DNA of 64,000 nt, from contig CALVAX010000003.1 of the NCBI GenBank assembly GCA_944325605.1, positions 124,001-188,000 on the forward strand, given 5' to 3'. The position numbers and the translations under genes are program-made. Under the pieces are notes generated by a model, which was given only the letters and a program-made list of their open reading frames with translations, did no database searches and had not been told where the DNA came from. Below are positions 1 through 64,000 of the stretch, in pieces; position 1 is the stretch's first letter, and each line of letters opens with the position of its first letter. This DNA comes from Candidatus Gastranaerophilales bacterium (GTDB taxonomy: Bacteria; Cyanobacteriota; Vampirovibrionia; Gastranaerophilales; Gastranaerophilaceae).

Positions 1-1250
1 AAGGTGAAGCGAAAAACGGAGAAAATCCAAAGAAATTTACAATTACCGATAAAAATAACGGCGAAGTTTATACATTTGAACTTGACGAAACTCAAGACGG
101 AAAAGTCGTTTACAAATGCACTTCCGGTCCGGGAGGCGCATATAAAGAAGGTAATGAGTATGAATTAAGAACAATCAACGGTGTTCCAATGCTGGTTCAG
201 ATGAAAGAATCCGAAGGTTACGGAGTGGCCGTCGGAAAGACTAAGGCAACAACTTCGGCTGATAATGCAGAATCGCCGGCAGATGGAGCTAATGATGTAG
301 ACGGAACGCAGCAGAAACCTCCGGCAGGCGGAAGTGAACAGGTTGAAGGTACTCAAAAATCACCTGCTGAACAACGGGAAGAAACAATTAATAAAGAGGC
401 GGCAGCACTTGAAGTAGATTTGACACCTAAAAAGAAAATTGATAAAGACTTGCAGGCTAAAGCAGATAAAATTGGTAAAGCCAAAAAAGAAGCTCCGCAA
501 GTTGCTCAGGATATCAAAGATGAGCTTGAAGCCTTCTGGACTGACAATGATGACGCAAGAGCACTTCTATCTAAGATAACACCAGAAAATGCTGCTTATG
601 TAATTGCTGCGTATCCAAACATTGCAGACAAAATTGATAATGTTATAGGGATGGACACTGACGATATCTATGAATATCTGTATAAACCTTTAAAAGCTCG
701 TTTAGTTGAACACGGGCTTCCGGATCCGTTTGGAGAAGGAAAGACACTTGGTAAAGGTGCAAATCTGAAAGGTATGCAAGACTGGATAAAAAAAGCGGCT
801 TCAGCAATAGCACAAAAAGATACCGAAATCACCAAGCAATTTATTAAAAATCATTATGATGTTTCATATGAGCAGAAAAATCTCGAAGCTATAAACACAA
901 AAGCTAAACCCGTTATTGATAAGGCAAACAAGACTCTTGCTGAAGCGGCAAATGCGGAGCCAAAACTTGAGGTTAAAAAAGATGAAGATGGTTCTGAATA
1001 TGTAAAACTGGCTGATGGCCGCCGGGTTTGTGTTGAACGGAACGATCAGGGAGAAATAGTAAAAGTCTGGATAGATAACGACAACGACAACAAAGATTAT
1101 GATGTATTCTATTCTCAAGACTGTTTGAAGATAGATACAAATAATGAGAATAAAGTATGGGAGTATAGTATAGATAACGACAACCGTTATGACTATGATA
1201 AAATCCTCGCTCTTGCCAATCGCATTTTCGGCGAAAAACCGCAGGAATAA
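1..1250 (+). CDS. Large hydrophilic protein, C-terminal part (5' end outside window)
   Basis: The reading frame is open from base 3 to the TAA at 1248-1250, so the gene begins before the window; the ATG at 189 is only an internal methionine. About 416 residues are visible. They are Lys/Glu/Asp/Asn-rich with no membrane segment and no recognised domain. An Ala/Pro/Gly/Gln-rich stretch (about bases 250-380) separates a beta-like N-terminal part from a helical middle. The last 60 residues are rich in DNDN and Tyr-Asp motifs that resemble acidic calcium-type loops but do not match the EF-hand consensus. I do not recognise the family. A strong terminator follows directly. The length and composition suggest a lineage-specific surface or structural protein, but nothing here proves the location. 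Confidence 0.75.
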   Translation, partial: GEAKNGENPKKFTITDKNNGEVYTFELDETQDGKVVYKCTSGPGGAYKEGNEYELRTINGVPMLVQMKESEGYGVAVGKTKATTSADNAESPADGANDVDGTQQKPPAGGSEQVEGTQKSPAEQREETINKEAAALEVDLTPKKKIDKDLQAKADKIGKAKKEAPQVAQDIKDELEAFWTDNDDARALLSKITPENAAYVIAAYPNIADKIDNVIGMDTDDIYEYLYKPLKARLVEHGLPDPFGEGKTLGKGANLKGMQDWIKKAASAIAQKDTEITKQFIKNHYDVSYEQKNLEAINTKAKPVIDKANKTLAEAANAEPKLEVKKDEDGSEYVKLADGRRVCVERNDQGEIVKVWIDNDNDNKDYDVFYSQDCLKIDTNNENKVWEYSIDNDNRYDYDKILALANRIFGEKPQE

Positions 1251-1297
1251 TAAAAGTCTGAATAATTTAATAAATATTCCGCAAAATATTCAAATAC

Positions 1298-1343
1298 AAA
1301 CCTCTCATAAAGCCTTAAACCTATTATGAGAGGTTTTATTATT
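1298..1343 (+). terminator. Rho-independent terminator, probably bidirectional
   Basis: A perfect 13-bp stem (1298-1310 with 1324-1336) and a 13-nt loop are followed by TTTTATTATTT. It lies between the + gene ending at 1250 and the convergent apt gene, whose transcript would meet the same stem. Confidence 0.88.
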
Positions 1344-1390
1344 TGAAATTTCAGAATTTGTCTGGCGGAAAAACTTTCGTCTATGCAATC

Positions 1391-1924
1391 CTAGTATTTA
1401 AGCATAGAAACAACCCGTCCGCAGTCTTTGAGTTTTTCGCGGCCGTTCAGGTCTTCAAGTTCTATTAAAAATGCTATTCCGACAAGGTTTGCGCCTGTTT
1501 TTTTGACAAGTTTGCAGGCAGCTTCAGCCGTTCCGCCGGTTGCAAGAAGGTCGTCAACAATTAAAACATTTGCACCTTGAGGAAGTGCATCCTGATGAAT
1601 TTCAATTTTGTCCGTACCGTATTCAAGCGCATATTCCTGAGAATAAGTTGCGGCAGGAAGTTTGTGAGGCTTTCTGATAGGTACAAAGCCCGCATCCATT
1701 TTGTATGCCATCGGCATGCCAAAAATAAAGCCTCTTGATTCAATCCCTGCAATATAATCTATTTTTACATCTTTAAACTCATCGCAGAGATAATCAATCA
1801 TTACCCTTAAAGTTTCGGCGTCTTTAAGAGCCGTTGTTATATCCCTGAAAATTATGCCTTCTTTCGGGAAATTTTCAACGCTTCTTATTTTTTCTTTAAC
1901 ATCCTGAATTGTTTGTGCTGTCAT
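1391..1924 (-). CDS. apt: Adenine phosphoribosyltransferase
   Basis: Makes AMP from adenine and PRPP in purine salvage; cytoplasmic. The 177-residue length is typical for Apt. The type I PRTase PRPP-binding motif VLIVDDLLATGGT is at residues 120-132, and the family N-terminus (FPKEGIIFRDIT, 19-30) and the AGIESRGFIFG segment (59-69) are intact. It starts 18 bp after the glycosyltransferase gene ends, on the same strand, so the two may share a transcript although their functions are unrelated. The ATG has a GGAGA sequence about 11-12 nt upstream, a rather long spacing. Assignment is firm. Confidence 0.96.
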   Translation of the reverse strand: MTAQTIQDVKEKIRSVENFPKEGIIFRDITTALKDAETLRVMIDYLCDEFKDVKIDYIAGIESRGFIFGMPMAYKMDAGFVPIRKPHKLPAATYSQEYALEYGTDKIEIHQDALPQGANVLIVDDLLATGGTAEAACKLVKKTGANLVGIAFLIELEDLNGREKLKDCGRVVSMLKY

Positions 1925-1942
1925 TTTATTTGTAATCTCCTT

Positions 1943-3283
1943 TTATACTTTTGTTAAATTATTTTCTTCGTCAATATTTGCCTGTTCTTCCATAACAAGT
2001 CCGTGGGCTGTTTTCCCCCAGTTCATGTCTTTTTTGCAGAATAATATTTTAAATGCAATAAACAGTACGAGCGGGAACCATATTATGAAAAGATAAATAG
2101 ATGTCTGCAAGGCTTCAAACATAGCATCAAGCCTTGGCAGATTGTCATAACGCCTCAGAGCATATCTTGCCGCAAGGAAAAAACCAAGCCCGATTATGCA
2201 CCCCAGAACTATTGATGAATAAAGCGTCTGTGTCGGTGCGTCTTTTGCAAGAATTTTAAACAGCCGGATTAAGATTTCTAAGATGAACCACCCGGGCATG
2301 ATAAATTCCGACACGTAAGCCGTCATATCAAGACTTGCCCTCAAAGACATTTTTCTTGAAAACAGAACCTGATCAAAGTATTCAAGATATCTTCTGATAG
2401 TTCCTTCAAGCCACCTTCGTCTCTGGCGGAAAAGCGGCCAGATGTAGATGATGCCTTCTTCATAAACAATAGCATCAGCACAAAATCTGATATCCCAGCC
2501 TTTTATATGGAGTCTTGTCGACATGTCAAGGTCGTCCGTGATAGTATAATTGTTCCATCCGCCGATGTCTTCTATAGCTTCTCTTTTAATAAGTTCGCCG
2601 TTGCCTCTGAGTTCAACAGCCCCCTTCACACAGTCACGGGTAACCTGAAAATGGGTGTCCATTGTGTATTCATTGTTCTGGCAGCGGGTTAAAAGATTGT
2701 AATTTTTATTTCTAATAACTTTTCTTGCTTGAACCGCTCCTACGTCTTTCGGCTCAAGTTCTGAAACAAGTTTTGTCAAAAAGTCCGGCTCAACGGTCGC
2801 GTCAGCATCAAAAACTAATATTGCCTCACCTTTTGCGATTTTAAAAGCATCGTTCAATACGGCGGATTTGCCGGGAAAAGCGTCTTTTTCTCTTACAAGC
2901 GCTGTCACTTTAGCAAAACGGTTTGCGATTGCTTCAATTACTTTTGCTGTATTATCTGTACTTCTGTCATCTATCAGTATAATTTCATAATTCGGATAAT
3001 CAAGCCCCATAATATTTGCGGCTGTATGTTCAATTACAGACTCCTCATTGTGGCATGGAATAAGAATACTCACAAAAGGTTTGTAATCCGGATTAATTAT
3101 TTTCGGGTGCTTTTGCATCTGGCGTTTTTTGAGTTTGTAAGCAATGTTCATAAACAGCACATAAAGCGCCATTGCAGAACACAAAAACGCAAGCCCCCAG
3201 ATAGTATTAAAATAGCTCTGGAATATATAAATGAATATTCCCATGCCGAAAACTATTATAAATAAAACAATCCGTTCCTTCAT
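1943..3283 (-). CDS. Membrane-bound family 2 glycosyltransferase (processive polysaccharide-synthase type)
   Basis: 446 residues. Two N-terminal membrane helices (about 5-50) precede a GT-A domain with the processive GT2 signatures: DD at 105-106 (IDDRSTDNT), DAD at 159-161, TDD at 249-251 as the likely catalytic base region, and QRRRW at 287-291. Three or more membrane helices follow (about 325-425), and a short charged tail ends the protein. This layout is that of poly-N-acetylglucosamine, hyaluronan and cellulose synthases: UDP-sugar polymerisation at the inner membrane with the product threaded outward. No partner gene such as pgaA/B, bcsB or a deacetylase is nearby, so the polymer cannot be named. 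BcsA-type PilZ is absent, and PgaC-like is the closest general description. Confidence 0.88.
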   Translation of the reverse strand: MKERIVLFIIVFGMGIFIYIFQSYFNTIWGLAFLCSAMALYVLFMNIAYKLKKRQMQKHPKIINPDYKPFVSILIPCHNEESVIEHTAANIMGLDYPNYEIILIDDRSTDNTAKVIEAIANRFAKVTALVREKDAFPGKSAVLNDAFKIAKGEAILVFDADATVEPDFLTKLVSELEPKDVGAVQARKVIRNKNYNLLTRCQNNEYTMDTHFQVTRDCVKGAVELRGNGELIKREAIEDIGGWNNYTITDDLDMSTRLHIKGWDIRFCADAIVYEEGIIYIWPLFRQRRRWLEGTIRRYLEYFDQVLFSRKMSLRASLDMTAYVSEFIMPGWFILEILIRLFKILAKDAPTQTLYSSIVLGCIIGLGFFLAARYALRRYDNLPRLDAMFEALQTSIYLFIIWFPLVLFIAFKILFCKKDMNWGKTAHGLVMEEQANIDEENNLTKV

Positions 3284-3415
3284 AATATCCTCTGTACTAA
3301 GCTTTAATTCTTAAATTCCTTCTCCCCGGCTTTGTGACATCCTCTAACATTGTACCAGAAAAACAGAGAAATGCGCATTAAATCAATCTTATAATGTAAA
3401 AATTCCTTAAAATAC

Positions 3416-3443
3416 TTGCATATATTTGAATTTTGGATATAAT
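3416..3443 (+). promoter_or_regulatory. Sigma-70-type promoter of the HU gene
   Basis: A -35 TTGCAT (3416-3421), 16-bp spacer and consensus -10 TATAAT (3438-3443). The expected start of transcription is about 3450, giving a leader of roughly 26 nt with AAAGGAG at 3462-3468. Confidence 0.8.
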
Positions 3444-3475
3444 GAAGCATGTACATAAAGTAAAGGAGTTTGATT

Positions 3476-3754
3476 ATGAACAAAGAAGAGTTAGTACAAG
3501 AAGTTGCTAAAAAAGCTAATGTTACTCAAAAAGAAGCTGCAGAAGTAATTACAGCTTGGATTGATACAATCCAGAAAACAGTAGCTAAAGGTAAAAAAGT
3601 AACTTTAGTAGGCTTTGGTACATTCGAAGCACGTAAAAGAGCAGCTAGAGTTGGACGCAACCCGCAGACTGGCAAGGAATTAAAAATCCCTGCAAAAACA
3701 GTTCCTGCATTTTCAGCTGGTAAAAAATTCAAAACTGCTGTTAACGGCAAATAG
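3476..3754 (+). CDS. hup: HU-family DNA-binding protein
   Basis: A histone-like protein that bends and compacts DNA as a dimer. It is 92 residues when read from the ATG at 3476, which lies 7 nt after AAAGGAG; a TTG at 3470 in the same frame sits too close to that site. It has the two-helix base, the beta-arm core GFGTFEARKRAARVGRNPQTG with the intercalating proline in RNPQTG, and the terminal AFSAGKKFK helix. It is single-copy in the window, with its own consensus promoter and strong terminator. Codon usage is regular, as expected for an abundant protein. IHF is unlikely because no partner subunit is present. Confidence 0.96.
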   Translation: MNKEELVQEVAKKANVTQKEAAEVITAWIDTIQKTVAKGKKVTLVGFGTFEARKRAARVGRNPQTGKELKIPAKTVPAFSAGKKFKTAVNGK

Positions 3755-3777
3755 TTTTAGGATTAAACCAAAAGTTT

Positions 3778-3808
3778 TGGCGCCGGTCGTAAGACCGGCG
3801 CCATTTTT
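3778..3808 (+). terminator. Rho-independent terminator of the HU gene
   Basis: A perfect 11-bp GC-rich stem (3778-3788 with 3793-3803), a GTAA loop and a TTTTTAT tail. Confidence 0.95.
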
Positions 3809-3848
3809 ATAAATTTATCCATTACAGAATTCCTGCCCCACAGGTGTT

Positions 3849-4535
3849 CTATCTGTACCACGGGTAATCCGGAGCAAACTCCCACCCGTCAGACATAACT
3901 TTCGAACCGCAAGACCTTGAATCTTCTACATCATCTATCATATCTATTGTGCAGAAGTGTCCCTCTCCAAAACCTGTTATTACGCCTTTATCAGTGTTGA
4001 TCATGAATTGAAATACGTCAATCCCTATTATATTCGGATTTTTGGGGCCGTTTAAGTCAATTGAAAGAAGCTGAAGCTTTTGAGGATTATCTGCCGTAGA
4101 ATTTCCGTTATATGGTCTTATATATGCATAAGTCCCGTCGCCAAAAATAAATCCCGGAATATTGTTATTCTGTCCGTACCATTTGTAATTTTTTAAGTCA
4201 GCAACACTTGCATAACCGGTTATCTTATATCCGCAGTCTTTCATCTTTTCGCATATTTGCAAGACATTAAGGTACGGCTTCCAGTATAATTCAAAGTATT
4301 TCAGGTTTTCTTTGTAAGTGCTGGAAGGTTCAAGCGTCCACCAGGTGTAAGAAGGCCCGTTAAACTCCTGTGACATCATCAGTGCTTGTGAAAATGTTGA
4401 ATATGCTTTTTTCAATTGTGCGGAAAACTGTTTCTTTTGATAGTTTGTAACAAGCGCCGGCAGTGTCATAGCAATAACAATTCCGAGAATTCCGAGAGTT
4501 ATAAGAACTTCGGCGAGTGTAAAAGCTTTTTTCAT
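3849..4535 (-). CDS. Prepilin-like protein (type IV pilin / pseudopilin N-terminus)
   Basis: 228 residues. The class III leader is minimal, MKKA, cut before FTLAEVLITLGILG, with the expected Phe at +1 and Glu at +5 followed by a hydrophobic helix (about 5-28). The remaining 200 residues form a secreted head with paired cysteines and many aromatics; its tail resembles the other two prepilin-like proteins of the window (an IDxFxFxIxTDKG segment and a C-terminal DGWEFxPDYPWYR). The start has AGGAGG with 5-nt spacing. It stands alone, away from any pilus assembly gene. It should be a substrate of the peptidase encoded at 49832-50809. Major or minor pilin, or a secretion pseudopilin, cannot be told apart. 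Confidence 0.88.
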   Translation of the reverse strand: MKKAFTLAEVLITLGILGIVIAMTLPALVTNYQKKQFSAQLKKAYSTFSQALMMSQEFNGPSYTWWTLEPSSTYKENLKYFELYWKPYLNVLQICEKMKDCGYKITGYASVADLKNYKWYGQNNNIPGFIFGDGTYAYIRPYNGNSTADNPQKLQLLSIDLNGPKNPNIIGIDVFQFMINTDKGVITGFGEGHFCTIDMIDDVEDSRSCGSKVMSDGWEFAPDYPWYR

Positions 4536-4631
4536 GTGACCTCCTGTATTATAAATTTTTCTATATATTAATTTATAAAATAATATATATTTTTGTAATA
4601 TTTTATAAAATATTACTTAATATCATATATT

Positions 4632-4662
4632 TTGTCAATATAGAAGAAAATACGCTTATAAT
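4632..4662 (+). promoter_or_regulatory. Promoter placing the start of transcription at the XRE start codon
   Basis: TATAAT (4657-4662) ends exactly 6 nt before the ATG at 4669; TTGTCA at 4632-4637 is a possible -35 with a long 19-bp spacer. No ribosome-binding site is present, so the mRNA is probably leaderless. Confidence 0.6.
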
Positions 4663-4668
4663 GTTGCC

Positions 4669-4872
4669 ATGATTAAAATTAAGTTAAGACAGCTGCTCTG
4701 GGATAGAGATGTCACGGCAACAGCTGTGCACAATGCAACAGGAATAAGCCAGTCAATTTTGTCCGACATAGTGCGCGGCAAAAGAACTAATGTCGGATTG
4801 GATATTATAAATAAATTGTGTGTTTATTTAGAATGTGATATTAACGATATTTTAGAGTTTGAGCCTGAATAA
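4669..4872 (+). CDS. Small XRE-family transcriptional regulator
   Basis: 67 residues, consisting of little more than one Cro/CI-type helix-turn-helix: TATAVHNATGISQSILSDIV is the HTH and ECDINDILEFEPE the usual last helix (YozG/YdaS-like small regulators). There is no ligand or multimerisation domain. It has no Shine-Dalgarno sequence and a TATAAT 6 nt before the ATG. It converges with aroE, with stops only 2 bp apart. Its target is unknown. The divergent prepilin-like gene upstream is a candidate because they share the 133-bp intergenic region, but this is inference. Confidence 0.85.
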   Translation: MIKIKLRQLLWDRDVTATAVHNATGISQSILSDIVRGKRTNVGLDIINKLCVYLECDINDILEFEPE

Positions 4873-4874
4873 TT

Positions 4875-5714
4875 TTACAGATTTTCCAGAGCCGCAACTT
4901 TCATTGCGTTGAAATCGGGAGTTCTGCCAAACCATATTTCCTGAGCGCTCATTGCCTGATAAATAAGCATGTCAAGTCCGTTAATTGTTCTAAATCCAAG
5001 TTTTTCGGCGGTTTTCAGGAGTATTGTTTTTTTCGGATTGTAAATTACATCGTACACAACAGAACCTTCATTCATTGTTTTTAATACAGGCTCCTCAACA
5101 GGCGTCATGTCGGCAGATTTTCCCTGCATGCCAATCGGTGTGGTGTTTACAAGCATTTTGTATTTAGACAAATCTCTTATCTGATCAATCTGGTAGACTT
5201 CAAAGGTAATTTTCGGGAATTGTCTGCGCATGTATGCCATATAATCCATCGCATTCGGGATATTTCGTGTATAAACCCCGATTTCTTTCACTCCGCATTC
5301 TGATAAAGCAAGAACTGCAGCGCGGCTTGCGCCTCCGGTGCCGAGAAGCGCAATTGTTTTTCCGGTCAAATCAATGTCTTTTGGTATTGCTTTCTTAAAC
5401 CCGGAAGCATCAGTGTTAAAACCTTTAAAAGTCTTATCAGAGTTAATTTTTACGGTATTCACAGCCCCTGCAATGTCGGCGTATTTGTCGACTTCCTGCA
5501 CAAAAAGCGATATCGGAAGCTTCAGAGGAATTGTGACGTTAAAGCCGGAATAGTTTTCCCGCTTTAAAAATTTTACTCTGTCCACCAGATCCTCAGGGTC
5601 GGTTTCAAGAAGTTCGTAACTTGCATTAATGCCAAGGCTTTCAAATCCGGCTTTATGAATAAATGCCGAAATCGAATGCCCTAAGGGAAATCCTATAAGT
5701 CCGAACTTTTCCAT
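4875..5714 (-). CDS. aroE: Shikimate dehydrogenase
   Basis: Reduces 3-dehydroshikimate to shikimate with NADPH in aromatic amino acid and chorismate synthesis. 279 residues, normal length. The catalytic Lys is in TIPLK (residue 65), the catalytic Asp in NTD (residue 102), and the dinucleotide loop GTGGASRA is at 125-132. The N-terminal substrate motif reads GHSISAFIHK, where most AroE proteins have GxSxSPxxHN; the Ser residues are kept but Pro and Asn are replaced. The ATG has GGAGG at about 5-7 nt. It is the last gene of the lptC-to-aroE run, 26 bp after topA. A quinate-type paralogue is possible but less likely. Confidence 0.94.
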   Translation of the reverse strand: MEKFGLIGFPLGHSISAFIHKAGFESLGINASYELLETDPEDLVDRVKFLKRENYSGFNVTIPLKLPISLFVQEVDKYADIAGAVNTVKINSDKTFKGFNTDASGFKKAIPKDIDLTGKTIALLGTGGASRAAVLALSECGVKEIGVYTRNIPNAMDYMAYMRRQFPKITFEVYQIDQIRDLSKYKMLVNTTPIGMQGKSADMTPVEEPVLKTMNEGSVVYDVIYNPKKTILLKTAEKLGFRTINGLDMLIYQAMSAQEIWFGRTPDFNAMKVAALENL

Positions 5715-5740
5715 ATTACCTCCTTTTTTGCAGAAATAAA

Positions 5741-8086
5741 TTAAATATCCGTTTCGCTTTCAGTAGTTTCGCCTGCCTCCTGCACAGGCGCTTTATAACC
5801 GCAGGAGCGGTTTGAACATTCTATTGTTGTTCCTTTTTTGAGGACTTTCTTAACCAGCAGAGAGCCGCAATCCGGACAGGTTTCGCCGGTCGGTTCATTC
5901 CAGAGAACAAAATCGCAGTCCGGATACCTGTCACAGCCGAAAAATACTGTTCCGCGCTTTGATTTTCTTTCGACAATTGTTCCTTTGCCGCATTTCGGGC
6001 AGGTGACGCCTGTTGAGCGGCGGTATGGTTTGCGGAATTTGCATTCTTCGTTTGTGCATTCAAGATATTTGCCGTAAGGCCCCTGCTTAAATACCATATC
6101 AGATCCGCATTTTTCGCATTTTTCTTCGCATTTGGGCGCTTCTGAGGGGGTATCTTCCATATTTTCGGTCAGAGCATTCATTGACATAACCGTTTTGCAC
6201 TCCGGATACCCGGAACAGCCAAGGAATTGCTGGCCTTTGCGGCTTGTTCTCACAAGCATCGGCCGGCCGCAGTTCGGGCATTTGATGTTGCTTTCAATTT
6301 TGACCCGCTCGTTGTTGCCGAGAGCTTTGTTTACTTCCTGAATGAAAGGTTCGTAAAATTTTTCCAGAACTTCGTTCCAGACGGCTTTTTTCTCGGCAAT
6401 TTCATCGAGTTTACTTTCCATGCCTGCCGTAAATTTGTAATCCATAATGTCCGCAAACTGGTTTACAAGCTGTTTTGAAACGGTTCTGCCTAACAGCGTC
6501 GGAAATAATGCTTTGTCGCGTTTCTCAACATATTTGCGGGTCTGGATAACCGTAATAATTGTGGCATACGTTGACGGACGTCCGATTCCGTGTTCTTCAA
6601 GCGCTTTAACAAGAGAGGCTTCGTTGTATCTCGGCGGAGGCTGGGTAAAGTGTTGTTTAGGATTAATCTTTTTGCAGATTACCTTATCTCCTTTTTCAAG
6701 ATCCGGAATTTTGCTGTCCGAGGCCTGTTCATCTTCTTCCGAGTCATTGTAAAGCTTTAAAAATCCGTCGAAGGTGACTTTTGAAGTGCCTGATTTCAGG
6801 AGGCAGTCGCCTGCTTTAATTTCGATTGATTTGTTTGCGATTTCTGCGTTTGCCATCTGGGAGGACATAAATTTGTTCCAGATGAGCTTGTAGAGTTTAA
6901 ACTGGTCGCTGTCGAGGTATTGTTTAATGCTTTCCGGCGTTCTTTCAGGGTATGAAGGGCGGATTGCTTCGTGCGCATCCTGAACGTTTTGTTTGCCTTT
7001 TGTGTAGACGTTCGGGGTTTCAGGATAGTATTTTTCGCCGTAATTGGAGAGAATAAAATCCTTTGCCATTGTCTGCGCATCATCGGAAACCCTGACACTG
7101 TCCGTTCTCATATATGTAATCAAACCGACGGGAGTGCCGTCTATTTCAATACCTTCGTAAAGTTTTTGGGCCACCTGCATTGTCTTTTGAACGCCGAAGC
7201 CGAGTTTTGAACTTGCCGCACGCTGAAGGGTTGAGGTTATAAAAGGTGCGGTCGGCTTGCGCTTCATTGTCTTTTTAGTGACTTTTTCAACTTCAAATTC
7301 TCTGTCCGGACTTTGAAGATAATCTACAATTTTTTGCGCTTCTTCCTGATTTTTAATTGTTTTTTCGATTGCTTTATTTTTGTATTTGGAAAGTTCGGCT
7401 TCAAAAACTTTGCCGTCTTTATCAAGGTCTGTATGGATTGACCAGTATTCCTGCGGAACAAAAGCTTCTATTTCATCTTCTCTTTCGCAAATCATCCTTA
7501 GAGCAACCGACTGAACGCGGCCTGCTGAAAGGTTTCTGTTGCCTATCTGTTTCCACAGTACGGGGCTAAGTTTGTAGCCTACGAGTTTGTCAAGAATCTG
7601 GCGGGTCTGCTGGGCTTTCACCATATCCATGTCGATGCCTCTGGGGTTTTCGACTGAATGCTTCACGGCTTTCGGGGTGATTTCGTTGAAAACAATCCTC
7701 AAAACCTTTTCGTCAGGAACTTTCAAAAGCTGGCGGACATGCCATGCAATTGCTTCTCCTTCGCGGTCAGGGTCGGATGCAAGATAGATTTTGTCGGCTT
7801 TTTGCGCCAAATCGTTTAATTTTTTTACAACGGCCTGTTTGCCCGGAATTACTTCAAATTTCGGTTTAAAATGATCGTTTATATCAAACCCGAGGTTTTC
7901 GGTCGAGGGGTCTTTTGTCGGAAGGTTTCTGACATGACCGAAGCTTGCTTCAATAGAATAGCCGTCGCCTAAAATCTTTCTGATTGTTTTGGATTTTGCA
8001 GGTGACTCAACTATTACAAGCGCTTTTTCTTTTTTGCCGGAGGTCTTTTTTGTACTCTTTTCCGTATTTTCTGCAGTTTTTGCCAT
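5741..8086 (-). CDS. topA: DNA topoisomerase I
   Basis: Type IA topoisomerase that relaxes negative supercoils. 781 residues. After a Lys/Thr-rich tail of about 21 residues comes the TOPRIM domain (VIVESPAKSKTI at 24-35; DPDREGEAIAWH at 105-116). The active-site tyrosine is Y325 in GLITYMRTDS. The C-terminus carries four Cys4 zinc-ribbon repeats in tandem (first CPNCGRP; then CEKCGSD, CPKCGKG, CPDCGSL), each closed by a CxxxxxC-type pair, and ends in an acidic tail. It sits 8 bp after dprA, the widespread dprA-topA arrangement. Nothing essential is missing. Confidence 0.97.
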   Translation of the reverse strand: MAKTAENTEKSTKKTSGKKEKALVIVESPAKSKTIRKILGDGYSIEASFGHVRNLPTKDPSTENLGFDINDHFKPKFEVIPGKQAVVKKLNDLAQKADKIYLASDPDREGEAIAWHVRQLLKVPDEKVLRIVFNEITPKAVKHSVENPRGIDMDMVKAQQTRQILDKLVGYKLSPVLWKQIGNRNLSAGRVQSVALRMICEREDEIEAFVPQEYWSIHTDLDKDGKVFEAELSKYKNKAIEKTIKNQEEAQKIVDYLQSPDREFEVEKVTKKTMKRKPTAPFITSTLQRAASSKLGFGVQKTMQVAQKLYEGIEIDGTPVGLITYMRTDSVRVSDDAQTMAKDFILSNYGEKYYPETPNVYTKGKQNVQDAHEAIRPSYPERTPESIKQYLDSDQFKLYKLIWNKFMSSQMANAEIANKSIEIKAGDCLLKSGTSKVTFDGFLKLYNDSEEDEQASDSKIPDLEKGDKVICKKINPKQHFTQPPPRYNEASLVKALEEHGIGRPSTYATIITVIQTRKYVEKRDKALFPTLLGRTVSKQLVNQFADIMDYKFTAGMESKLDEIAEKKAVWNEVLEKFYEPFIQEVNKALGNNERVKIESNIKCPNCGRPMLVRTSRKGQQFLGCSGYPECKTVMSMNALTENMEDTPSEAPKCEEKCEKCGSDMVFKQGPYGKYLECTNEECKFRKPYRRSTGVTCPKCGKGTIVERKSKRGTVFFGCDRYPDCDFVLWNEPTGETCPDCGSLLVKKVLKKGTTIECSNRSCGYKAPVQEAGETTESETDI

Positions 8087-8094
8087 TTATATTT

Positions 8095-9180
8095 TTAAAC
8101 CCTCTTATATCTGTCGCCGTTGACCTGTTCTATTATGCCTTTAAGCTCCATGGTTGTCAAGTTGATTAAAAGAGTATCCAAATCCAGCCCCGTCGCTGTC
8201 ATTATTTCATCAACGCCTTTATCTTCTATTTCTATGACATCCATAATTTTCGCTTCTGTTTCGTCAAGATTGGTAAGATTAATTTTTAATTGTTCAGCCG
8301 GTTTAACTTCCCAGTTCAGGGCTTCCAGAATATCATCGGCCGAAGTGACAAGTGTTGCACCGTTTTTGAGCAGTTTGTAAATCCCTTCGGTATTCGGATT
8401 TGTGATAAGTCCCGGAATGCACATTAATTCTCTGCCCTGCTCAAGTGTAAGGTTTGCCGTTATTAAGGCTCCGCTTTTTATCGACGCTTCCGCAACAAGG
8501 GTGCCGTATGAAAGTCCCGAAACAATTCTGTTTCTTTGCGGAAACCTGAATTTTAGAGGTTCAAATGTCGGAAAGTATTCTGTAAAAATTATACCGTTTC
8601 CGTTTTCAATTTTTCTGTACAGGTCGCTGTTTGCCGCCGGATATACAAAGTCAAATCCGCTTGCGATAACTCCGATTGTTTTTAATCCGTTGTCAAGTGC
8701 TGCCGTGTGGGCTGCCGTATCAATCCCAGAGGCAAGACCGGAAACTATACAGATATCAGTGTTTGCAAGCTGTGAAACTATCAAATTTACGGCGTCTTTT
8801 GCGTATCTGCTTGTTTTTCTTGAGCCTACAACAGCCAGAGTTCTTTCAAAATTAACTAAATCTAAATCCCCTTTGTAATAAAGAACGGATGGCGGATTGT
8901 CAATGTTTTTAAGCATAACAGGATATCTGTCATCTTCAAAAGTCAGATATTTAATCCCTCTGTTTGTGACGTCAGACAGAACTTTGTCCGGATTAATTTT
9001 GTCGCGGGCTTTAAGAAAATTTTCAGCTTTCTTTACGCTCAGGCCTTCTATATTTTTTAACCCGTCAGATGTCGCATTGAAGGCTTGTTCGATATTTTTG
9101 AAATAATCGAAAAGTTTCAATGTAAAAGCGCTGTCAATTTGTTCTATCGCAGAAAAAGCTATCCAGTATTTACTTGTCAT
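8095..9180 (-). CDS. dprA: DNA-processing protein DprA
   Basis: Loads RecA onto incoming single-stranded DNA during natural transformation. 361 residues: an N-terminal SAM-like helical part with a helix-hairpin-helix type segment (about 35-60), the Rossmann-like core with VGSRKTS (118-124) and SGLASGID (147-154), and a C-terminal winged-helix domain (about 295-361). Its start overlaps the end of the TPR gene by 11 bp, indicating translational coupling. With the prepilin-like proteins and prepilin peptidase of the window it supports, but does not prove, natural competence; no comEC or comEA is present here. Confidence 0.95.
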   Translation of the reverse strand: MTSKYWIAFSAIEQIDSAFTLKLFDYFKNIEQAFNATSDGLKNIEGLSVKKAENFLKARDKINPDKVLSDVTNRGIKYLTFEDDRYPVMLKNIDNPPSVLYYKGDLDLVNFERTLAVVGSRKTSRYAKDAVNLIVSQLANTDICIVSGLASGIDTAAHTAALDNGLKTIGVIASGFDFVYPAANSDLYRKIENGNGIIFTEYFPTFEPLKFRFPQRNRIVSGLSYGTLVAEASIKSGALITANLTLEQGRELMCIPGLITNPNTEGIYKLLKNGATLVTSADDILEALNWEVKPAEQLKINLTNLDETEAKIMDVIEIEDKGVDEIMTATGLDLDTLLINLTTMELKGIIEQVNGDRYKRV

Positions 9181-9946
9181 TTGCCTGTTTCTTTTTTATT
9201 CTGTCTATAAGATTTTGAATGTTTTGTTTTTCTTCGTCCGGAATATTCATATCTTTATAGGTTTCAAAGTACTCTATTGCATCCTCGTAGTCCCCGCGGG
9301 CAAGGAATAAAATCGCTGCTTTTTTGTATGCAGGGTTAAACTCATCATTCACTGCAATTGCTTTTAGAAAATTCGAAAGCGCTTTATCTATTTCGTCGTT
9401 TGCTTCATAAGCCTGCCCGAGATAGTAATAAATCCATTCGTTGTTGTCTTTGTATTCAAGAACATTTTCAAAATTTTCTGCAGCCAGTGCATAGTTTCCG
9501 AGTTCAAAGTGGACTTTTCCTAAATCATAATATGCATCATAATTTTCCGGCTGATGCTCCAGTATTTTTTCCAGCTCGTCGATTGCAAGATCAAGTCTTG
9601 CATCTTCCATATAAAACCTTGCAAGATAATGCGCTATAACCATTTCGTCAGGCATTTCGTAAACACCTTGCGACAAAAGCTGGATTCCGCTGTCAAAATC
9701 ATGCGCTTTATAATATAAATCGGCAAGATTTATATAAATTTGAGGAAGTTTCGGGTTTAATTTAATTGCCTTCAAAAAATTGTCTTCTGCTTTTTCTGTA
9801 TTTCCGAGATTGTAATAGCAAAGCCCGATGTTATTTCTGATTTCAGCCGTATCTTCGCCTTTTTCAACAACTGATGAAAATACGTCAAGTGCTGTCTGAT
9901 AATCCCGTTTTTTAAAAGCTTCCAATGCCTGTTCTGTCTTTGTCAT
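9170..9946 (-). CDS. Tetratricopeptide-repeat protein
   Basis: 258 residues made almost entirely of TPR helices: six or more 34-residue units, recognisable from the repeated pattern IYxNLADLYYK, AHYLARFYMED, AYYDLGKVHFELGNYALAAENFE and IYYYLGQAYEANDEIDKALSNFLKAI. There is no signal peptide or membrane segment, so it should be cytoplasmic. It lies between lptA and dprA with very tight spacing (9 bp and an 11-bp overlap). The family acts as a protein-protein scaffold; the partner cannot be read from the sequence. The last helix ends in a Lys-rich tail. Confidence 0.9.
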   Translation of the reverse strand: MTKTEQALEAFKKRDYQTALDVFSSVVEKGEDTAEIRNNIGLCYYNLGNTEKAEDNFLKAIKLNPKLPQIYINLADLYYKAHDFDSGIQLLSQGVYEMPDEMVIAHYLARFYMEDARLDLAIDELEKILEHQPENYDAYYDLGKVHFELGNYALAAENFENVLEYKDNNEWIYYYLGQAYEANDEIDKALSNFLKAIAVNDEFNPAYKKAAILFLARGDYEDAIEYFETYKDMNIPDEEKQNIQNLIDRIKKKQANDK

Positions 9947-9955
9947 GAGGTTCTC

Positions 9956-10936
9956 CTACAATCCGAGTGTCATATCTTCGTCATTGTCGCCGCCGGAACC
10001 GATATTTTTAATTACGGTTCTGGTGTTGCCTTCTGCGTGAAAATCTTTCGGATTAATTATCATTCTTATTTTGTCTGCGTAAATTGTCCTCGGCCCTTGT
10101 GAAATGCTTGAACGTCCGACAAAATAAACTTCGTTTGGTTTTTTCGTAACTTTGTCAGGATATACCGAAATTTTCGGGCCCTGCGCAAAGTAATCCTGAT
10201 ACCATACTTTTACGTTTCCGCTGGCGTTGAAGGTATTGGTATCCTGCGTATATTCCTGTCTGTTTGCTTTCAGTGTTAAGGTTTCTCCGTTATCCATCAT
10301 CGCGTTTGATGTTGTGTTGCCTGTTGCCGTCAGCATTTTGGTTGCGGCATCATAATGGAATTTATCTGCAAATGCCTCGTTTTCTTCCTGTTTAACTCTT
10401 GCGTTGCCGATGAGTTCAAGATTTTTAAGGTCACCGTTCTTTGTTGTTGTAATTACAGCTTTGTTTGAATAGGTTTCAATTTCTTTGTACAAAATCGTAA
10501 CAGCACCTGTGGCGGTCATAACGCCTGTTTTTGTGTCATACTCCTGAACATCGGCATTTATTACAACTATAGGTTTTTTGCCTTCAAATACTATCGACTG
10601 GGAATCGCCTTCAGCTCTTACGACTTTTGTTATAAGTGATAGTTTTAATATATTTGCTTTAACTTCGCGTTTTTTGTTTTTCGTAATCTGATATGCGTAT
10701 GGTTTGTCATAAAATGTCGCAGTATCAAGTTTTTGGTCTTTAGTGACTCCGACGTCGGCTTTCTGACCTTCAACTCTGACATCTCCGACTGTTACCTTGA
10801 CATCGCCGTTGAATTTAATCTTGCTGTCTTCTTCGTTGTAGGTTTGGGTTTTGGATTCAATTACCAGGTCTGCAGCCTGAGTTGCAAGTCCGGCAAGTAA
10901 AAATATGCTTAGTAAAGATATTAAGATCTTTCTCAT
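9956..10936 (-). CDS. lptA: LptA/OstA-like periplasmic lipopolysaccharide-transport protein
   Basis: 326 residues with a clear Sec signal peptide (hydrophobic 5-20, cleavage near TQA-ADL). The mature part is a long beta-rich OstA repeat: successive GDVKV, GDARV, GNARVKQ, GNTTSN and GNVKVW turns spaced about 25-40 residues apart, as in the beta-jellyroll of LptA and the LptD N-domain. It is longer than E. coli LptA (185 residues), which suggests a doubled domain. Its start overlaps the end of lptC by 4 bp (ATGA), and AAGGAG precedes the ATG. The lptC-lptA pair indicates an outer membrane with LPS or a related lipid. No LptB/F/G/D is in the window. Confidence 0.88.
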   Translation of the reverse strand: MRKILISLLSIFLLAGLATQAADLVIESKTQTYNEEDSKIKFNGDVKVTVGDVRVEGQKADVGVTKDQKLDTATFYDKPYAYQITKNKKREVKANILKLSLITKVVRAEGDSQSIVFEGKKPIVVINADVQEYDTKTGVMTATGAVTILYKEIETYSNKAVITTTKNGDLKNLELIGNARVKQEENEAFADKFHYDAATKMLTATGNTTSNAMMDNGETLTLKANRQEYTQDTNTFNASGNVKVWYQDYFAQGPKISVYPDKVTKKPNEVYFVGRSSISQGPRTIYADKIRMIINPKDFHAEGNTRTVIKNIGSGGDNDEDMTLGL

Positions 10937-11526
10937 TTATTCTCCTTTTTGTCGTAAAGTTTTGATTGGGCATGCCCTACAATTTTGAATTTTGAATAAT
11001 CAGGCGCAATTTCTCCTTCTTCAGCCTGTGCATACAATTCATTATTCTTTATAATTCTGACATTTCCGCGAACTTTCACCGGTTTATCTGAGCCTGACCA
11101 GGTCAGCCGGTCTGTCATTAAAATAGTTCCGTCTTTTATTGCTATTCTGGTGTCTGCGTATAAGATTATCTCGTTTTTCTTTGAGTTGTATGTGCCGTGT
11201 GAAGATTCAAAACTCATAGCAACTTCGTTATTTTCGTCGTAAAAATTCCCTATAACATTATCCATTATTGCAATTTCATTGGTGCTGTTATAGGTGCCTG
11301 TTTCTCCGTATATTTCCCAGTATTTTGAAGATTCTTTTGTTTCAGTCAGGATAAGCCCGTTTATAAGTGCTTCCTGCTTATCTTCCTGAGTCTGAAGCTG
11401 GCTCCGGTTAAAATTGTGTGTAATTACACCCGCTGACACAAATGCCCATATCAAAATCCCGATAAGCGTAACCAGTGCCAGTATATAAGCTTTCTTCTTT
11501 CTGTTTAAATTTTTCCACCAGTCCAT
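10933..11526 (-). CDS. lptC: LPS export protein LptC-like
   Basis: 197 residues. An N-terminal basic stretch and one membrane helix (about 13-33, AYILALVTLIGILIWAFVSAG) anchor a periplasmic beta-jellyroll of the DUF1239/LptC type (residues 50-185; NGLILTETK, GDEN-like turns, GNVRIIKNNELYAQAEEGEI). In the family, LptC passes lipopolysaccharide from the LptBFG transporter to LptA. It is first in the run that continues through lptA, the TPR gene, dprA, topA and aroE, so its promoter in the 142-bp gap shared with dapA probably serves the whole group. No clear Shine-Dalgarno sequence precedes the ATG. Confidence 0.86.
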   Translation of the reverse strand: MDWWKNLNRKKKAYILALVTLIGILIWAFVSAGVITHNFNRSQLQTQEDKQEALINGLILTETKESSKYWEIYGETGTYNSTNEIAIMDNVIGNFYDENNEVAMSFESSHGTYNSKKNEIILYADTRIAIKDGTILMTDRLTWSGSDKPVKVRGNVRIIKNNELYAQAEEGEIAPDYSKFKIVGHAQSKLYDKKENK

Positions 11527-11601
11527 AACTAAAATGTTATCATAAACTACATTTTTTAGACAAAAAGAAATTAAATATCTTAATATTTTAAAAAGATTTT
11601 C

Positions 11602-11630
11602 TTCATGTAAAATTATATTTGTAATATAAT
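11602..11630 (+). promoter_or_regulatory. Probable dapA promoter
   Basis: A consensus TATAAT (11625-11630) with a weak -35 TTCATG (11602-11607) at 17-bp spacing. The ribosome site AAAGAGG lies before the ATG at 11669. Confidence 0.6.
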
Positions 11631-11668
11631 TAGGCTATTAGGGATATTGTAAAAGAAAAGAGGTTTTT

Positions 11669-12571
11669 ATGGCTCTGAGATATGATGCCGGTGAAGTCAT
11701 TACAGCAATGGTTACGCCAATGAATGCAAAAAGGGAAGTTGACTATAACAAGACTGAAGAACTGGCAAAGTTTCTTGTTAATAACGGGAGTGAAGCTCTT
11801 CTTGTCGCCGGAACTACGGGAGAAAGCCCGACTCTTACACACGAAGAAGAACTGGAACTTTTAAGCACGGTCAGGCGCGCTGCGGCTAATAAGGCAAAAG
11901 TTATTTTTGGCGCAGGCTCAAATTCAACGGAAACTGCTGTTAAAATGACTAAACTTGCACAAAAAGAAGGCGTTGATGCAATTCTTTCCGTTGTTCCGTA
12001 TTACAACAAACCTTCGCAAAAAGGTATGATTGAACATTTTTCAGCTGTTGCAAAAGCCGCGGATCTTCCAGTCATTTTATATAACATTCCGTCACGTACG
12101 GGAGTGAATATGCTTCCGGAAACCGTTGCTTATCTGGCGGAAAATTTTTCAAATATTGTTGCGCTAAAACAAAGCTGTCCGGATATGGATATGATTTCAG
12201 AACTTAAGCTGCGGTGTCCTTCAGATTTTGCAATATATTCAGGAGATGACAGCCTGACACTTCCTATGTTGTCGCTAGGAGTGCACGGTGTTATTTCGGT
12301 TGCATCTCACCTTTTCGGGTCTGAAATTAAATCAATGATTAGAAACTTTAAAACCGGAGATGTTCTGGCTTCACGCAACATGCATAAAACCTTATTTCCG
12401 GTGTTTAAAAAACTATTTATGGCGCCTAATCCAGTTCCGGTTAAAGCAGCTCTTGCGTATAAAGGCTTAATTGAAGAATATCTAAGACGTCCGCTTGTTG
12501 AGCTTGACGAAACTCAAAAAACGGAATTGTTTGAGGTTATTGACTGCGCAAAGGCAGAATTAGCCGGTTAG
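11669..12571 (+). CDS. dapA: 4-hydroxy-tetrahydrodipicolinate synthase
   Basis: Condenses pyruvate with aspartate semialdehyde, the first step towards diaminopimelate and lysine. 300 residues. The TIM-barrel family motifs are present: AGTTGESPTL (47-56) with the double Thr, the active-site tyrosine Y138 in LYNIPSRTG, and Schiff-base lysine K167 in VALKQS. The Arg of PSRTG (143) that binds the dicarboxylate is kept, which favours DapA over N-acetylneuraminate lyase. A moderate promoter and AAGAGG ribosome site precede it. Seventy bases separate it from secD, so co-transcription is uncertain. Confidence 0.95.
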   Translation: MALRYDAGEVITAMVTPMNAKREVDYNKTEELAKFLVNNGSEALLVAGTTGESPTLTHEEELELLSTVRRAAANKAKVIFGAGSNSTETAVKMTKLAQKEGVDAILSVVPYYNKPSQKGMIEHFSAVAKAADLPVILYNIPSRTGVNMLPETVAYLAENFSNIVALKQSCPDMDMISELKLRCPSDFAIYSGDDSLTLPMLSLGVHGVISVASHLFGSEIKSMIRNFKTGDVLASRNMHKTLFPVFKKLFMAPNPVPVKAALAYKGLIEEYLRRPLVELDETQKTELFEVIDCAKAELAG

Positions 12572-12641
12572 GGATGGAATTAAGTATTATTTTTTAATTT
12601 AAAATATGAAAATAAAGAGACATTAAAAGAGGAATAAAAAA

Positions 12642-13949
12642 GTGAAAAACAAAATTATTATGTTCTGGGTAATTATGGCAATTGTGGTAACCGCAATTGC
12701 GCTAATAGTTATGAAACCCACAAAATTAGGGCTTGATCTGGTCGGCGGTTCACGTCTTGTACTTGAGGCACAGCCTACCGAGCAGGTGAAAGAACTCACC
12801 CCTGAAACTATGAATCATTTACAGTTCGCAATTGAACAAAGGGTTAATAAACTCGGTGTTGCGGAAACTGTTGTTCAGCAGGTCGGCGATAAAAGACTGC
12901 TTGTTGAAATTCCGTCGGTTACCGATTTGAAAGAAGCAAAGGCTTTTATCGGAGAAACAGCACAGCTAGAATTCAAAAAACCGGCAAAAGAAGAAAAAGG
13001 TGTTATTACCTGGGAATCCACAGGACTTACAGGTAAAGATCTTTCAAAATCACAACTTACAACTGATTCTTCAGGTCAGTGGGTTGTGTCTTTAGAATTT
13101 AACTCGGAAGGCGCTAAGAAATTCGCTGAACTTACCGAAGCTCTTGTAAACCAACAAATGGCAATCTTTTTTGACGGCGAACTTCAGTCAGCACCTGTAA
13201 TCCGTGAACCGATATACGGCGGAAACGCTCAAATCTCAGGCGGAGACAGCGGTTTTTCTTATGAAGAAGCACAGAGAATGGTTGACCTTCTTAATGCCGG
13301 TGCTCTTCCTGTTCCTGCCGAAATTGTTGAAGAAAATACAGTCGGGCCGACTCTCGGCGCAGACAGTATTGCCGCTTCCAAAAAAGCCGGTATTATCGGA
13401 CTTTCTGCAGTTATGATATTTATGATTGTGTTCTATCATGTTCCGGGATTGATTGCAGATATTGCACTTATTATTTACAGTTTGATATTATTTGCTTTGT
13501 TTAAGACAATTCCGGTTACATTGACTCTTGCCGGTATTGCAGGTTTTATCCTGTCTATCGGTATGGCAGTTGATGCTAACATTCTTATTTTTGAAAGAAC
13601 CAAAGAAGAATTGAGAGCGGGAAGAAACCTCTTTACGGCAATTAATTCAGGTTTTGACAGAGCTTTCACAAGTATTTTTGACTCAAATATGACAACAATA
13701 ATTACCTGTGTAATCCTTTATCTTTTAGGCACAAGCGTTGTTAAAGGATTTGCTCTTACACTTGCATTAGGTGTTATGGTATCAATGTTTACGGCAATCA
13801 CCGTTACAAAGAACTTTATGCACTTAATCTTTGGTACGGGCGAACTTAAGCATCCGGGATTATTCGGGCTTAGAAAAGATGAAATCGGAGCCGCTTATCA
13901 GGCTGCCGAAACCCAGAGAGAAAAAGCCCGTTTCGGTATATTGGATTAG
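12642..13949 (+). CDS. secD: Protein translocase subunit SecD
   Basis: Proton-driven membrane factor that pulls secreted proteins through SecYEG. 435 residues: one N-terminal membrane helix (about 5-25), a periplasmic P1 region with the D1 motif LGLDLVGGSRLVLE, and a C-terminal five-helix RND-like block with SIGMAVDANILIFERTKEELRAG. It is shorter than E. coli SecD (615 residues), mainly in P1, as in many phyla. The start is a GTG with AAGAGG 10-11 nt upstream. It is followed by secF after 25 bp. Confidence 0.96.
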   Translation: MKNKIIMFWVIMAIVVTAIALIVMKPTKLGLDLVGGSRLVLEAQPTEQVKELTPETMNHLQFAIEQRVNKLGVAETVVQQVGDKRLLVEIPSVTDLKEAKAFIGETAQLEFKKPAKEEKGVITWESTGLTGKDLSKSQLTTDSSGQWVVSLEFNSEGAKKFAELTEALVNQQMAIFFDGELQSAPVIREPIYGGNAQISGGDSGFSYEEAQRMVDLLNAGALPVPAEIVEENTVGPTLGADSIAASKKAGIIGLSAVMIFMIVFYHVPGLIADIALIIYSLILFALFKTIPVTLTLAGIAGFILSIGMAVDANILIFERTKEELRAGRNLFTAINSGFDRAFTSIFDSNMTTIITCVILYLLGTSVVKGFALTLALGVMVSMFTAITVTKNFMHLIFGTGELKHPGLFGLRKDEIGAAYQAAETQREKARFGILD

Positions 13950-13974
13950 TCAGGTAAATTAGAAAGGTAAAAAA

Positions 13975-14961
13975 ATGTTTAATATAGGCAGAAAACACTT
14001 GGTACATATTGTAAAATACAGATGGTGGTGGATGGCGCTTACAACCCTTCTTCTGGTGCCCGGAATTATTGCAATGATTTATTCTTGTGTTACATATCCG
14101 AACCACGCACCGTTAAAAGTCGGTATTGACTACACCGGAGGTACAATCCTGCAATACGGTATAGAAGAAAAAATTACTAACAAAGAACTTGCCGAAACCC
14201 GTGCAAATCTTGAAAAAGAAGGAATTGAAAATCCTTATCTTCAAATTCTGAACGTAAACAGCGACCAGCAGAAAAATACAAAATCAGAAATTCAATCAAT
14301 TATTTCAGTAAGAACAAAATTTATTGATAAAGATTCAAACGACACGGAAAAAATTACCGGAGTTTTGAGCGAGCAATACTCAAATCCGGAATTGATGTCT
14401 GTAAGTTCAGTCGGGCCTACAATGGGTAAAGAATTATTTAAGAATTCTTTCATTGCAGTAGCTCTGGCATTCCTTGGAATTGTTGCATATCTGTCATTCA
14501 GATTCAGATTTGACTATGCGCTGGCGGCAATCCTCGGGGTATTACACGACGTTCTGTTTGTTGTCGGAATGTTCTCAATACTCGGACTTTTCTATGACGT
14601 ACAGATTGACGGGTTGTTTATCACGGCGGTTCTGACAGTAATCGGGTTCTCTGTTCATGACACAATCGTTGTGTTCGACAGAATTCGTGAAAACTTGAGA
14701 TATTATTCTAAGAAAATGTCTTTTGGCGAAATCGTCGATGCATCAGTTAACCAGACATTGACAAGAAGTATCAATACATCATTCACAACATTAATTACAC
14801 TTCTTGCTCTTTACTTCTGGGGCGGGGTTACAACAAGAGATTTTGTCTTAGCAATGATACTCGGTATTATTATCGGTACTTATTCTTCAATCTTCTTCTG
14901 CTCAATGCTGGTTGATTTCTGGAACGATAGACAGACAAAAGCAAAACAACTTTCAGCCTAA
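13975..14961 (+). CDS. secF: Protein translocase subunit SecF
   Basis: Partner of SecD. 328 residues: an N-terminal helix, the DYTGGTILQY motif (about 47-56), a periplasmic loop, and the five-helix block with the signature VIGFSVHDTIVVFDRIRENLR followed by NQTLTRSINTSFTTL. The ATG has GAAAGG at 6 nt. The operon ends in a hairpin terminator 23 bp after the stop. SecD and SecF are separate proteins, not a fused SecDF. Confidence 0.96.
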   Translation: MFNIGRKHLVHIVKYRWWWMALTTLLLVPGIIAMIYSCVTYPNHAPLKVGIDYTGGTILQYGIEEKITNKELAETRANLEKEGIENPYLQILNVNSDQQKNTKSEIQSIISVRTKFIDKDSNDTEKITGVLSEQYSNPELMSVSSVGPTMGKELFKNSFIAVALAFLGIVAYLSFRFRFDYALAAILGVLHDVLFVVGMFSILGLFYDVQIDGLFITAVLTVIGFSVHDTIVVFDRIRENLRYYSKKMSFGEIVDASVNQTLTRSINTSFTTLITLLALYFWGGVTTRDFVLAMILGIIIGTYSSIFFCSMLVDFWNDRQTKAKQLSA

Positions 14962-14983
14962 GCCTAGATAAAATTGCAAACAT

Positions 14984-15018
14984 AAAAGCCCTCCTCTTAA
15001 AGAGAAGGGCTTTTATTA
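14984..15018 (+). terminator. Terminator of the secDF operon
   Basis: AAAAGCCC (14984-14991) pairs with GGGCTTTT (15007-15014); the stem continues past one mismatch with CTCTT/AAGAG, and is followed by ATTATT. Confidence 0.88.
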
Positions 15019-15120
15019 TTGAAACTCTTGTAAAAAAATTCGCAATCAAAACAGTAATGAGATTCTTTGCCAAATTGACATTCTAATGACAAAGCCAGAA
15101 AGAATTCGTTTTAATATATA

Positions 15121-15203
15121 GCTATTTTGTCTTTCACTGTCATTCTGAACTCGTTTCAGAATCCATTTGAGATCCTGAAATAAATTCAGGATGACAAAAT
15201 GGC
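15121..15203. repeat. Palindromic repeat, family A, copy 1
   Basis: An 83-bp element bounded by near-inverted ends (GCTATTTTGTC and GACAAAATGGC) with two inner hairpins: TTCTGAAC with GTTTCAGAA, and TCCTGAA with TTCAGGA. Other copies lie at 40549-40629, 41217-41349 (inverted and interrupted) and 41758-41840. It sits in the 311-bp gap between secF and the next gene, which otherwise holds only the secDF terminator. It encodes nothing and behaves like a REP or MITE-type dispersed repeat. Confidence 0.85.
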
Positions 15204-15272
15204 TTATATAATATATGCTCATAATGACAAATTTATTCTATTTTTGGGTACTTCAAAAGGTATAATTGCGAA

Positions 15273-15623
15273 TTATTTTATCTTAGAAGCGGTTTTGATA
15301 CTGTCACGAACCATCTGTGCGCCATCCTGATAAGCTTTCTTAATAAGGCTGTCAATATTAAGGGTGCGTTTAGACTTTAAATCATCAATTTGTTTGCAGG
15401 CCTTCAGCCAGAAATTTATTTTATTATCAAACAAACCAAGTTCTTTTTCTTCTTTTTGAAATTTTTCAAATTTATCCGGAGCTATTGCTTTTATAGTATT
15501 TTTGGCTTCATCTATTGTTTTTGCGTATTTATGGTCATAAATTTTTGGAATAACAATTCCTGCGCCTAAACCAAGTCCGACTGCAGCCGCAAATCCGCAG
15601 CCTAATATTTTAAATTTATTCAT
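15273..15623 (-). CDS. Small membrane-anchored or secreted protein of unknown function
   Basis: 116 residues. A short basic start (MNKFK) and a glycine/alanine-rich hydrophobic segment (about 6-27, with GxxxG spacing) form a signal anchor; the remainder is a Lys/Asp-rich helical domain predicted outside the membrane. A GGAGAA ribosome site precedes the ATG. I do not recognise the family. It is on the same strand as pdxA and downstream of it by about 80 bp, so it may be transcribed with that gene. Confidence 0.7.
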   Translation of the reverse strand: MNKFKILGCGFAAAVGLGLGAGIVIPKIYDHKYAKTIDEAKNTIKAIAPDKFEKFQKEEKELGLFDNKINFWLKACKQIDDLKSKRTLNIDSLIKKAYQDGAQMVRDSIKTASKIK

Positions 15624-15701
15624 GTTTTCTCCTTCTTTATTTGTTTAGCCATTTAGACAAAACAGATAAACAAAATTTTTTGCTGAAATATAAATTAATT
15701 G

Positions 15702-16616
15702 TTACAATGCGGCATTAATAGCGGCAATCATGCCGTCTTCTCTTGCGATGTTTTTTCCGGCAATATCGAATGCTGTTCCGTGCCCCGGAGAAGTCCGCAG
15801 TGTATCCAGCCCGATTGTCATATTAACCGTGCTGTCGCCTGCAACTGTTTTTATCGGGATTAACCCCTGATCATGGTAGTTTGCAATATAACAGTCAAAC
15901 GGAAGTTTTTTGCCTTCTCTGTAATTTTGTCCGGCCTCGACAAAAAGAGTGTCCGCCGGAAGTGGATAGGTTATGTTAATCCCTTTTTTCAAAAGCGCTT
16001 TCACGGCCGGATTAAGAATATCAAGCTCTTCTTTGCCAAGAATACCATCCTCGCCGCAGTGCGGGTTAAATGCGCACAGCGCAAATTTTGGCGATGCGAT
16101 ACCGAGATGTGTCCTGAAAAATTCCTGCAAATACTGAATTTTTTCGGTTACCAGATCTTTTGTCACCCGAATTCTTTTCAGTGCGCAGTGGCGTGTAAGC
16201 AGAAGTACCCTGAAATCTTTTGCAACAAAAAGCATTTCAGCTTTCTGGTTTTTATGCGCAAGATATTTCTGTAAAATTTCAGTCTGCCCTTTAAATTTGT
16301 GTCCGGCAAGATAAAGTGCGTTCTTAGCAACCGGTGCTGTAACAAGAGCATCAGGTTTCAATTCACAGGCTTTTTTTAATGCCTGAAACGAGAATTCCCC
16401 TGCTTCTGCAGTAACTTTACCGGGTAAAATCGGAGCTTCATAAGGTATTTCAACGATTTTATAGCCGGTATCCAATCTGCCGTAGAAGTCCAGTATCCTT
16501 TTATTTGAAATTAAAATGATGTTTTCTTTAGGTAATTTTAGTTTATTAAGTGCTTTTATAGTTATTTCAGGGCCAATACCGTTAGGATCGCCTGTAGTTA
16601 TTACAAATTTTTTCAT
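15702..16616 (-). CDS. PdxA-family phosphorylated hydroxy-acid dehydrogenase (PdxA or PdxA2)
   Basis: 304 residues from the ATG at 16616, which has AGGGGAGG upstream; the longer frame to 16661 adds a leader without support. Metal ligands expected for the family are present: H143 (TRHCALK), H186 (NPHCGEDG) and H248 (NYHDQG), and the nucleotide region GDPNGIGPE is at 9-17. The substrate motif, usually GHTE, reads GQTE (110-113). PdxA oxidises 4-phosphohydroxythreonine in vitamin B6 synthesis; the PdxA2 branch oxidises 4-phospho-D-threonate or -erythronate made by DUF1537 kinases. The gene directly upstream is such a kinase, which favours the second role. No other B6 gene is nearby. I leave the symbol open. 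Confidence 0.85.
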   Translation of the reverse strand: MKKFVITTGDPNGIGPEITIKALNKLKLPKENIILISNKRILDFYGRLDTGYKIVEIPYEAPILPGKVTAEAGEFSFQALKKACELKPDALVTAPVAKNALYLAGHKFKGQTEILQKYLAHKNQKAEMLFVAKDFRVLLLTRHCALKRIRVTKDLVTEKIQYLQEFFRTHLGIASPKFALCAFNPHCGEDGILGKEELDILNPAVKALLKKGINITYPLPADTLFVEAGQNYREGKKLPFDCYIANYHDQGLIPIKTVAGDSTVNMTIGLDTLRTSPGHGTAFDIAGKNIAREDGMIAAINAAL

Positions 16617-16688
16617 TATAACCCCTCCCCTGATTAAAAGACTTCCTTCTATCATTCCCACATTTTACAAATTTCAAACATTACAAAA

Positions 16689-17996
16689 CTATTCATGATG
16701 TTCAAAATACTTCAAAATATCTATCAAAGTATTTATCCCGCCAAGGTTTCCTGATTTTGTAACAATCCACTGTGCGTTATGATCGAGAGAAAGTGCAATA
16801 GCAGGCACAACTTCATCAATCAATTGAAGCTGGGTTGCACCAATTGCCTGACAGCATTTGTAAGAAGTTTCTCCGCCTAAAGTAATCAAAATCAACTCTT
16901 TTTTTTCAGTAATCTGTTTTGTGAGTTCGGCCAGATAATCTGTGATAAGGCAAGCCAGACTGGATTTTGTAAGATCAGCTTCAAGAAGTTCTTCGCTAAA
17001 CCCGTCAAAATCAGTAATTAAATCAGATGTATGCACAACAACCGTATTATTTTGGCCTAAATTATTCACAACTCTTTCAGTAATTTCTTCAAAATTCCAG
17101 CTTATAATTTTTTTCAAATCCGGCTCAATAAAAAGAATATTTTCAAATTCATCACATTCTTCCAGCCGCCTGATTTGTTTTGCCGTAATTTCAGTTGCAC
17201 TGCCTGAGATTACAAGCTTTGGAAGTTCCGGAATTGTTTTGTTTATGTCATGCGGTTTAAGATCCGAATACCACAAATCGCTTAACACCTGTGCCGCAGC
17301 AGCGGTTCCGGTCGGAAGAATATTATAATCGGATTTTGTTATCGCAAGCATAATCTGTTCAATATCAGTTGTTGAAACAGCATCCGCAACAATCAATTTT
17401 TTACCATCTTTGACCAGATCGTTAATACTTTTTAGAATTGGACCGGCACCTTTCATAACTGTTTTTAATTCAATTGATCCGACAAGGTGCTCATAACTGT
17501 CATCAAGCTGGCTTTTCAAAAGTGTAGGCAGATGGGATTCTCTGATAGGGGAGTGCGGATCTCTTGCCATTTCCGTCCTTTCTATCGGAACCCCTTTTAA
17601 AAGATGATACCCGCCGATTGTAACCCGGCCTTCTGACGGAAATGCCGGAATAATGACAGCAGCATCCCATTCCAAAACTTCAAGCATGGCAAGGACTTCA
17701 ATCGCAATATTTCCTCGAACGGTTGAATCAATTTTTTTGTAAAAATAATCCGGTTTAATTTTTTCTATAAGAAGGCTGGCTGCTGTTTTAACGGCATGAT
17801 ATGCAGTTTCCGGATCTGCATTTCTGGTTTCTGTTGAAAGTGCCCAGGTTTGTGTTCCTTTCATATTGAAAGGCTCGGAATCGTAATTCAATAAAATCTG
17901 GGTATTTGCTCCGTGCAAATGAAACTGAAGCCCGGTGTCGTTTGCTCCGGTCAAATCATCTGCTATAATTCCGGTTATACTAGAATTGATTATCAT
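16689..17996 (-). CDS. Four-carbon acid sugar kinase family protein (DUF1537)
   Basis: 435 residues, normal for the family. The N-terminal domain opens with the substrate motif IADDLTGANDTG (11-22). A long linker follows, and the C-terminal nucleotide-binding domain has LITLGGETSYKCCQAIG (about 380-396). Characterised members (DtnK, DenK, OtnK) phosphorylate D-threonate, D-erythronate or 3-oxo-tetronates at O-4. The adjacent downstream gene encodes the dehydrogenase family that acts next in those pathways. There is no transporter, aldolase or sugar regulator next to them. Its start overlaps the end of ssb by 17 bp. The substrate is an inference from context. Confidence 0.85.
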   Translation of the reverse strand: MIINSSITGIIADDLTGANDTGLQFHLHGANTQILLNYDSEPFNMKGTQTWALSTETRNADPETAYHAVKTAASLLIEKIKPDYFYKKIDSTVRGNIAIEVLAMLEVLEWDAAVIIPAFPSEGRVTIGGYHLLKGVPIERTEMARDPHSPIRESHLPTLLKSQLDDSYEHLVGSIELKTVMKGAGPILKSINDLVKDGKKLIVADAVSTTDIEQIMLAITKSDYNILPTGTAAAAQVLSDLWYSDLKPHDINKTIPELPKLVISGSATEITAKQIRRLEECDEFENILFIEPDLKKIISWNFEEITERVVNNLGQNNTVVVHTSDLITDFDGFSEELLEADLTKSSLACLITDYLAELTKQITEKKELILITLGGETSYKCCQAIGATQLQLIDEVVPAIALSLDHNAQWIVTKSGNLGGINTLIDILKYFEHHE

Positions 17997-18324
17997 TTTC
18001 TGCGTCTCTTTTTGAACCGAGTAACCTTATATTATTTGCAATAACAAAAAATGATTCTCTTTCATTACCGGTAGTTTTGTCAGTCCAGCGGTTTTGACCT
18101 ATTCTCCCGTCTACAACAACCTGCATGCCTTTTTTAATATATTCACCGGCAAATTCTGCAAGCTTATCCCAAACGTCAATATTAAACCAATCAGTGACTT
18201 CTGATTTGGTTTTTGAATCCCATCTGTTAACGGCAAGTGAAAACTGTGCCTTTACTTTTCCTGATTCAAAATATCTGATTTCAGCATCTCTGCCTACTCT
18301 GCCTACTACAGTTGCTGTATTCAT
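17980..18324 (-). CDS. ssb: Single-stranded DNA-binding protein
   Basis: 114 residues: one OB fold (MNTATVVGRVGRDAEIRYFESGKVKAQFSLAVN pattern, then WDKLAEFAGEYIKKGMQVVVDGRI) and almost no linker. The end, DAENDNQF, is a short acidic tail closing with Phe; it resembles the DDDIPF tip that recruits repair proteins but is not identical. It is shorter than E. coli SSB (178 residues) because the Gly/Gln linker is missing. Its last 17 bp overlap the DUF1537 kinase gene. A second SSB could exist elsewhere; this one may be specialised. Confidence 0.92.
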   Translation of the reverse strand: MNTATVVGRVGRDAEIRYFESGKVKAQFSLAVNRWDSKTKSEVTDWFNIDVWDKLAEFAGEYIKKGMQVVVDGRIGQNRWTDKTTGNERESFFVIANNIRLLGSKRDAENDNQF

Positions 18325-18581
18325 TTAAACCTCTTTTCATTTATAATATACATTCATTTTACAACAAAAATATACCTTGCCTCTAATACTATTACTTTTT
18401 GTTAAGGATTTGTCTGTTCGTAAACTGTATTTGTGTTTATACAGGACAGATTTTATTTGGTATTTGTTATTTTGCGCTTGAATTTTGTTGTTGATTTTTT
18501 TTATGTTAAACTAATTTTAAAGATTTAGCAACAGCCGTAAGTTTTTAGTACCTGCGGCGTCTGACGTAAAGGAAGTGAAAA

Positions 18582-19589
18582 ATGAGTTTAACAGTATATT
18601 TAGGGATAGATGTCGGGTCAGTAACAACAAAACTTGCCCTTGTTGATGAAAAAGGAAAATATGTCGACAGCTATATGTTGAGAACAGCCGGCAAACCTGT
18701 GTTGGCGGTGCAAAAAGGATTAAATGAACTTTATGCAAAAAAAATTACCGATTATAATGTTATGGGTGTCGGCACAACCGGCTCCGGCAGAAATCTTGCA
18801 GGTGCTTTAGTCGGTGCGGATATTGTTAAAAACGAGATTACAGCCCATGCTGTTGCTGCAAGCATAAATGTTCCGGGAGTTCAGACAATTCTTGAAATCG
18901 GCGGTCAGGACAGTAAAATTATTATACTTCGTGATGGCATCGTAACCGATTTTGCAATGAATACGGTTTGTGCAGCGGGTACCGGAAGCTTTTTAGACCA
19001 ACAGGCTAACAGGCTTAATGTTCCGATAGAAAAGTTCGGTGAAACTGCTTTGAAATCTACAAATCCGGCAAGAATAGCAGGCCGCTGCGGTGTGTTTGCG
19101 GAAAGCGACCTTATACATAAGCAGCAGCTTGGTTATCCTGTAGAAGATTTGTTATACGGCCTCTGTCAGGCGCTTGTGCGTAACTATCTTTCAAACCTTG
19201 CGCTCGGCAAAGAACTTCTTCCGGTATTTTCTTTCCAGGGCGGTGTTGCAACCAATCAGGGAATGGTAAAAGCTTTTGAAGAAGCACTCGGGCATAAAGT
19301 TATTGTTCCTGACAACCATCAGACAATGGGTGCAATAGGTGCAGCGCTTCTTGCTATGGAAAATCACCAGTACACTGAGGCTGCGACAAAATTCAAAGGT
19401 TGGCAGGTTGGCGATATGCACTTCCACTCAATAACCTGCGAATGCAACGGATGCTCAAACAACTGCGAAGTTATTACCATCATTGAAGGCAACGATGAAG
19501 TTCAGCATGTTGAAAAAATAAAAGACATAAAAGGCAACATAATCGCACGCTGGGGCGGAACCTGCGGAAGATGGGATATTACAAATTAA
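18582..19589 (+). CDS. Acyl-CoA dehydratase activase (BadF/BadG/BcrA/BcrD ATPase family)
   Basis: 335 residues. An ASKHA fold with phosphate loop GIDVGSVTTKLALVD (8-22), the TTGSGR loop (65-70), and the two cysteines that in the family hold a [4Fe-4S] cluster between subunits, C130 (NTVCAAGTG) and C169 (AGRCGVFAESD). These proteins use ATP to push an electron into 2-hydroxyacyl-CoA dehydratase or related double-cubane proteins. Unusually, the chain continues about 60 residues beyond the typical 260-270, with five more cysteines (286, 288, 291, 295, 328). No dehydratase subunit lies in the window. AAAGGAAG precedes the ATG. The electron acceptor is unknown. Confidence 0.88.
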   Translation: MSLTVYLGIDVGSVTTKLALVDEKGKYVDSYMLRTAGKPVLAVQKGLNELYAKKITDYNVMGVGTTGSGRNLAGALVGADIVKNEITAHAVAASINVPGVQTILEIGGQDSKIIILRDGIVTDFAMNTVCAAGTGSFLDQQANRLNVPIEKFGETALKSTNPARIAGRCGVFAESDLIHKQQLGYPVEDLLYGLCQALVRNYLSNLALGKELLPVFSFQGGVATNQGMVKAFEEALGHKVIVPDNHQTMGAIGAALLAMENHQYTEAATKFKGWQVGDMHFHSITCECNGCSNNCEVITIIEGNDEVQHVEKIKDIKGNIIARWGGTCGRWDITN

Positions 19590-19685
19590 TTTTTGTAAAT
19601 TTTTGTAAATATTGATATGTGCATGTGAAATTTAAACGGGTATATATACTTTATATATTTAGAGTATAAAAATTGAGGTTTTATC

Positions 19686-20450
19686 ATGGCATTTGGCATA
19701 TCATGGATGAATAATAACCCCTACGTCAGAGGGCCGCAGCAGTCACAAACAGATCCGCTTGCTAGTGGCATGAAAGCATTTACTGACGGTGTCGGGAAGC
19801 TTGCAAATGCAATTGCCGGAAAGTCTGTTTCTAAGGCCAGTACTGTGCAAGAAGTGCCGACTTCGGCCTCAAGCGCAAGTGCAGCCAATATTGTTGCAAA
19901 TACTCCTGCGGAAGGTAACCTTAGGACAGGTGAAATTGCGAATAATTTATTTAATAAAATGATGAATGCACAGGATGTGAAAATTTCTGTAATTTCAGAT
20001 GATATCTCCGCATTAATGTCAAAAACAAACAGAACACCTGAAGAAACTCAGCAGATGATGTCGGCCCTGAGTTCAGGATTCCAAAAGCTTGGCGGCTCAA
20101 TGACCAAGTTTATTTCAGCAAAATACGGCGACGGCAGTGAAACTATCAGCAAAGAAGCCTTTATGAAATTTCAGAACGAGGGACTTTCTGATGCACAGAT
20201 AAAATCAATGGAAGAATCCAATAACAATATATTCAATCGTTTAGACCATGACGGCGACGGTGTAATATCAGAAAAAGAAATGTCCGCATTCTATTACGCA
20301 TTGGACTTCAATGAAAAAAATCAGGCAAATGGTGCAATAGATTCAACTTCATATTTTGCGAACATGTACATACTTGACCAGCCTGGCGAAAATCTTATGG
20401 ACAAGAAAATTGATTACGCATATAAAACAATGTATGGCAGTGAAGAATAG
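19686..20450 (+). CDS. EF-hand domain protein
   Basis: 254 residues. The N-terminal 80 residues are Ser/Ala/Gln-rich and probably disordered. The helical C-terminal half carries one canonical EF-hand loop, DHDGDGVISEKE (D187, D189, D191, E198), preceded about 40 residues earlier by a degenerate one (YGDGSETISKEAF), so a paired calcium-binding unit is likely. There is no signal peptide. An AT-rich promoter-like stretch precedes it, and the ATG lies near TTGAGG. The function beyond calcium binding is not evident. It is followed by the YkgJ gene after 39 bp. Confidence 0.82.
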   Translation: MAFGISWMNNNPYVRGPQQSQTDPLASGMKAFTDGVGKLANAIAGKSVSKASTVQEVPTSASSASAANIVANTPAEGNLRTGEIANNLFNKMMNAQDVKISVISDDISALMSKTNRTPEETQQMMSALSSGFQKLGGSMTKFISAKYGDGSETISKEAFMKFQNEGLSDAQIKSMEESNNNIFNRLDHDGDGVISEKEMSAFYYALDFNEKNQANGAIDSTSYFANMYILDQPGENLMDKKIDYAYKTMYGSEE

Positions 20451-20455
20451 TAAAT

Positions 20456-20483
20456 TTGAAGGTTGAATCTTTTATGCTATGAT
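20456..20483 (+). promoter_or_regulatory. Promoter aligned to a leaderless start (first YkgJ gene)
   Basis: TTGAAG (20456-20461), 16-bp spacer and TATGAT (20478-20483). The hexamer ends exactly 6 nt before the ATG at 20490, and no ribosome site is present. Confidence 0.6.
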
Positions 20484-20489
20484 TTTGGC

Positions 20490-21167
20490 ATGAGTGACTT
20501 GAATACCCTTGTTGAAAAACAGCGTGCCAAATTCAGAGAAAAGTTTAAGTTTTCTGCCGCAGAAATTCAAAAGATTGCAGACAGAATAAAGCCGGAAAAT
20601 GTTTCTAATGATATTTTTTCAAGGTTTGAAGAAGGCAGCGATGGCAGAAAATGGCAGATTGAATTTTTGAATATTCTTGAAAATGAAGTTTCAAAAGACG
20701 TATATTTAAAGTTTCAAGAGGTTTTAGCAGAGCGGAAAGGGTATAGCTGTACAGGCTGTGCAACTTGCTGTAATCTTGCGTGCAGTGAATTTTCGCCTTC
20801 AGAACTTCAAAAGCGGGCTGATAGCGGAGATAATTTTGCCCGTCAGTTTTTGAGTATTTTTGTGCCTTACAAAGATAAGCAAGAAGCGCGGAAAGTCTAT
20901 CCTGAATACATCAAGCTTCTTGAGGAAAATAAAGAGGATGAGGTCTATTTTTATCATTGTCCAAAGCTTACAGAAGATAAGCGGTGTTCTGATTATGAAA
21001 ACCGCCCGCAAATCTGCCGTGATTTTCCGGACAATCCTTTGTGTATCTTGCCTTCTTTCTGCGGGTTCTGCGGGTGGAGAGAAAAAACAGAAGATACAGT
21101 TTTGCTTCTTCATGCTATGATTGAGGTTGTGGAATATTATAAGGAAAAGATTTCGGTGAATTTATGA
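20490..21167 (+). CDS. YkgJ-family cysteine-cluster protein (putative metal-binding), copy 1
   Basis: 225 residues from ATG 20490; the frame can be extended to a TTG at 20463 but that would lie inside the promoter. The Cys clusters of the YkgJ/zinc- or iron-chelating family are present: CTGCATCCNLAC near residues 87-98, CPKLTEDKRCSDYENRPQICRDFP in the C-terminal third, and CILPSFCGFCGW. The family is widespread and not well characterised; bound zinc or Fe-S has been proposed. It overlaps rlmN by 4 bp (ATGA), so it is translationally coupled to rRNA methylation. A paralogue lies at 26628-27209. Confidence 0.85.
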   Translation: MSDLNTLVEKQRAKFREKFKFSAAEIQKIADRIKPENVSNDIFSRFEEGSDGRKWQIEFLNILENEVSKDVYLKFQEVLAERKGYSCTGCATCCNLACSEFSPSELQKRADSGDNFARQFLSIFVPYKDKQEARKVYPEYIKLLEENKEDEVYFYHCPKLTEDKRCSDYENRPQICRDFPDNPLCILPSFCGFCGWREKTEDTVLLLHAMIEVVEYYKEKISVNL

Positions 21168-22210
21168 AAGTATTGTCCGGCTTAAGTTTACAGGAAATAG
21201 AAGAAATAACCGATAGTTTAAAAGCCTCAAAATTCAGAGCGCGTCAGATTCATAACTGGATTTATCTGAAGTCAGTCAGGTTGATTGATGATATGACGGA
21301 TTTGTCTGTAAAATTCAGGGAAGAATTAAAACAAATTGCCTGTGTTAGCGAAGTTAAAGTCAAAGTTAAACAGGTAAGCAAAGACGGAACAATTAAATAT
21401 TTAATAGAATATCCTGACGGCGAGTGTGTGGAAACTGTATTGATGAGATTTGACAACCGTGCAAACCTTACAGCCTGCGTAAGTTCCCAGATAGGATGCG
21501 CTGTCAATTGTTCTTTTTGTGCAACAGGAAAGCGCGGTTTTATCAGAAATCTTACTTATAAAGAGATTATAGAGCAGGTTTTGACAATCCAGAGAGATAC
21601 GGGATTAAAAGTTACAAATATAGTCTTTATGGGGCAGGGAGAGCCTCTTTTGAATCTTGATAACGTTTTGAAAGCAATGGAGATTTTCAACGACAGCTTC
21701 CAGATAGGTGCAAGAAGAATTACAGTTTCCACAAGCGGAATTGTTCCTCAGATTTACGAACTTGCCAAAAATGACATGCAGTCAACACTTGCCGTATCTT
21801 TGCATGCTCCAAATCATGAAATCAGAAAACAAATTATGCCAATAGAAAACAGGTACGATATGGAGCAGTTAAAGAAAGCGCTGAAAAGCTATGTGGATAA
21901 AACCGGCAGACGAATTACAATTGAATACCTGTTAATAAAGGATCTAAACGATACTATTGATTGCGCAAAAGAACTGGCAATGTATTTAAGCGATATCAAA
22001 TGCAATATAAATTTGATTCCCTATAATCCTACGGCAAAGAACGATTTCCAGCGCCCGTCAAACAATTCAATCCAGAAGTTCAAATATTTGCTTGAGCATT
22101 CGGGTAAGAAAGTTACAGTAAGGCTTGAGCGCGGTGCAGACATAGATGCCGCCTGCGGACAATTAAGAGGAAAGGTTGAATATAATGAAAGCACTGATTC
22201 AGAGAGTTAA
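21164..22210 (+). CDS. rlmN: Dual-specificity RNA methyltransferase RlmN
   Basis: Radical-SAM enzyme that methylates C2 of A2503 in 23S rRNA and A37 of some tRNAs. 348 residues. The cluster motif CAVNCSFC (C112, C116, C119) is followed by GEPLLN-type FMGQGEPLLNLDNVLKA. The mechanistic cysteine C331 is in ADIDAACGQLRG. The N-terminal HhH-like domain (RARQIHNWIY) is complete. It is coupled to YkgJ at the front and overlaps dtd by 26 bp at the end, forming a ykgJ-rlmN-dtd run. Distinguished from Cfr by the chromosomal setting and overall RlmN pattern. Confidence 0.95.
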   Translation: MKVLSGLSLQEIEEITDSLKASKFRARQIHNWIYLKSVRLIDDMTDLSVKFREELKQIACVSEVKVKVKQVSKDGTIKYLIEYPDGECVETVLMRFDNRANLTACVSSQIGCAVNCSFCATGKRGFIRNLTYKEIIEQVLTIQRDTGLKVTNIVFMGQGEPLLNLDNVLKAMEIFNDSFQIGARRITVSTSGIVPQIYELAKNDMQSTLAVSLHAPNHEIRKQIMPIENRYDMEQLKKALKSYVDKTGRRITIEYLLIKDLNDTIDCAKELAMYLSDIKCNINLIPYNPTAKNDFQRPSNNSIQKFKYLLEHSGKKVTVRLERGADIDAACGQLRGKVEYNESTDSES

Positions 22211-22622
22211 AAAAGCATCGGTTACAATCAACGGGGAGATTTATTCCTCAATAGGCGCCGGCATGCTTATTTTTCTCGGAGTTGAGAAGACTGACACAAT
22301 TCTGAATGCCGAAAAATTGGCGCAGAAAGTTTTGAATTTAAGAATATTTGAAGACGAAAATGAAAAAATGAATTTTTCAATCAAAGATGTCTCAGGTGAA
22401 ATCCTTGTCGTATCACAGTTTACCCTCTGTGCAGACTGCCGCAAAGGTACACGCCCGGGTTTTGATAATGCGGCGGCTCCCGAGATTGCAAATAAATTAT
22501 ATGAAGAATTTGTCAAACTTCTTAAAGCTTCTGATTTGAAAATTGAAACCGGTAAATTCCGTGCTATGATGGATGTTTCTCTTGTGAATGACGGGCCTGT
22601 CACATTCTGGCTTGAAAAATAA
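22185..22622 (+). CDS. dtd: D-aminoacyl-tRNA deacylase
   Basis: Removes D-amino acids, and glycine from tRNA-Ala, from mischarged tRNA. 145 residues from ATG 22185 (a TTG 9 nt upstream is the alternative), with GGAAAGG upstream. The family motifs SQFTLCADCRKGTRPGF (about 77-93) and the NxGPVT loop, here NDGPVTFWLEK at the C-terminus, are present; the cross-subunit Gly-cisPro dipeptide is therefore kept. Its start lies inside the end of rlmN. Confidence 0.95.
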   Translation: MKALIQRVKKASVTINGEIYSSIGAGMLIFLGVEKTDTILNAEKLAQKVLNLRIFEDENEKMNFSIKDVSGEILVVSQFTLCADCRKGTRPGFDNAAAPEIANKLYEEFVKLLKASDLKIETGKFRAMMDVSLVNDGPVTFWLEK

Positions 22623-22633
22623 TTAATCCCCAC

Positions 22634-22662
22634 TTGCAAATATTTTGTATTTGTGTTATTAT
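22634..22662 (+). promoter_or_regulatory. Promoter of the zinc-ribbon/AT-hook gene
   Basis: TTGCAA (22634-22639), 17-bp spacer, TATTAT (22657-22662). It predicts an AT-rich 5' leader of about 95 nt before the ATG at 22763, longer than for most genes here. Confidence 0.65.
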
Positions 22663-22762
22663 ATTTATATTAAGTATATTGATATTTATATATTACTGAG
22701 GAGTAATTTTTTAATCGATTTTTTATTATGCAATTATTTTTTCAAATTAAGAGGCTTTCAAT

Positions 22763-23857
22763 ATGTATGTAAACAAGTGCGTTAAATGCGGGCGTGAATT
22801 TGAGACGAAAAACCCCAAAAGAGTAATATGTCCGGATTGTTTGTATCCTGATAAAAAAATGATGATTAATCCTTCGATGGACGGCGGTGCTTCAAATGTA
22901 CCCCAGCAGGCTTCATCGGAAAATGAACAGGCTTTAAGAAGCTATAGTACTGAAGATAAACCGCAATTCTACAGCAGTTATTCCAGCGGCGGAAATGACA
23001 ATCAGGGCTATCGCAGACCGCAGCAGCGCAGCTATAACAATCAAGGCGGCTACAGGCGTGATAACAACCGTCAGGGTGGTTATAATAGAAATCAGGGCGG
23101 TTATAACAACAGACGTCCCGGTCAAAGACCCCAGCAAGGCGGTTATAACAACCGGTTTAATAATAACAGACGTCCTCAGGGAAATAACAGATTTAATAAC
23201 AGAAGACCGGGAGGCAAGCCGAAGGCTCCGAAGCAGCTTTTAGTAAGCAAAGAACAGCTTGAACAAATTGAATTGCTTTATAAAGCGATGCTTCCGCTTC
23301 CAAATCCGGATGCTCATGAAGTTATTGCTGAAAAAATCGGAATTGAGCCAAGAAAAGTATTTTTTGGTATTAACCTTGTAAGGCAGAAGTTGATGCTTCC
23401 AAAGCTTCCGTTCCCGAAACGAAAACTTGCAATTTCTCCGGATCAGCTTTTTGCAATTAAAAATCTTTATGAACCATTACTTCCGCTTCCGCCAATCGGC
23501 TGCCACAAGATTATTGCAGCACAGTTGAAAATGGATGAATGGAGAGTTCACGTCGGAATCGGTTTAATCCGTTCACAGATGGGCTTGCAAAGATGGAATC
23601 AGGATCGTACTGATATTCCGGAAGAGTTTAAAAAGAAAATGGAAGAGCATCAAGCCGCAGCAGAAGCAAGAGCTGCAGCCAAGGCTGCTGAAAAAGCCGC
23701 CAGGAAAGCTGCAGAGGAATCTGATAACGCAGACTCTTCTGCTGCAGCATCAGAATCCGTACAGGAACCGGTTGCTGCGGATGTCGAAAATGTTCAGGAA
23801 GAAAAACCAAAACGCGGAAGAAAGCCTAAAAAGGTTGAAGAACCGGCCGAATCATGA
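22763..23857 (+). CDS. Zinc-ribbon protein with Arg/Gly/Asn/Tyr-rich region, duplicated helical domain and AT-hook tail
   Basis: 364 residues in five parts: a Cys4 zinc ribbon (C6, C9, C23, C26); a Ser/Gln linker; a disordered stretch (about 75-155) of repeats such as NQGGYNNRR and RFNNNRRPQ; two homologous 52-residue helical units (about 162-213 and 225-277) sharing the pattern S-x-x-Q-L-x-x-I-x-x-L-Y-x-x-x-L-P-L-P; and an Ala/Glu-rich tail ending in an AT-hook-like KRGRKPKK. RGG-like repeats bind RNA and can drive condensation; the helical units look like helix-turn-helix elements. It overlaps rimM by 4 bp and so is coupled to rRNA maturation genes. I know no named family with this layout. 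RNA or DNA binding is inferred. Confidence 0.85.
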   Translation: MYVNKCVKCGREFETKNPKRVICPDCLYPDKKMMINPSMDGGASNVPQQASSENEQALRSYSTEDKPQFYSSYSSGGNDNQGYRRPQQRSYNNQGGYRRDNNRQGGYNRNQGGYNNRRPGQRPQQGGYNNRFNNNRRPQGNNRFNNRRPGGKPKAPKQLLVSKEQLEQIELLYKAMLPLPNPDAHEVIAEKIGIEPRKVFFGINLVRQKLMLPKLPFPKRKLAISPDQLFAIKNLYEPLLPLPPIGCHKIIAAQLKMDEWRVHVGIGLIRSQMGLQRWNQDRTDIPEEFKKKMEEHQAAAEARAAAKAAEKAARKAAEESDNADSSAAASESVQEPVAADVENVQEEKPKRGRKPKKVEEPAES

Positions 23858-24366
23858 CAAAATTTATTTCAGTCGGAAAAGTTTTGAATTTTCATGGTAT
23901 TCAAGGTGAAGCTAAAATTGGTTTTTCCAGAAATCAGGAAGAATTTTTTTGCGGACTGAAAGAGGTTTTTGTAAAAGAGCGCGATGAATACGTTTCGCTT
24001 AAAATAAAAAGTGTGCGCCTTCATAAGAATTTTGCTATAGTAAAATTTGATGGTATAAATTCTATAGATGAGCTTCTTGAGTATAAGGGAAGTCTGCTTT
24101 TTGTAGAAGAAAATACTATACGAGAGGCTTTAGAGGAAGATGAGTTTTTGATAGACGAACTTGTCGGGCTTGATGTTGTTGATCAAAAAGACGATAAAGT
24201 GGGGTTTGTAATCGGAGTTTCCAACAATGGGGCAACGGATTTACTTTCAGTCAAAACAAAGTCAAAGAAAGTTTCGCTTGTGCCGTTTGTGAAAGCCATA
24301 GTCACAGAAGTGAGCCTTAAAGAGAAAAAAATTAAAATAAACAATCTTGAGGGGCTTCTGGAATGA
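23854..24366 (+). CDS. rimM: Ribosome maturation factor RimM
   Basis: Assists assembly of the 30S head and binds S19. 170 residues: N-terminal beta-barrel (KFISVGKVLNFHGIQGEAKIGF, with the usual G-x-x-x-x-x-G-I-x-G-E pattern) and a C-terminal PRC-like barrel (EDEFLIDELVGLDVVD, then SLVPFVKAIVTEVSLKEKKIKI). It overlaps the preceding gene and trmD by 4 bp each, the classic rimM-trmD order. The rpsP and rplS genes that usually flank this pair are absent here. Confidence 0.95.
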   Translation: MTKFISVGKVLNFHGIQGEAKIGFSRNQEEFFCGLKEVFVKERDEYVSLKIKSVRLHKNFAIVKFDGINSIDELLEYKGSLLFVEENTIREALEEDEFLIDELVGLDVVDQKDDKVGFVIGVSNNGATDLLSVKTKSKKVSLVPFVKAIVTEVSLKEKKIKINNLEGLLE

Positions 24367-25034
24367 GATTTGACGTTTTGACATTGTTTCCGGAAATGAT
24401 TGAAACCCACTGTTCATACAGTATTCTAAAGCGTGCAATTGCGGCAGGTGTGATTGAGGTTAATACTATAAATCCGCGGCATTTTACGCATGACAAACAC
24501 CGGAAAGTTGACGATACTCCTTATGGCGGCGGAGCGGGAATGGTTTTGATGCCGCAGCCTTATGTAGAGGCTTACGAAAGTGTAGAGCAGCTTGAAAATT
24601 CAATCACGATAATGCTTTCACCGCAGGGCGAGCCTCTGTGCGAAAGGATAGTAAAAGAGCTTGCCGGATTTGACCAGATAATCTGCCTTTGCGGGCACTA
24701 TGAAGGTTTTGATGAAAGAATAAGAGATATTATAAAGCCGAGAGAAATTTCACTCGGAGATTTTGTATTGACGGGCGGAGAGCTGCCGGCGCTTTGCGTG
24801 ATTGATGCTGTCAGCCGCAAGGTTGAAGGAACCCTGGGCAAAATAGAAAGCGCCGAAGATGACAGTTTTTCGGACGGACTTTTAGAATATCCCCAGTACA
24901 CAAAACCACGGGAGTTTAGAGGTTTGAAGGTTCCGGAAGTTTTGTTGAACGGAAATCATAAAGAAATTACCGAGTTTCGAAATCAACAAAGGCTGATAAG
25001 AACAAGAATTAAAAGACCGGATTTGTTAAAGTAA
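24363..25034 (+). CDS. trmD: tRNA (guanine-N1)-methyltransferase
   Basis: Methylates G37 of tRNAs read by CNN codons, preventing +1 frameshifts. 223 residues. The SPOUT trefoil-knot sequences are clear: LSPQGEPL, CGHYEGFDERI (about 104-114) and SLGDFVLTGGELPA. The ATG overlaps the rimM stop (GAATGAG). The catalytic Asp region is in the linker near DDSFSDGLLEYPQYTKP. It is the last gene of the + run; no terminator hairpin is visible in the 43-bp convergent gap. Confidence 0.96.
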   Translation: MRFDVLTLFPEMIETHCSYSILKRAIAAGVIEVNTINPRHFTHDKHRKVDDTPYGGGAGMVLMPQPYVEAYESVEQLENSITIMLSPQGEPLCERIVKELAGFDQIICLCGHYEGFDERIRDIIKPREISLGDFVLTGGELPALCVIDAVSRKVEGTLGKIESAEDDSFSDGLLEYPQYTKPREFRGLKVPEVLLNGNHKEITEFRNQQRLIRTRIKRPDLLK

Positions 25035-25077
25035 TAAAAATGGCTCTGCGCAGAATCAGATAGTTTGTAAACAGTGG

Positions 25078-25542
25078 TTATTTCCTTAAATATTTTGGAG
25101 AGCCGATTCCAAGCCCGTCTTTAATCAGGCTGAATCCGGCGTAAGCCGCAAGGCCGATTGCGCTTGTGCAGGCGAGTTTTTTACCTTTAGCAAGCAGAGC
25201 AGCGGCTGACAGGCCAAGGGGTATTACGCTTTCAGCCATCATTGAGAACAGGCCTGAGAAATATCCGGCAGCTGAATTGAAGAAACTTAAGAAATTACTT
25301 CCGAGCTGCCATTTGAAGATTTTATCTTTAACCTCGCTTTTCAAAAGGCTTGGAGAATCCAGCCGCTGAGAGTTTTCAAATAAATCCATGCTGACATCTC
25401 CGTCTATTGTTTGAGAGGTCACGTCAGCCTGTAGTTTGCCGATATTATGAGCATCACGCAGTACAAGTCCCAGCCCGAGTGCGCCGACACCTTTTGCCAG
25501 ATATTTACCATAGTTGTTTTTTACTGCGCTTACTATACTCAT
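25078..25542 (-). CDS. Small protein with C-terminal hydrophobic segments, unknown function
   Basis: 154 residues. It starts with MSIVSAVKNNYGKYLAKGVGALGLGL, a glycine-rich amphipathic or weakly hydrophobic stretch, and has two hydrophobic segments near residues 97-117 and 125-145. There is no cleavable signal. It follows the HEAT-like protein gene by 11 bp on the same strand, so the two are probably co-transcribed. I do not recognise the family. The composition resembles other lineage-specific short membrane proteins of this window (for example 46813-47619). Confidence 0.7.
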   Translation of the reverse strand: MSIVSAVKNNYGKYLAKGVGALGLGLVLRDAHNIGKLQADVTSQTIDGDVSMDLFENSQRLDSPSLLKSEVKDKIFKWQLGSNFLSFFNSAAGYFSGLFSMMAESVIPLGLSAAALLAKGKKLACTSAIGLAAYAGFSLIKDGLGIGSPKYLRK

Positions 25543-25553
25543 AATCTAAAACC

Positions 25554-26498
25554 TTATTTCTTTGACTGGTTTTCCGGAACTTCAAATTCTTTTTCCACTA
25601 CGTTTCCTGACATCTTGAGAAGAATGTTGGCTGCCTGTGATGAGTCCTGTCCGTATCCGGCCGGTGAATTCTGCATTTTTTTCAAAACGTTTACTGTATA
25701 ATCGTTGCCTGTGCAGGTTCTTGAATCCAGCATGCTTAAGGCAAGAATTCTTATTTGCTGGGATGGATCCTGAAGCATTTTATTTATTAATGCTGTCAGG
25801 GCAGGATCGTCTTTCCGGCTGTCATCTTCCTGAAGTCGTGCGATTACTTCTTTTGCACCCATCATTCTGATTTCCTGGTCTTGACTGTTCAGGTAGTTTT
25901 CAAGATTTTTGATGTACTCATCTGTCAGTTCAACAACTTTTCTTTTTTCTGTTTTTTTCTTTTCTTCTGTTTTGGTCGTTTCATTTGTTTCTTTTGTTGT
26001 TGTGGAAGTTGTTGTTATATTGGATGCATTTTCACTATTATTTGTGTTATTTGCATTTGCATTATTGTCTGTTAAAGCTTTATAGCTTCCGTTGGCAGAA
26101 CCGTCTGAGATACCGCCTGCGTAATTATTGATGGTAGCGTTTCCGCCCTGACCGCCCTGCGCGATAATTCCTGCCTGCGGCGGTGTCACAAACTGTCCCG
26201 TGTAATAGTTTGACGGATACGCCTGACCTGGCAGCGCCTGCGATTGCGGCATATTTCCCGTCGGATTTATGTTAGGAATTCCGACTGAAGGATTATAGAT
26301 TTGAATGTTTACTCCTGCATAACTCGGCGGAGCTGCAGTTTGTGCTGCAGGCGCCGTTGCATAATTGTTTGGCGCAACAAGCGGAGGCGGTTGAATAACT
26401 TGTGAAGGAGTCTGTTGTGCCGGTTGCGTCTGCATTGGCTTTATCTGCGGCTGAATTGTCTGTATTTGCTGATTTCCCTGATTTTGTACTGATGTCAT
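25554..26498 (-). CDS. Gln/Pro/Asn-rich protein with C-terminal HEAT-like repeats
   Basis: 314 residues. The first 170 are low-complexity (Gln/Pro, then Asn/Thr/Ala and a run of Thr), and about residues 178-190 form a Glu/Lys block. The last 120 residues contain helical repeats such as YIKNLENYLNSQDQEIRMMGAKEVIARLQ and PSQQIRILALSMLDSR, the pattern of HEAT/armadillo scaffolds. No signal peptide or membrane helix is evident. The nucleotide bias of the disordered part (CAA, ACT) differs from its neighbours and may mark fast-evolving sequence. The function is unknown; a scaffolding role is inferred. Confidence 0.78.
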   Translation of the reverse strand: MTSVQNQGNQQIQTIQPQIKPMQTQPAQQTPSQVIQPPPLVAPNNYATAPAAQTAAPPSYAGVNIQIYNPSVGIPNINPTGNMPQSQALPGQAYPSNYYTGQFVTPPQAGIIAQGGQGGNATINNYAGGISDGSANGSYKALTDNNANANNTNNSENASNITTTSTTTKETNETTKTEEKKKTEKRKVVELTDEYIKNLENYLNSQDQEIRMMGAKEVIARLQEDDSRKDDPALTALINKMLQDPSQQIRILALSMLDSRTCTGNDYTVNVLKKMQNSPAGYGQDSSQAANILLKMSGNVVEKEFEVPENQSKK

Positions 26499-26615
26499 AA
26501 CACTACCTTATTTAAAATTACTTATATATATAAAGTCGTTTGGGTTTAATTAATTGCTTTAAATTTTTAAAATTTAAGAAATGTTAAGCATCTTTTTTCT
26601 TCAATTTGTTTTGTC

Positions 26616-26621
26616 TATAAT
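26616..26621 (+). promoter_or_regulatory. -10 element aligned to a leaderless start (second YkgJ gene)
   Basis: Consensus TATAAT ending exactly 6 nt before the ATG at 26628, with no ribosome site. No good -35 is visible in the T-rich DNA upstream. Confidence 0.6.
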
Positions 26622-26627
26622 CGTAGT

Positions 26628-27209
26628 ATGGGAAATTATGAAGATACATATCTTGCCCGCAGGCCGCAGGAACTTTGCAATATGTGCGGGAGATGCTGCA
26701 GAGTTGTTACAACCTCAAAACCTTATGAAGAATTATTGAAACTTCAGGCGCAAAATGATGAGGGTGCTTGTGAATTTTTAAAAATTTTTGTCCCTTATAA
26801 ATCTGTAGATGAAGCCAGAAAAGTTGATGCCGGAGTTGTTGATAATGTTATTGCTCTGTTGAAAGAAGACGGCAATTATGAAGAAGGAAAATTAACTTTT
26901 TACGGCTGTAAATATCTTCTTGATAATAATATGTGTTCAATTTATGAGGAGCGTCCTGTTTTATGCCGTCACTGCCCATCTACTCCGTGGTCTATTGTGC
27001 CTCCGGGATGCGGGTTTGAAGGCTGGCTTTTTATGGAAAGAGAAAATGCCAAACAGCGTGTTCGCAAAGCAAAGGAAGATCTTCTTGAATTGCAGCTTTT
27101 AAAACAAAAAACAGATGATCCGGAAGTTCATAAAAAAATAGCCTCTGTTGAACATAAAATCGCGCATACCATAGATTTGTATAAAAAATACGGATCTTAC
27201 GACTGGTGA
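26628..27209 (+). CDS. YkgJ-family cysteine-cluster protein, copy 2
   Basis: 193 residues. It keeps the family Cys groups: CNMCGRCCR (17-25), YGCKYLLDNNMCSIYEERPVLCRHCPS in the middle, and PPGCGFEGW. It resembles the copy at 20490 in order (C-x2-C-x2-CC; IFVPYK; EARKV; ERPxxCRxxP) but is shorter, lacking the N-terminal 65 residues, and ends in a helical Lys/Glu-rich tail. It is monocistronic and apparently leaderless. Metal binding is inferred from the family; the biochemical role is not known. Confidence 0.85.
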   Translation: MGNYEDTYLARRPQELCNMCGRCCRVVTTSKPYEELLKLQAQNDEGACEFLKIFVPYKSVDEARKVDAGVVDNVIALLKEDGNYEEGKLTFYGCKYLLDNNMCSIYEERPVLCRHCPSTPWSIVPPGCGFEGWLFMERENAKQRVRKAKEDLLELQLLKQKTDDPEVHKKIASVEHKIAHTIDLYKKYGSYDW

Positions 27210-27218
27210 TTTTTGGGA

Positions 27219-27308
27219 TGTATATAGCAAATTCGGCCAAAAATTTCGGACTAAAGTCCTCAGAATGACGGGCTTTTATAGTATCTGTGGAATTTGTGCT
27301 ATATAAGT
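27219..27308. repeat. Imperfect palindrome with family B repeat core
   Basis: GTATATAGCAAATTC near 27220-27234 faces GAATTTGTGCTATATA near 27291-27306, with a core containing CCTCAGAATGACGGG, the motif of repeat family B seen at 40866-41935 and 60738-61370. It fills the 108-bp gap between convergent genes and could act as a transcription stop. Confidence 0.6.
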
Positions 27309-27317
27309 CCCTGATTT

Positions 27318-29813
27318 TTAAGCCTTGACAAGTTTTGCTCTGTAAAATTCAGTATTTATGTTTAGTTTTGAGCCGATATCAAGTAGCATTTCAACAAATC
27401 TTCTGTCGCTTTTTCTGTTGGAATTTTGGCTTGATTCTATAATTTCTCCAATATTCAGGTAGATTTTGGAGAAGAATATATTTTGAGCTTCTGAAATATC
27501 AACTTCAAGCTCAAGTTTTTCAATATATTCAAATAGTTCAAGCACAACATCCGCCTGCTGGATTTCAAAGCTGTAAGCAAGCCTGTTTATATTCTGTCGT
27601 ATTTTTTTGCTGAATATGTTGTTGGAAGGCTGTTTGTCCAGTTTAATTCCCATTGACTTGGCTTCAAAATTTATATCCATAGCCTGCTGAAGCACTGCCG
27701 GTTCAACAAAACCGTTTGAATCCGCAATAAGTTCATTGAATTTTCGGCTGAGTGCGTATTCGGCCGCAATCTTGAATTCATCCGGAATTGCAAGACCGAG
27801 AGTCTGCATGTGATAGATTGAACCTTTGCCTTCGTCATACATATCCTGATAGATTTGGGCAAATTTTTCCATTTTGTCTTTAAGCAGTCTTTGAAGAATT
27901 TTGCGTCTTTCTTCAATAAATATATCTTTAAGAGTGAAGTAATCTTTGCCGAAGTTTTCATCCAGTGCGCGGATAATTTCGGTTAAAGGATTGAGCATAA
28001 ATGTCTTGATAAGATCATTTTTCATCTTGTTATATTCAAAGTCGTCAGAATATTCTTTAATCGCACAGTGGAAGTCGCCTCCTGAGTATTGCATAAGCGC
28101 AAACATCAAGTTTGATTTTTGAAGTGTAATTCTTGAGCGGAGTTCTATATGTCCGACAACAAAATTTGAGTTGCCTTTTTGTACTTTCTGGTAGTCATTT
28201 CTTGTAATTGAATAGCAATAGACATCTTCTTCGTCTTCAAAATCCTGATAAAGTGATGATATTGCCCACAAGCTTGCAACCTGTTTGGTTGTAACTATTG
28301 ACGGTTTTACAAAGTTATTGAAAATATCCCTGCCTGTTCCGTATTCGGTAATGTTGCTTTTTGCCTCAGACAGAATTTCAGTGAAACGGGTTTCAAAGTC
28401 TTTCTTTGTAAATACTGCCGCCAGCTGCATTGCCCGTGCAGCATATTTCATAATCTGGACAGTTTCAATACCTGAAATTTCAGAGAAGAACCATCCGCAG
28501 CTTGTATACATCAGCTGTGCCTGACGCTGAATTTCCAGTAATTCCATAGCTTTGACCTTATCTTCATCTGACAAATCAGGCAGGAAGTTTTCTTTATGAA
28601 ATTTATTGACACTCAATGAGCTTCTGTCAAGGATGACGTCAATGTAGTTGTTTCTTACATCCCAGCAGTTTTTGCTGAAATATTTTGGCCCTTCTGTTTC
28701 AAACAGTTTTGCAAGTTCATCTCTTAAGTAATCAAGAGCATCTCTTAATGGTTTTCTCCATTTTTGATTCCAGCCGGGGTGTCCGCCTGTTGAGCATCCG
28801 CAGTCTTCTTTCCAGCGGCCGACACCATGGAAACAGCTCCAGCTTGAAGCCTGTTTTATATCCACTTCATAATCACTTCTGCAATTTTCAAGGTATTCGC
28901 CGTAGTTTGTAATTGTAAAGCCTTCTTCTTTAGCTTTAATCTGTAAAACATAAGCAAGAGCCATATCGCCAAATTTAGTGTGATGTCCGTAGCTTTCGCC
29001 GTCAGTTGCAATGTGGATAAGCTGAGGATAGTCACGGCAGTCGGATACGCCGTCCCTTAAGCGTTTGGCAAATTTATTCCCGTCCTTCAAGAGTTCATCA
29101 AAGGCTACAGATCTTGATATCGCGCCGTCGTAAAAGAATAAATCTATAAATTTTCCAGGTGCAGATTTTATGTAATATCTGTAAGACCTTGCAGGATCAA
29201 TATTTCCCCAGCTTACGTCCGTCCAGTCTTTATCGTCTTCTTTTCGGATTTTTAAGGCCTGATAAGGGGATAGCACCGTAAATTTAATACCGTTTTCTTC
29301 CAGAACTCTTAAAGTATCATCATCAACAGCCGTTTCTGCAAGCCACATCCCTTCCGGCTTTCTGCCGAATCTGTATTCAAAATCTTTTATTCCCCATTTT
29401 ACCTGAGTAATTTTATCGTTTTCATTTGCAAGCGGCATGATTATGTGGTTGTAGACCTGCGCCATTGCATTTCCATGCCCGTCGTGTTCGGCAATGCTTT
29501 CAATGTCTGCTTTTATTATTCTTTCATAAGTCAATGGTGCAAACTGCTCCATCCATGAAAGAAGCGTCGGGCCAAAGTTGAAACTTATATGTTCATAGTT
29601 GTTTACAATATCAAGAATTCTGTTTCTGCTGTCTACGATTTTTGAAACGGAGTTAGGATTGTAGCATTCTTTGTTTATTCTTTCATTCCAGTCATGGAAA
29701 GGCAGTGCGCTGTCCTGAAGTTCAATAGCTTCAAGCCATGGGTTTTCTCTTGGCGGCTGGTAAAAATGCCCGTGTATTGTTAAGTATTTTTTATTTTGTT
29801 TTGCTTCAGTCAT
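27318..29813 (-). CDS. Glycoside hydrolase family 57 protein with DUF3536 C-terminus
   Basis: 831 residues, cytoplasmic. The N-terminal catalytic barrel starts with HGHFYQPPRENPW (14-26), contains SFNFGPTLLSWMEQ (77-90) and EHDGHGNAMAQ (109-119), and has the probable nucleophile E160 in MWLAETAVDDDT. The rest is a long helical C-terminal region of the DUF3536 type (FHGVGRWKEDCGCSTGG, then many helices). GH57 enzymes act on alpha-glucans (amylase, 4-alpha-glucanotransferase, branching enzyme). DUF3536 members are annotated as alpha-amylase/alpha-mannosidase without close characterised relatives, so the substrate is unproven. No glycogen gene is adjacent. The start has GGAG at a suitable distance. 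Confidence 0.9.
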   Translation of the reverse strand: MTEAKQNKKYLTIHGHFYQPPRENPWLEAIELQDSALPFHDWNERINKECYNPNSVSKIVDSRNRILDIVNNYEHISFNFGPTLLSWMEQFAPLTYERIIKADIESIAEHDGHGNAMAQVYNHIIMPLANENDKITQVKWGIKDFEYRFGRKPEGMWLAETAVDDDTLRVLEENGIKFTVLSPYQALKIRKEDDKDWTDVSWGNIDPARSYRYYIKSAPGKFIDLFFYDGAISRSVAFDELLKDGNKFAKRLRDGVSDCRDYPQLIHIATDGESYGHHTKFGDMALAYVLQIKAKEEGFTITNYGEYLENCRSDYEVDIKQASSWSCFHGVGRWKEDCGCSTGGHPGWNQKWRKPLRDALDYLRDELAKLFETEGPKYFSKNCWDVRNNYIDVILDRSSLSVNKFHKENFLPDLSDEDKVKAMELLEIQRQAQLMYTSCGWFFSEISGIETVQIMKYAARAMQLAAVFTKKDFETRFTEILSEAKSNITEYGTGRDIFNNFVKPSIVTTKQVASLWAISSLYQDFEDEEDVYCYSITRNDYQKVQKGNSNFVVGHIELRSRITLQKSNLMFALMQYSGGDFHCAIKEYSDDFEYNKMKNDLIKTFMLNPLTEIIRALDENFGKDYFTLKDIFIEERRKILQRLLKDKMEKFAQIYQDMYDEGKGSIYHMQTLGLAIPDEFKIAAEYALSRKFNELIADSNGFVEPAVLQQAMDINFEAKSMGIKLDKQPSNNIFSKKIRQNINRLAYSFEIQQADVVLELFEYIEKLELEVDISEAQNIFFSKIYLNIGEIIESSQNSNRKSDRRFVEMLLDIGSKLNINTEFYRAKLVKA

Positions 29814-29858
29814 TCTCTAACTCCTTAAAATGTGTTTTGTGGTTTGAATAAACACTAA

Positions 29859-30368
29859 TTATTTTTTTTCAGTTTTTGCTTTTGTGCTCAAAACTTTGAA
29901 CTGTTCGGCATCCATCCATACATCCCCGAGGGCATTTGAGAATACTTTGCCTGAAAACTCAATTTCATCGCCTGCATCAAGGTCTATGTGTTTCTCTGCT
30001 TCTGTCCGTTTTATGAATATTTTTAATTCGGATAACGGAACATTGTGGTCAAGCACGTCAGGACGCTGGATTAAAAATGATATGTAATCTTCAGAACTTT
30101 TCATTGCCGGTTTATAATCAAGTCCCAGTGTTGAATATTTGTCAAATTTAGCTTTTATTCTTACATATTTGTTGAGGTAAAAAGATGGATTATTTACCAT
30201 ATCAAGAGGATTAACATTCATGTAAGTTCGGGTTGCGGAAGGTGCTGCAACTGATATAAGAGGATTTTCAAGATTAATTCCTGCTCCGTTTGTCACTCCT
30301 GTTGCTGCTGTTATTCCCAAAAATGATGATAAAACCAATACAGGTATGATGTATTTAAATTTTGCCAT
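29859..30368 (-). CDS. Secreted periplasmic protein with OB-like fold, unknown function
   Basis: 169 residues. A signal peptide (MAKFKYIIPVLVLSSFLGITAATG) is followed by a beta-rich domain: MVNNPSFYLNKYVRIKAKFDKYSTL, then LKIFIKRTEAEKHIDLDAGDEIEFSGKVFSNALGDVWMDAEQFKVL. The pattern VRIKAKF...GDEIEFSGKVF...DVWMDAEQF resembles bacterial OB-fold (BOF/tRNA_anti-like) nucleic-acid or saccharide-binding folds, here exported. It lies 45 bp after the GH57 gene start, same strand and upstream of it, so the two could be one transcript. The function is not recognised. Confidence 0.75.
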   Translation of the reverse strand: MAKFKYIIPVLVLSSFLGITAATGVTNGAGINLENPLISVAAPSATRTYMNVNPLDMVNNPSFYLNKYVRIKAKFDKYSTLGLDYKPAMKSSEDYISFLIQRPDVLDHNVPLSELKIFIKRTEAEKHIDLDAGDEIEFSGKVFSNALGDVWMDAEQFKVLSTKAKTEKK

Positions 30369-30527
30369 TGCTGTTTCCCTTCTTTATTTCTCAACAACAT
30401 TATTCTATCACATAAATCATTTTTTTGCATATATCGTGTGCGGTGATTTGAATGTCGGAATTTTCAAAAATCAAATTTATCCTGACGGTGCGGGCAGCAG
30501 ATGCAGGAAAAGATTAATATATCAGGA

Positions 30528-30620
30528 TTGCGGGTCAAGTGCGGATTTCTGTATAATATTTACACAAATATTTTTCTTGTAATCATTTTTTTAAATGATT
30601 GCTTAAAAATATTTTTAAGC
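30528..30620 (+). promoter_or_regulatory. Promoter and paired palindromes in the leader of a secreted-protein gene
   Basis: TTGCGG (30528-30533), 18-bp spacer, TATAAT (30552-30557). The predicted leader of about 140 nt contains two abutting palindromes, 30581-30600 (AATCATTT with AAATGATT) and 30601-30620 (a perfect 20-bp palindrome beginning GCTTAAAAAT). The 30369-30706 gap holds nothing else that I can support. Confidence 0.5.
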
Positions 30621-30706
30621 CATTATGGATATACTCAAGCTATGAAATTGATATCTTGAAGATAGATTGTTATTTACCCCCATATTGTGTTGAAGGAATA
30701 AAACAA

Positions 30707-31657
30707 ATGAAAAAAATATTAAAAGTTTTATTGCTAAGTGCGATACTCTCAAATATATTTACCCCGTGTTTTTCTGAAGAGAGCACTCCGGCTGCCGAAA
30801 TCGCACGATTACCGTTAGCTGCACCGGTTGAATATACAAAAGAGGATACTCTTGAAAAAGAGTCTGTCCCTTCTAATGAGGAGGTTCCTTCAACAGATAC
30901 AACGGCAGCAGAGGATTTTAAGGACACGAAACCGGATGAAAACAGTGTTGTTAATCTTGTTGATGAAGAGGAAACAACATCATCTTCGTGTCCTGACAAT
31001 CCGATTCTGGTACAGAGAAGCGGAACAATAGAAGCTTTTAAGACAACATATAAATGTCTCGCAGGAAGAGAGCTTACTGCAATGTTTATTGAAAAAGGCA
31101 GAACTTTTGAAGTTAAATCACTGCAGCCAATGTCTTACGAGTCAACAGGCGGATCCGAAGTTCAGTTTGAAACATTGTATCCTGAAAGAGTTTTTATGCA
31201 AAAAGACCCGATGAAACTTGTATTTACAGGTGAAATTGTTAAAAATAAACCTCCCAGAAAAGGCGGAGGCAGCGGAACTTTGAAAGTTTTGATAAAGAAT
31301 GTAAAATTAGAAAATGTTATATATCCTGCAGAAGCTTACATTACAAAAATGAATAAAAAAGGCGTTTTGTTCGGCGCAGTTGCAATTCCTTCAAATTATA
31401 AAGATAACCTTGCTGACACCGCAAATGACGGCACAATTCATACTATTTACAAAGACCCCTGCAAAACAACTGCTGATGAGTGTGTTGATACGGTTGTAAG
31501 GCCTTTTTATTTTTTGACGGGAGCGCTTTTGCAAACGGCTGATCTTTTACTTGCGCCGATAGTTGCATTTTTTATGCCAGGAAATGAAGTTTTTATTCCC
31601 GAGGGAACAGAGTTTGAAATAAAAATGGAAAAGGATATTCCTGTATTAGAGATATAG
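30707..31657 (+). CDS. Exported protein of unknown function
   Basis: 316 residues from ATG 30707, with GAAGGA upstream and a signal peptide MKKILKVLLLSAILSNIFTPCFSEE; the longer frame to 30599 would bury the signal. An acidic, Thr/Glu-rich linker (about 25-95) precedes a beta-rich region (VQRSGTIEAFKTTYKCLAGRELTAMFIEKGRTFEVKS...) with two cysteines, then GGGSGTLKVLIKNVKLE and a C-terminal hydrophobic patch (FYFLTGALLQTADLLLAPIVAFF) before a charged end containing IPEGTEFEIKMEKD. That last motif resembles the tail of TraB/conjugation-type and surface beta-barrel proteins, but I cannot assign it. Confidence 0.75.
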   Translation: MKKILKVLLLSAILSNIFTPCFSEESTPAAEIARLPLAAPVEYTKEDTLEKESVPSNEEVPSTDTTAAEDFKDTKPDENSVVNLVDEEETTSSSCPDNPILVQRSGTIEAFKTTYKCLAGRELTAMFIEKGRTFEVKSLQPMSYESTGGSEVQFETLYPERVFMQKDPMKLVFTGEIVKNKPPRKGGGSGTLKVLIKNVKLENVIYPAEAYITKMNKKGVLFGAVAIPSNYKDNLADTANDGTIHTIYKDPCKTTADECVDTVVRPFYFLTGALLQTADLLLAPIVAFFMPGNEVFIPEGTEFEIKMEKDIPVLEI

Positions 31658-31790
31658 GCATAAAAAAAAGACCTGTCATTTCTGCCAAGCCTTAGTATAT
31701 CAAACGTGAAAACCATTGATATTTATAAATTGTACATAGTATTAAAGATGTAACTTATATAATTAGTAATAGAGTTGATTTTTTAGGGGA

Positions 31791-31874
31791 TAAGCTTGTT
31801 ATATTTTAAACCAAACCGCAAAAGAAAAAATCTTGTCGCAACCCCGAAAAAAGTGCCTGGATATAACAAGCTTA
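31791..31874. repeat. Inverted repeat with 14-bp perfect arms; possible structured RNA or element ends
   Basis: TAAGCTTGTTATAT (31791-31804) and its exact reverse complement (31861-31874) enclose 56 nt. GGG (31786-31788) and CCC (31888-31890) could extend the stem beyond a bulge, and T runs follow (31892-31896, 31902-31907). The gap 31658-31976 has no gene. The loop is A/C-rich and folds poorly. Either a small RNA closed by a long-range stem or the ends of a small insertion would fit; I recognise no Rfam family. Confidence 0.55.
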
Positions 31875-31976
31875 CTATAATAATATACCCTGTTTTTCGT
31901 ATTTTTTCACCACTCAAAAGGATAACTTTTATTTTATCAAATTAGCATAATAGGACTAATCCTTAAGAATTAGATT

Positions 31977-32309
31977 TTAATTGTTTTTAAATAGACTCAA
32001 ATTATAGATCATTTTGTATAAGAATTCAATTTCTTTTTCGTCTGCATGTTCAAGATAAGTATGAATCTCTTTTAATAAAATATTCTTATTGTTAAAGTGT
32101 TCAAAATCAAATAAATCTACAACTTTTGCATCTAAGGCCTTTGCAATTTTTTCAATATTTTCAGGAAGTGGAAAGTGGGTTCCTTTTTCTAATTTTGAAA
32201 TGTTAGGAGGTTCTATTCCAATACGTTCGGCAAGCTGTTCTTGCGTAAATCCTTTGTTTTTTCGAAGTTCTTTTACTCTTTTACCGAATTTTTGTTTAAT
32301 GTTTGTCAT
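31977..32309 (-). CDS. XRE-family transcriptional regulator
   Basis: 110 residues from the ATG at 32309, which has GGAGG with 5-nt spacing; the ORF extends to 32345 but without a site. The N-terminal 65 residues form a Cro/CI helix-turn-helix: FGKRVKELRKNKGFTQEQLAERIGIEPPNISKLEKGTHFPLPENIEKIAKAL. The C-terminal 45 are helical (FEHFNNKNILLKEIHTYLEHADEKEIEFLYKMIYNLSLF), a likely dimer region. It is divergent from two small genes and lies in an AT-rich accessory patch near the tRNA-linked duplication, a typical place for a regulator of an integrated element. Confidence 0.88.
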   Translation of the reverse strand: MTNIKQKFGKRVKELRKNKGFTQEQLAERIGIEPPNISKLEKGTHFPLPENIEKIAKALDAKVVDLFDFEHFNNKNILLKEIHTYLEHADEKEIEFLYKMIYNLSLFKNN

Positions 32310-32489
32310 AACAGCCTCCATATAAAAGAATAATTGTCTATTCAAATAAAATACATAATAAGTTATGACAATTTTTGTGTGTAAATATTCCTATAATCAT
32401 ATGATGTGTAAAAATTATTAATAAGATATATTAATTTTAATGATGTTTTATAATGTGTTAGGAATGTTTAAAGTAAGGACTGATGAGCT

Positions 32490-32903
32490 ATGAATAATCA
32501 AGAATGGAAGGAAGAATTTTTAGAAAATGAATTAAATCTAAAAAGAATCGGAAGAACAAAACTATTTAAAAATTCTGTATTAATTATCTCACCCGCATTG
32601 ACCGCTAATTGGTTTGGGATAAGACCTGAACAGAAATTCTTGATTGATGAAGAGTTAAATACAGGTTCAAGGTGTTTTTTATTGTTGCGGTTAATTGATA
32701 AGGAACTATTTCTATTGGCGGATTATAAGGATATAAAACCAATGATGGATAATGCTGTACCTAAAAGTGGACATTTTCATTTTTCTTTGAAACAAAGTAA
32801 TACAAATTCTTACATTATTAAAAATAGAGCATCAGAAACTGGAATAAAAGTTTTGCCAATTTCAGAAGAAGAAATTAAAAGGAGAATAAAAAATGAAATT
32901 TAA
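32490..32903 (+). CDS. Small protein of unknown function in accessory patch
   Basis: 137 residues, no signal peptide, mixed alpha/beta. MNNQEWKEEFLENELNLKRIGRTKLFKNSVLIISPALTANWFG is the N-terminal half, with a hydrophobic strand at VLIISPALTANWFG. The ribosome site TAAGGA is about 10 nt upstream. The last codons overlap the start of the next gene by 11 bp, so the two are translated together. Its base composition is more AT-rich than the flanking housekeeping genes. I do not recognise the family; because it is divergent from the XRE regulator it may be that regulator's target. Confidence 0.7.
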   Translation: MNNQEWKEEFLENELNLKRIGRTKLFKNSVLIISPALTANWFGIRPEQKFLIDEELNTGSRCFLLLRLIDKELFLLADYKDIKPMMDNAVPKSGHFHFSLKQSNTNSYIIKNRASETGIKVLPISEEEIKRRIKNEI

Positions 32904-33387
32904 GGTTTTGTCGATTTTATTAGTACTTATGATTGCGCTTCCTGCCAATGCTGTGAATTGTGAAAAGAAACCATGTCACAAAAAATGTATAGCGAGTCAG
33001 CCTGATTATATAAAAAACCAATGTCGCTGCAATAAAAGGAAAAAGGTTTATTATTGGCGGGTTCCAGAATATGATCCTGCTTGCGATGGTAGTGTGGAAC
33101 AATATATAATAAAATATTGTGAAGCTAAACGTATATATGATCAAACTTTTTTAAATTACACCGATCCTTATATTCCAAATTCTTATACTCCAAGTTATGA
33201 TCAAAACTGTGACGGTTCTTATGAGCAGTATTTGGAAAATATAAAGGAATTGAAAAAAATACAGGCAATTAACAATGCGGCGGATGCCCTTAGACAACCT
33301 ATACAGGTAAATCATACTATATATGGGCAAATGAATCATAATATAAACGGAACTATAAGAACAAATAATTACTACTACGGATATTGA
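32893..33387 (+). CDS. Secreted cysteine-containing protein with internal repeat
   Basis: 164 residues. Signal peptide MKFKVLSILLVLMIALPANA, then a Cys-rich block (CEKKPCHKKC, CRCNKRKK) and two copies of a motif, YDPACDGSVEQYI and YDQNCDGSYEQYL, each with Tyr-Asp, one Cys and Asp-Gly-Ser. The tail is Asn/Tyr-rich (INGTIRTNNYYYGY). Even numbers of cysteines suggest disulphides in the periplasm or outside. It overlaps the preceding gene by 11 bp. The repeated D-x-x-C-D-G-S-x-E-Q-Y pattern occurs in bacterial secreted and prophage-associated proteins whose function is not known. It is the last gene before the tRNA-linked repeats. Confidence 0.75.
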   Translation: MKFKVLSILLVLMIALPANAVNCEKKPCHKKCIASQPDYIKNQCRCNKRKKVYYWRVPEYDPACDGSVEQYIIKYCEAKRIYDQTFLNYTDPYIPNSYTPSYDQNCDGSYEQYLENIKELKKIQAINNAADALRQPIQVNHTIYGQMNHNINGTIRTNNYYYGY

Positions 33388-33395
33388 TTTATAAT

Positions 33396-33978
33396 AAGAC
33401 GAGACTGTCTTGGCCTGCTCGCATTAAACGCGTCTCCGGTTGAGTGTTCAAGAATATAGTTCTTTCACACTCAAGCCTCCGCACTTTGCTCGCAGGCCGC
33501 TCGAACTCAAAATGATTTCTCGTCCATAGTCATTCAGGCTAATAAAAAACACCCATCTGGTGATGAGTGTTCTTTATTAGCGGAAGACGAGACTGGTCTT
33601 GGATTTGCTCCACGCTCACAGAATTTTGTCTTATGAGCGATGCTCAAGCCGACAAAATCTGTTCGCTATCCGGATTTGCTCGCTGTGCTCGCCTAATCCG
33701 TCCGCAAATCCGCCGAACTCGCAACTCGCTCGTTCTCGTCAGCGTCATTCCAAATAAAAAAGCTCCACCAAAAGGTGAAGCTTCTTTATTAGCGGAAGAC
33801 GAGACTGGTCTTGCTCGCTCGCATTAAACGTGTCTCCGGTTGAGTGTTCAAGAATATAATTCTTTCACACTCAAGCCTCCGCACTTTGCTCGCAGGCCGC
33901 TCGAACTCAAAATGATTTCTCGTCCATAGTCATTCAGGCTAATAAAAAACACCCATCTGACGATGAGTGTTCTTTATT
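33396..33978. repeat. Duplicated terminator/tRNA 3'-end cassettes beside tRNA-Gly
   Basis: A 178-bp segment at 33417-33594 recurs at 33817-33994 with about four mismatches and no gap, exactly 400 bp apart. The last 16 bp of tRNA-Gly (AGCGGAAGACGAGACT read on +) occur at 33579-33594 and 33791-33806 and inside the true gene at 33979-33994; AAGACGAGACT also occurs at 33396-33406. Each full copy is preceded on + by a hairpin whose minus-strand reading ends in T, i.e. a tRNA 3' end plus its terminator. No protein gene is credible in 33388-33978; the open frame at 33567-33827 is this repeat. Confidence 0.88.
33944..33976 (-). terminator. Terminator of tRNA-Gly
   Basis: On the minus strand the stem AACACTCATC with GATGGGTGTT (one G.T-type mismatch) around a 4-nt loop is followed by TTTTTATT. 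It starts immediately after the tRNA 3' end. The same arrangement is copied upstream. Confidence 0.85.
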
Positions 33979-34051
33979 AGCGGAAGACGAGACTCGAACT
34001 CGCAACAACCTGCTTGGAAGGCAGGGACTCTAGCCATTGAGTTACTTCCGC
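33979..34051 (-). tRNA. tRNA-Gly (anticodon UCC)
   Basis: 73 nt on the minus strand. Acceptor stem GCGGAAG with CTTCCGC; anticodon stem CCTGC/GCAGG with loop CTTCCAA, so anticodon TCC at the centre; T-loop GTTCGAGTC. The D arm (GTAACTCAATGGCTAGAG) is standard. The CCA end is not encoded (CTAATAAAG follows). The next base is U at the discriminator position. Confidence 0.97.
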
Positions 34052-34158
34052 AAATTTCTTTGCATGTCGATTCTATACCAAACATTTTTTTTTTGCAATA
34101 TTTTTCTTTTTTATGGTATTCTCTTATACAAGGGATTATGCAAATAAGGTTAGGTATT

Positions 34159-35028
34159 ATGGAATTTATTGACAGTATTATTGAACATTTTGAAAAACTT
34201 GACAAACTCCTTAAATCTACACATATGGATTTCTTTGTCGGCATTGTTATTAACGTATTTATAATAGTTATTCTGTTTAAAATCGTCGATATGTTCGGCA
34301 GCAAGCTTAAACAACATATTCTCGCTAAAGATTCAAAAACTCAACTGGTTCAGTTTTTGCCCATCCTTGAAAAAATATTTAAATTTTTAATTGTTTTCTT
34401 TATTGTTGCATCGTTTTTGCAAAGTTTCGGATATTCGGTTACATCGCTGATTACAGGGTTTGGAATTACGGGTTTGGCTGTCGGCTTTGCGGCTAATGCC
34501 ACTATCGCAAATATTTTTGGCACCCTTTCTATTTTCAGCGACAAAGCTTATCGTATAGGAGATTATGTTATTGTAAATGGTGTTGAAGGTTATGTTGAAG
34601 ATGTAAATTTAATGTCTACAAAAATTAGAACGTTAGATAATTTTTTGTATATTGTCCCAAACAGCAGCGCTTCAAACGGAAATATCTGCAACATTTCCGC
34701 CGCTAAAAAGAGAAGAATTAACGAAGTATTCACTCTTACATACGACACATCAGACGAAAAGCTGGAGCGTGCTATTCATATTCTGAAAGAAATTCTTGAG
34801 GAAAATAAAGATATTCATAAAGATTATCTTGTTGTGGCAGACACTCTTGCCGATAGTTCAATAAACATAAGATGTATTGCCTATGCAAAAACCGGTTCTT
34901 ATAATGAATACAAAAAAATCCAGTCAGACTTTTTGCTTGAAGCTGTGAAACGTTTCAGAGCAGAAGGTTTGGACTTTGCGTTCCCGTCAACATCTTTGTA
35001 TGTCGAAAAAGCGGGCAATATTTTATGA
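34159..35028 (+). CDS. mscS: Small-conductance mechanosensitive ion channel (MscS family)
   Basis: 289 residues from ATG 34159, 9 nt after AAGG; an ATG at 34138 is an alternative, while the longer frame to 33967 would read through tRNA-Gly antisense. Membrane helices near 28-50, 68-95 and 100-125 precede the pore helix GFGITGLAVGFAANATIANIFGTLSIFSDKAYRIGDYV, the MscS hallmark with its Gly/Ala pattern, then the beta domain (VEGYVEDVNLMSTKIRT, PNSSASNGNICN) and an alpha/beta cytoplasmic end. It releases solutes under hypo-osmotic shock. It overlaps rlmH by 4 bp. Confidence 0.93.
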   Translation: MEFIDSIIEHFEKLDKLLKSTHMDFFVGIVINVFIIVILFKIVDMFGSKLKQHILAKDSKTQLVQFLPILEKIFKFLIVFFIVASFLQSFGYSVTSLITGFGITGLAVGFAANATIANIFGTLSIFSDKAYRIGDYVIVNGVEGYVEDVNLMSTKIRTLDNFLYIVPNSSASNGNICNISAAKKRRINEVFTLTYDTSDEKLERAIHILKEILEENKDIHKDYLVVADTLADSSINIRCIAYAKTGSYNEYKKIQSDFLLEAVKRFRAEGLDFAFPSTSLYVEKAGNIL

Positions 35029-35495
35029 TTATAAAAATTATTGCTCTTGGAAAACTGAAAGAAAAATTTTTAAAAGACGGAATTGATGAATTTCAAAAAC
35101 GTCTGAAACCATATGCAAATTTTGAAATAATAGAGCTTTCGCCTGTTGAAATTAAGGACGGGCATCTTATTGCAAAAGCTTTGGATGAAGAAGCTGTGAA
35201 GATTATGGCGCATATAAAACAGTCTTCGTATGTAATTACGCTGGAAATTGGCGGGAAGATGCTTTCGTCAGAGGATTTTGCCATAAAAATAGATGAACTT
35301 ACAAAAGACGGGATAAGCGAAATTGTTTTTGTAATAGGTTCATCCTGCGGGCTTTCGCCTAAGGTTTCTACGCGTGCGGATTTTAAAATGAGTCTTTCCA
35401 AGATGACATTTTTGCACCAGTTTGCAAGACTGATACTTGTAGAACAGATTTATCGGGCGTTTAAGATAATTAAAGGTGAAACTTATCACAAATAG
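35025..35495 (+). CDS. rlmH: 23S rRNA (pseudouridine1915-N3)-methyltransferase RlmH
   Basis: SPOUT-class methyltransferase acting on helix 69 of the assembled ribosome. 156 residues. Start MIIKIIALGKLKEKFLKDGIDEFQKRL; cofactor region FVIGSSCGLSPKVSTRADFKMSLSKMTFLHQFARLILVEQIYRAFKII, with the terminal GETYHK typical of the family (H-K/Y end). Family members commonly have IGGADGL where this one has IGSSCGL, a mild variation. The ATG overlaps the mscS stop. Confidence 0.95.
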   Translation: MIIKIIALGKLKEKFLKDGIDEFQKRLKPYANFEIIELSPVEIKDGHLIAKALDEEAVKIMAHIKQSSYVITLEIGGKMLSSEDFAIKIDELTKDGISEIVFVIGSSCGLSPKVSTRADFKMSLSKMTFLHQFARLILVEQIYRAFKIIKGETYHK

Positions 35496-35555
35496 TTTTA
35501 CATTTTCTCCCAAAAGTGATATACTCACTTTGTAGACAGTACAAGGGAGAGAAAA

Positions 35556-37283
35556 ATGGAAACTTTTGAACTTAATTATTCGCTTGAAGAATTAAAAAAG
35601 AGAACAAATAAAGAATATTTGAGCACCAAAAAGATGCTTGATATTGATGCTCCCGAGTATCTGGAACTTGCGGAAGGCGACAAAAAAGCTTTAAAAAATC
35701 TTGTAAAGGCGGCATTTTTTATTCAAAAAATATTTATGCGCCTGGATAACAGCAAAAATGCTGAATTTCAAGCGTTTTTAGACAGTGAAATTTTAAAGGG
35801 AAATGAGCGCGCCGAGTTAACAAAGATTTTGTTCAATGCGCAAAAAGGCATGTGCGCAATAGACAGAGAATCGACAAAAATAAATCTGGCAAAAGGTATT
35901 ACTGAACTTCCGGGAAAAGGTTTATATCCGGAAGATTTGACAAAGGAAGTCTTTCATAAAATTTTGATAAAAATGCTTAAAAAAGGTAAGGTTGAAGAAG
36001 TCCGCAAAATTTTAAATCAGCGTTCTATTGTTGAAAGAAAGGATAATGAACTTGTTGCGGTTGATTATGTAAACTTTTTCAGCGAAGAATTCAGAGTCGT
36101 TGCGGAAAAATTGGAGGCAGCCGCCGAAACATCTACAAATGAAGATTTTAATGAATATTTAAGACGTCAAGCGGCGGCATTAAGAACAGCAGACCCGATG
36201 CTTGATGCTTACGCGGACAAAAAGTGGGCAGAATTGCAGGATACACCGCTTGAATTCACGATAACAAGAGAAAATTACGCAGACGAAATGACGGAGAGTG
36301 TAATAGAGGATGAAGAATTAAAGGCGCTTTTGGATGAGCATAAGATAGTTCCGGTATCAAAAGATATGCTTGGCGGAAGGGTTGGAATTGTAAACAAAAA
36401 AGGAACGGAAGCTTTATTAAAGATTAAAGAATACCTGCCTCTGCTGGCCGCGAATATGCCTTATCATGAAGAATACGAACAGAATATTTCAAAGACTGAA
36501 GATGCAAAGCAGACTATGGTCGATGTTGATATAGTTGCATTAGCCGGAGATGTCGGGGCATATCGTGCAGGAATTACGCTTGCTGAAAATCTTCCAAATG
36601 ACGACAAATTGTCATTAACCATCGGCGGAGGCAGACGTAACGTTTATCACAGACAAATCAGGTTTATCTCTGACAGAGAAAAACTTCAAAAAAGACTTGA
36701 TGCGATATTGGATAAAGAACAGCACAAATATTATTTGGATGAAGCTGACCACTGGTTTACAATCGGGCATGAGAACACGCATTCTCTCGGCCCTAACAAA
36801 GGAACAGAGGCTCTTGGCAAGTACAAAAGCATAATTGAAGAAAATAAAGCCGATATGGGCGGACTTGCGTTTCTGGATTTGCTGGAAGAAAAGGGTATGT
36901 ATACTCATGAGCAAGTCCTGCAGATGCTTGTAACCTTTGCGGCAGACAATTTTCTCAAATCAAAACCGACGCTTTCTCAAGCCCACAGAGTCAGAACGGT
37001 AATGCAGACAAAATATTTCATTGAAAACGGCGCAATAGAATTGAATGCTGAAGGTAAAATTTATGTCAATATAGATAAAATGATACCGACAGCAAAGAAA
37101 ATGCTTGCTGAAATTGTAAGAATTCAGATAGACGGAGATTTCCAAAAAGGTGAAAAATATGTTCTTGACAATTTTGTCTGGACAGATGAGATGGAAGCAA
37201 TTTCAGAAAAACTCAGAGAAGTCGACAAAACTCTGAACGGACGTACTGAATCTCCGCTTGCGGCAATGCTCTTGAAAAGTTAA
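35556..37283 (+). CDS. M49-like (dipeptidyl-peptidase III related) zinc metallopeptidase
   Basis: 575 residues, cytoplasmic. A zinc signature GHENTHSLGP (HExxH at 405-409) is followed 20 residues later by IIEENKADMGGLAFLDLLEEKG, the third-ligand segment (E428/E429) of family M49. Eukaryotic DPP III uses HExxxH; the shorter HExxH and the spacing match the M49 branch found in bacteria and fused to Nudix domains in plants. The helical N-terminal half has LDAY and EEFRVVAEKLEAAA segments. AAGGGAGAG precedes the ATG. Peptidase activity and substrate are inferred; dipeptide release from peptides is the family norm. Confidence 0.78.
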   Translation: METFELNYSLEELKKRTNKEYLSTKKMLDIDAPEYLELAEGDKKALKNLVKAAFFIQKIFMRLDNSKNAEFQAFLDSEILKGNERAELTKILFNAQKGMCAIDRESTKINLAKGITELPGKGLYPEDLTKEVFHKILIKMLKKGKVEEVRKILNQRSIVERKDNELVAVDYVNFFSEEFRVVAEKLEAAAETSTNEDFNEYLRRQAAALRTADPMLDAYADKKWAELQDTPLEFTITRENYADEMTESVIEDEELKALLDEHKIVPVSKDMLGGRVGIVNKKGTEALLKIKEYLPLLAANMPYHEEYEQNISKTEDAKQTMVDVDIVALAGDVGAYRAGITLAENLPNDDKLSLTIGGGRRNVYHRQIRFISDREKLQKRLDAILDKEQHKYYLDEADHWFTIGHENTHSLGPNKGTEALGKYKSIIEENKADMGGLAFLDLLEEKGMYTHEQVLQMLVTFAADNFLKSKPTLSQAHRVRTVMQTKYFIENGAIELNAEGKIYVNIDKMIPTAKKMLAEIVRIQIDGDFQKGEKYVLDNFVWTDEMEAISEKLREVDKTLNGRTESPLAAMLLKS

Positions 37284-37292
37284 GGTGTTGAT

Positions 37293-37841
37293 ATGTCTAA
37301 GAAATTATATTTCTATCCTTACGAAAAACCCTCAGTGAAAATAGTATGGGTAATTTTTGCTTTGCTATTTTCATCAATTATATTGTTTTCTCCAGATCAG
37401 AGTTTTAAGTTGCCGGCTCGGTTGTTTGTAGCTCTATCTGCCGGCGTTTTTCCGTTTTTATTCGTTTATTTAATATTATACTGGTCAACGGCGGCTGATA
37501 AAAAGTCAATTGTGAGATTCATCAAGTTGAAAAAGAAAAATCTTGAAATTATTTTTCGGGATAAATCTGTAAAAATTTATCCTGTAGAAAATATAAGTTC
37601 AATTTCAATCAGCTATGAAGGCCGTTTGTTTCCTTTATCTTGGGGACCTCCAAGATGGTCAGATGTTTCAATCGGCATAAAGGCATTGGGTTTTGAAACT
37701 TCTCAACTTTCAGCATGCGAATTTAGTACTATGGTTTGGGCATCAGCCATTGAATTGGTAAAATATGCAAAAGAAAATAATATCAAGATATTTTACAATT
37801 CTGATGAAACCGGAAACTATTTTGAAAAGCTCTGCCGTTAA
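37293..37841 (+). CDS. Membrane protein with two helices and PH-like domain, unknown function
   Basis: 182 residues. Two membrane helices (about 19-38 and 45-66) form a hairpin near the N-terminus, followed by a beta-rich cytoplasmic domain of about 100 residues that begins IVRFIKLKKKNLEIIFRDKSVKIYPVENISSISISYEGR, a pattern of bacterial PH-like or DUF304-type proteins. It starts 10 bp after the M49 gene ends and has AAGG nearby, so the two are likely one operon. It converges with folE2 (4-bp overlap). Confidence 0.75.
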   Translation: MSKKLYFYPYEKPSVKIVWVIFALLFSSIILFSPDQSFKLPARLFVALSAGVFPFLFVYLILYWSTAADKKSIVRFIKLKKKNLEIIFRDKSVKIYPVENISSISISYEGRLFPLSWGPPRWSDVSIGIKALGFETSQLSACEFSTMVWASAIELVKYAKENNIKIFYNSDETGNYFEKLCR

Positions 37842-38620
37842 ACTTTGCTTTCTCTTTGATAAGCCCAGGCAGAATGATTATGAATGCTTTCAAAAGCTTC
37901 GCATTCAACTTCAAATTCGTTTACAATCGAGTTTTCTCTAAGTTTAACAACAACATCTCTTAAAACATCTTCAACAAATTTAGGATTTGAGTATGCTTTT
38001 TCTGTCACAAATTTCTCGTCTTCACGTTTCAAAAGAGGATACACCGGACAGCTTGCGCAAGATTCCACCATATCTATCAAATCCTCAAGCCAGATGTGCT
38101 TATCTTCATCATAAGAAACTCTGACACGGATAAAAGCCCTCTGGTTGTGCGCACCGTTGTCTGAAATCTCTTTTGAACAAGGGCAAAGAGTTGTTACAGG
38201 AACTTCCGCTCCGAGGATGAATTTATAGTTATTGTTTTCGATTTGTCCTTTAAAAATACATTCATAACTCATTGGCGACGCAAGTTTTGTTACCGGCGAA
38301 AGTTTGTCTATAAAATAAGTAAACTTAAATTCCAACTCTCCGCTTTTGGCCTCAAGACGATTGATAATTTCTTCAAGGCAGCCTTTAATATCAACCCCGA
38401 GAAGGTTTTTATTTCTCCACTCGGTCAAAACCTCGACAAATCGTGACATATGCGTTCCTTTGTAATCTCTTGGCAGAGAAACATTAACCTTTGCTTTCGC
38501 GCATACAACCTGATTGGAATTGTTTTTTCGCTGGATAATAAGCGGTAATTCAAGATGCTTAATCCCGACTTTTTGAATATCAACGTTTCTTTCGTCTTTT
38601 AGGTTTTGGATGTCTTTCAT
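37838..38620 (-). CDS. folE2: GTP cyclohydrolase FolE2 (type IB)
   Basis: Converts GTP to 7,8-dihydroneopterin triphosphate for folate and, where present, queuosine. 260 residues. The catalytic motif TTLCPCSKEISDNGAHNQRAF holds the catalytic Cys and the conserved His; GTHMSRFVEVL near residue 57 and the C-terminal NHSAWAYQ are family marks. Type IB enzymes use Mn2+ or Fe2+ and are often kept for low-zinc conditions; no Zur-like operator is visible. The stop overlaps the convergent neighbour by 4 bp. No clear Shine-Dalgarno sequence precedes the ATG. Confidence 0.95.
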   Translation of the reverse strand: MKDIQNLKDERNVDIQKVGIKHLELPLIIQRKNNSNQVVCAKAKVNVSLPRDYKGTHMSRFVEVLTEWRNKNLLGVDIKGCLEEIINRLEAKSGELEFKFTYFIDKLSPVTKLASPMSYECIFKGQIENNNYKFILGAEVPVTTLCPCSKEISDNGAHNQRAFIRVRVSYDEDKHIWLEDLIDMVESCASCPVYPLLKREDEKFVTEKAYSNPKFVEDVLRDVVVKLRENSIVNEFEVECEAFESIHNHSAWAYQRESKV

Positions 38621-38696
38621 AAATTTTCTTTCAAATGTTAATTTTTGTTAAAATTGACCACAAAAAATAGCAATTTTTTGGGAATAATATACTTAT

Positions 38697-38768
38697 TATA
38701 AATATATAAAGCTCTCTCTTCTTATTTAAACGGATAGGCCTTGAAAAATCAAGGTCTTTTTTTTGTCA
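38697..38768 (+). ncRNA. Candidate small RNA ending in a terminator hairpin
   Basis: A -10-like TATAAAT (38697-38703) precedes about 55 nt that end in a stem, AGGCCTTGA (38736-38744) with TCAAGGTCT (38749-38757), followed by eight or more T. No protein gene reads into this terminator on the + strand: folE2 points away and the thioredoxin gene is on the other strand. The promoter is weak (no good -35), so this is tentative. Confidence 0.35.
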
Positions 38769-38801
38769 AAAAATAAGCGGACTTAATATATAAGCCCGCT
38801 T
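38768..38801 (-). terminator. Terminator of the thioredoxin-like gene
   Basis: AAGCGG-A-CTTA with TAAG-C-CCGCTT (38775-38801), one internal mismatch; on the minus strand it is followed by ATTTTTTGA. It lies just after the gene's stop at 38806. Confidence 0.8.
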
Positions 38802-38805
38802 TATT

Positions 38806-39276
38806 TTATTTTTTAGAAGCTTTGTCTAACAAACCTCTGATTCTCAGGTACCTGTCAAGTTCAGTTCTGAATTTTGGAAGGTTCTGATAAATAGCGTTGT
38901 TAATTAAAAATCTGTTGTCATACTTTGGGTCAATAACGTATACCGTCGGGAAACCGGTTAAAGCGACATCTTCAACGAGGTCTTTGTTAGCCGGATCTTC
39001 GACATTAAGCATAACAAAATTGTATTTAGTAATGTAGAGCATGCTTAAAACTTTAAACTTAGGCATAAATCTTAAGCAGTAACCGCACCAGTCAACGTAG
39101 AATAGAGCAATCATCGGCTTGTCGCTTTCGAGAGCTTGTTCGTAGGAAATCCCGACTTTATAGTCTGATGGTTTTTCTTTTTTATCAAAAGCACCGGTCG
39201 CAACGGCAAATCCGGCAGCTGATGTCAATATAACAACAAGCAAAATAGCTAAAGTAATTATAATTTTCTTTTTCAT
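38806..39276 (-). CDS. Membrane-anchored thioredoxin-like protein
   Basis: 156 residues. An uncleaved N-terminal anchor (about 4-27) holds a thioredoxin fold outside the cytoplasm: FYVDWCGYCLRFMPKF contains the active CGYC pair (about 64-67), and GFPTVYVID provides the cis-proline. The CGYC dipeptide differs from Trx (CGPC) and is close to thiol-disulphide exchange proteins such as those for cytochrome or periplasmic protein maturation. GGAGGA precedes the ATG. A reductase partner (CcdA/DsbD) is not in the window, so its direction of electron flow is unknown. Confidence 0.88.
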   Translation of the reverse strand: MKKKIIITLAILLVVILTSAAGFAVATGAFDKKEKPSDYKVGISYEQALESDKPMIALFYVDWCGYCLRFMPKFKVLSMLYITKYNFVMLNVEDPANKDLVEDVALTGFPTVYVIDPKYDNRFLINNAIYQNLPKFRTELDRYLRIRGLLDKASKK

Positions 39277-39349
39277 GAAATCCTCCTCTTGTGAATATTA
39301 TACAACAAACAGAATGTTCTTGACAAATTCACAAAACTTTACAAAAGGC

Positions 39350-39378
39350 TTGAAAAAGTATATACTATGATATATACT
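39350..39378 (+). promoter_or_regulatory. Promoter of the RpoD-like sigma factor gene
   Basis: TTGAAA (39350-39355), 17-bp spacer, TATACT (39373-39378); close to the consensus. The leader is about 65 nt, with AAGGAG at 39433-39438. Confidence 0.75.
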
Positions 39379-39450
39379 AAGTATATAATCCGTACAAAAA
39401 GTGTATGTTGTTCTCGTGTAATAAAATTAAATAAGGAGTTTAAGCAGAGT

Positions 39451-40356
39451 ATGAGTAAGAACACACCTGTAAAAATGAAGAAGGCAAAATCCAATCCTGC
39501 CCGAAATGAGGTTTTGGCGTGCGGAGGCGGTGAATTTACCGATTATTTAAGAGAGATATCCAATTACCCCGTTTTGACAATCGCAGAAGAGAAGGATTTA
39601 GCAAGAAGAGCAAAAGAAGGCGACACAGAGGCCAAAAAGCATCTGGTGCAGTCAAATTTGCGAGTAGTAGTGACGATAGCCAAAAAAGTTATTCATAATT
39701 CACCCCTGCCGCTGGTGGATTTAATTCAGGAGGGCAATCTGGGGCTGATGATAGCTGCAGAGAAATTCAATTACAAACTCGGCTACAAATTTTCGACATA
39801 TGCAAGCTGGTGGATAAAGCAGTCAATGTTCAAAGCGATATCAGAGCAGTCGCATTGTATGCGGATTCCTGTGTACATTCAGGAAACCCTGTCGAAGTTT
39901 TCCAGAGTCAAGTCAGAGATGGAAAGACAATATAACTGTCAGGTTAACAATAAAGACGTGGCAAAGAAAATGAATATAGAGCCTGACAAGATAGAAAGTT
40001 TTCTGTCAGCTTATACGAAGACGATTTCAATAGAGAGCGGGCTGGAGAGGGCCGACGGCAACGAAATAAATGTAGCGGACATTCTGGAGGATAAAAAGGC
40101 TTCAGTGACGGCGAAGGCAGAGTATGAGAACCTGAAAAACGATATAGCGATAGTAATATCGACCTTAAAAGAAAGAGAGCAGGACGTAGTCAAAATGCGT
40201 TACGGTTTGGGCAATGCGGCGCGGCTGACGCTGGAAGAAATCGGCAACATATACGGAGTCACAAAAGAATGTATACGCCAGACAGAGATGAGGGCGTTGC
40301 AGAAGATGCGAATGTCAGCGCTTTCGCAGGAACTTTTGTCAGGTTATATAGGATAA
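39451..40356 (+). CDS. Sigma-70 family RNA polymerase sigma factor (RpoD/group 2 type)
   Basis: 301 residues. Region 1.2 (FTDYLREISNYPVLTIAEEKDLARRAKEGD), region 2 (NLRVVVTIAKKVIHNSPLPLVDLIQEGNLGLMIAAEKFNYKLGYKFSTYASWWIKQSM), region 3 and region 4.2 (TLEEIGNIYGVTKECIRQTEMRALQKMR) are all present, but the acidic N-terminal region 1.1 and the large non-conserved domain are missing. That is the RpoS/SigB-C layout of group 2 rather than the primary sigma. The upstream ATG at 39367 would lie inside the -10; ATG 39451, 12 nt after AAGGAG, is preferred. It is followed by a terminator and a 1.6-kb repeat region. Confidence 0.88.
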   Translation: MSKNTPVKMKKAKSNPARNEVLACGGGEFTDYLREISNYPVLTIAEEKDLARRAKEGDTEAKKHLVQSNLRVVVTIAKKVIHNSPLPLVDLIQEGNLGLMIAAEKFNYKLGYKFSTYASWWIKQSMFKAISEQSHCMRIPVYIQETLSKFSRVKSEMERQYNCQVNNKDVAKKMNIEPDKIESFLSAYTKTISIESGLERADGNEINVADILEDKKASVTAKAEYENLKNDIAIVISTLKEREQDVVKMRYGLGNAARLTLEEIGNIYGVTKECIRQTEMRALQKMRMSALSQELLSGYIG

Positions 40357-40401
40357 TAATGCTCGTGTGTTTATATATATCTCGTGTTAAGTGACAGTTA
40401 C

Positions 40402-40424
40402 AGCCGCCTAAAGGGCGGTTTTAT
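40402..40424 (+). terminator. Terminator after the sigma factor gene
   Basis: CCGCC with GGCGG around a short loop (40404-40418), followed by TTTTATTTT. Confidence 0.85.
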
Positions 40425-40548
40425 TTTGAGTGAGGGGTGAAGAGTGAAGAGGGTTGAAAGGTTGAACGGTTGAATGGTTGAAGGGATTGTTACAAAATGA
40501 TTCCCTCTCCCCTTGTGGCTGAGGGTTAGGGTGAGGGTAAACTCCGCC

Positions 40549-40629
40549 CCATTTTGTCTTACACTGTCATTCTGAACTTGTTTCAGAATCCCGTTGAGAT
40601 ACTGAGATAAACTCAGCATGACAAAATGG
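40549..40629. repeat. Palindromic repeat, family A, copy 2
   Basis: 81 bp, ends CCATTTTGTC and GACAAAATGG; inner hairpins TTCTGAAC with GTTTCAGAA and ACTGAG with CTCAGC. It differs from copy 1 mainly in the second hairpin. Confidence 0.85.
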
Positions 40630-41216
40630 GGCGGAAGAGAAGAGTGAAGAGGGTTGAAAGGGTGAATGGTTGAAAAGTTGAACGGTTCGTTACGTAAATA
40701 AATCCCCACGCCCCTTGTGGGCGAGGGTTAGGGTGAGGGGTCGGACGGGAAAGTGAGGGGTGAAGAGTGAAGAGGGTTGAAAGGTTGAACGGTTGAATGG
40801 TTGAAGGGATTGTTTTGGAATAAAAGATGTTAGGACGTTAAGACAGCTCCCCATTTTGTCTTACACTGTCATTCTGAGGCGCCAGCCAAAGGGTTCTAAA
40901 AAACAACATGTCATTCTGAGCCGAAGGCGAAGAATCCCCATAAAGTCCAACGAGATTCTTCGGTCGTAAACTTCCTCAGAATGACATGGAAAAAACCTCC
41001 TCTCCCTAGAGGGGAGAGGGAAGAAATTGTTAGTGAGCAGAAGCGAACTTACAATTTCGGGTGTGGGTGACAGAACCGTAGCCCTTTGGTCGGATTTACA
41101 AATACGACAAAACAACACGTCATCCTGAGGCGCACGAGCAGAGGGTGAAGGGCGTAAGCCGTACCCCGTTTAGCGCGAGTGCGAGAAGCCGAAGGATCCC
41201 CTAAAAATTTGAATAA

Positions 41217-41349
41217 GCCATTTTGTCATGCTGAGTTTATCTCAGCATCTCAACGAGATTCTGTGGGAAACCAGACATTTTGCACGAAATCAAAGATTTC
41301 GGCAAAAGCAGTCAAACAAGTTCAGAATGACAGTGGTAGACAAAATGGC
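41217..41349. repeat. Palindromic repeat, family A, copy 3 (inverted, interrupted)
   Basis: Reverse orientation: GCCATTTTGTC at the left, ACAAAATGGCG at the right. The middle carries about 50 bp of foreign sequence (around 41262-41318), so the second hairpin is split; this suggests insertion of one element into another. Confidence 0.75.
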
Positions 41350-41757
41350 GCTTACCACTTAGCAATTGCGGAAACATACATCACACCCCGACCATAGCGG
41401 AGCGAACAATCAATGTTCCGTTTCTGAACAACAAAGCAAGTGTTGTTTGAGCGTAAGCGAGTTCACTTGCTTAATTGAAACGGTTACAATTGATTAGTGA
41501 GAGAAGCTCAGGTCGGGAGCTTCTTTGCGGTACTTTCTTGTCGGCACAAGAAAGTACGGATTAAAGAAACAAAAAGTTGGACGAGTATGCCCAACCTACA
41601 TTCTTAACTGCTTCCTCTCCCGCAAGGGGCGAGGAAAAATGAAAACAATCCGTCATTGCGAGCGCAAGCGAAGCAATCCAGAAAAGTCGGATTAGTAAAT
41701 CCGACCTACTTAAATGTCATCCTGAGGCACCAGCCGAAGGATCTAAAGAAAAATTTA

Positions 41758-41840
41758 GCCATTTTGTCTTAGACGGTCATTCTGAACTCGTTTCAGAATC
41801 CCGTTGAGATCCTGAACTAAATTCAGGATGACAAAATGGC
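41758..41840. repeat. Palindromic repeat, family A, copy 4
   Basis: 83 bp with perfect ends GCCATTTTGTC and GACAAAATGGC, and both inner hairpins intact. It matches copy 1 at most positions over its length. Confidence 0.85.
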
Positions 41841-42018
41841 AGAAATAAAAGATTCTTCGCTTCGCTCAGAATGACAGAAAATAAAAAAGCTGGATTCTTT
41901 CGGGCTTCGCCCTCAGAATGACGAACCAATCCCCTCTCCCACAAGGAGAGAGAGAACTTAACCCTTCAACCTTTCAACTTTTCAACCAAAAAGAGGTTTA
42001 CTTTTCCACATAAAACCT

Positions 42019-42024
42019 TAAAAT
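42019..42024 (+). promoter_or_regulatory. -10 element aligned to a leaderless start
   Basis: TAAAAT ending exactly 6 nt before the ATG at 42031, with TTTACT (41997-42002) as a possible -35 at 16-bp spacing. No ribosome site is present. Confidence 0.5.
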
Positions 42025-42030
42025 ATTTGT

Positions 42031-42570
42031 ATGAAAAAGTTTTTGATAATGTTTTTTATATTCCTTTGTGCCTGTGCTAACACTGCATTTGCTGAAGGTG
42101 ATCTCTGGGACAACTTCGGCGATACAAACGTTTACGGCCAAAAACCTGTCACAGACGAAGAATTCGAAAAAGCTCTCGAAAGCAAAAAAGGCAAGCCTAA
42201 AAAGCCAAAAGATAGACTTCTCAGAAACGGCGAGGCTTTTCAGGAAAGCAATGAAACCGAAGTTCTATCAAAAATGCCCGCGGAACTCCCCATCCTTCTT
42301 GTGCCCGCAAATCTCGAAATTAAAAAAGATGTTATTCTTCCTGTCGGTCACTATCAGGTTAAAGGAGTAAAAAAAGACGGCAAAATCTTCCTTCAGCTTT
42401 TCCAGTCAAGCGAATTGCTCGCAAGCATTCCGGCCATTGAAACCAAAGACGATTTCGGCGAAGATGAAATTAATTTCGTAAGGCTTATCGGTGTGAACGA
42501 AAATCAGGTTAAAATAATTTTCGGCTCGCTTGATTTTAATGCCTATGCTGTTGTGAAAATTGCGCAGTAA
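42031..42570 (+). CDS. Exported protein of unknown function
   Basis: 179 residues. Signal peptide MKKFLIMFFIFLCACANTAFAEGD; the Cys residues within it could also support a lipobox-like reading (LCAC), so a lipoprotein is possible. The mature part has a Lys-rich helical region (EFEKALESKKGKPKKPKDRLL) and a beta domain (ILPVGHYQVKGVKKDGKIFLQLFQSSELLASIPAI). There is no ribosome site; the start appears leaderless. No family recognised. It is followed by deoB after 45 bp. Confidence 0.75.
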   Translation: MKKFLIMFFIFLCACANTAFAEGDLWDNFGDTNVYGQKPVTDEEFEKALESKKGKPKKPKDRLLRNGEAFQESNETEVLSKMPAELPILLVPANLEIKKDVILPVGHYQVKGVKKDGKIFLQLFQSSELLASIPAIETKDDFGEDEINFVRLIGVNENQVKIIFGSLDFNAYAVVKIAQ

Positions 42571-42615
42571 AATTGTTATTTTTTGATATAATAAAATGTA
42601 AAAGGGGGCAGTGTG

Positions 42616-43791
42616 ATGAAAAGAGCCATAATAATCGTTATTGACAGTATGGGTATAGGCGCAATGCCGGATTGTAAAGATTTTGGCGATATTCCGGAGT
42701 GCAATACGCTTAAAAATGTTTGTGAATTCAACGGTGGGCTGAATGTTCCGGTTCTCGAAAGTATGGGTTTGGGAAATATTCAGGATTTTAAAGGAATTTC
42801 TCCTGTCGAAAACCCGACAGCACAATACGGAACAATGATTGAAAAATCAAAAGGCAAAGATACAACAACAGGCCACTGGGAAATCGCAGGTCTTGTCAGC
42901 GAAAAGCCTTTCGCAACTTTTCCTGACGGGTTCCCGAAAGAACTTATTGATAAATTTGTTGAAGAAACCGGCTGCGGCGGCGTTCTGGCTAATTGCCCCG
43001 CCAGCGGAACGGCTATTATCGAAAAGTTGAACGATGAACATCACAAAACAAAATTTCCTATTGTCTACACGAGCGCTGACAGCGTTTTTCAGATTGCGCT
43101 GGATACGGATTTAATTCCGCTTGAAACACTTTACGACTGGTGCGAAAAAGCCCGCAGAATTCTTGATGAAGGCGGTTACAACGTTTCAAGAGTAATTGCC
43201 CGTCCTTACAAAATAATCGACGGAAAGCCGACCAGAATTTCAAAAGACAGGCGCGACTATTCAATGGTTCCGTCAAGAACTGTTTTGAATGAGATTAAGG
43301 AACAGGGCGGAAGGGTTATCGGAATTGGCAAAATCGAAGATATATTCTCAAAATCCGGTATAACCCACGCAATCCATACGGGTTCCAATAAAGAAGGGCT
43401 GGAGCTTACTCTGAAAGCCGTTAAAGAAGAACTTGACCTTGATAAAATCGCATATAAAGATTACAAAAAACAGGAGTCGAAGTTTGATTTGATTTTTACA
43501 AACCTCGTGGATACAGATATGCTTTTCGGTCACAGAAATGACGCTGAAGGTTACGGCAGGGCAATAGAAGAAATTGATACGTATTTAGCGAAAATACTTC
43601 CCGAAATGAAAGAAGATGATGTGCTGTTTATTACGGCAGATCATGGCTGCGATCCAACGGTTCCCGGAACCGATCATACAAGAGAAATGGTGCCTCTGTT
43701 AATTTACGGACATTCTGTAACCCCTGAAAATATCGGTAAAATTACAGGGTTTGATTATGTTGCCGATCGTATCAGAACTCTTGCAAAGTAA
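42616..43791 (+). CDS. deoB: Phosphopentomutase
   Basis: Interconverts (deoxy)ribose 1-phosphate and 5-phosphate in nucleoside salvage. 391 residues from ATG 42616 (GTG 42613 is in frame), 7 nt after AAGGGGG. An alkaline-phosphatase-fold metalloenzyme: IVIDSMGIGAMPD at the N-terminus, the phospho-acceptor Thr loop TTGHWEIAG (about 85-93), and metal ligands in DHGCDPTVPGTDHTREM near the C-terminus. No purine nucleoside phosphorylase or deoA/C lies beside it, although apt elsewhere in the window is also salvage. Confidence 0.96.
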   Translation: MKRAIIIVIDSMGIGAMPDCKDFGDIPECNTLKNVCEFNGGLNVPVLESMGLGNIQDFKGISPVENPTAQYGTMIEKSKGKDTTTGHWEIAGLVSEKPFATFPDGFPKELIDKFVEETGCGGVLANCPASGTAIIEKLNDEHHKTKFPIVYTSADSVFQIALDTDLIPLETLYDWCEKARRILDEGGYNVSRVIARPYKIIDGKPTRISKDRRDYSMVPSRTVLNEIKEQGGRVIGIGKIEDIFSKSGITHAIHTGSNKEGLELTLKAVKEELDLDKIAYKDYKKQESKFDLIFTNLVDTDMLFGHRNDAEGYGRAIEEIDTYLAKILPEMKEDDVLFITADHGCDPTVPGTDHTREMVPLLIYGHSVTPENIGKITGFDYVADRIRTLAK

Positions 43792-43857
43792 AATTTTTAT
43801 TATATAATGCTGATGTGAAATTATTTCACAAAGTCGAAATAAGATAAGGAGAAAAAA

Positions 43858-44034
43858 ATGAACGTAAAAGTTAATGATTCATGCATTGCATGCGGCGCTT
43901 GCGAATCTATTTGTGACGCTGTATTTTCAGTGGAAGATGTAGCTAAAGTTAACGAATCCGCTGTTGCTGATAACGAAGATTGCGTTAAAGAAGCTGCTGA
44001 TGCATGCCCTGTAGGTGCTATCGAAGTTGAATAG
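43858..44034 (+). CDS. [4Fe-4S] ferredoxin, 58 residues
   Basis: A short gene with AAGGAG before its ATG. C9, C12, C15 and the late C50 (CIACGACESIC ... ADACPVGA) fit ligands of one [4Fe-4S] cluster; C19 and C42 would be placed to form a disulphide, as in single-cluster ferredoxins of thermophiles. There is no second CxxCxxC motif. It is acidic, with no signal. It is monocistronic, with its own promoter region (TATAAT-like 43801-43807) and strong terminator. It could supply low-potential electrons, for instance to the activase at 18582, but that is inference. Confidence 0.93.
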   Translation: MNVKVNDSCIACGACESICDAVFSVEDVAKVNESAVADNEDCVKEAADACPVGAIEVE

Positions 44035-44065
44035 CAGTTATAATTTGTAATAATACTAAAAACAT

Positions 44066-44105
44066 AAGAAGGTTTTGTGAATATTGCAAAACCTTCTTTG
44101 TTTTT
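44066..44105 (+). terminator. Terminator of the ferredoxin gene
   Basis: A perfect 12-bp stem, AAGAAGGTTTTG (44066-44077) with CAAAACCTTCTT (44087-44098), followed by TGTTTTT. Confidence 0.93.
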
Positions 44106-44173
44106 AATGAAATTGCCCGGAATCTGTTTTTTTGATACTATTTTGTAGTAAAGAATTAAAGGAGTTTTAATTT

Positions 44174-44452
44174 ATGGCAACAGAAGTAAAAGCAAGCCAC
44201 ATTCTGGTAAAAACACCCGAACAAATAGAAACGTTGAAAGAACGTCTTGCACAGGGGGAAACTTTTGAAGACCTTGCAAAAAAATGTTCACTGTGCCCTT
44301 CCGGTCAAAAAGGCGGAGATTTAGGCTACTTTGGCCGCGGTGAAATGGTTAAAGAATTTGAAGATGCATGTTTTGATACGGATGTTGACGAGATGACGGT
44401 TGTTGAAACCGAATTCGGCTGGCATTTGATAAAGGTAACCGGTAAATTCTAA
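44174..44452 (+). CDS. Parvulin-type peptidylprolyl isomerase
   Basis: 92 residues, a free-standing PpiC domain: KASHILVKT at the start, FEDLAKKCSLCPSGQKGGDLGYFGRGEMVKEFEDACF in the core and FGWHLIKV at the end. There is no signal peptide, so it is cytoplasmic, like E. coli PpiC (93 residues). AAAGGAG precedes the ATG. The TAATG overlap with the next gene means coupled translation with the M24 peptidase, which acts on Xaa-Pro bonds; both concern proline and could cooperate. Confidence 0.95.
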   Translation: MATEVKASHILVKTPEQIETLKERLAQGETFEDLAKKCSLCPSGQKGGDLGYFGRGEMVKEFEDACFDTDVDEMTVVETEFGWHLIKVTGKF

Positions 44453-46008
44453 TGAATGAAATTATTGAAAAAGCACGTGAATTTATGAAGTCAGAGAAGA
44501 TTGATTTTCTGCTTGTGAATTCTACAAATGAGTTTCTTGTCGAATACAACAGATTATGCGAAAACGCAAGGTATTTGCTGACGGGTTTTTCCGGCTCAAC
44601 AGGCGATGCTTTATTGAGTCATAATAAGATTTACCTGTTTGTTGACGGGAGATATCATATTCAGGCGGATTTGGAAACCGATCCGAAAGTCGTGACAGTT
44701 GTAAAACTTCAAACAGGTCAGAGCCAGCTCGGCGAAATGTCAAAAATTATTCCGCATCATGCAGTTGTCGGCGTCTGCGGAAAGAAAAATTCCCGAAAAT
44801 GTCTTGAAGAAATGGAAAAACATTTTAAAGTAAAACTTCTGGATTTTGACGGGATTGAAACTGAAGCGCCGGATTTCGGAGTAATTGAGGATATACAGGA
44901 ATGCGTCTGCGGGCAGTCTGCAGAGGAAAAAATCAGAAATATTCAAAAGACTCTGGATTACAACGAGTCAATTCTTTTTACAAATCCGGAGGATGTTTCT
45001 TATCTTTATAACAAACGTGATTTTTTAAAGCCTTACAGTTCGAAAATTCTTGCAAAAGCTTTGATAACATCAAGCCAGGATATATTTTTCACTGAAGAAA
45101 AGCTGAAAAATTTTGATAAATACATAACCTCAGATATCGTTTATGTTGATGAAAAAACGATAACGGCGCATGATTATCTTCTTCTGGGCAGACGTGCAAG
45201 AATTATGAAAGAAAATCCTGTCCATGCAATGAGAACGGTTAAAAATGACACAGAAATTGCGCATCTGAAAACAGCTTTCGGAAGAACTGATATGGCGGTT
45301 TTAGCTATAAGAGATTATATAGAAAATAATGACGGAATATCAGAATATGATATAGACCAAAAACTGGAAGAATATTTCAAAGAATTTGGTGCAAAAAGTC
45401 TGAGTTTCAAATCAATTGTTGCGCATAACCGGAATTCTGCATTGGCTCATTATTCAAAATCTTCAAAAGAAGAAATAATAAAAGACGGCAGTCTTGTTTT
45501 AATAGATTGCGGAGCGTACTATGAAGGCGGACTTGCAACTGATATTACAAGAGTTTTTGTGAAAGGCACTCCGACTGAGCTGCAGAGAAAAGTTTATACA
45601 ACTGTTCTCAAGGCGTTTTTGAATGCTTTTAACTATTCAATGGCATCTGACACAACAGGGTATGAAATAGATAATCTGGCAAGAACAATTTTTGACGAAA
45701 ATAAAATTGATGGGTTTGTCTTTAATCATGGACTCGGGCATGGTATCGGCATAAATGTTCACGAAGCACCGCCGAACTTAGGGTGCGGAGAAATAGCCAA
45801 AACGCCGATAAAAGAAAATATGTGTTTTACAATAGAACCGGGGCTTTATAATAAAGATTACTTCGGTGTAAGACTTGAAAATTCCTGTTATTTTAAAGAT
45901 GGAAAAATCAATTCATTTACTTCAATGTGTTATGAAAAAAAACTTATAGATTATTCGCTTTTAACAGAGCAGGAAAAAGAATGGCTCGGGCAGTTTGAGG
46001 TTAAGTGA
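44452..46008 (+). CDS. pepP: Xaa-Pro aminopeptidase (family M24B)
   Basis: 518 residues. An N-terminal creatinase-like domain (about 1-270) precedes the pita-bread catalytic domain. Metal ligands are in DCGAYYEGGLATDITRVF (two Asp), GLGHGIGINVHEAP (His) and CFTIEPGLYN (Glu) plus the final Glu region. The family removes an N-terminal residue before proline. No signal peptide. It shares TAATG with the isomerase gene and TGATG with the methyltransferase, so three genes form one unit. Longer than E. coli PepP (441 residues), mainly in the N-domain. Confidence 0.92.
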   Translation: MNEIIEKAREFMKSEKIDFLLVNSTNEFLVEYNRLCENARYLLTGFSGSTGDALLSHNKIYLFVDGRYHIQADLETDPKVVTVVKLQTGQSQLGEMSKIIPHHAVVGVCGKKNSRKCLEEMEKHFKVKLLDFDGIETEAPDFGVIEDIQECVCGQSAEEKIRNIQKTLDYNESILFTNPEDVSYLYNKRDFLKPYSSKILAKALITSSQDIFFTEEKLKNFDKYITSDIVYVDEKTITAHDYLLLGRRARIMKENPVHAMRTVKNDTEIAHLKTAFGRTDMAVLAIRDYIENNDGISEYDIDQKLEEYFKEFGAKSLSFKSIVAHNRNSALAHYSKSSKEEIIKDGSLVLIDCGAYYEGGLATDITRVFVKGTPTELQRKVYTTVLKAFLNAFNYSMASDTTGYEIDNLARTIFDENKIDGFVFNHGLGHGIGINVHEAPPNLGCGEIAKTPIKENMCFTIEPGLYNKDYFGVRLENSCYFKDGKINSFTSMCYEKKLIDYSLLTEQEKEWLGQFEVK

Positions 46009-46760
46009 TGGAAAAAATAACAAGCGTATCAAACGTTCTGGTTAAAGAAACGGCAAAGCTTTCACAGAAAAAATACCGGGAAGAATCCGGAAAATTTTTG
46101 CTTGAAGGTTATAAAACCATATCCGAAGCTTTTGCCTCTGATATTGATATTGAATATGTTTTTGTAAATGAACATCATTTAGAAAAATATGATTTTTTAA
46201 AACAAAAATTAATACCGGCATCAGAGGCGGTTTTGAAGAAGATTTCAACAACAGAAAGCGCTCCTGATGCCGTTGGTGTTGCTGTTCAAAAAAATATTGA
46301 CAAGAAAAATCTCCGGTTAAAAAATAAGGTTTTGCTGATAGAAAATATAAAAGATGCAGGGAATCTGGGGACAATTCTTCGAACAGCATCAGCATTCGGT
46401 ATAGAACTGGTTGTTTTGTTCGGGGATTGTGTTGATTTGTACAATCCGAAAGTTGTGCGTTCTGCCGTCGGATGCCTATGGAAAATTCCGGTTATTCACC
46501 TGACAGATATTGAATTTATAAAAACGGAATTTAAAAATCACACAAAAATAGCAACACTGCCGCGTTCGAAAAATCTGCTTTCAAAATTCAAACCAGAGCC
46601 GCCTTTTGTCGTGATGTTCGGCAGCGAAGCCGACGGGTTAAGCCGTGATTTAATAGACATTTCGGACAAAGATGTGAAAATAGAAATGATGGAAAATGTA
46701 GAATCTTTAAACTTAAGTATTTCTTGCGGTATAGTTTTATACAAATTGTTAATAAACTAG
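46008..46760 (+). CDS. TrmH/SpoU-family RNA 2'-O-methyltransferase
   Basis: 250 residues from ATG 46008. A short N-terminal substrate-binding part (VKETAKLSQKKYREESGKFLLEG) and the SPOUT core: LLIENIKDAGNLGTILRTASAFG, VVRSAVGCLWKIPV, FGSEADGLSRD and the knot end MENVESLNLSISCGIVLYK. The motif-2 Arg of GNLGTILRTA is kept. It resembles YsgA/RlmB-type enzymes of 23S rRNA or TrmH of tRNA; the target is not determined. It overlaps the preceding stop by one base. Confidence 0.92.
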   Translation: MEKITSVSNVLVKETAKLSQKKYREESGKFLLEGYKTISEAFASDIDIEYVFVNEHHLEKYDFLKQKLIPASEAVLKKISTTESAPDAVGVAVQKNIDKKNLRLKNKVLLIENIKDAGNLGTILRTASAFGIELVVLFGDCVDLYNPKVVRSAVGCLWKIPVIHLTDIEFIKTEFKNHTKIATLPRSKNLLSKFKPEPPFVVMFGSEADGLSRDLIDISDKDVKIEMMENVESLNLSISCGIVLYKLLIN

Positions 46761-46812
46761 CAAAAAAATTTATGTTTGTTTTTTAGTATAAACGGAAAAT
46801 TGAGGAAAAGAC

Positions 46813-47619
46813 TTGGCAATTAACAGTGTACACAACAGGATAGCATTTCCGAGGCTGACGAATAATCAGATAGGCATGCTTATGAAGATGACGCCTCCGG
46901 AAAAAAAAGAAGAAACTAAACCTCCGGTAATAGTAGAACCTGACCTTCCTCCTCCTCCGCCGCAAAGAGAGCGGAGAGATAATGCAAAGTATTATATAGG
47001 TGCGGCAGCGATTGCAGCCTCGACTATAGCCGGGATATATCTTTACAGAACAAGACTTAAAGAAACTCCGGTTGAAGATTTTGAAAATGCGGCAGAGCCG
47101 ATTAATTATTATGCATTTAAGCTTGTTGAACATGCAAAAGATAAGGTTTTGGAAATTTTTAATAAATGTCCTGACCTCGGTTTTTCAAACAGAGTTGAAA
47201 CTGTTTATCAACAGCGGGTCAGGGTTGATAAAAACGGCAAATCAATTTTAAAGAAAGCAGATAAAGTTTACAAAGATCGCGGTCTTAAACGTATTGATAG
47301 GATTTCCCGTCCCGGAGGTGCCGTCCAATCTAAATTTGTCAGAGCCGACGGTAGTGTGCGTGCTCAGATAGACTGGGACGATGACGGAAATCTATTTAAG
47401 TATTTTATCAAAGATGACCGCGGAAATATTGTAAGAGATTACAACTATACTAATGAAGGACTTTCAACTAAGACTTATTACAATAAAGAGAATATCAAAA
47501 TGAAAGAAGTTTGCTATAACGGCAAAGGCTGGACTTATGAGAGAAACTATGATGATAACGGATCTTTTCTTGATCAGTATGAAATAAAACCTGAGCTTAA
47601 AAATCCTTCAGCAGAATAA
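46813..47619 (+). CDS. Single-span protein with proline-rich N-terminus, unknown function
   Basis: 268 residues from a TTG start (GAGG 8 nt upstream; no better ATG). The N-terminal 58 residues contain a proline run (PDLPPPPPQRERR); one membrane helix (about 59-80, YYIGAAAIAASTIAGIYLY) follows; the C-terminal domain has repeats of the type DWDDDGNLFKYFIKDDRGNIVRDYNYTNEG, near the YD/RHS and YwqK class of beta repeats. Location is likely inner membrane with the repeat domain on one face. It is lineage-specific as far as I can recognise. It lies directly before dnaA. Confidence 0.72.
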   Translation: MAINSVHNRIAFPRLTNNQIGMLMKMTPPEKKEETKPPVIVEPDLPPPPPQRERRDNAKYYIGAAAIAASTIAGIYLYRTRLKETPVEDFENAAEPINYYAFKLVEHAKDKVLEIFNKCPDLGFSNRVETVYQQRVRVDKNGKSILKKADKVYKDRGLKRIDRISRPGGAVQSKFVRADGSVRAQIDWDDDGNLFKYFIKDDRGNIVRDYNYTNEGLSTKTYYNKENIKMKEVCYNGKGWTYERNYDDNGSFLDQYEIKPELKNPSAE

Positions 47620-47668
47620 AAATATATTTATGAGAGTTTTCAGTTCACTTTTGTAGTAAGATATACAT

Positions 47669-49066
47669 ATGGATATTGCAGAAGTTAAAAGAATATGGAA
47701 TGAAATAAAGACAGAGCTCAGGGATGTAATTCCGGCGCATGCTTTTTATTCCTGGGTTGATGCGATTGAACCCGCCGGATTTGATAATGATATTTTTTCT
47801 TTGATTACGGTTCATCAGCTTGCGCCCCAGATTGTAAGGCAGAATTATTATAAACAAATCAGCGGAGCTTTGAAAAAATACTTTGGACGGGATGTTGATT
47901 TTGACATCCAGTATGACGCTTCGCTTGCTGAAAAATACGTAAAAGAAAAGAAGAAAGAAAGTGCTAAAGTCAAATCTGTTCATGCGGATGAAGATGAAGA
48001 ACAAAAGAAGGTTCTGGATAATCTTTCAAAAATGCAGTCTTTTTCAAACCTCAACTTAAAATATAAATTTGACAACTATGTGGTTGGTGAGAATAACCGG
48101 TTTGCCTATGCAGTCGCAATGGCAGTTGCCAAAAATCCGGCTAAAAAATACAATCCGTTATTTATTTACGGAGCCTCGGGGCTTGGTAAAACCCATCTTA
48201 TGCAGGCAATCGGACATTATATAATTTTTAACAAACCAAAATTAAAAGTCCGTTATATCAAAACAGAAGACTATTTTAATGAGGTTATAAAAAATATTCA
48301 ATGCAATGACAGAATTTCCAGAATGGATAAGTTCCGGCAAAAATACAGAAATGTTGATGTGCTGTTGATAGATGATATTCAGTTTTTAGAATCTAAAAAG
48401 GCTACAATGGAAGAGATTTTCCATACATTTGACAGTCTTCACAATAACAACAAGCAGATTGTCATAACGTCAGACAGGCAGCCGAAAGATATTCCGACAC
48501 TTCCGGACAGACTGAGAACAAGGTTTGAAATGGGGATTATGGTTGATATTACGCCTCCCGATTTTGAAACACGCGTTGCAATTCTCAAAAATCTTGCAGA
48601 ACAGGTCGGACTTGAGGTTCCGTTTGATGTGTATGAATATATTGCAAAGAATTTTGTATCAAACGTGAGAGAGCTGGAAGGCGCATTTAATAAAGTAAGC
48701 GCTTTTGCAGATATTGAAGGTATTCCGGTAACATTAGAATTTGCCAGAAAAGTTTTGAATTGTGAAGCTTCTAAAAAAGAACTTACGATAGAAGATATAG
48801 CAAAAGTTACAGCCCGTTATTATTCTGTGTCTGTAGAAGATTTCAAAAGTGCTTCAAGAAACCAGAAAGTTTCCGGCTCAAGACATGTTGCAGTGTATCT
48901 TTCAAGAACAATGACAGACAGTAGTTTTGAAAATATAGCGGAATTCTTTAACAAAAAACATACCACAATGCTTTATTCTTACGAAAAAATTCGTGATGAA
49001 CTTAAAAAAGATAAAAATCTTGAAAAAGCTGTGGCTGAAATTAAATCTGAATTAAAGGAAGCTTAG
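47669..49066 (+). CDS. dnaA: Chromosomal replication initiator DnaA
   Basis: 465 residues: domain I (VKRIWNEIKTELRDVIPAHAFYSW), a short linker, AAA+ domain with Walker A GASGLGKTH, Walker B LLIDDIQFL and sensor motifs, and domain IV with SGSRHVAVYLSRTMTDSSF. The DnaA-box signature usually contains DHTT; here it is NKKHTT (429-433), with Lys at the position of the base-contacting Asp. No ribosome site; TAAGAT lies 6 nt before the ATG. dnaN, recF and gyrB are absent from the flanks (ruvA follows), and no cluster of TTATCCACA boxes is seen beside it, so this is not the canonical origin layout. Confidence 0.95.
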   Translation: MDIAEVKRIWNEIKTELRDVIPAHAFYSWVDAIEPAGFDNDIFSLITVHQLAPQIVRQNYYKQISGALKKYFGRDVDFDIQYDASLAEKYVKEKKKESAKVKSVHADEDEEQKKVLDNLSKMQSFSNLNLKYKFDNYVVGENNRFAYAVAMAVAKNPAKKYNPLFIYGASGLGKTHLMQAIGHYIIFNKPKLKVRYIKTEDYFNEVIKNIQCNDRISRMDKFRQKYRNVDVLLIDDIQFLESKKATMEEIFHTFDSLHNNNKQIVITSDRQPKDIPTLPDRLRTRFEMGIMVDITPPDFETRVAILKNLAEQVGLEVPFDVYEYIAKNFVSNVRELEGAFNKVSAFADIEGIPVTLEFARKVLNCEASKKELTIEDIAKVTARYYSVSVEDFKSASRNQKVSGSRHVAVYLSRTMTDSSFENIAEFFNKKHTTMLYSYEKIRDELKKDKNLEKAVAEIKSELKEA

Positions 49067-49068
49067 AT

Positions 49069-49686
49069 ATGTATGATTATATAAAAGGGATTTTTACATC
49101 AAAAACTGCCACATCAAAAGGTGTTTTTTTGACCATAGAAAATAACGGAATAGGGTATTCAGCCGAGGTTATGGCGAGGGATTATGCGCAGATAGATAAA
49201 ACCGGTACGGAAGGCAAACTCTATACGGTTTTAATCCACAGAGAAGACAGGATGTCATTGTGTGGATTTTTGCACAAAGAGGACAGAGATATTTTTTCAA
49301 TTTTGACATCAGTTTCCGGTGTCGGGAGTAAAATGGCGCTTACATTGCTTGATGAATTTCAGTCATCAGAATTAATCGGATTTGTAATCGGCGGCAACTA
49401 CAAAGAACTTACAAGAGCCAAAGGTGTCGGGCCAAAGCTTGCGCAGAAAATTATTCTTGAATTAAAAGACAAACTTATGAATTATAACAACACAGCTCCG
49501 ATTGAAGTAAAAACTTCCGCTGTCCGCAATTCTCAGGATATGGAAGATGCCCAAACTGTTCTTATGTCACTCGGGTATGAACGTGATGAGATTAAAAATG
49601 CATTTTCAAAAGTTTTAGCAACACTGAAAGATAATGCTACAGCCGAAGATATTCTGAAAGAGTCGCTAAAAATTCTTTCTGTTTAA
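49069..49686 (+). CDS. ruvA: Holliday junction branch-migration protein RuvA
   Basis: 205 residues. N-terminal OB domain (MYDYIKGIFTSK ... NGIGYSAEV), two helix-hairpin-helix motifs (SVSGVGSKMALTLL and AKGVGPKLAQKIILELKDKL) and a C-terminal three-helix domain for RuvB contact (DAQTVLMSLGYERDEI). It starts 2 bp after the dnaA stop, which suggests co-expression of initiation and recombination functions. ruvB and ruvC are elsewhere. Confidence 0.95.
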   Translation: MYDYIKGIFTSKTATSKGVFLTIENNGIGYSAEVMARDYAQIDKTGTEGKLYTVLIHREDRMSLCGFLHKEDRDIFSILTSVSGVGSKMALTLLDEFQSSELIGFVIGGNYKELTRAKGVGPKLAQKIILELKDKLMNYNNTAPIEVKTSAVRNSQDMEDAQTVLMSLGYERDEIKNAFSKVLATLKDNATAEDILKESLKILSV

Positions 49687-49831
49687 ATACGTGAAGCGTG
49701 AGAAGTGAAGGGTGAAAAACAATCCCCTCGCCCAACGCGGGATCAGCTTGCTTTAAAGCAAAGCAGGTTGAATTTCCTAATCCGACATTAAATCCTTTTG
49801 TTCACAATGACAAAATTTATTCTTGCGACGA

Positions 49832-50809
49832 TTATAAAAGGAACATCCACAAAAATGCCCCGACAGCCATCGCAGGGCCGAACGGAAGAATTGTCAAATC
49901 ACTGTCTTCCTTCATTCCTTTAATAACTCTGAAGCAGGTATAAATTCCGATTGCAAGAAGCACAATGGTCGCAATCAGACAAACAAAAATATTTTCAATC
50001 AATCCTGTATTATCAGCATAAGCAAAACCGGCAGCCGCAACAAAGAACAAAATAAGAGAAATCATAGTATTAAAGTCTTTTTTGCTGGCAAGTTTTTTGA
50101 AAAATCCTGGAATAACAATTCCGACCTGAACAACAACGCTTAAAAGAAGCATAATAAGGAATGCTTTGAATCCGAAAAATGCGCCGAGTGCCGCCGCAAT
50201 AAAAGTGTCGCCAAGTCCGAAAGCTCTTTTCCCGACCGTAATTTTTCCGACACCTGCAAGCAGTTCCATAACAAGAGCCGACGCTAAAATCCCGATTATT
50301 GAACCTGTAATCGGCAGAGCCAAAATATTATGAAAATTCATCTCAAAATTTCCGAATTCAGCAACTTGAGTGAAACTGAGATAAATATTATAAATAATTC
50401 CCGCAATAATCAGGAACCAGGCATGTCCCGAACAGATAACCTGTTCTTTCAAGTCCGTAACAGACATTACAATAAGCCCGCAGCAGCAGATGAATGTGAA
50501 TAGTGCCGTAATTGTCGGATAAAATTTGAACAAGCATGCAACCATAACCAGTCCTGTAAAAAATTCAACAATCGGATATTGAATGCTGATTGGGGCATGA
50601 CAGTATGCGCATTTTCCTCTTAAAAAGATATAAGACAAAACAGGAATATTATGCCAGGGTTTGATTTTGTTGCCGCAGCTTGTGCAATGCGAAGGCGGCA
50701 GAACAATAGATTCTCCTGTCAAACCTCTCAGCGCAACAACGTTTAAAAAGCTCCCGATTATCGTTCCTACAACAAATGTCAGTATAGCGACAAGAACTAT
50801 AATTTCCAT
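49832..50809 (-). CDS. pilD: Prepilin leader peptidase / N-methyltransferase (family A24)
   Basis: 325 residues with about eight membrane helices. The zinc-binding cytoplasmic loop has two CxxC pairs (CTSCGNKIKPWHNIP and CAYCHAPISIQYP). The two catalytic aspartates are in SVTDLKEQVI and GLGDTFIAAALGAFFG. The enzyme cuts prepilins after Gly/Ala and methylates the new Phe. Substrates here would be the proteins at 3849, 55268 and, if expressed, 60661. It starts 2 bp after the sigma factor gene on the same strand. Between its stop and ruvA (49687-49831) lie only repeat remnants. Confidence 0.94.
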   Translation of the reverse strand: MEIIVLVAILTFVVGTIIGSFLNVVALRGLTGESIVLPPSHCTSCGNKIKPWHNIPVLSYIFLRGKCAYCHAPISIQYPIVEFFTGLVMVACLFKFYPTITALFTFICCCGLIVMSVTDLKEQVICSGHAWFLIIAGIIYNIYLSFTQVAEFGNFEMNFHNILALPITGSIIGILASALVMELLAGVGKITVGKRAFGLGDTFIAAALGAFFGFKAFLIMLLLSVVVQVGIVIPGFFKKLASKKDFNTMISLILFFVAAAGFAYADNTGLIENIFVCLIATIVLLAIGIYTCFRVIKGMKEDSDLTILPFGPAMAVGAFLWMFLL

Positions 50810-50811
50810 TT

Positions 50812-51588
50812 TTAATCTCCGTTGTTTTTAATTAATTCATACATACGGCTTAAAGCTTTTTTCAGCCTTCTTGAAACCTGCATCTGAGACATATTCATTT
50901 TCTCGGAAATTTCTCTCTGGTTAAGATCCTGATAATAGCTTAATTCAATAATTTCTCTAAGTTCCGGCGGTAGTTTTTGAATTGTGCTAGCAAGCATAAT
51001 CTTGTTTTCATAAGCATTCATAAACTCCTGATAATCATTTGCCGGAATTTTATCTAAAAGCGAAATATCTTCATCATCCTGCATTAAAGACTGGTCAAGT
51101 GAAAGTGTGCTTTTGCATCTTTCAATTTCCGTAACTTCGTTAATTTTAGACACCGGAAGATCCAGATATTCGGCAATCTGATCATTAGAAGGATCTTCAA
51201 TACCTGTTTCATTCAATTTCTTGCGTGCAGAGTTAATCTTAAACATTAATTCCTGAAGTTCTCTCGGAGCTTTAATTATAGATGCTTTATCTCTCAGGTA
51301 GTGTTTAATTTCGCCTTTAATAAAATAGGTTGCATACGTTTTGAACTTGGTATTCATGTCAAGTTTATAAAATTCGATTGCTTTTATAAGGCCAAGCGAA
51401 CCTACCTGAACCAGATCTTCATTTGAAATTCCCGATTGCAGCGAAATAGTATTGGCAATCTTTTTTACAAGATCCATTGCTTCTTCGACTATTTTCAGAT
51501 GCAGCATTCTTTTTTTCTTTTCGTCTTTTGTGTTTTTGAAAGAAATTAGTAAGGCATCCAGCTCATCGTTATTTTTTGCTTGTGTCAC
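50812..51588 (-). CDS. Sigma-70 family RNA polymerase sigma factor (SigB/SigF/FliA-like group 3)
   Basis: About 258 residues. GGAGA lies 10 nt before GTG 51588 and 7 nt before TTG 51591; a TTG at 51597 is too close. Region 2 (SNEDLVQVGSLGLIKAIEFYKLDMNTKFKTYATYFIKGEIKHYLRD), region 3 (KAPRELQELMFKINSARKKL ... IAEYLDLPVSKINEV) and region 4 (LPPELREIIELSYYQDLNQREISEKMNMSQMQVSRRLKKAL) match the alternative sigma factors of stress, sporulation and motility. It forms an operon with the prepilin peptidase; no anti-sigma gene is adjacent. Targets may include pilus genes, but that is inference. Confidence 0.9.
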   Translation of the reverse strand: MTQAKNNDELDALLISFKNTKDEKKKRMLHLKIVEEAMDLVKKIANTISLQSGISNEDLVQVGSLGLIKAIEFYKLDMNTKFKTYATYFIKGEIKHYLRDKASIIKAPRELQELMFKINSARKKLNETGIEDPSNDQIAEYLDLPVSKINEVTEIERCKSTLSLDQSLMQDDEDISLLDKIPANDYQEFMNAYENKIMLASTIQKLPPELREIIELSYYQDLNQREISEKMNMSQMQVSRRLKKALSRMYELIKNNGD

Positions 51589-51614
51589 CAAAAACAAATC
51601 TCCAATCTGAAATC

Positions 51615-51642
51615 ATTATATCATAACTTTTTCTAAATTGAA
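51615..51642 (-). promoter_or_regulatory. Promoter of the sigma factor / prepilin peptidase operon
   Basis: On the minus strand TTCAAT (51642-51637), 16-bp spacer and consensus TATAAT (51620-51615), then GGAGA before the start codon. Confidence 0.65.
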
Positions 51643-51730
51643 AATTTTAATTTTATTTAATATATATATTATCCAATTTAAAATATTTATGTTAGTATTA
51701 ATACAGGAAATATTTTACGGGAGTAGCGAA

Positions 51731-52012
51731 ATGATTACAATAAAAGATGTAGAACATGTTGCAAAGCTTGCAAGACTTGAACTTACAGAAGATGAAAAAG
51801 AACTTTATACAAAACAGCTCGGTGATGTTTTGAAATATGTTGATCAGATGAATGAAGTTGATACTTCAAATGTAAAACCAATGACTCAGGTTATTGATTT
51901 TGTCAATGTAATGAGAGATGACAAAGTTGTTTATGAACTTACAAAAGAAGAATTGATGGCGAATGCACCGGAAGTTGAGAATGGATTTTTTAAGGTTCCG
52001 AAAATTAATTAA
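51731..52012 (+). CDS. gatC: Asp/Glu-tRNA amidotransferase subunit C
   Basis: 93 residues from ATG 51731 with GGGAG upstream; the frame is open to 51638 but without support. MITIKDVEHVAKLARLELTEDEKELYTKQLGDVLKYVDQMNEVDT is the classic GatC, a clamp that joins GatA and GatB in making Gln-tRNA and Asn-tRNA. gatA and gatB are not adjacent, so the trimer is split over the genome. It is followed by pyrG after 49 bp with its own ribosome site. Confidence 0.95.
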   Translation: MITIKDVEHVAKLARLELTEDEKELYTKQLGDVLKYVDQMNEVDTSNVKPMTQVIDFVNVMRDDKVVYELTKEELMANAPEVENGFFKVPKIN

Positions 52013-52028
52013 TCGGAAACGGCTTTGA

Positions 52029-53666
<1,638 letters not shown>

Positions 53667-53787
53667 ATATCTGTATGCAATGCTGATATTTGTTAAAGTT
53701 TTTGGCTTGTAATAACCTGACTTAATGATTAGTATTTTGTTTTTGATATTTACAGGGCGCAAAAGCTTAATCAAGAATGCTTTTATA

Positions 53788-53816
53788 TTGACTAAGGGGT
53801 ATGTTCATTGTATTTT
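53788..53816 (+). promoter_or_regulatory. Promoter of the MFS transporter gene
   Basis: TTGACT (53788-53793), 17-bp spacer, TATTTT (53811-53816). Upstream AAAAGC and GCTTTT (53761-53766 and 53779-53784) could be a weak stop for pyrG. Confidence 0.6.
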
Positions 53817-53849
53817 TATAAAGCATAGAGTTTATCCGGGGAGAAATTG

Positions 53850-55244
53850 ATGGAAGAGAACAGAGTTAAAAGATTTACCGCTAAACAGTTTTTAAACTTC
53901 GCGTTAGGCTTTTTCGGCCTCCAATTCGCCTGGCAGATGCGAATTATTTTGTCAGGCCCGGTGACTGAGAATTTAGGGGCATCACCTCTTTTGTTCGGTT
54001 TAATCTGGCTTGCCGGACCTTTTACTGGAATGATTCTTCAGCCTCTGGTCGGCGCAATTTCAGATAAAACAATTTCTCCGTTCGGCAGAAGAAGACCTTA
54101 TCTTTTGGGAGGCGCCTTGTTTGCATCTCTGGCTTTGTGGATTTTTCCGAATTCAGCAGACGTAACTGTCTGGTTCAGCAATGTAACAGGTATTGAACTT
54201 CCGGCTTTGACTCCGCTTTTTATTGCAGCAATTATGATTTGGGTGATTGACGCCTGCATAAATATTGCGCAGGGGCCTTACAGAGCTTTAATACCTGATG
54301 TTGTGCCCGCAGAACAGCATTCTATTGCAAATTCATTTATCTCGCTTGCAACAGGGTTAGGTTCTGTTGTTGCTGCCGGAACTGCTCCGTTTCTGAAATA
54401 TGTGTTCGGATACCAGATGTCGGTTAATGCTCAGTTTATTATGGCGGCTGTTGCTTTTACACTTGCTATGATATGGACTTGTCTTACGATAAAAGAACAT
54501 TCTATCAGAAAAGAAGTTGAGCTTGCGCATACAGCAGAAAAAGAAGAATCGTCTTTCTGGAATTCATTGAAAGACTTTTTCTTGATGTCGCCTGAAGTGT
54601 CAAAAATTTGCATGATGCAATTTTTTACATGGATTGGAACAATGTGTCTGATGATTAATTTTACGCAGTATGCTGTTCATACGATTTATAAGGTGCCGGA
54701 TCTTTCAGAGGCTGACATTATCATGCAAACATTCTACACTGATTCTTTGATGGCCGGAACCAATTTTTCATCAATTTGTTTTGCTATTTTTAACCTTGTG
54801 TGTTTTGTTGTTGCAATACCGATAGGTGTTTTGTCCGCAAAATACGGAAATAAAAAAATACATATTATATCTTTGATTTCGATGGTTACGGCATATTTAG
54901 GAATGGGATTATTTAATTCTCCGGTAGTTGTTGCTGCATTGATGGGGCTTGCAGGAATTGGCTGGGCAAGTATCTGTGCTCTGCCTTTTGCAATGCTTTC
55001 CCAGTATATCAAAAAAGGTACGGAAGGCTCTGTAATGGGTATATTTAATATATTTATTGCAGGCCCGCAGGTGTTTGTTTGTACGCTTGTTGCGTGGTTT
55101 ATATCAAAATGTACTTTTGCAGTTGAAGATTCTTTGTATATAAATCATCACTGGGAGTACGTATTCTTTATCGGGGCAGCAAGCCTTGCGATTGCGGCTT
55201 TTATTGCGGCAGGAGTTAAAGAAAAAACACAAGAAAACGTTTAG
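53850..55244 (+). CDS. Major facilitator superfamily transporter (SLC45/sugar:proton type)
   Basis: 464 residues from ATG 53850 (TTG 53847 also in frame), GGGGAG upstream. About twelve membrane helices. The N-terminal part reads LNFALGFFGLQFAWQMRIILSGPVTENLGASPLL, followed by the MFS loop GAISDKTISPFGRRRPYLLGG, close to the pattern GxxSDRxxxxxGRRRP of SLC45 and GPH-type sucrose/maltose carriers. QGPYRALIPDVVP is another mark of that group. Sugar uptake is likely; the exact sugar is unknown and no sugar kinase is adjacent. Confidence 0.86.
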   Translation: MEENRVKRFTAKQFLNFALGFFGLQFAWQMRIILSGPVTENLGASPLLFGLIWLAGPFTGMILQPLVGAISDKTISPFGRRRPYLLGGALFASLALWIFPNSADVTVWFSNVTGIELPALTPLFIAAIMIWVIDACINIAQGPYRALIPDVVPAEQHSIANSFISLATGLGSVVAAGTAPFLKYVFGYQMSVNAQFIMAAVAFTLAMIWTCLTIKEHSIRKEVELAHTAEKEESSFWNSLKDFFLMSPEVSKICMMQFFTWIGTMCLMINFTQYAVHTIYKVPDLSEADIIMQTFYTDSLMAGTNFSSICFAIFNLVCFVVAIPIGVLSAKYGNKKIHIISLISMVTAYLGMGLFNSPVVVAALMGLAGIGWASICALPFAMLSQYIKKGTEGSVMGIFNIFIAGPQVFVCTLVAWFISKCTFAVEDSLYINHHWEYVFFIGAASLAIAAFIAAGVKEKTQENV

Positions 55245-55267
55245 TTTAAATTTTTACACACTATAAC

Positions 55268-55990
55268 TTACCAATATTTAATTTTCCAGCCGTCAAACAT
55301 AACTTTTGCGGCGCAAACCATACCTCCCGTATTACTTTTAGGATTGCAGGCATGTTTTTTGGACGCATTTATCAAATCAGAACTTGCCCAATTATATCCT
55401 ACGGGTTTTATATCATTTCCGATTATAAAAAAGAAAAATAAGTCATATCCTGCAGTATTCGGCCCCTTTGTTCCTCCGTTTGTATCAATAAACAGGAATA
55501 TTTCATTGCCGTCTTTATTGTTTAATCCAATGCAGCTTCCGTCCATCAGCCTCATTGAAGTTGTGTTGTCCGGATAAAACGGTGTAGAAATATAAACATT
55601 TGTCAGCCATTTATACTGTGATCTGGTTTCACCTCCGTTCGAGTCCACGCTGTTAAATTCTTTGCCTTCAAAACACAAAAGATTTTTATCGGTAGTGTCA
55701 GTTTTTGTGTAAATTTTCGGATTATTAAGTTCCGGAGCGATATATCTCCGTAAAATTTCTTCAGCGTTATCCCAATCAGGCCAGTCTTTTATTTCGCCAT
55801 ACTTTGCCTGTGCTCGTAAAAATGCCTGAGATATTATCGTGTACGATTTTTGTAACCGCACTTCGGCAACTTTTCTTTGATGATTTTTGATAACAGCCGG
55901 CATAGTCATACCGGCAACAACTCCGATTATACCAAGAGTTATCAGTACTTCGGATATTGTAAACCCGTTTGGTGATGGTATATAGCTCAT
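55268..55990 (-). CDS. Prepilin-like protein
   Basis: 240 residues. Leader MSYIPSPNG, cut before FTISEVLITLGIIGVVAGMTMPA; the Glu at +5 is present but the leader has no basic residue, unlike the one at 3849. The head domain contains two Cys pairs and the DIxGxxGPNTAGYDLFFFFI segment that matches IDxNGPKNPNIIGIDVF of the first protein, and ends DGWKIKYW. So it is a paralogue. The start has no strong ribosome site. It stands alone next to an XRE gene, as the first one does. It should be processed by the peptidase at 49832. Confidence 0.86.
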   Translation of the reverse strand: MSYIPSPNGFTISEVLITLGIIGVVAGMTMPAVIKNHQRKVAEVRLQKSYTIISQAFLRAQAKYGEIKDWPDWDNAEEILRRYIAPELNNPKIYTKTDTTDKNLLCFEGKEFNSVDSNGGETRSQYKWLTNVYISTPFYPDNTTSMRLMDGSCIGLNNKDGNEIFLFIDTNGGTKGPNTAGYDLFFFFIIGNDIKPVGYNWASSDLINASKKHACNPKSNTGGMVCAAKVMFDGWKIKYW

Positions 55991-56060
55991 AAAAGTTCCT
56001 TTTCTTAATGAAGCATGCTATGCTCCATTTTAATCCAAATAATATGGCAAAATAAAAGTA

Positions 56061-56279
56061 ATGTCAAATAAAGATGCAAGATTAGTAAATATAGGCAAGC
56101 AGATTAAACTTTTAAGACAAAAGAAAAATTTTTCTCAACTAAAGTTATCTATAATGCTCGGTATATCAAGAGAACATCTGTCTAAGGTTGAACGAGGTGC
56201 AACACCGCCAAGCCTTACTCTTTTATTTGATATTATAGATTTGACCGGTGGGCAGATATTAATAACTAAAAATTTGTAA
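56061..56279 (+). CDS. Small XRE-family transcriptional regulator
   Basis: 72 residues, one helix-turn-helix: LVNIGKQIKLLRQKKNFSQLKLSIMLGISREHLSKVERGATPPSLTLLFDIIDLTGG. The pattern fits Cro/CI with a short tail (QILITKNL). It is divergent from the prepilin-like gene at 55990, repeating the gene order seen at 3849-4872 (prepilin-like gene divergent from a tiny XRE gene). It ends in a strong terminator. Regulation of the pilin is inferred only from that shared arrangement. Confidence 0.86.
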   Translation: MSNKDARLVNIGKQIKLLRQKKNFSQLKLSIMLGISREHLSKVERGATPPSLTLLFDIIDLTGGQILITKNL

Positions 56280-56310
56280 ATAACTCCCGATATTTGATTA
56301 TAATAAAAAC

Positions 56311-56344
56311 AAAAAGCAGGATTTTTTAGTCCTGCTTTTTGTTT
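56311..56344 (+). terminator. Rho-independent terminator
   Basis: AAAAAGCAGGA (56311-56321) with TCCTGCTTTTT (56330-56340), a perfect 11-bp stem, then GTTTT. It separates the XRE gene from the convergent gene and could serve both. Confidence 0.9.
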
Positions 56345-56363
56345 TGAATTATATCTGAGTTAT

Positions 56364-57062
56364 TTACACGTGCAGAATAAATCCGCCTTTGTCCGCATTG
56401 TTAAGTTTGTCCCCTTCAATTTTTGCACGGAGGTTTTTGATGTATTTATACACATAATCTCTTGGCAAATCAAGAAGTGATGCAAGATCTTTTGCGTAAA
56501 CTATCTTGTTATTATTTTCAAGAAAATAGTCAAAAACTTTCTGTTCTCTGTCTGTCAATGCTTTTTTGAATACAACTCTGACTTCTTCTCTCAATTTTGC
56601 GTCAGCTTTTGTTGCGGTTGATCTTTTAGCTGTTGGCTTAACTGGTTTTACAGCTTTTTCAGTTTTTGCTTTTTTAGTCGTTTTTTTAGTTGTTGTTTTC
56701 TTTTCGGTTTTTGCTTTTACTGTTGTTGTTTTTGCAGAGGTTTTGGCCGGTTTATGTTCATTGTGTTCCAGAACGTCTGCATCTATTTTTATATTAGAAA
56801 TAGAAAACGGAGATGGAGCAATTTCTCTTTCTCTCTCATAAGCTCTGTCTGCTATTGTACTAAGTCTTTCTGCTTTAGAAGGCATCCAGTCATCTGAAGT
56901 TGAGATTACCGGCTGACCCTTCAACACTATATCAACCAGATCGTTGGTCGGTTTTGCTTCTTCAATCTTTTTTCCCAACCTTGCAGCAAATTCTTCCAAC
57001 GTGATTTTTTCTAATGAGCTTCTCCATTGCTTAATCTCTTCCTTGCTCAGGTATTCAGACAT
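56364..57062 (-). CDS. Protein with charged linker and C-terminal winged-helix domain
   Basis: 232 residues. An N-terminal helical part (YLSKEEIKQWRSSLEKITLEEFAARLGKKIEEAK), a Lys/Thr/Ala-rich linker (about 107-158) similar to histone H1-like tails, and a C-terminal winged helix: LTDREQKVFDYFLENNNKIVYAKDLASLLDLPRDYVYKYIKNLRAKIEGDKLNNADKGGFILHV, which looks like the effector domain of OmpR-type regulators, including the RAKIE recognition region. There is no receiver domain. DNA binding is likely; the role (nucleoid protein or regulator) is open. GGAG precedes the ATG. Confidence 0.8.
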   Translation of the reverse strand: MSEYLSKEEIKQWRSSLEKITLEEFAARLGKKIEEAKPTNDLVDIVLKGQPVISTSDDWMPSKAERLSTIADRAYEREREIAPSPFSISNIKIDADVLEHNEHKPAKTSAKTTTVKAKTEKKTTTKKTTKKAKTEKAVKPVKPTAKRSTATKADAKLREEVRVVFKKALTDREQKVFDYFLENNNKIVYAKDLASLLDLPRDYVYKYIKNLRAKIEGDKLNNADKGGFILHV

Positions 57063-57205
57063 TAACTAATCTCCTTTTACACTATATTTGTCTCACTTAC
57101 TATTCTTAATGTACCATGAATTCTGCGTTATGGCGCAAAATGTTTCGGTACGTAAATTTTTATGTTTATTAGTTTACAAAGTATTGAAAATACTTTTATA
57201 AAGTT

Positions 57206-57877
57206 TTAGTACATTACGCCGGAATCAAGTATTTTTTGTACTTCGGCCTTCATAACGGAATGGATTTCTTCTATGGTTTTGGTTCCGTCGATGCTGATAA
57301 AATTGTATTCTTCTTTCATTCTGTTATACTGTTCAAGGCATTTTTTCTGATAAATTTCAAAGCTTTTGTAAAAGTCTGTTGAAAATCCGACGTCCCTGCC
57401 GCTTTCGTAAAAATCGAGGCCTGTTGTTCCGATTATCCTTTTCAACAAAACATCAACAGGCATATCAAGATAAAAAATTAAATCCGGCTCCGGCGCATAT
57501 TCGTACAAATTTTTAACCCATTCAATATCCTGTCCTCTTACGACGTCACGGGCCAGAGCAGTGTAATAATATCTGTCTAAAAGCACAATAAAACCTGACT
57601 TTAAGGCCGGAATAATGTTATTTTCAAGCCTGTCGGCAAAGTCTGCCGCGTAAAGAAGGCTGTATGTTGTAGCATTCAAAAGGTTTCTGTCCTTTGCATC
57701 GTCAATAACCTTTGCGATTAATCTTGATGTTTTCCATTCAGAAACCATAACCCCGTATGACTGATCTTCGATTGCGCGTTTGAGAAGTTCAAGCTGGGTT
57801 GATTTTCCGCTTCCGTCAGTTCCTTCTATTACGATAAGAAGTCCTTCATAATTATGTTTTTTCTTAAATTTTTCCAT
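57206..57877 (-). CDS. Thymidylate kinase-family protein, paralogue 2
   Basis: 223 residues. Nucleotide loop GTDGSGKSTQLELLKR (18-33), the DR motif LLDRYYYTALARD where classic Tmk has DRYxxSSxAYQ, and LIFYLDMPVDVLLKRI. The overall length (classic about 205-215) and P-loop say dTMP kinase family. It overlaps the start of the downstream-coded mate by one base (it is the second gene transcribed). Two neighbouring Tmk-like proteins are unusual; one may be the housekeeping dTMP kinase and the other specialised. I cannot decide which. Confidence 0.85.
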   Translation of the reverse strand: MEKFKKKHNYEGLLIVIEGTDGSGKSTQLELLKRAIEDQSYGVMVSEWKTSRLIAKVIDDAKDRNLLNATTYSLLYAADFADRLENNIIPALKSGFIVLLDRYYYTALARDVVRGQDIEWVKNLYEYAPEPDLIFYLDMPVDVLLKRIIGTTGLDFYESGRDVGFSTDFYKSFEIYQKKCLEQYNRMKEEYNFISIDGTKTIEEIHSVMKAEVQKILDSGVMY

Positions 57878-58560
57878 TAAATGACAACTCCTTTGGCTTT
57901 TAAAACTTCTCTAAGCATTTCTCTGATTTGGGTTTGTTTTTTGTGGATTGAATCTGTGGCATCAATTTTTACAAGACCGAACTCGTCGACCATTTTCTGA
58001 TATTCTTTAATTACGCGTCCCTGAAAAATCATATAGCTTTCATAAGGGTCATTGCTGAGTTTCAAGTCCATACCGGCTTCGTAGAATTTTGGTGCACGGT
58101 TGGAGCAGATTCTTTCCATTGAAATTTTTGGATTTATATCAAAATAAATTGCAAGATCAGGGCGGATTGCAAAGTCATAAACTTTTCTTACCCACTGCGG
58201 GTCAACCCCTCTTGCAACATCTCTTGCAAAAGCAGTGTAGGCATATCTGTCTGCAAGTACAATAAAACCAGCTTTCAGAGCCGGATCAATTACCTGTTTC
58301 AATCTGTCGGCAAAATCGACTGCATGAAGAAGTGAAAAAGTTCTTGGCGAAAGCATATTCTTTTTTTTGGCAAGCTTTGTTGTCTGGCAAATCAGAGCTG
58401 AAGAATTCCATTCCGTGAAAATTACATCCTGTCCGATTGACTTGAGCCAATCTCTCAGCAGCGCAAGCTGTGTGGACTTGCCGCTTCCGTCTATTCCTTC
58501 AACACAGATTAATGTCCCTTTTAAATTATGTTTTTCTTTTAATTTAGACAAGATTTTCAC
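57877..58560 (-). CDS. Thymidylate kinase-family protein, paralogue 1
   Basis: 227 residues, transcribed first of the pair. P-loop GIDGSGKSTQLALLRDWL (22-39), LADRYAYTAFARD as the DR motif and LAIYFDINPKISMERI. It is clearly homologous to its neighbour along the whole length (HNLKGTLICVEG / HNYEGLLIVIEG; LLHAVDFADRL / LLYAADFADRL; FYEAGMDLKLSNDPYESYMIFQ / FYESGRDVGFSTDFYKSFEIYQ). Both share Thr in place of the usual Ser in the DR motif. A duplication with divergence is visible. It follows the YhaM-like gene by 11 bp, forming a three-gene run. Confidence 0.85.
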   Translation of the reverse strand: MKILSKLKEKHNLKGTLICVEGIDGSGKSTQLALLRDWLKSIGQDVIFTEWNSSALICQTTKLAKKKNMLSPRTFSLLHAVDFADRLKQVIDPALKAGFIVLADRYAYTAFARDVARGVDPQWVRKVYDFAIRPDLAIYFDINPKISMERICSNRAPKFYEAGMDLKLSNDPYESYMIFQGRVIKEYQKMVDEFGLVKIDATDSIHKKQTQIREMLREVLKAKGVVI

Positions 58561-58571
58561 TCCTTCTTGTT

Positions 58572-59408
58572 TTATTTTGCCTCTAGCATTGAAGCTGTAA
58601 TTTTGCCGAATTTTGCCGACATGTTATCTATCAAATGTATAAGATATAGTTCAGGTTCAAGATCCCGTTCGTCAAGGTCTATAATTGCACCCCATTCTGC
58701 TCTGCCGTGGTGTGCCGCAATCATTTTTGCCACTTCTTTAAATCCTCTTGTCATACAAATTGAAAATCCGTATTGAGAGTGTGTTAACCATTCTTGGCGG
58801 AAATGTTCATCATAGTCAATCAGTCCTGTTTCTAAATCAATAGTGTATTCAAAAATTTTGCCGATATCATGAAGTATGCACGCCGCATAAATATTGTCGC
58901 GGTTTGGTTTGTAATCCATTATATCCATATTGGTTTCGGCAAACTTCAGGCATTCAAGCGTGTGCACCATTAACCCGCCAACGTAGTTGTGGTGCATAAG
59001 TTTTGCAGCAGGTGCGACAAGTATTTGTTCCTTATGTTCTTCAAAATAATCGCTGATAAATTTATGAAGTTCAGGATTTTTAATTTTTTCAAAGTATGAA
59101 GTCAGTTCTTTATAATATTTTTCCCGCTCTGTTTCATCAAGCCCCATTTTTGCCTCTTTAACAAGCTCTAAAGAAGTCACAAGGCAGTTGTTGAATTTTT
59201 CATTGAATGAGCCTGAAACTATTCTCAGCAAATTCCCGCATCTGAAAAGCTTGCTGTCCATTCTGTTCAGGGCTTCCTCCCACAGAATACAATTCAATAT
59301 GGAGCTGTCCTCTGTGCTTTTAAGCTGGAGTTTGCCCATCTTTGTGCCGGCTTTTGTGTCGCCTACTGAAAATACTACTACTTCATAAATTACATCTCTG
59401 CTAAACAT
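58572..59408 (-). CDS. YhaM-like HD-domain 3'-5' exoribonuclease
   Basis: 278 residues: an N-terminal OB-like domain (SVGDTKAGTKMGKLQLKSTEDSSILNCILWEEAL) and an HD phosphohydrolase domain with HHNYVGGLMVHTLECLKFA, the ILHDIGK HD pair and IAAHHGRAEWG. This is the layout of YhaM and CBF1-type nucleases that trim RNA or single-stranded DNA. It lacks the extra N-terminal helical part of Bacillus YhaM (314 residues). GGAATCAATA-type upstream sequence gives no strong ribosome site. The run HD nuclease, Tmk-1, Tmk-2 suggests nucleotide handling. Confidence 0.86.
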   Translation of the reverse strand: MFSRDVIYEVVVFSVGDTKAGTKMGKLQLKSTEDSSILNCILWEEALNRMDSKLFRCGNLLRIVSGSFNEKFNNCLVTSLELVKEAKMGLDETEREKYYKELTSYFEKIKNPELHKFISDYFEEHKEQILVAPAAKLMHHNYVGGLMVHTLECLKFAETNMDIMDYKPNRDNIYAACILHDIGKIFEYTIDLETGLIDYDEHFRQEWLTHSQYGFSICMTRGFKEVAKMIAAHHGRAEWGAIIDLDERDLEPELYLIHLIDNMSAKFGKITASMLEAK

Positions 59409-59479
59409 TCTTTTTATTACAGCTTACGAATATCGTAATGCCGCCTTTCCTATTAAATTGTGAAACTTGATTGGTATTG

Positions 59480-60523
<1,044 letters not shown>

Positions 60524-60574
60524 TTATTCTCCCTGATATAATTCTAACATAAATAAAAAAGATAGGGGGTAAAC

Positions 60575-60603
60575 TTGAATTTTTCGGAATAATAGTTTAT
60601 CAT
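60575..60603 (+). promoter_or_regulatory. Promoter ahead of the poly-G tract
   Basis: TTGAAT (60575-60580), 17-bp spacer, TATCAT (60598-60603). It is followed by the ribosome site GGAGGG (60629-60634) and a GTG at 60642 with 7-nt spacing, so a real translation start exists here even though the reading frame from it is closed in this sequence. Confidence 0.7.
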
Positions 60604-60660
60604 GTAAAAGGAAATAATAGTTCATTTTGGAGGGTTAAAACGTGAAAAGTCACACTATGA

Positions 60661-62136
60661 TTGAATTTCAGGGGGGGGGGGGCAACCTGTAATCAGGCTC
60701 CTTCAAGCATTTTAGCCGAAAGTAATGTAATTAAGCGTCATCCTGAGCCGAAGGCGAAGGATTCCAATAAAAAGCAAGTAGATTCTTCAGTCGCTTTGCT
60801 CCTTCAGAATGACGTGCAAGGAGCGGGGAAATTTTTCGGGCTTTGCGCTCAGAATGACAAGGCAGCACAAGGAGATTCTTCGGGCATTCGCCCTCAGAAT
60901 GACATGACACAGTGTGACGAGCCTATTTGCTCTGACCTAAGTGACGGAAATACTCAAAACCCAAAATGCCGCGATAGCGAAGTGAACAATAATTGCAGAC
61001 AAGGCAAACGTCAAAGGCGGGTATTGTCCGAGCGCAGCGAGTTTACCCGCCAAAATGCCGAGTCTAGCAAATTATTAGTGAACGAAGCGTGCGGCTGGTT
61101 TGCGTCGCTTTGCCATCAAAGCGACCGCTGTCCGCGCAGGACGAAACAAAAACCGGAAGTAGATTCTTCAGTCGCTTCGCTCCTTCAGAATGACGTGCAG
61201 GGTGCGTGGGAATATTTCGGCCTTTGCCCTCAGAATGACAAGACAGAGCGAGATGATTCTTCGGGCATTTGCCCTCAGAATGACATAAAAAAGGACGTCA
61301 TCCTGAGCCAAAGGCGAAGGATCCACTTAAAACACAATTGGATTTTTCACTCAGTTCAGAATGACAAGCAAAGAAGGCATTCAGCCTTCACAATGGCGGA
61401 AGTTCTGATTACGCTTGGTATAATCGGAATTGTCGCTGCGATGACAATGCCGGCACTTATTGCAAACCATAGAAAACAGGTGATGCTTTCAAAAGTAAAA
61501 CATACTTATAATATTATAGCCAATGCCTTTGAACGCGCAAAAGTAGACCATGGTACGAATATTAATTACTGGTATATTCCTGACACGGGTTCTCAGCTTG
61601 AAAAGAGTATATTCTTTGTCGAAAATTATTTGCTGCCGTATCTTAATGCTCCGATATATTGTGCCGATAAACCAACTGCACCTTACTGTTTTTATCAGAT
61701 AAGGTATTTTAGCGGAGATAGTTTCTCTAACTGGGGGCCTGCTGATAATAATTCAGGTACAGCATTATTATTGAGCAGCGGAGTGACAGTATCAGTTACA
61801 GTTGGCGAACTTGCTACGCTGGATCCGGACGATCCTTTAAATGAATCTATTAACAGAATAAGAATTTTGTTTGATATTGACGGTCCAAAAGGTTATAACC
61901 GTTACGGTTACGATGTATTCTGGCTTGAACTTGGCGGGGCGGAAGGCAGATTAGAGGGAAATAATGCTGATAAAAATAAAATATTGCCATACGGTTATGA
62001 TCTTGCCAAATCCTGTGATTATTATGTTTCTAATATAAATTATGCGTGCAGACCTGATGTCCAATATAGCGGCGGATATTGTCTGGCATATATTGTTTGT
62101 AACGGCTGGGATGCCGGTAAAAAATATCCGTGGTAA
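60661..62136 (+). CDS. Prepilin-like protein preceded by repeat-derived reading frame; start region out of frame
   Basis: The frame is open from 60661 (TTG) to the stop at 62134-62136, 491 residues. Residues from about 244 on are a complete prepilin-like protein: RRHSA, cut before FTMAEVLITLGIIGIVAAMTMPA, then a head domain ending KKYPW as in its paralogues. The 240 residues before it are translated family B repeats. The real start signals (GGAGGG, GTG 60642, ATG 60657) lie one base out of frame and stop at TAA 60690-60692; a tract of 11 or 14 G instead of 12 would join the frames. Either an insertion split the leader, or the gene switches by slippage. No start codon lies just before the leader. 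Confidence 0.75.
   Translation: MNFRGGGATCNQAPSSILAESNVIKRHPEPKAKDSNKKQVDSSVALLLQNDVQGAGKFFGLCAQNDKAAQGDSSGIRPQNDMTQCDEPICSDLSDGNTQNPKCRDSEVNNNCRQGKRQRRVLSERSEFTRQNAESSKLLVNEACGWFASLCHQSDRCPRRTKQKPEVDSSVASLLQNDVQGAWEYFGLCPQNDKTERDDSSGICPQNDIKKDVILSQRRRIHLKHNWIFHSVQNDKQRRHSAFTMAEVLITLGIIGIVAAMTMPALIANHRKQVMLSKVKHTYNIIANAFERAKVDHGTNINYWYIPDTGSQLEKSIFFVENYLLPYLNAPIYCADKPTAPYCFYQIRYFSGDSFSNWGPADNNSGTALLLSSGVTVSVTVGELATLDPDDPLNESINRIRILFDIDGPKGYNRYGYDVFWLELGGAEGRLEGNNADKNKILPYGYDLAKSCDYYVSNINYACRPDVQYSGGYCLAYIVCNGWDAGKKYPW
60671..60682 (+). repeat. Poly-G tract (12 G) near a translation start
   Basis: Twelve consecutive G at 60671-60682, in a genome region where runs of G longer than five are otherwise rare. 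It begins 29 nt after the GTG at 60642. Tracts of this kind are prone to slipped-strand mispairing. Confidence 0.9.
60735..61370. repeat. Family B repeat cluster
   Basis: Several tandem and inverted pieces of the motif CATCCTGAGCCGAAGGCGAAGGATTC and TCTTCGGGCATTCGCCCTCAGAATGACA (shortened here) recur about every 50-100 bp, for example near 60738, 60780, 60840, 60870, 61160, 61230, 61260 and 61295. The same family occurs in the 40425-42010 mosaic. The cluster keeps one frame free of stops throughout. Confidence 0.8.
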
Positions 62137-62159
62137 TTAGAAAATGTGCTCTTTTATTC

Positions 62160-63149
62160 TTAATTCGTCAAAATTCCGCTGTTCTCGCCGAATATAAATA
62201 CCTGAAGTGCATTTTCGGGTGTTTTTACAGGTTTGTAAAAGTGTTTTACAAGTATAATCTGGTTTTGAATTGCCGAATAATTCTTGTTTCTTAAGTATTC
62301 GCCGAGTTTTTCTGCTGTTCTGGTGTAATTTTTTTGCTTCACAAACGGATAAAAAATTGTTCTGCGTCTTGAAATTTCTGATATTGCATACTTCAAAATA
62401 TCATCGTAAGAAATTTCGTAGCCGTCATTTGTCATAAAATCAATTATGAAATTTGTATTGTCACTCGTTGTAATTGAAAGATACCCGATAATTCTTTTTT
62501 TTGACGGATCCTCAAGCACATATCTGTTTTTGTAGAATTGTGAATATCCGCCAAGAATCGGATCTTCAAATTCCTGTTTAATTCTTTCAAGAGATACTTT
62601 ATAAATTGTTTCAATTTCAGCATTGTATAATTTGCAGACATTTTTGGCATCCCCGTTGTTGAAGGGGCGAAAGCCGTAAGGGACTTCCGGATTTTTGTCG
62701 AAGTTTTCTATTTTCCATAAAGTTTCGCTGGCGCACTGCCTGAAACCGCATCCGTCAGTAAAAAGCCTTAGAAGTTCATCGTGGCATTCGTCGACTGATA
62801 CTATAAAAGAACTAGCGCCTTTTGCAGAATATTTTGAGGTTACAAAATCAATGAGCTGTTTGCCTGCGTCATACAGATTGTTTTGCAAAACCAGACGGGT
62901 AATGTTAATCTTGTAGGGATTACCTATTGCCGGCTCGACTGTAATAAGCCCTAAAATCTCTTTTTCATCCAGAAGAATGTATGATTCATTTAAAAATTTG
63001 TACTTCAATGGCAAAATAGAGTTCAGCAGCCCGAAAGGTGTATTAAAAAAAGCTTTCGTGAAAAATTCACCTTCAGGAGAACCCAGATATGATATCATTT
63101 TTTTTAGTTTCGGATAGTCAAAGCAGTTTAACTTTCGGATACGTGTCAT
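62160..63149 (-). CDS. GNAT-like acetyltransferase domain protein
   Basis: 329 residues, apparently two GNAT-type halves: residues 1-150 (MTRIRKLNCFDYPKLKKMI ... EKEILGLITVEPAIGNPYKINITRLVLQNNLYDAGKQLIDFV) and 165-310 (YGFRPFNNGDAKNVCKLYNAEIETIYKVSLERI ... KKRIIGYLSITTSDNTNFIIDFM). The order of strands fits the acetyl-CoA fold, but the pyrophosphate loop Q/RxxGxG/A is weak in both halves, so catalysis is uncertain. The ORF starts with ATG 63149; no strong ribosome site. The substrate is unknown. It is convergent with the pilin-like gene. Confidence 0.7.
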   Translation of the reverse strand: MTRIRKLNCFDYPKLKKMISYLGSPEGEFFTKAFFNTPFGLLNSILPLKYKFLNESYILLDEKEILGLITVEPAIGNPYKINITRLVLQNNLYDAGKQLIDFVTSKYSAKGASSFIVSVDECHDELLRLFTDGCGFRQCASETLWKIENFDKNPEVPYGFRPFNNGDAKNVCKLYNAEIETIYKVSLERIKQEFEDPILGGYSQFYKNRYVLEDPSKKRIIGYLSITTSDNTNFIIDFMTNDGYEISYDDILKYAISEISRRRTIFYPFVKQKNYTRTAEKLGEYLRNKNYSAIQNQIILVKHFYKPVKTPENALQVFIFGENSGILTN

Positions 63150-63219
63150 ATTCTAATTATATATTTTATTTTAATGTTTCGCAAGTTTGTGTTAAAATTT
63201 GTATTAAGAGGGATGATTA

Positions 63220-64000
63220 ATGAAGGTAGCTGTTATTAATAATGAGGATATAGTTTTAAAATCTGTTGAAGATTTGAGGCTTGATGATAAAAAAGGCGCT
63301 GTTGTAAAAGTTCTGGGCTGCGGGCTGTGCGGGTCGGATATCGTCAAATTCAGAGAGAAAATTTCACCTTCCGGAACAGTTTTAGGGCACGAGATTGTAG
63401 CGCAGATAGAAGAAATAAATTCAGATACTTTATTTAAAAAAGGTGACAAAATCGTGACTTCCCATCATATCCCGTGCGGAGAATGTGTCTTTTGTAAATC
63501 CGGCAATGTTTCTATGTGTGCACATTTTAAGAAAACCAATATAATTCCGGGCGGATTCAGCGAGTATGTGTATTTGTCCGAAGAACATCTGAAGCAGGTT
63601 GCGCATCTTCTTCCGGGAAATTTGACGGAAATTGAAGGCTCGTTTTATGAACCTCTTGGCTGCTGTGTCAGAGCTGTTCACAGAACCGGTTTAATAGAAA
63701 ATTCCACAGTTCTCGTTGTCGGGCTGGGGTCTATCGGAATTCTGATGGCGCAGGCTTTGAAGGCGCACGGAATGAATGTTATCGGGTGCGATCTTCTTGA
63801 TGAAAGGGTCGATATTCTGAAAAATCTCGGAATTGATGCGATAAATTCTTCAGACATTGATAAAACCCGAAAATATATTTTTGATAAAACCGGAGGTTAC
63901 GGAGTCGACGCTGTTTTTATGACGTCAGGAGCGGATAAAGCAATTGACTTTGCGCTGAAAATGATCAGAAACGGCGGCAAAATCCTTGTTTTTGCAAGCA
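63220..64000 (+). CDS. Zinc-dependent medium-chain alcohol dehydrogenase (3' end outside window)
   Basis: 260 residues are visible to the window edge with no stop. GCGLCGSDIVKFRE gives the catalytic Cys and its neighbours, VLGHEIVAQIEE the GHE motif, and CGECVFCKSGNVSMC the four cysteines of the structural zinc site. The NAD(P) loop VLVVGLGSIGILMAQALKAHGMNVIGCD has GLGSIG, and the Asp after it favours NAD. Sorbitol, threonine and galactitol-1-phosphate dehydrogenases share this layout; the substrate is not determined. GAGGG lies 7-8 nt before ATG 63220. Confidence 0.9.
   Translation, partial: MKVAVINNEDIVLKSVEDLRLDDKKGAVVKVLGCGLCGSDIVKFREKISPSGTVLGHEIVAQIEEINSDTLFKKGDKIVTSHHIPCGECVFCKSGNVSMCAHFKKTNIIPGGFSEYVYLSEEHLKQVAHLLPGNLTEIEGSFYEPLGCCVRAVHRTGLIENSTVLVVGLGSIGILMAQALKAHGMNVIGCDLLDERVDILKNLGIDAINSSDIDKTRKYIFDKTGGYGVDAVFMTSGADKAIDFALKMIRNGGKILVFAS

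Follow-up and report, generated by a model that had tools for sequence, protein, structure and literature searches.

Poly-G tracts in prepilin leaders as a probable phase-variable switch of type IV pilin-like genes in gut Gastranaerophilales

The DNA analysed here, called the window below, is a 64-kb stretch (C3:124001-188000) of a genome of 2.15 Mb in 30 contigs, and towards its end lies a type IV pilin-like gene preceded by a promoter, a short leader frame and a run of twelve G (Table 1). A preliminary description of the sequence had placed a promoter, a GGAGGG ribosome site, a GTG at 60642, twelve G and a stop at 60690-60692, and all of these coordinates are exact. The −10 element lies 38 nt from the start codon. 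As written, the leader frame gives a product of 16 residues (VKSHTMIEFQGGGGNL), whereas from the tract onward another frame runs uninterrupted to its stop at 62134-62136. As the same description held, 11 or 14 G join the leader start to this long frame ending in a prepilin. A one-unit change in the tract thus toggles an otherwise intact reading frame, with G12 stopping at 60690 and G11 or G14 running on to 62136. The prepilin motif, A^FTMAEVLITLGIIGIVAAMTMP, begins at 61387, 233 codons past the tract. The G12 is the sole run of six or more G within the window, and none of 100 dinucleotide-preserving shuffles contained a G12.

Table 1. Features of the poly-G pilin locus and of its surroundings in the window, in window coordinates.
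Feature	Position	Strand	Basis
Sigma-70-type promoter, TTGAAT (60575-60580), 17-base spacer, TATCAT (60598-60603)	60575..60603	+	sequence
Shine-Dalgarno GGAGGG, start codon 7 nt downstream	60629..60634	+	sequence
Leader ORF, OFF state: GTG start (60642-60644), VKSHTMIEFQGGGGNL, TAA 60690-60692	60642..60692	+	translation
G12 slippage tract, OFF; ON at 11 or 14	60671..60682	+	sequence, shuffles, paralogues
Spacer of 233 codons in the pilin frame, with dispersed repeats	60688..61386	+	open in pilin frame only
Mature type IV pilin-like protein, 249 aa, FTMAEVLITLGIIGIVAAMT...YPW	61387..62136	+	PF07963, TIGR02532, AlphaFold
ilvC (ketol-acid reductoisomerase), divergent, upstream synteny anchor	59480..60514	-	PF07991/PF01450
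Conserved 329-aa ORF, downstream synteny anchor, no Pfam matches	62160..63149	-	ORF, Pfam, synteny
Prepilin peptidase match (PF01478)	50117..50491	-	converted from G000:C3:174117-174491

The encoded protein has the features of a prepilin, namely the motif A^FTMAEVLITLGIIGIVAAMT, a cleavage site of the form [GA]^F, a glutamate at position 5 and a hydrophobic N-terminal segment. It matches the N_methyl family PF07963 (E 8e-5) and scores above the cut-off of TIGR02532, and in a profile search its N-terminal part matched type IV pilins and GspG. AlphaFold (pLDDT 87.9) places a helix at residues 3-55 and strands between 103 and 201, a confident prediction of a long N-terminal helix and a beta-rich domain for the mature protein. 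For the C-terminal domain, neither Foldseek nor VIA-align returned a confident match among solved structures; the best Foldseek match is weak (FimA, E 0.71), and VIA-align places PAK pilin at Z 4.3 (119 residues, rmsd 3.7) with unrelated proteins at similar Z. The genome also encodes PilB- and PilT-type ATPases and a prepilin peptidase, the enzyme required for pilin processing. Two further prepilin genes in the window, both on the reverse strand (4464-4535 and 55904-55969), have short leaders and are tract-free, and another tract-bearing pilin lies 1.4 kb past the window end.

The same arrangement recurs across the genome. It contains 22 G-runs of eight or more, about 16 of which have a short leader start on one side and a prepilin on the other, and these share a common anatomy: their own promoter, a strong ribosome site, an ATG or GTG, about nine codons, the G-run and an out-of-frame prepilin. 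Leaders read, for instance, MKSRTMIEF, MAKMQSIIEF or MLKRSHRANF, and the pilin begins FTMAEVLITLGIIGIVAAMT; the window leader starts with GTG, its paralogues with ATG, reading MKSRTMIEF or MKSSTMIEF. There are 45 N_methyl matches in the genome in total. The tract-free pilins start a few codons ahead of the cleavage site (MKKA^F, MKRG^F), and the tract module therefore substitutes for the usual start. A decayed cassette, with G9-T-GG and a stop between tract and pilin, resembles a fossil switch (L060, G000:C10:39914).

We scanned sequences from 84,980 species for a run of G9 or more followed after 15-45 bases by FT[LM]AEVLIT, and found at least 118 stretches from at least about 45 assemblies, among them genus mates of the window genome, including G003. 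The informatively named matches among those listed are Candidatus Gastranaerophilales, Melainabacteria, Cyanobacteria SIG30/SIG32 and Ca. Scatousia. The one exception by name among the matches listed is a record called 'Fusobacterium sp. CAG:439', which we take to be an old label for the Gastranaerophilales/Melainabacteria clade. Across the order, G10 or longer occurs in 183 of 241 genomes, with a maximum of 176 and nearly all within one family, some genera of which have no tracts at all; other Cyanobacteria, whose genomes are larger, mostly have 0-8 runs, a few reaching about 30-40. Viral contigs gave no matches. When considering 42 genomes of the family, the number of tracts correlates with the number of pilins (Spearman 0.87), and the median prepilin count is 18.5 in 20 tract-free genomes compared to 108 in 20 genomes with at least 50 tracts, the highest counts per genome being given as at least 150. 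Runs of nine or more in the tract loci are G/C in 144 cases and A/T in 22. Across the family, the promoter score upstream of leader starts is 10.18 compared to 8.80 for shuffled sequence, with a median of 34 nt from the −10 element to the start. The preliminary description underestimated the scale of the candidate switch.

We collected 263 distinct tracts. At 222 of them both a leader start and a prepilin motif lie within 1.5 kb, and at 211 of these 222 loci no stop interrupts the pilin frame as far back as the tract. Of the 50 spacers of 40-300 codons, 39 are open in the pilin frame where a Markov model expects about 1.2, and either of the other frames is hardly ever free of stops; selection therefore maintains the frame from the tract onward. 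In the mature pilins, substitutions by codon position number 2448/1674/4824 and 61% of the changed codons are synonymous, a pattern of purifying selection that argues for expression of the pilins at times. No codon-level constraint was found in the leader peptide, which hence lends no support to the switch. Alternative starts past the tract were considered and rejected: 113 of 191 OFF genes have no ATG, GTG or TTG in the pilin frame there, and only 19 of 191 have a plausible ribosome site at one. In the window the only candidate near the tract, TTG 60661, is without a ribosome site and is absent from the other leader types. Translation has to enter from upstream, across the G-run.

With the start chosen automatically by its ribosome site, 19 of 210 scorable loci (9%) are in frame and 191 are OFF, where chance (33%) would put 70 in frame (p 2e-16); loci with one clear start candidate give 18 ON and 153 OFF. 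As many of the loci are related, we clustered them by the 24 bases preceding the tract, and the weighted counts over 126 leader clusters are 10.2 ON, 62.8 at +1 and 53.1 at +2. The OFF excess is robust, and the commonness of both OFF phases after weighting disfavours a fixed programmed frameshift, which would use a single phase. Lengths also differ between copies with nearly the same surroundings, for instance G12 and G13 between two species whose flanks are 99% identical over 100 bp each side, and G11/G12 and G10/G12 among paralogues within one metagenome-assembled genome (MAG) each; at the window locus itself we found no near-identical pair that differs in tract length. Tract length is equal in 49 of 59 near-identical pairs, notably among the window genome's G12 paralogues, which is a narrower spread than expected of a very fast switch, so the switch may be slow, or the consensus may be held by selection for OFF. 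Contigs C9, C29 and C30 of the window genome and several of G007 end about 20-200 bases from a tract, a result either of shared 5′ cassettes or of length mixtures that the assembler left unresolved.

Loss of mismatch repair is ruled out as a cause of the tracts: all 42 genomes, tract-bearing and tract-free alike, have MutS_I, and slippage is thus not aided by MutS loss. In several tract-free genomes (genera g17 and g18, and G148) MutS is shorter and lower-scoring, at about 770-785 aa compared to mostly about 860-940 aa, and the type of MutS may be connected with whether tracts are maintained.

Similar tracts are found on genes of other kinds. G006 has two copies of an N6_N4 DNA methyltransferase (L321, G006:C8:21800-24800) with tracts at 184-193 and 1511-1522 on the reverse strand, which split the gene just ahead of the SAM-binding FxGxG motif; the G10 copy is in frame and the neighbouring G12 copy out of frame, making this methyltransferase a candidate phase-variable gene. 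Two acyltransferase-3 genes directly follow a leader and a tract of G14 or G13 in G002 (L020, contig C17) and G012 (L018, contig C27), and surface acylation is by the same token a candidate for phase variation. DNA methyltransferases and acyltransferases are gene classes that are phase-variable in pathogens, so their tracts support a mechanism at the DNA level. Elsewhere in the window genome, a G12 lies opposite an ORF that reads it as a C-run (L052, G000:C2:74412); this ORF is not a pilin, and possibly encodes a surface protein carrying a membrane segment at its C terminus.

We consider it likely that these genes undergo slipped-strand phase variation and that most of them are OFF in each population. 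Each pilin gene would be transcribed from its own promoter and translated from its own ribosome site and ATG (GTG at the window locus), the ribosome meeting the poly-G after about nine codons, inside the prepilin leader. Replication slippage would gain or lose a G. A length with the right remainder (11 or 14 G at the window locus) would fuse leader and prepilin, and prepilin peptidase would then cut ahead of F1 and make the product available to the pilus machinery; other lengths would lead to an early stop, after six further residues at the window locus, and no pilin. With each gene OFF in most cells, a cell would display a small and shifting subset of dozens of pilins. Switching would be reversible in living populations, and the tract pilins would presumably be assembled into pili, with a possible role in adhesion or in escaping phages or host immunity. 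The phase-variable pilin switch proposed in the preliminary description gains support that a single locus was unable to supply, from the leader-tract-prepilin anatomy at more than 200 loci, from frames kept open up to the tract, from purifying selection on the pilins, from length differences among near-identical copies and from the scarcity of in-frame copies.

A different use of the same tracts would be recoding with no change in the DNA, where RNA polymerase slippage or ribosomal frameshifting yields a steady low amount of pilin and the tract serves as a dosage device. Such a device would account for consensus lengths that are almost always out of frame, for the same length being kept by many paralogues and for the frame being kept up to the tract. 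However, ribosomal frameshifting would prefer one phase, and +1 and +2 are about equal by weighted clusters, a balance that counts against frameshifting and not against two-way polymerase slippage. Lengths that vary between copies with almost unchanged flanks, the existence of some in-frame copies, and tracts on methyltransferase and acyltransferase genes all fit switching in the DNA better, and we regard recoding as unlikely. An artefact, with the tract or its length arising from homopolymer or two-colour poly-G errors in sequencing or assembly, is scarcely credible. Almost all the named genomes are MAGs, and a short-read consensus is least reliable in the length of its homopolymers, but the motif keeps a constant position between conserved coding flanks in genomes that come from many separate projects and assemblers, long spacers are open up to the tract, and some genera of the family are tract-free; nor would error shun the ON frame.

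The OFF genes might also form a silent archive, donating sequence by gene conversion to expressed loci as pilS does for pilE in Neisseria, with the 5′ cassette acting as a homology arm. Paralogues that are alike for about 100 bp each side of the tract and then diverge would be expected of such donors, as would the 91% of loci that are OFF and, in the window genome and G007, the several contigs ending near a tract. The copies nevertheless retain a promoter, ribosome site, start and open frame of their own, which a silent donor does not need, and no single expression locus is evident, making an archive very improbable. Slipped-strand switching of the individual genes is therefore our preferred reading.

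Poly-G switching is known in Campylobacter, where the phase-variable targets include methyltransferases and surface-modifying genes and where C. jejuni has 18-39 poly-G phase-variable genes per strain, mostly for surface glycans. The tracts described here resemble those of the Campylobacter phasome in being intragenic poly-G of about 9-12, and differ in having one prepilin family as their main target and in belonging to a different phylum. The closest likeness is in Bifidobacterium breve, where a G-tract switches the sortase-dependent pili of bbr_0113 and bbr_1889, slippage has been measured and the in-frame length is enriched in mice (PMC9187656). Both are gut commensals with a short upstream ORF that has a promoter and ribosome site, an intragenic G-tract, a pilin ORF out of frame with no usable start of its own, and a reference sequence that is OFF (PMC9187656). 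B. breve differs in having two loci, LPXTG pilins with a sortase, a Sec signal upstream and measured slippage (PMC9187656), whereas the Gastranaerophilales have type IV prepilins, a tract within the prepilin leader and dozens to more than 100 candidate tracts per genome. The window protein, a prepilin, has no LPXTG; the locus would work like the Bifidobacterium sortase pilus switch and is not a member of that class. Neisseria shares a variable type IV pilus, an in-frame homopolymer (pilC) and a repertoire of pilin variants (PMC5953494), but there the main pilin varies by recombination (pilE/pilS) and the tract acts on PilC (PMC5953494), whereas every tract-bearing pilin gene here has a promoter and tract of its own.

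The open-access literature, to which our search was confined, gave nothing pairing Gastranaerophilales with phase variation, and for Melainabacteria the one match was a flagellin survey, in agreement with the earlier suggestion that the switch would be new for this lineage. The mechanism is known in kind from Bifidobacterium, Campylobacter and Neisseria; the lineage, the main pilin target, the scale and the OFF bias appear to be new. Reported maxima of phase-variable loci per genome are 54 and 47 in Neisseria, with 36-82 in N. lactamica (PMC5953494), and 81 in one C. jejuni strain (PMC6321876), numbers that are similar to or lower than those seen here and concern other targets. This uncultured commensal lineage has more candidate tracts per genome than these Neisseria (54, 47, 82) and Campylobacter (81) maxima, and mostly on one gene family, which suggests that gut commensals bear one of the largest randomly switched surface gene sets seen so far. 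On balance we incline to the broader view that poly-G slippage is the main surface variation system of this clade of non-photosynthetic gut Cyanobacteria, with up to more than 100 mostly OFF prepilin genes, each under its own promoter, in a 2-Mb genome and a near-unique combination per cell; if so, their slippage-driven antigenic repertoire would exceed that of any pathogen in the cited surveys. Why genomes with many phase-variable loci seem confined to pathogens is, according to a 2025 review, a major unanswered question (PMC11868660), and it becomes testable in existing metagenomes. For annotation, many tract pilins are likely to have been called pseudogenes or ORFs lacking a proper start, and a consensus genome cannot predict what these bacteria display on their surface.

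In one respect the window copy departs from the family pattern. The preliminary description had raised as an objection the roughly 240 residues that would precede the pilin leader; the long spacer is real, and it is peculiar to this copy, where in-frame repeats give 233 codons compared to a family median of 12, so the doubt holds for the window copy and not for the family. The joined leader of about 246 aa may prevent processing of the predicted prepilin. Within the spacer, 60736-60792 recurs at 61296-61352 and 60769-60912 at 61150-61293, and additional copies lie at other places in the genome as well as in relatives. Another seven pilins of the window genome have long, mostly repeat-bearing spacers, all in frame, and G003 has different repeats, also in frame, at the corresponding place. 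A poly-G pilin adjoins ilvC at the window site in five genomes (window, G007, G010, G011, G012), and in seven others (G001, G004, G005, G006, G008, G009, G013) ilvC is followed directly by the 329-aa ORF, G002 and G003 being assigned to neither arrangement. In G007 the pilin next to ilvC shares 60.6% identity with the window pilin over its full length and has a spacer of 20 codons. Dispersed repeats (HPEPKAKD...QNDV, or the HPELDSGS type in G003) lie in frame within prepilin leaders, at 60736-61352 in the window and at many places in the window genome, G002, G003 and G006, and are reminiscent of the in-frame palindromic repeats in Rickettsia genes.
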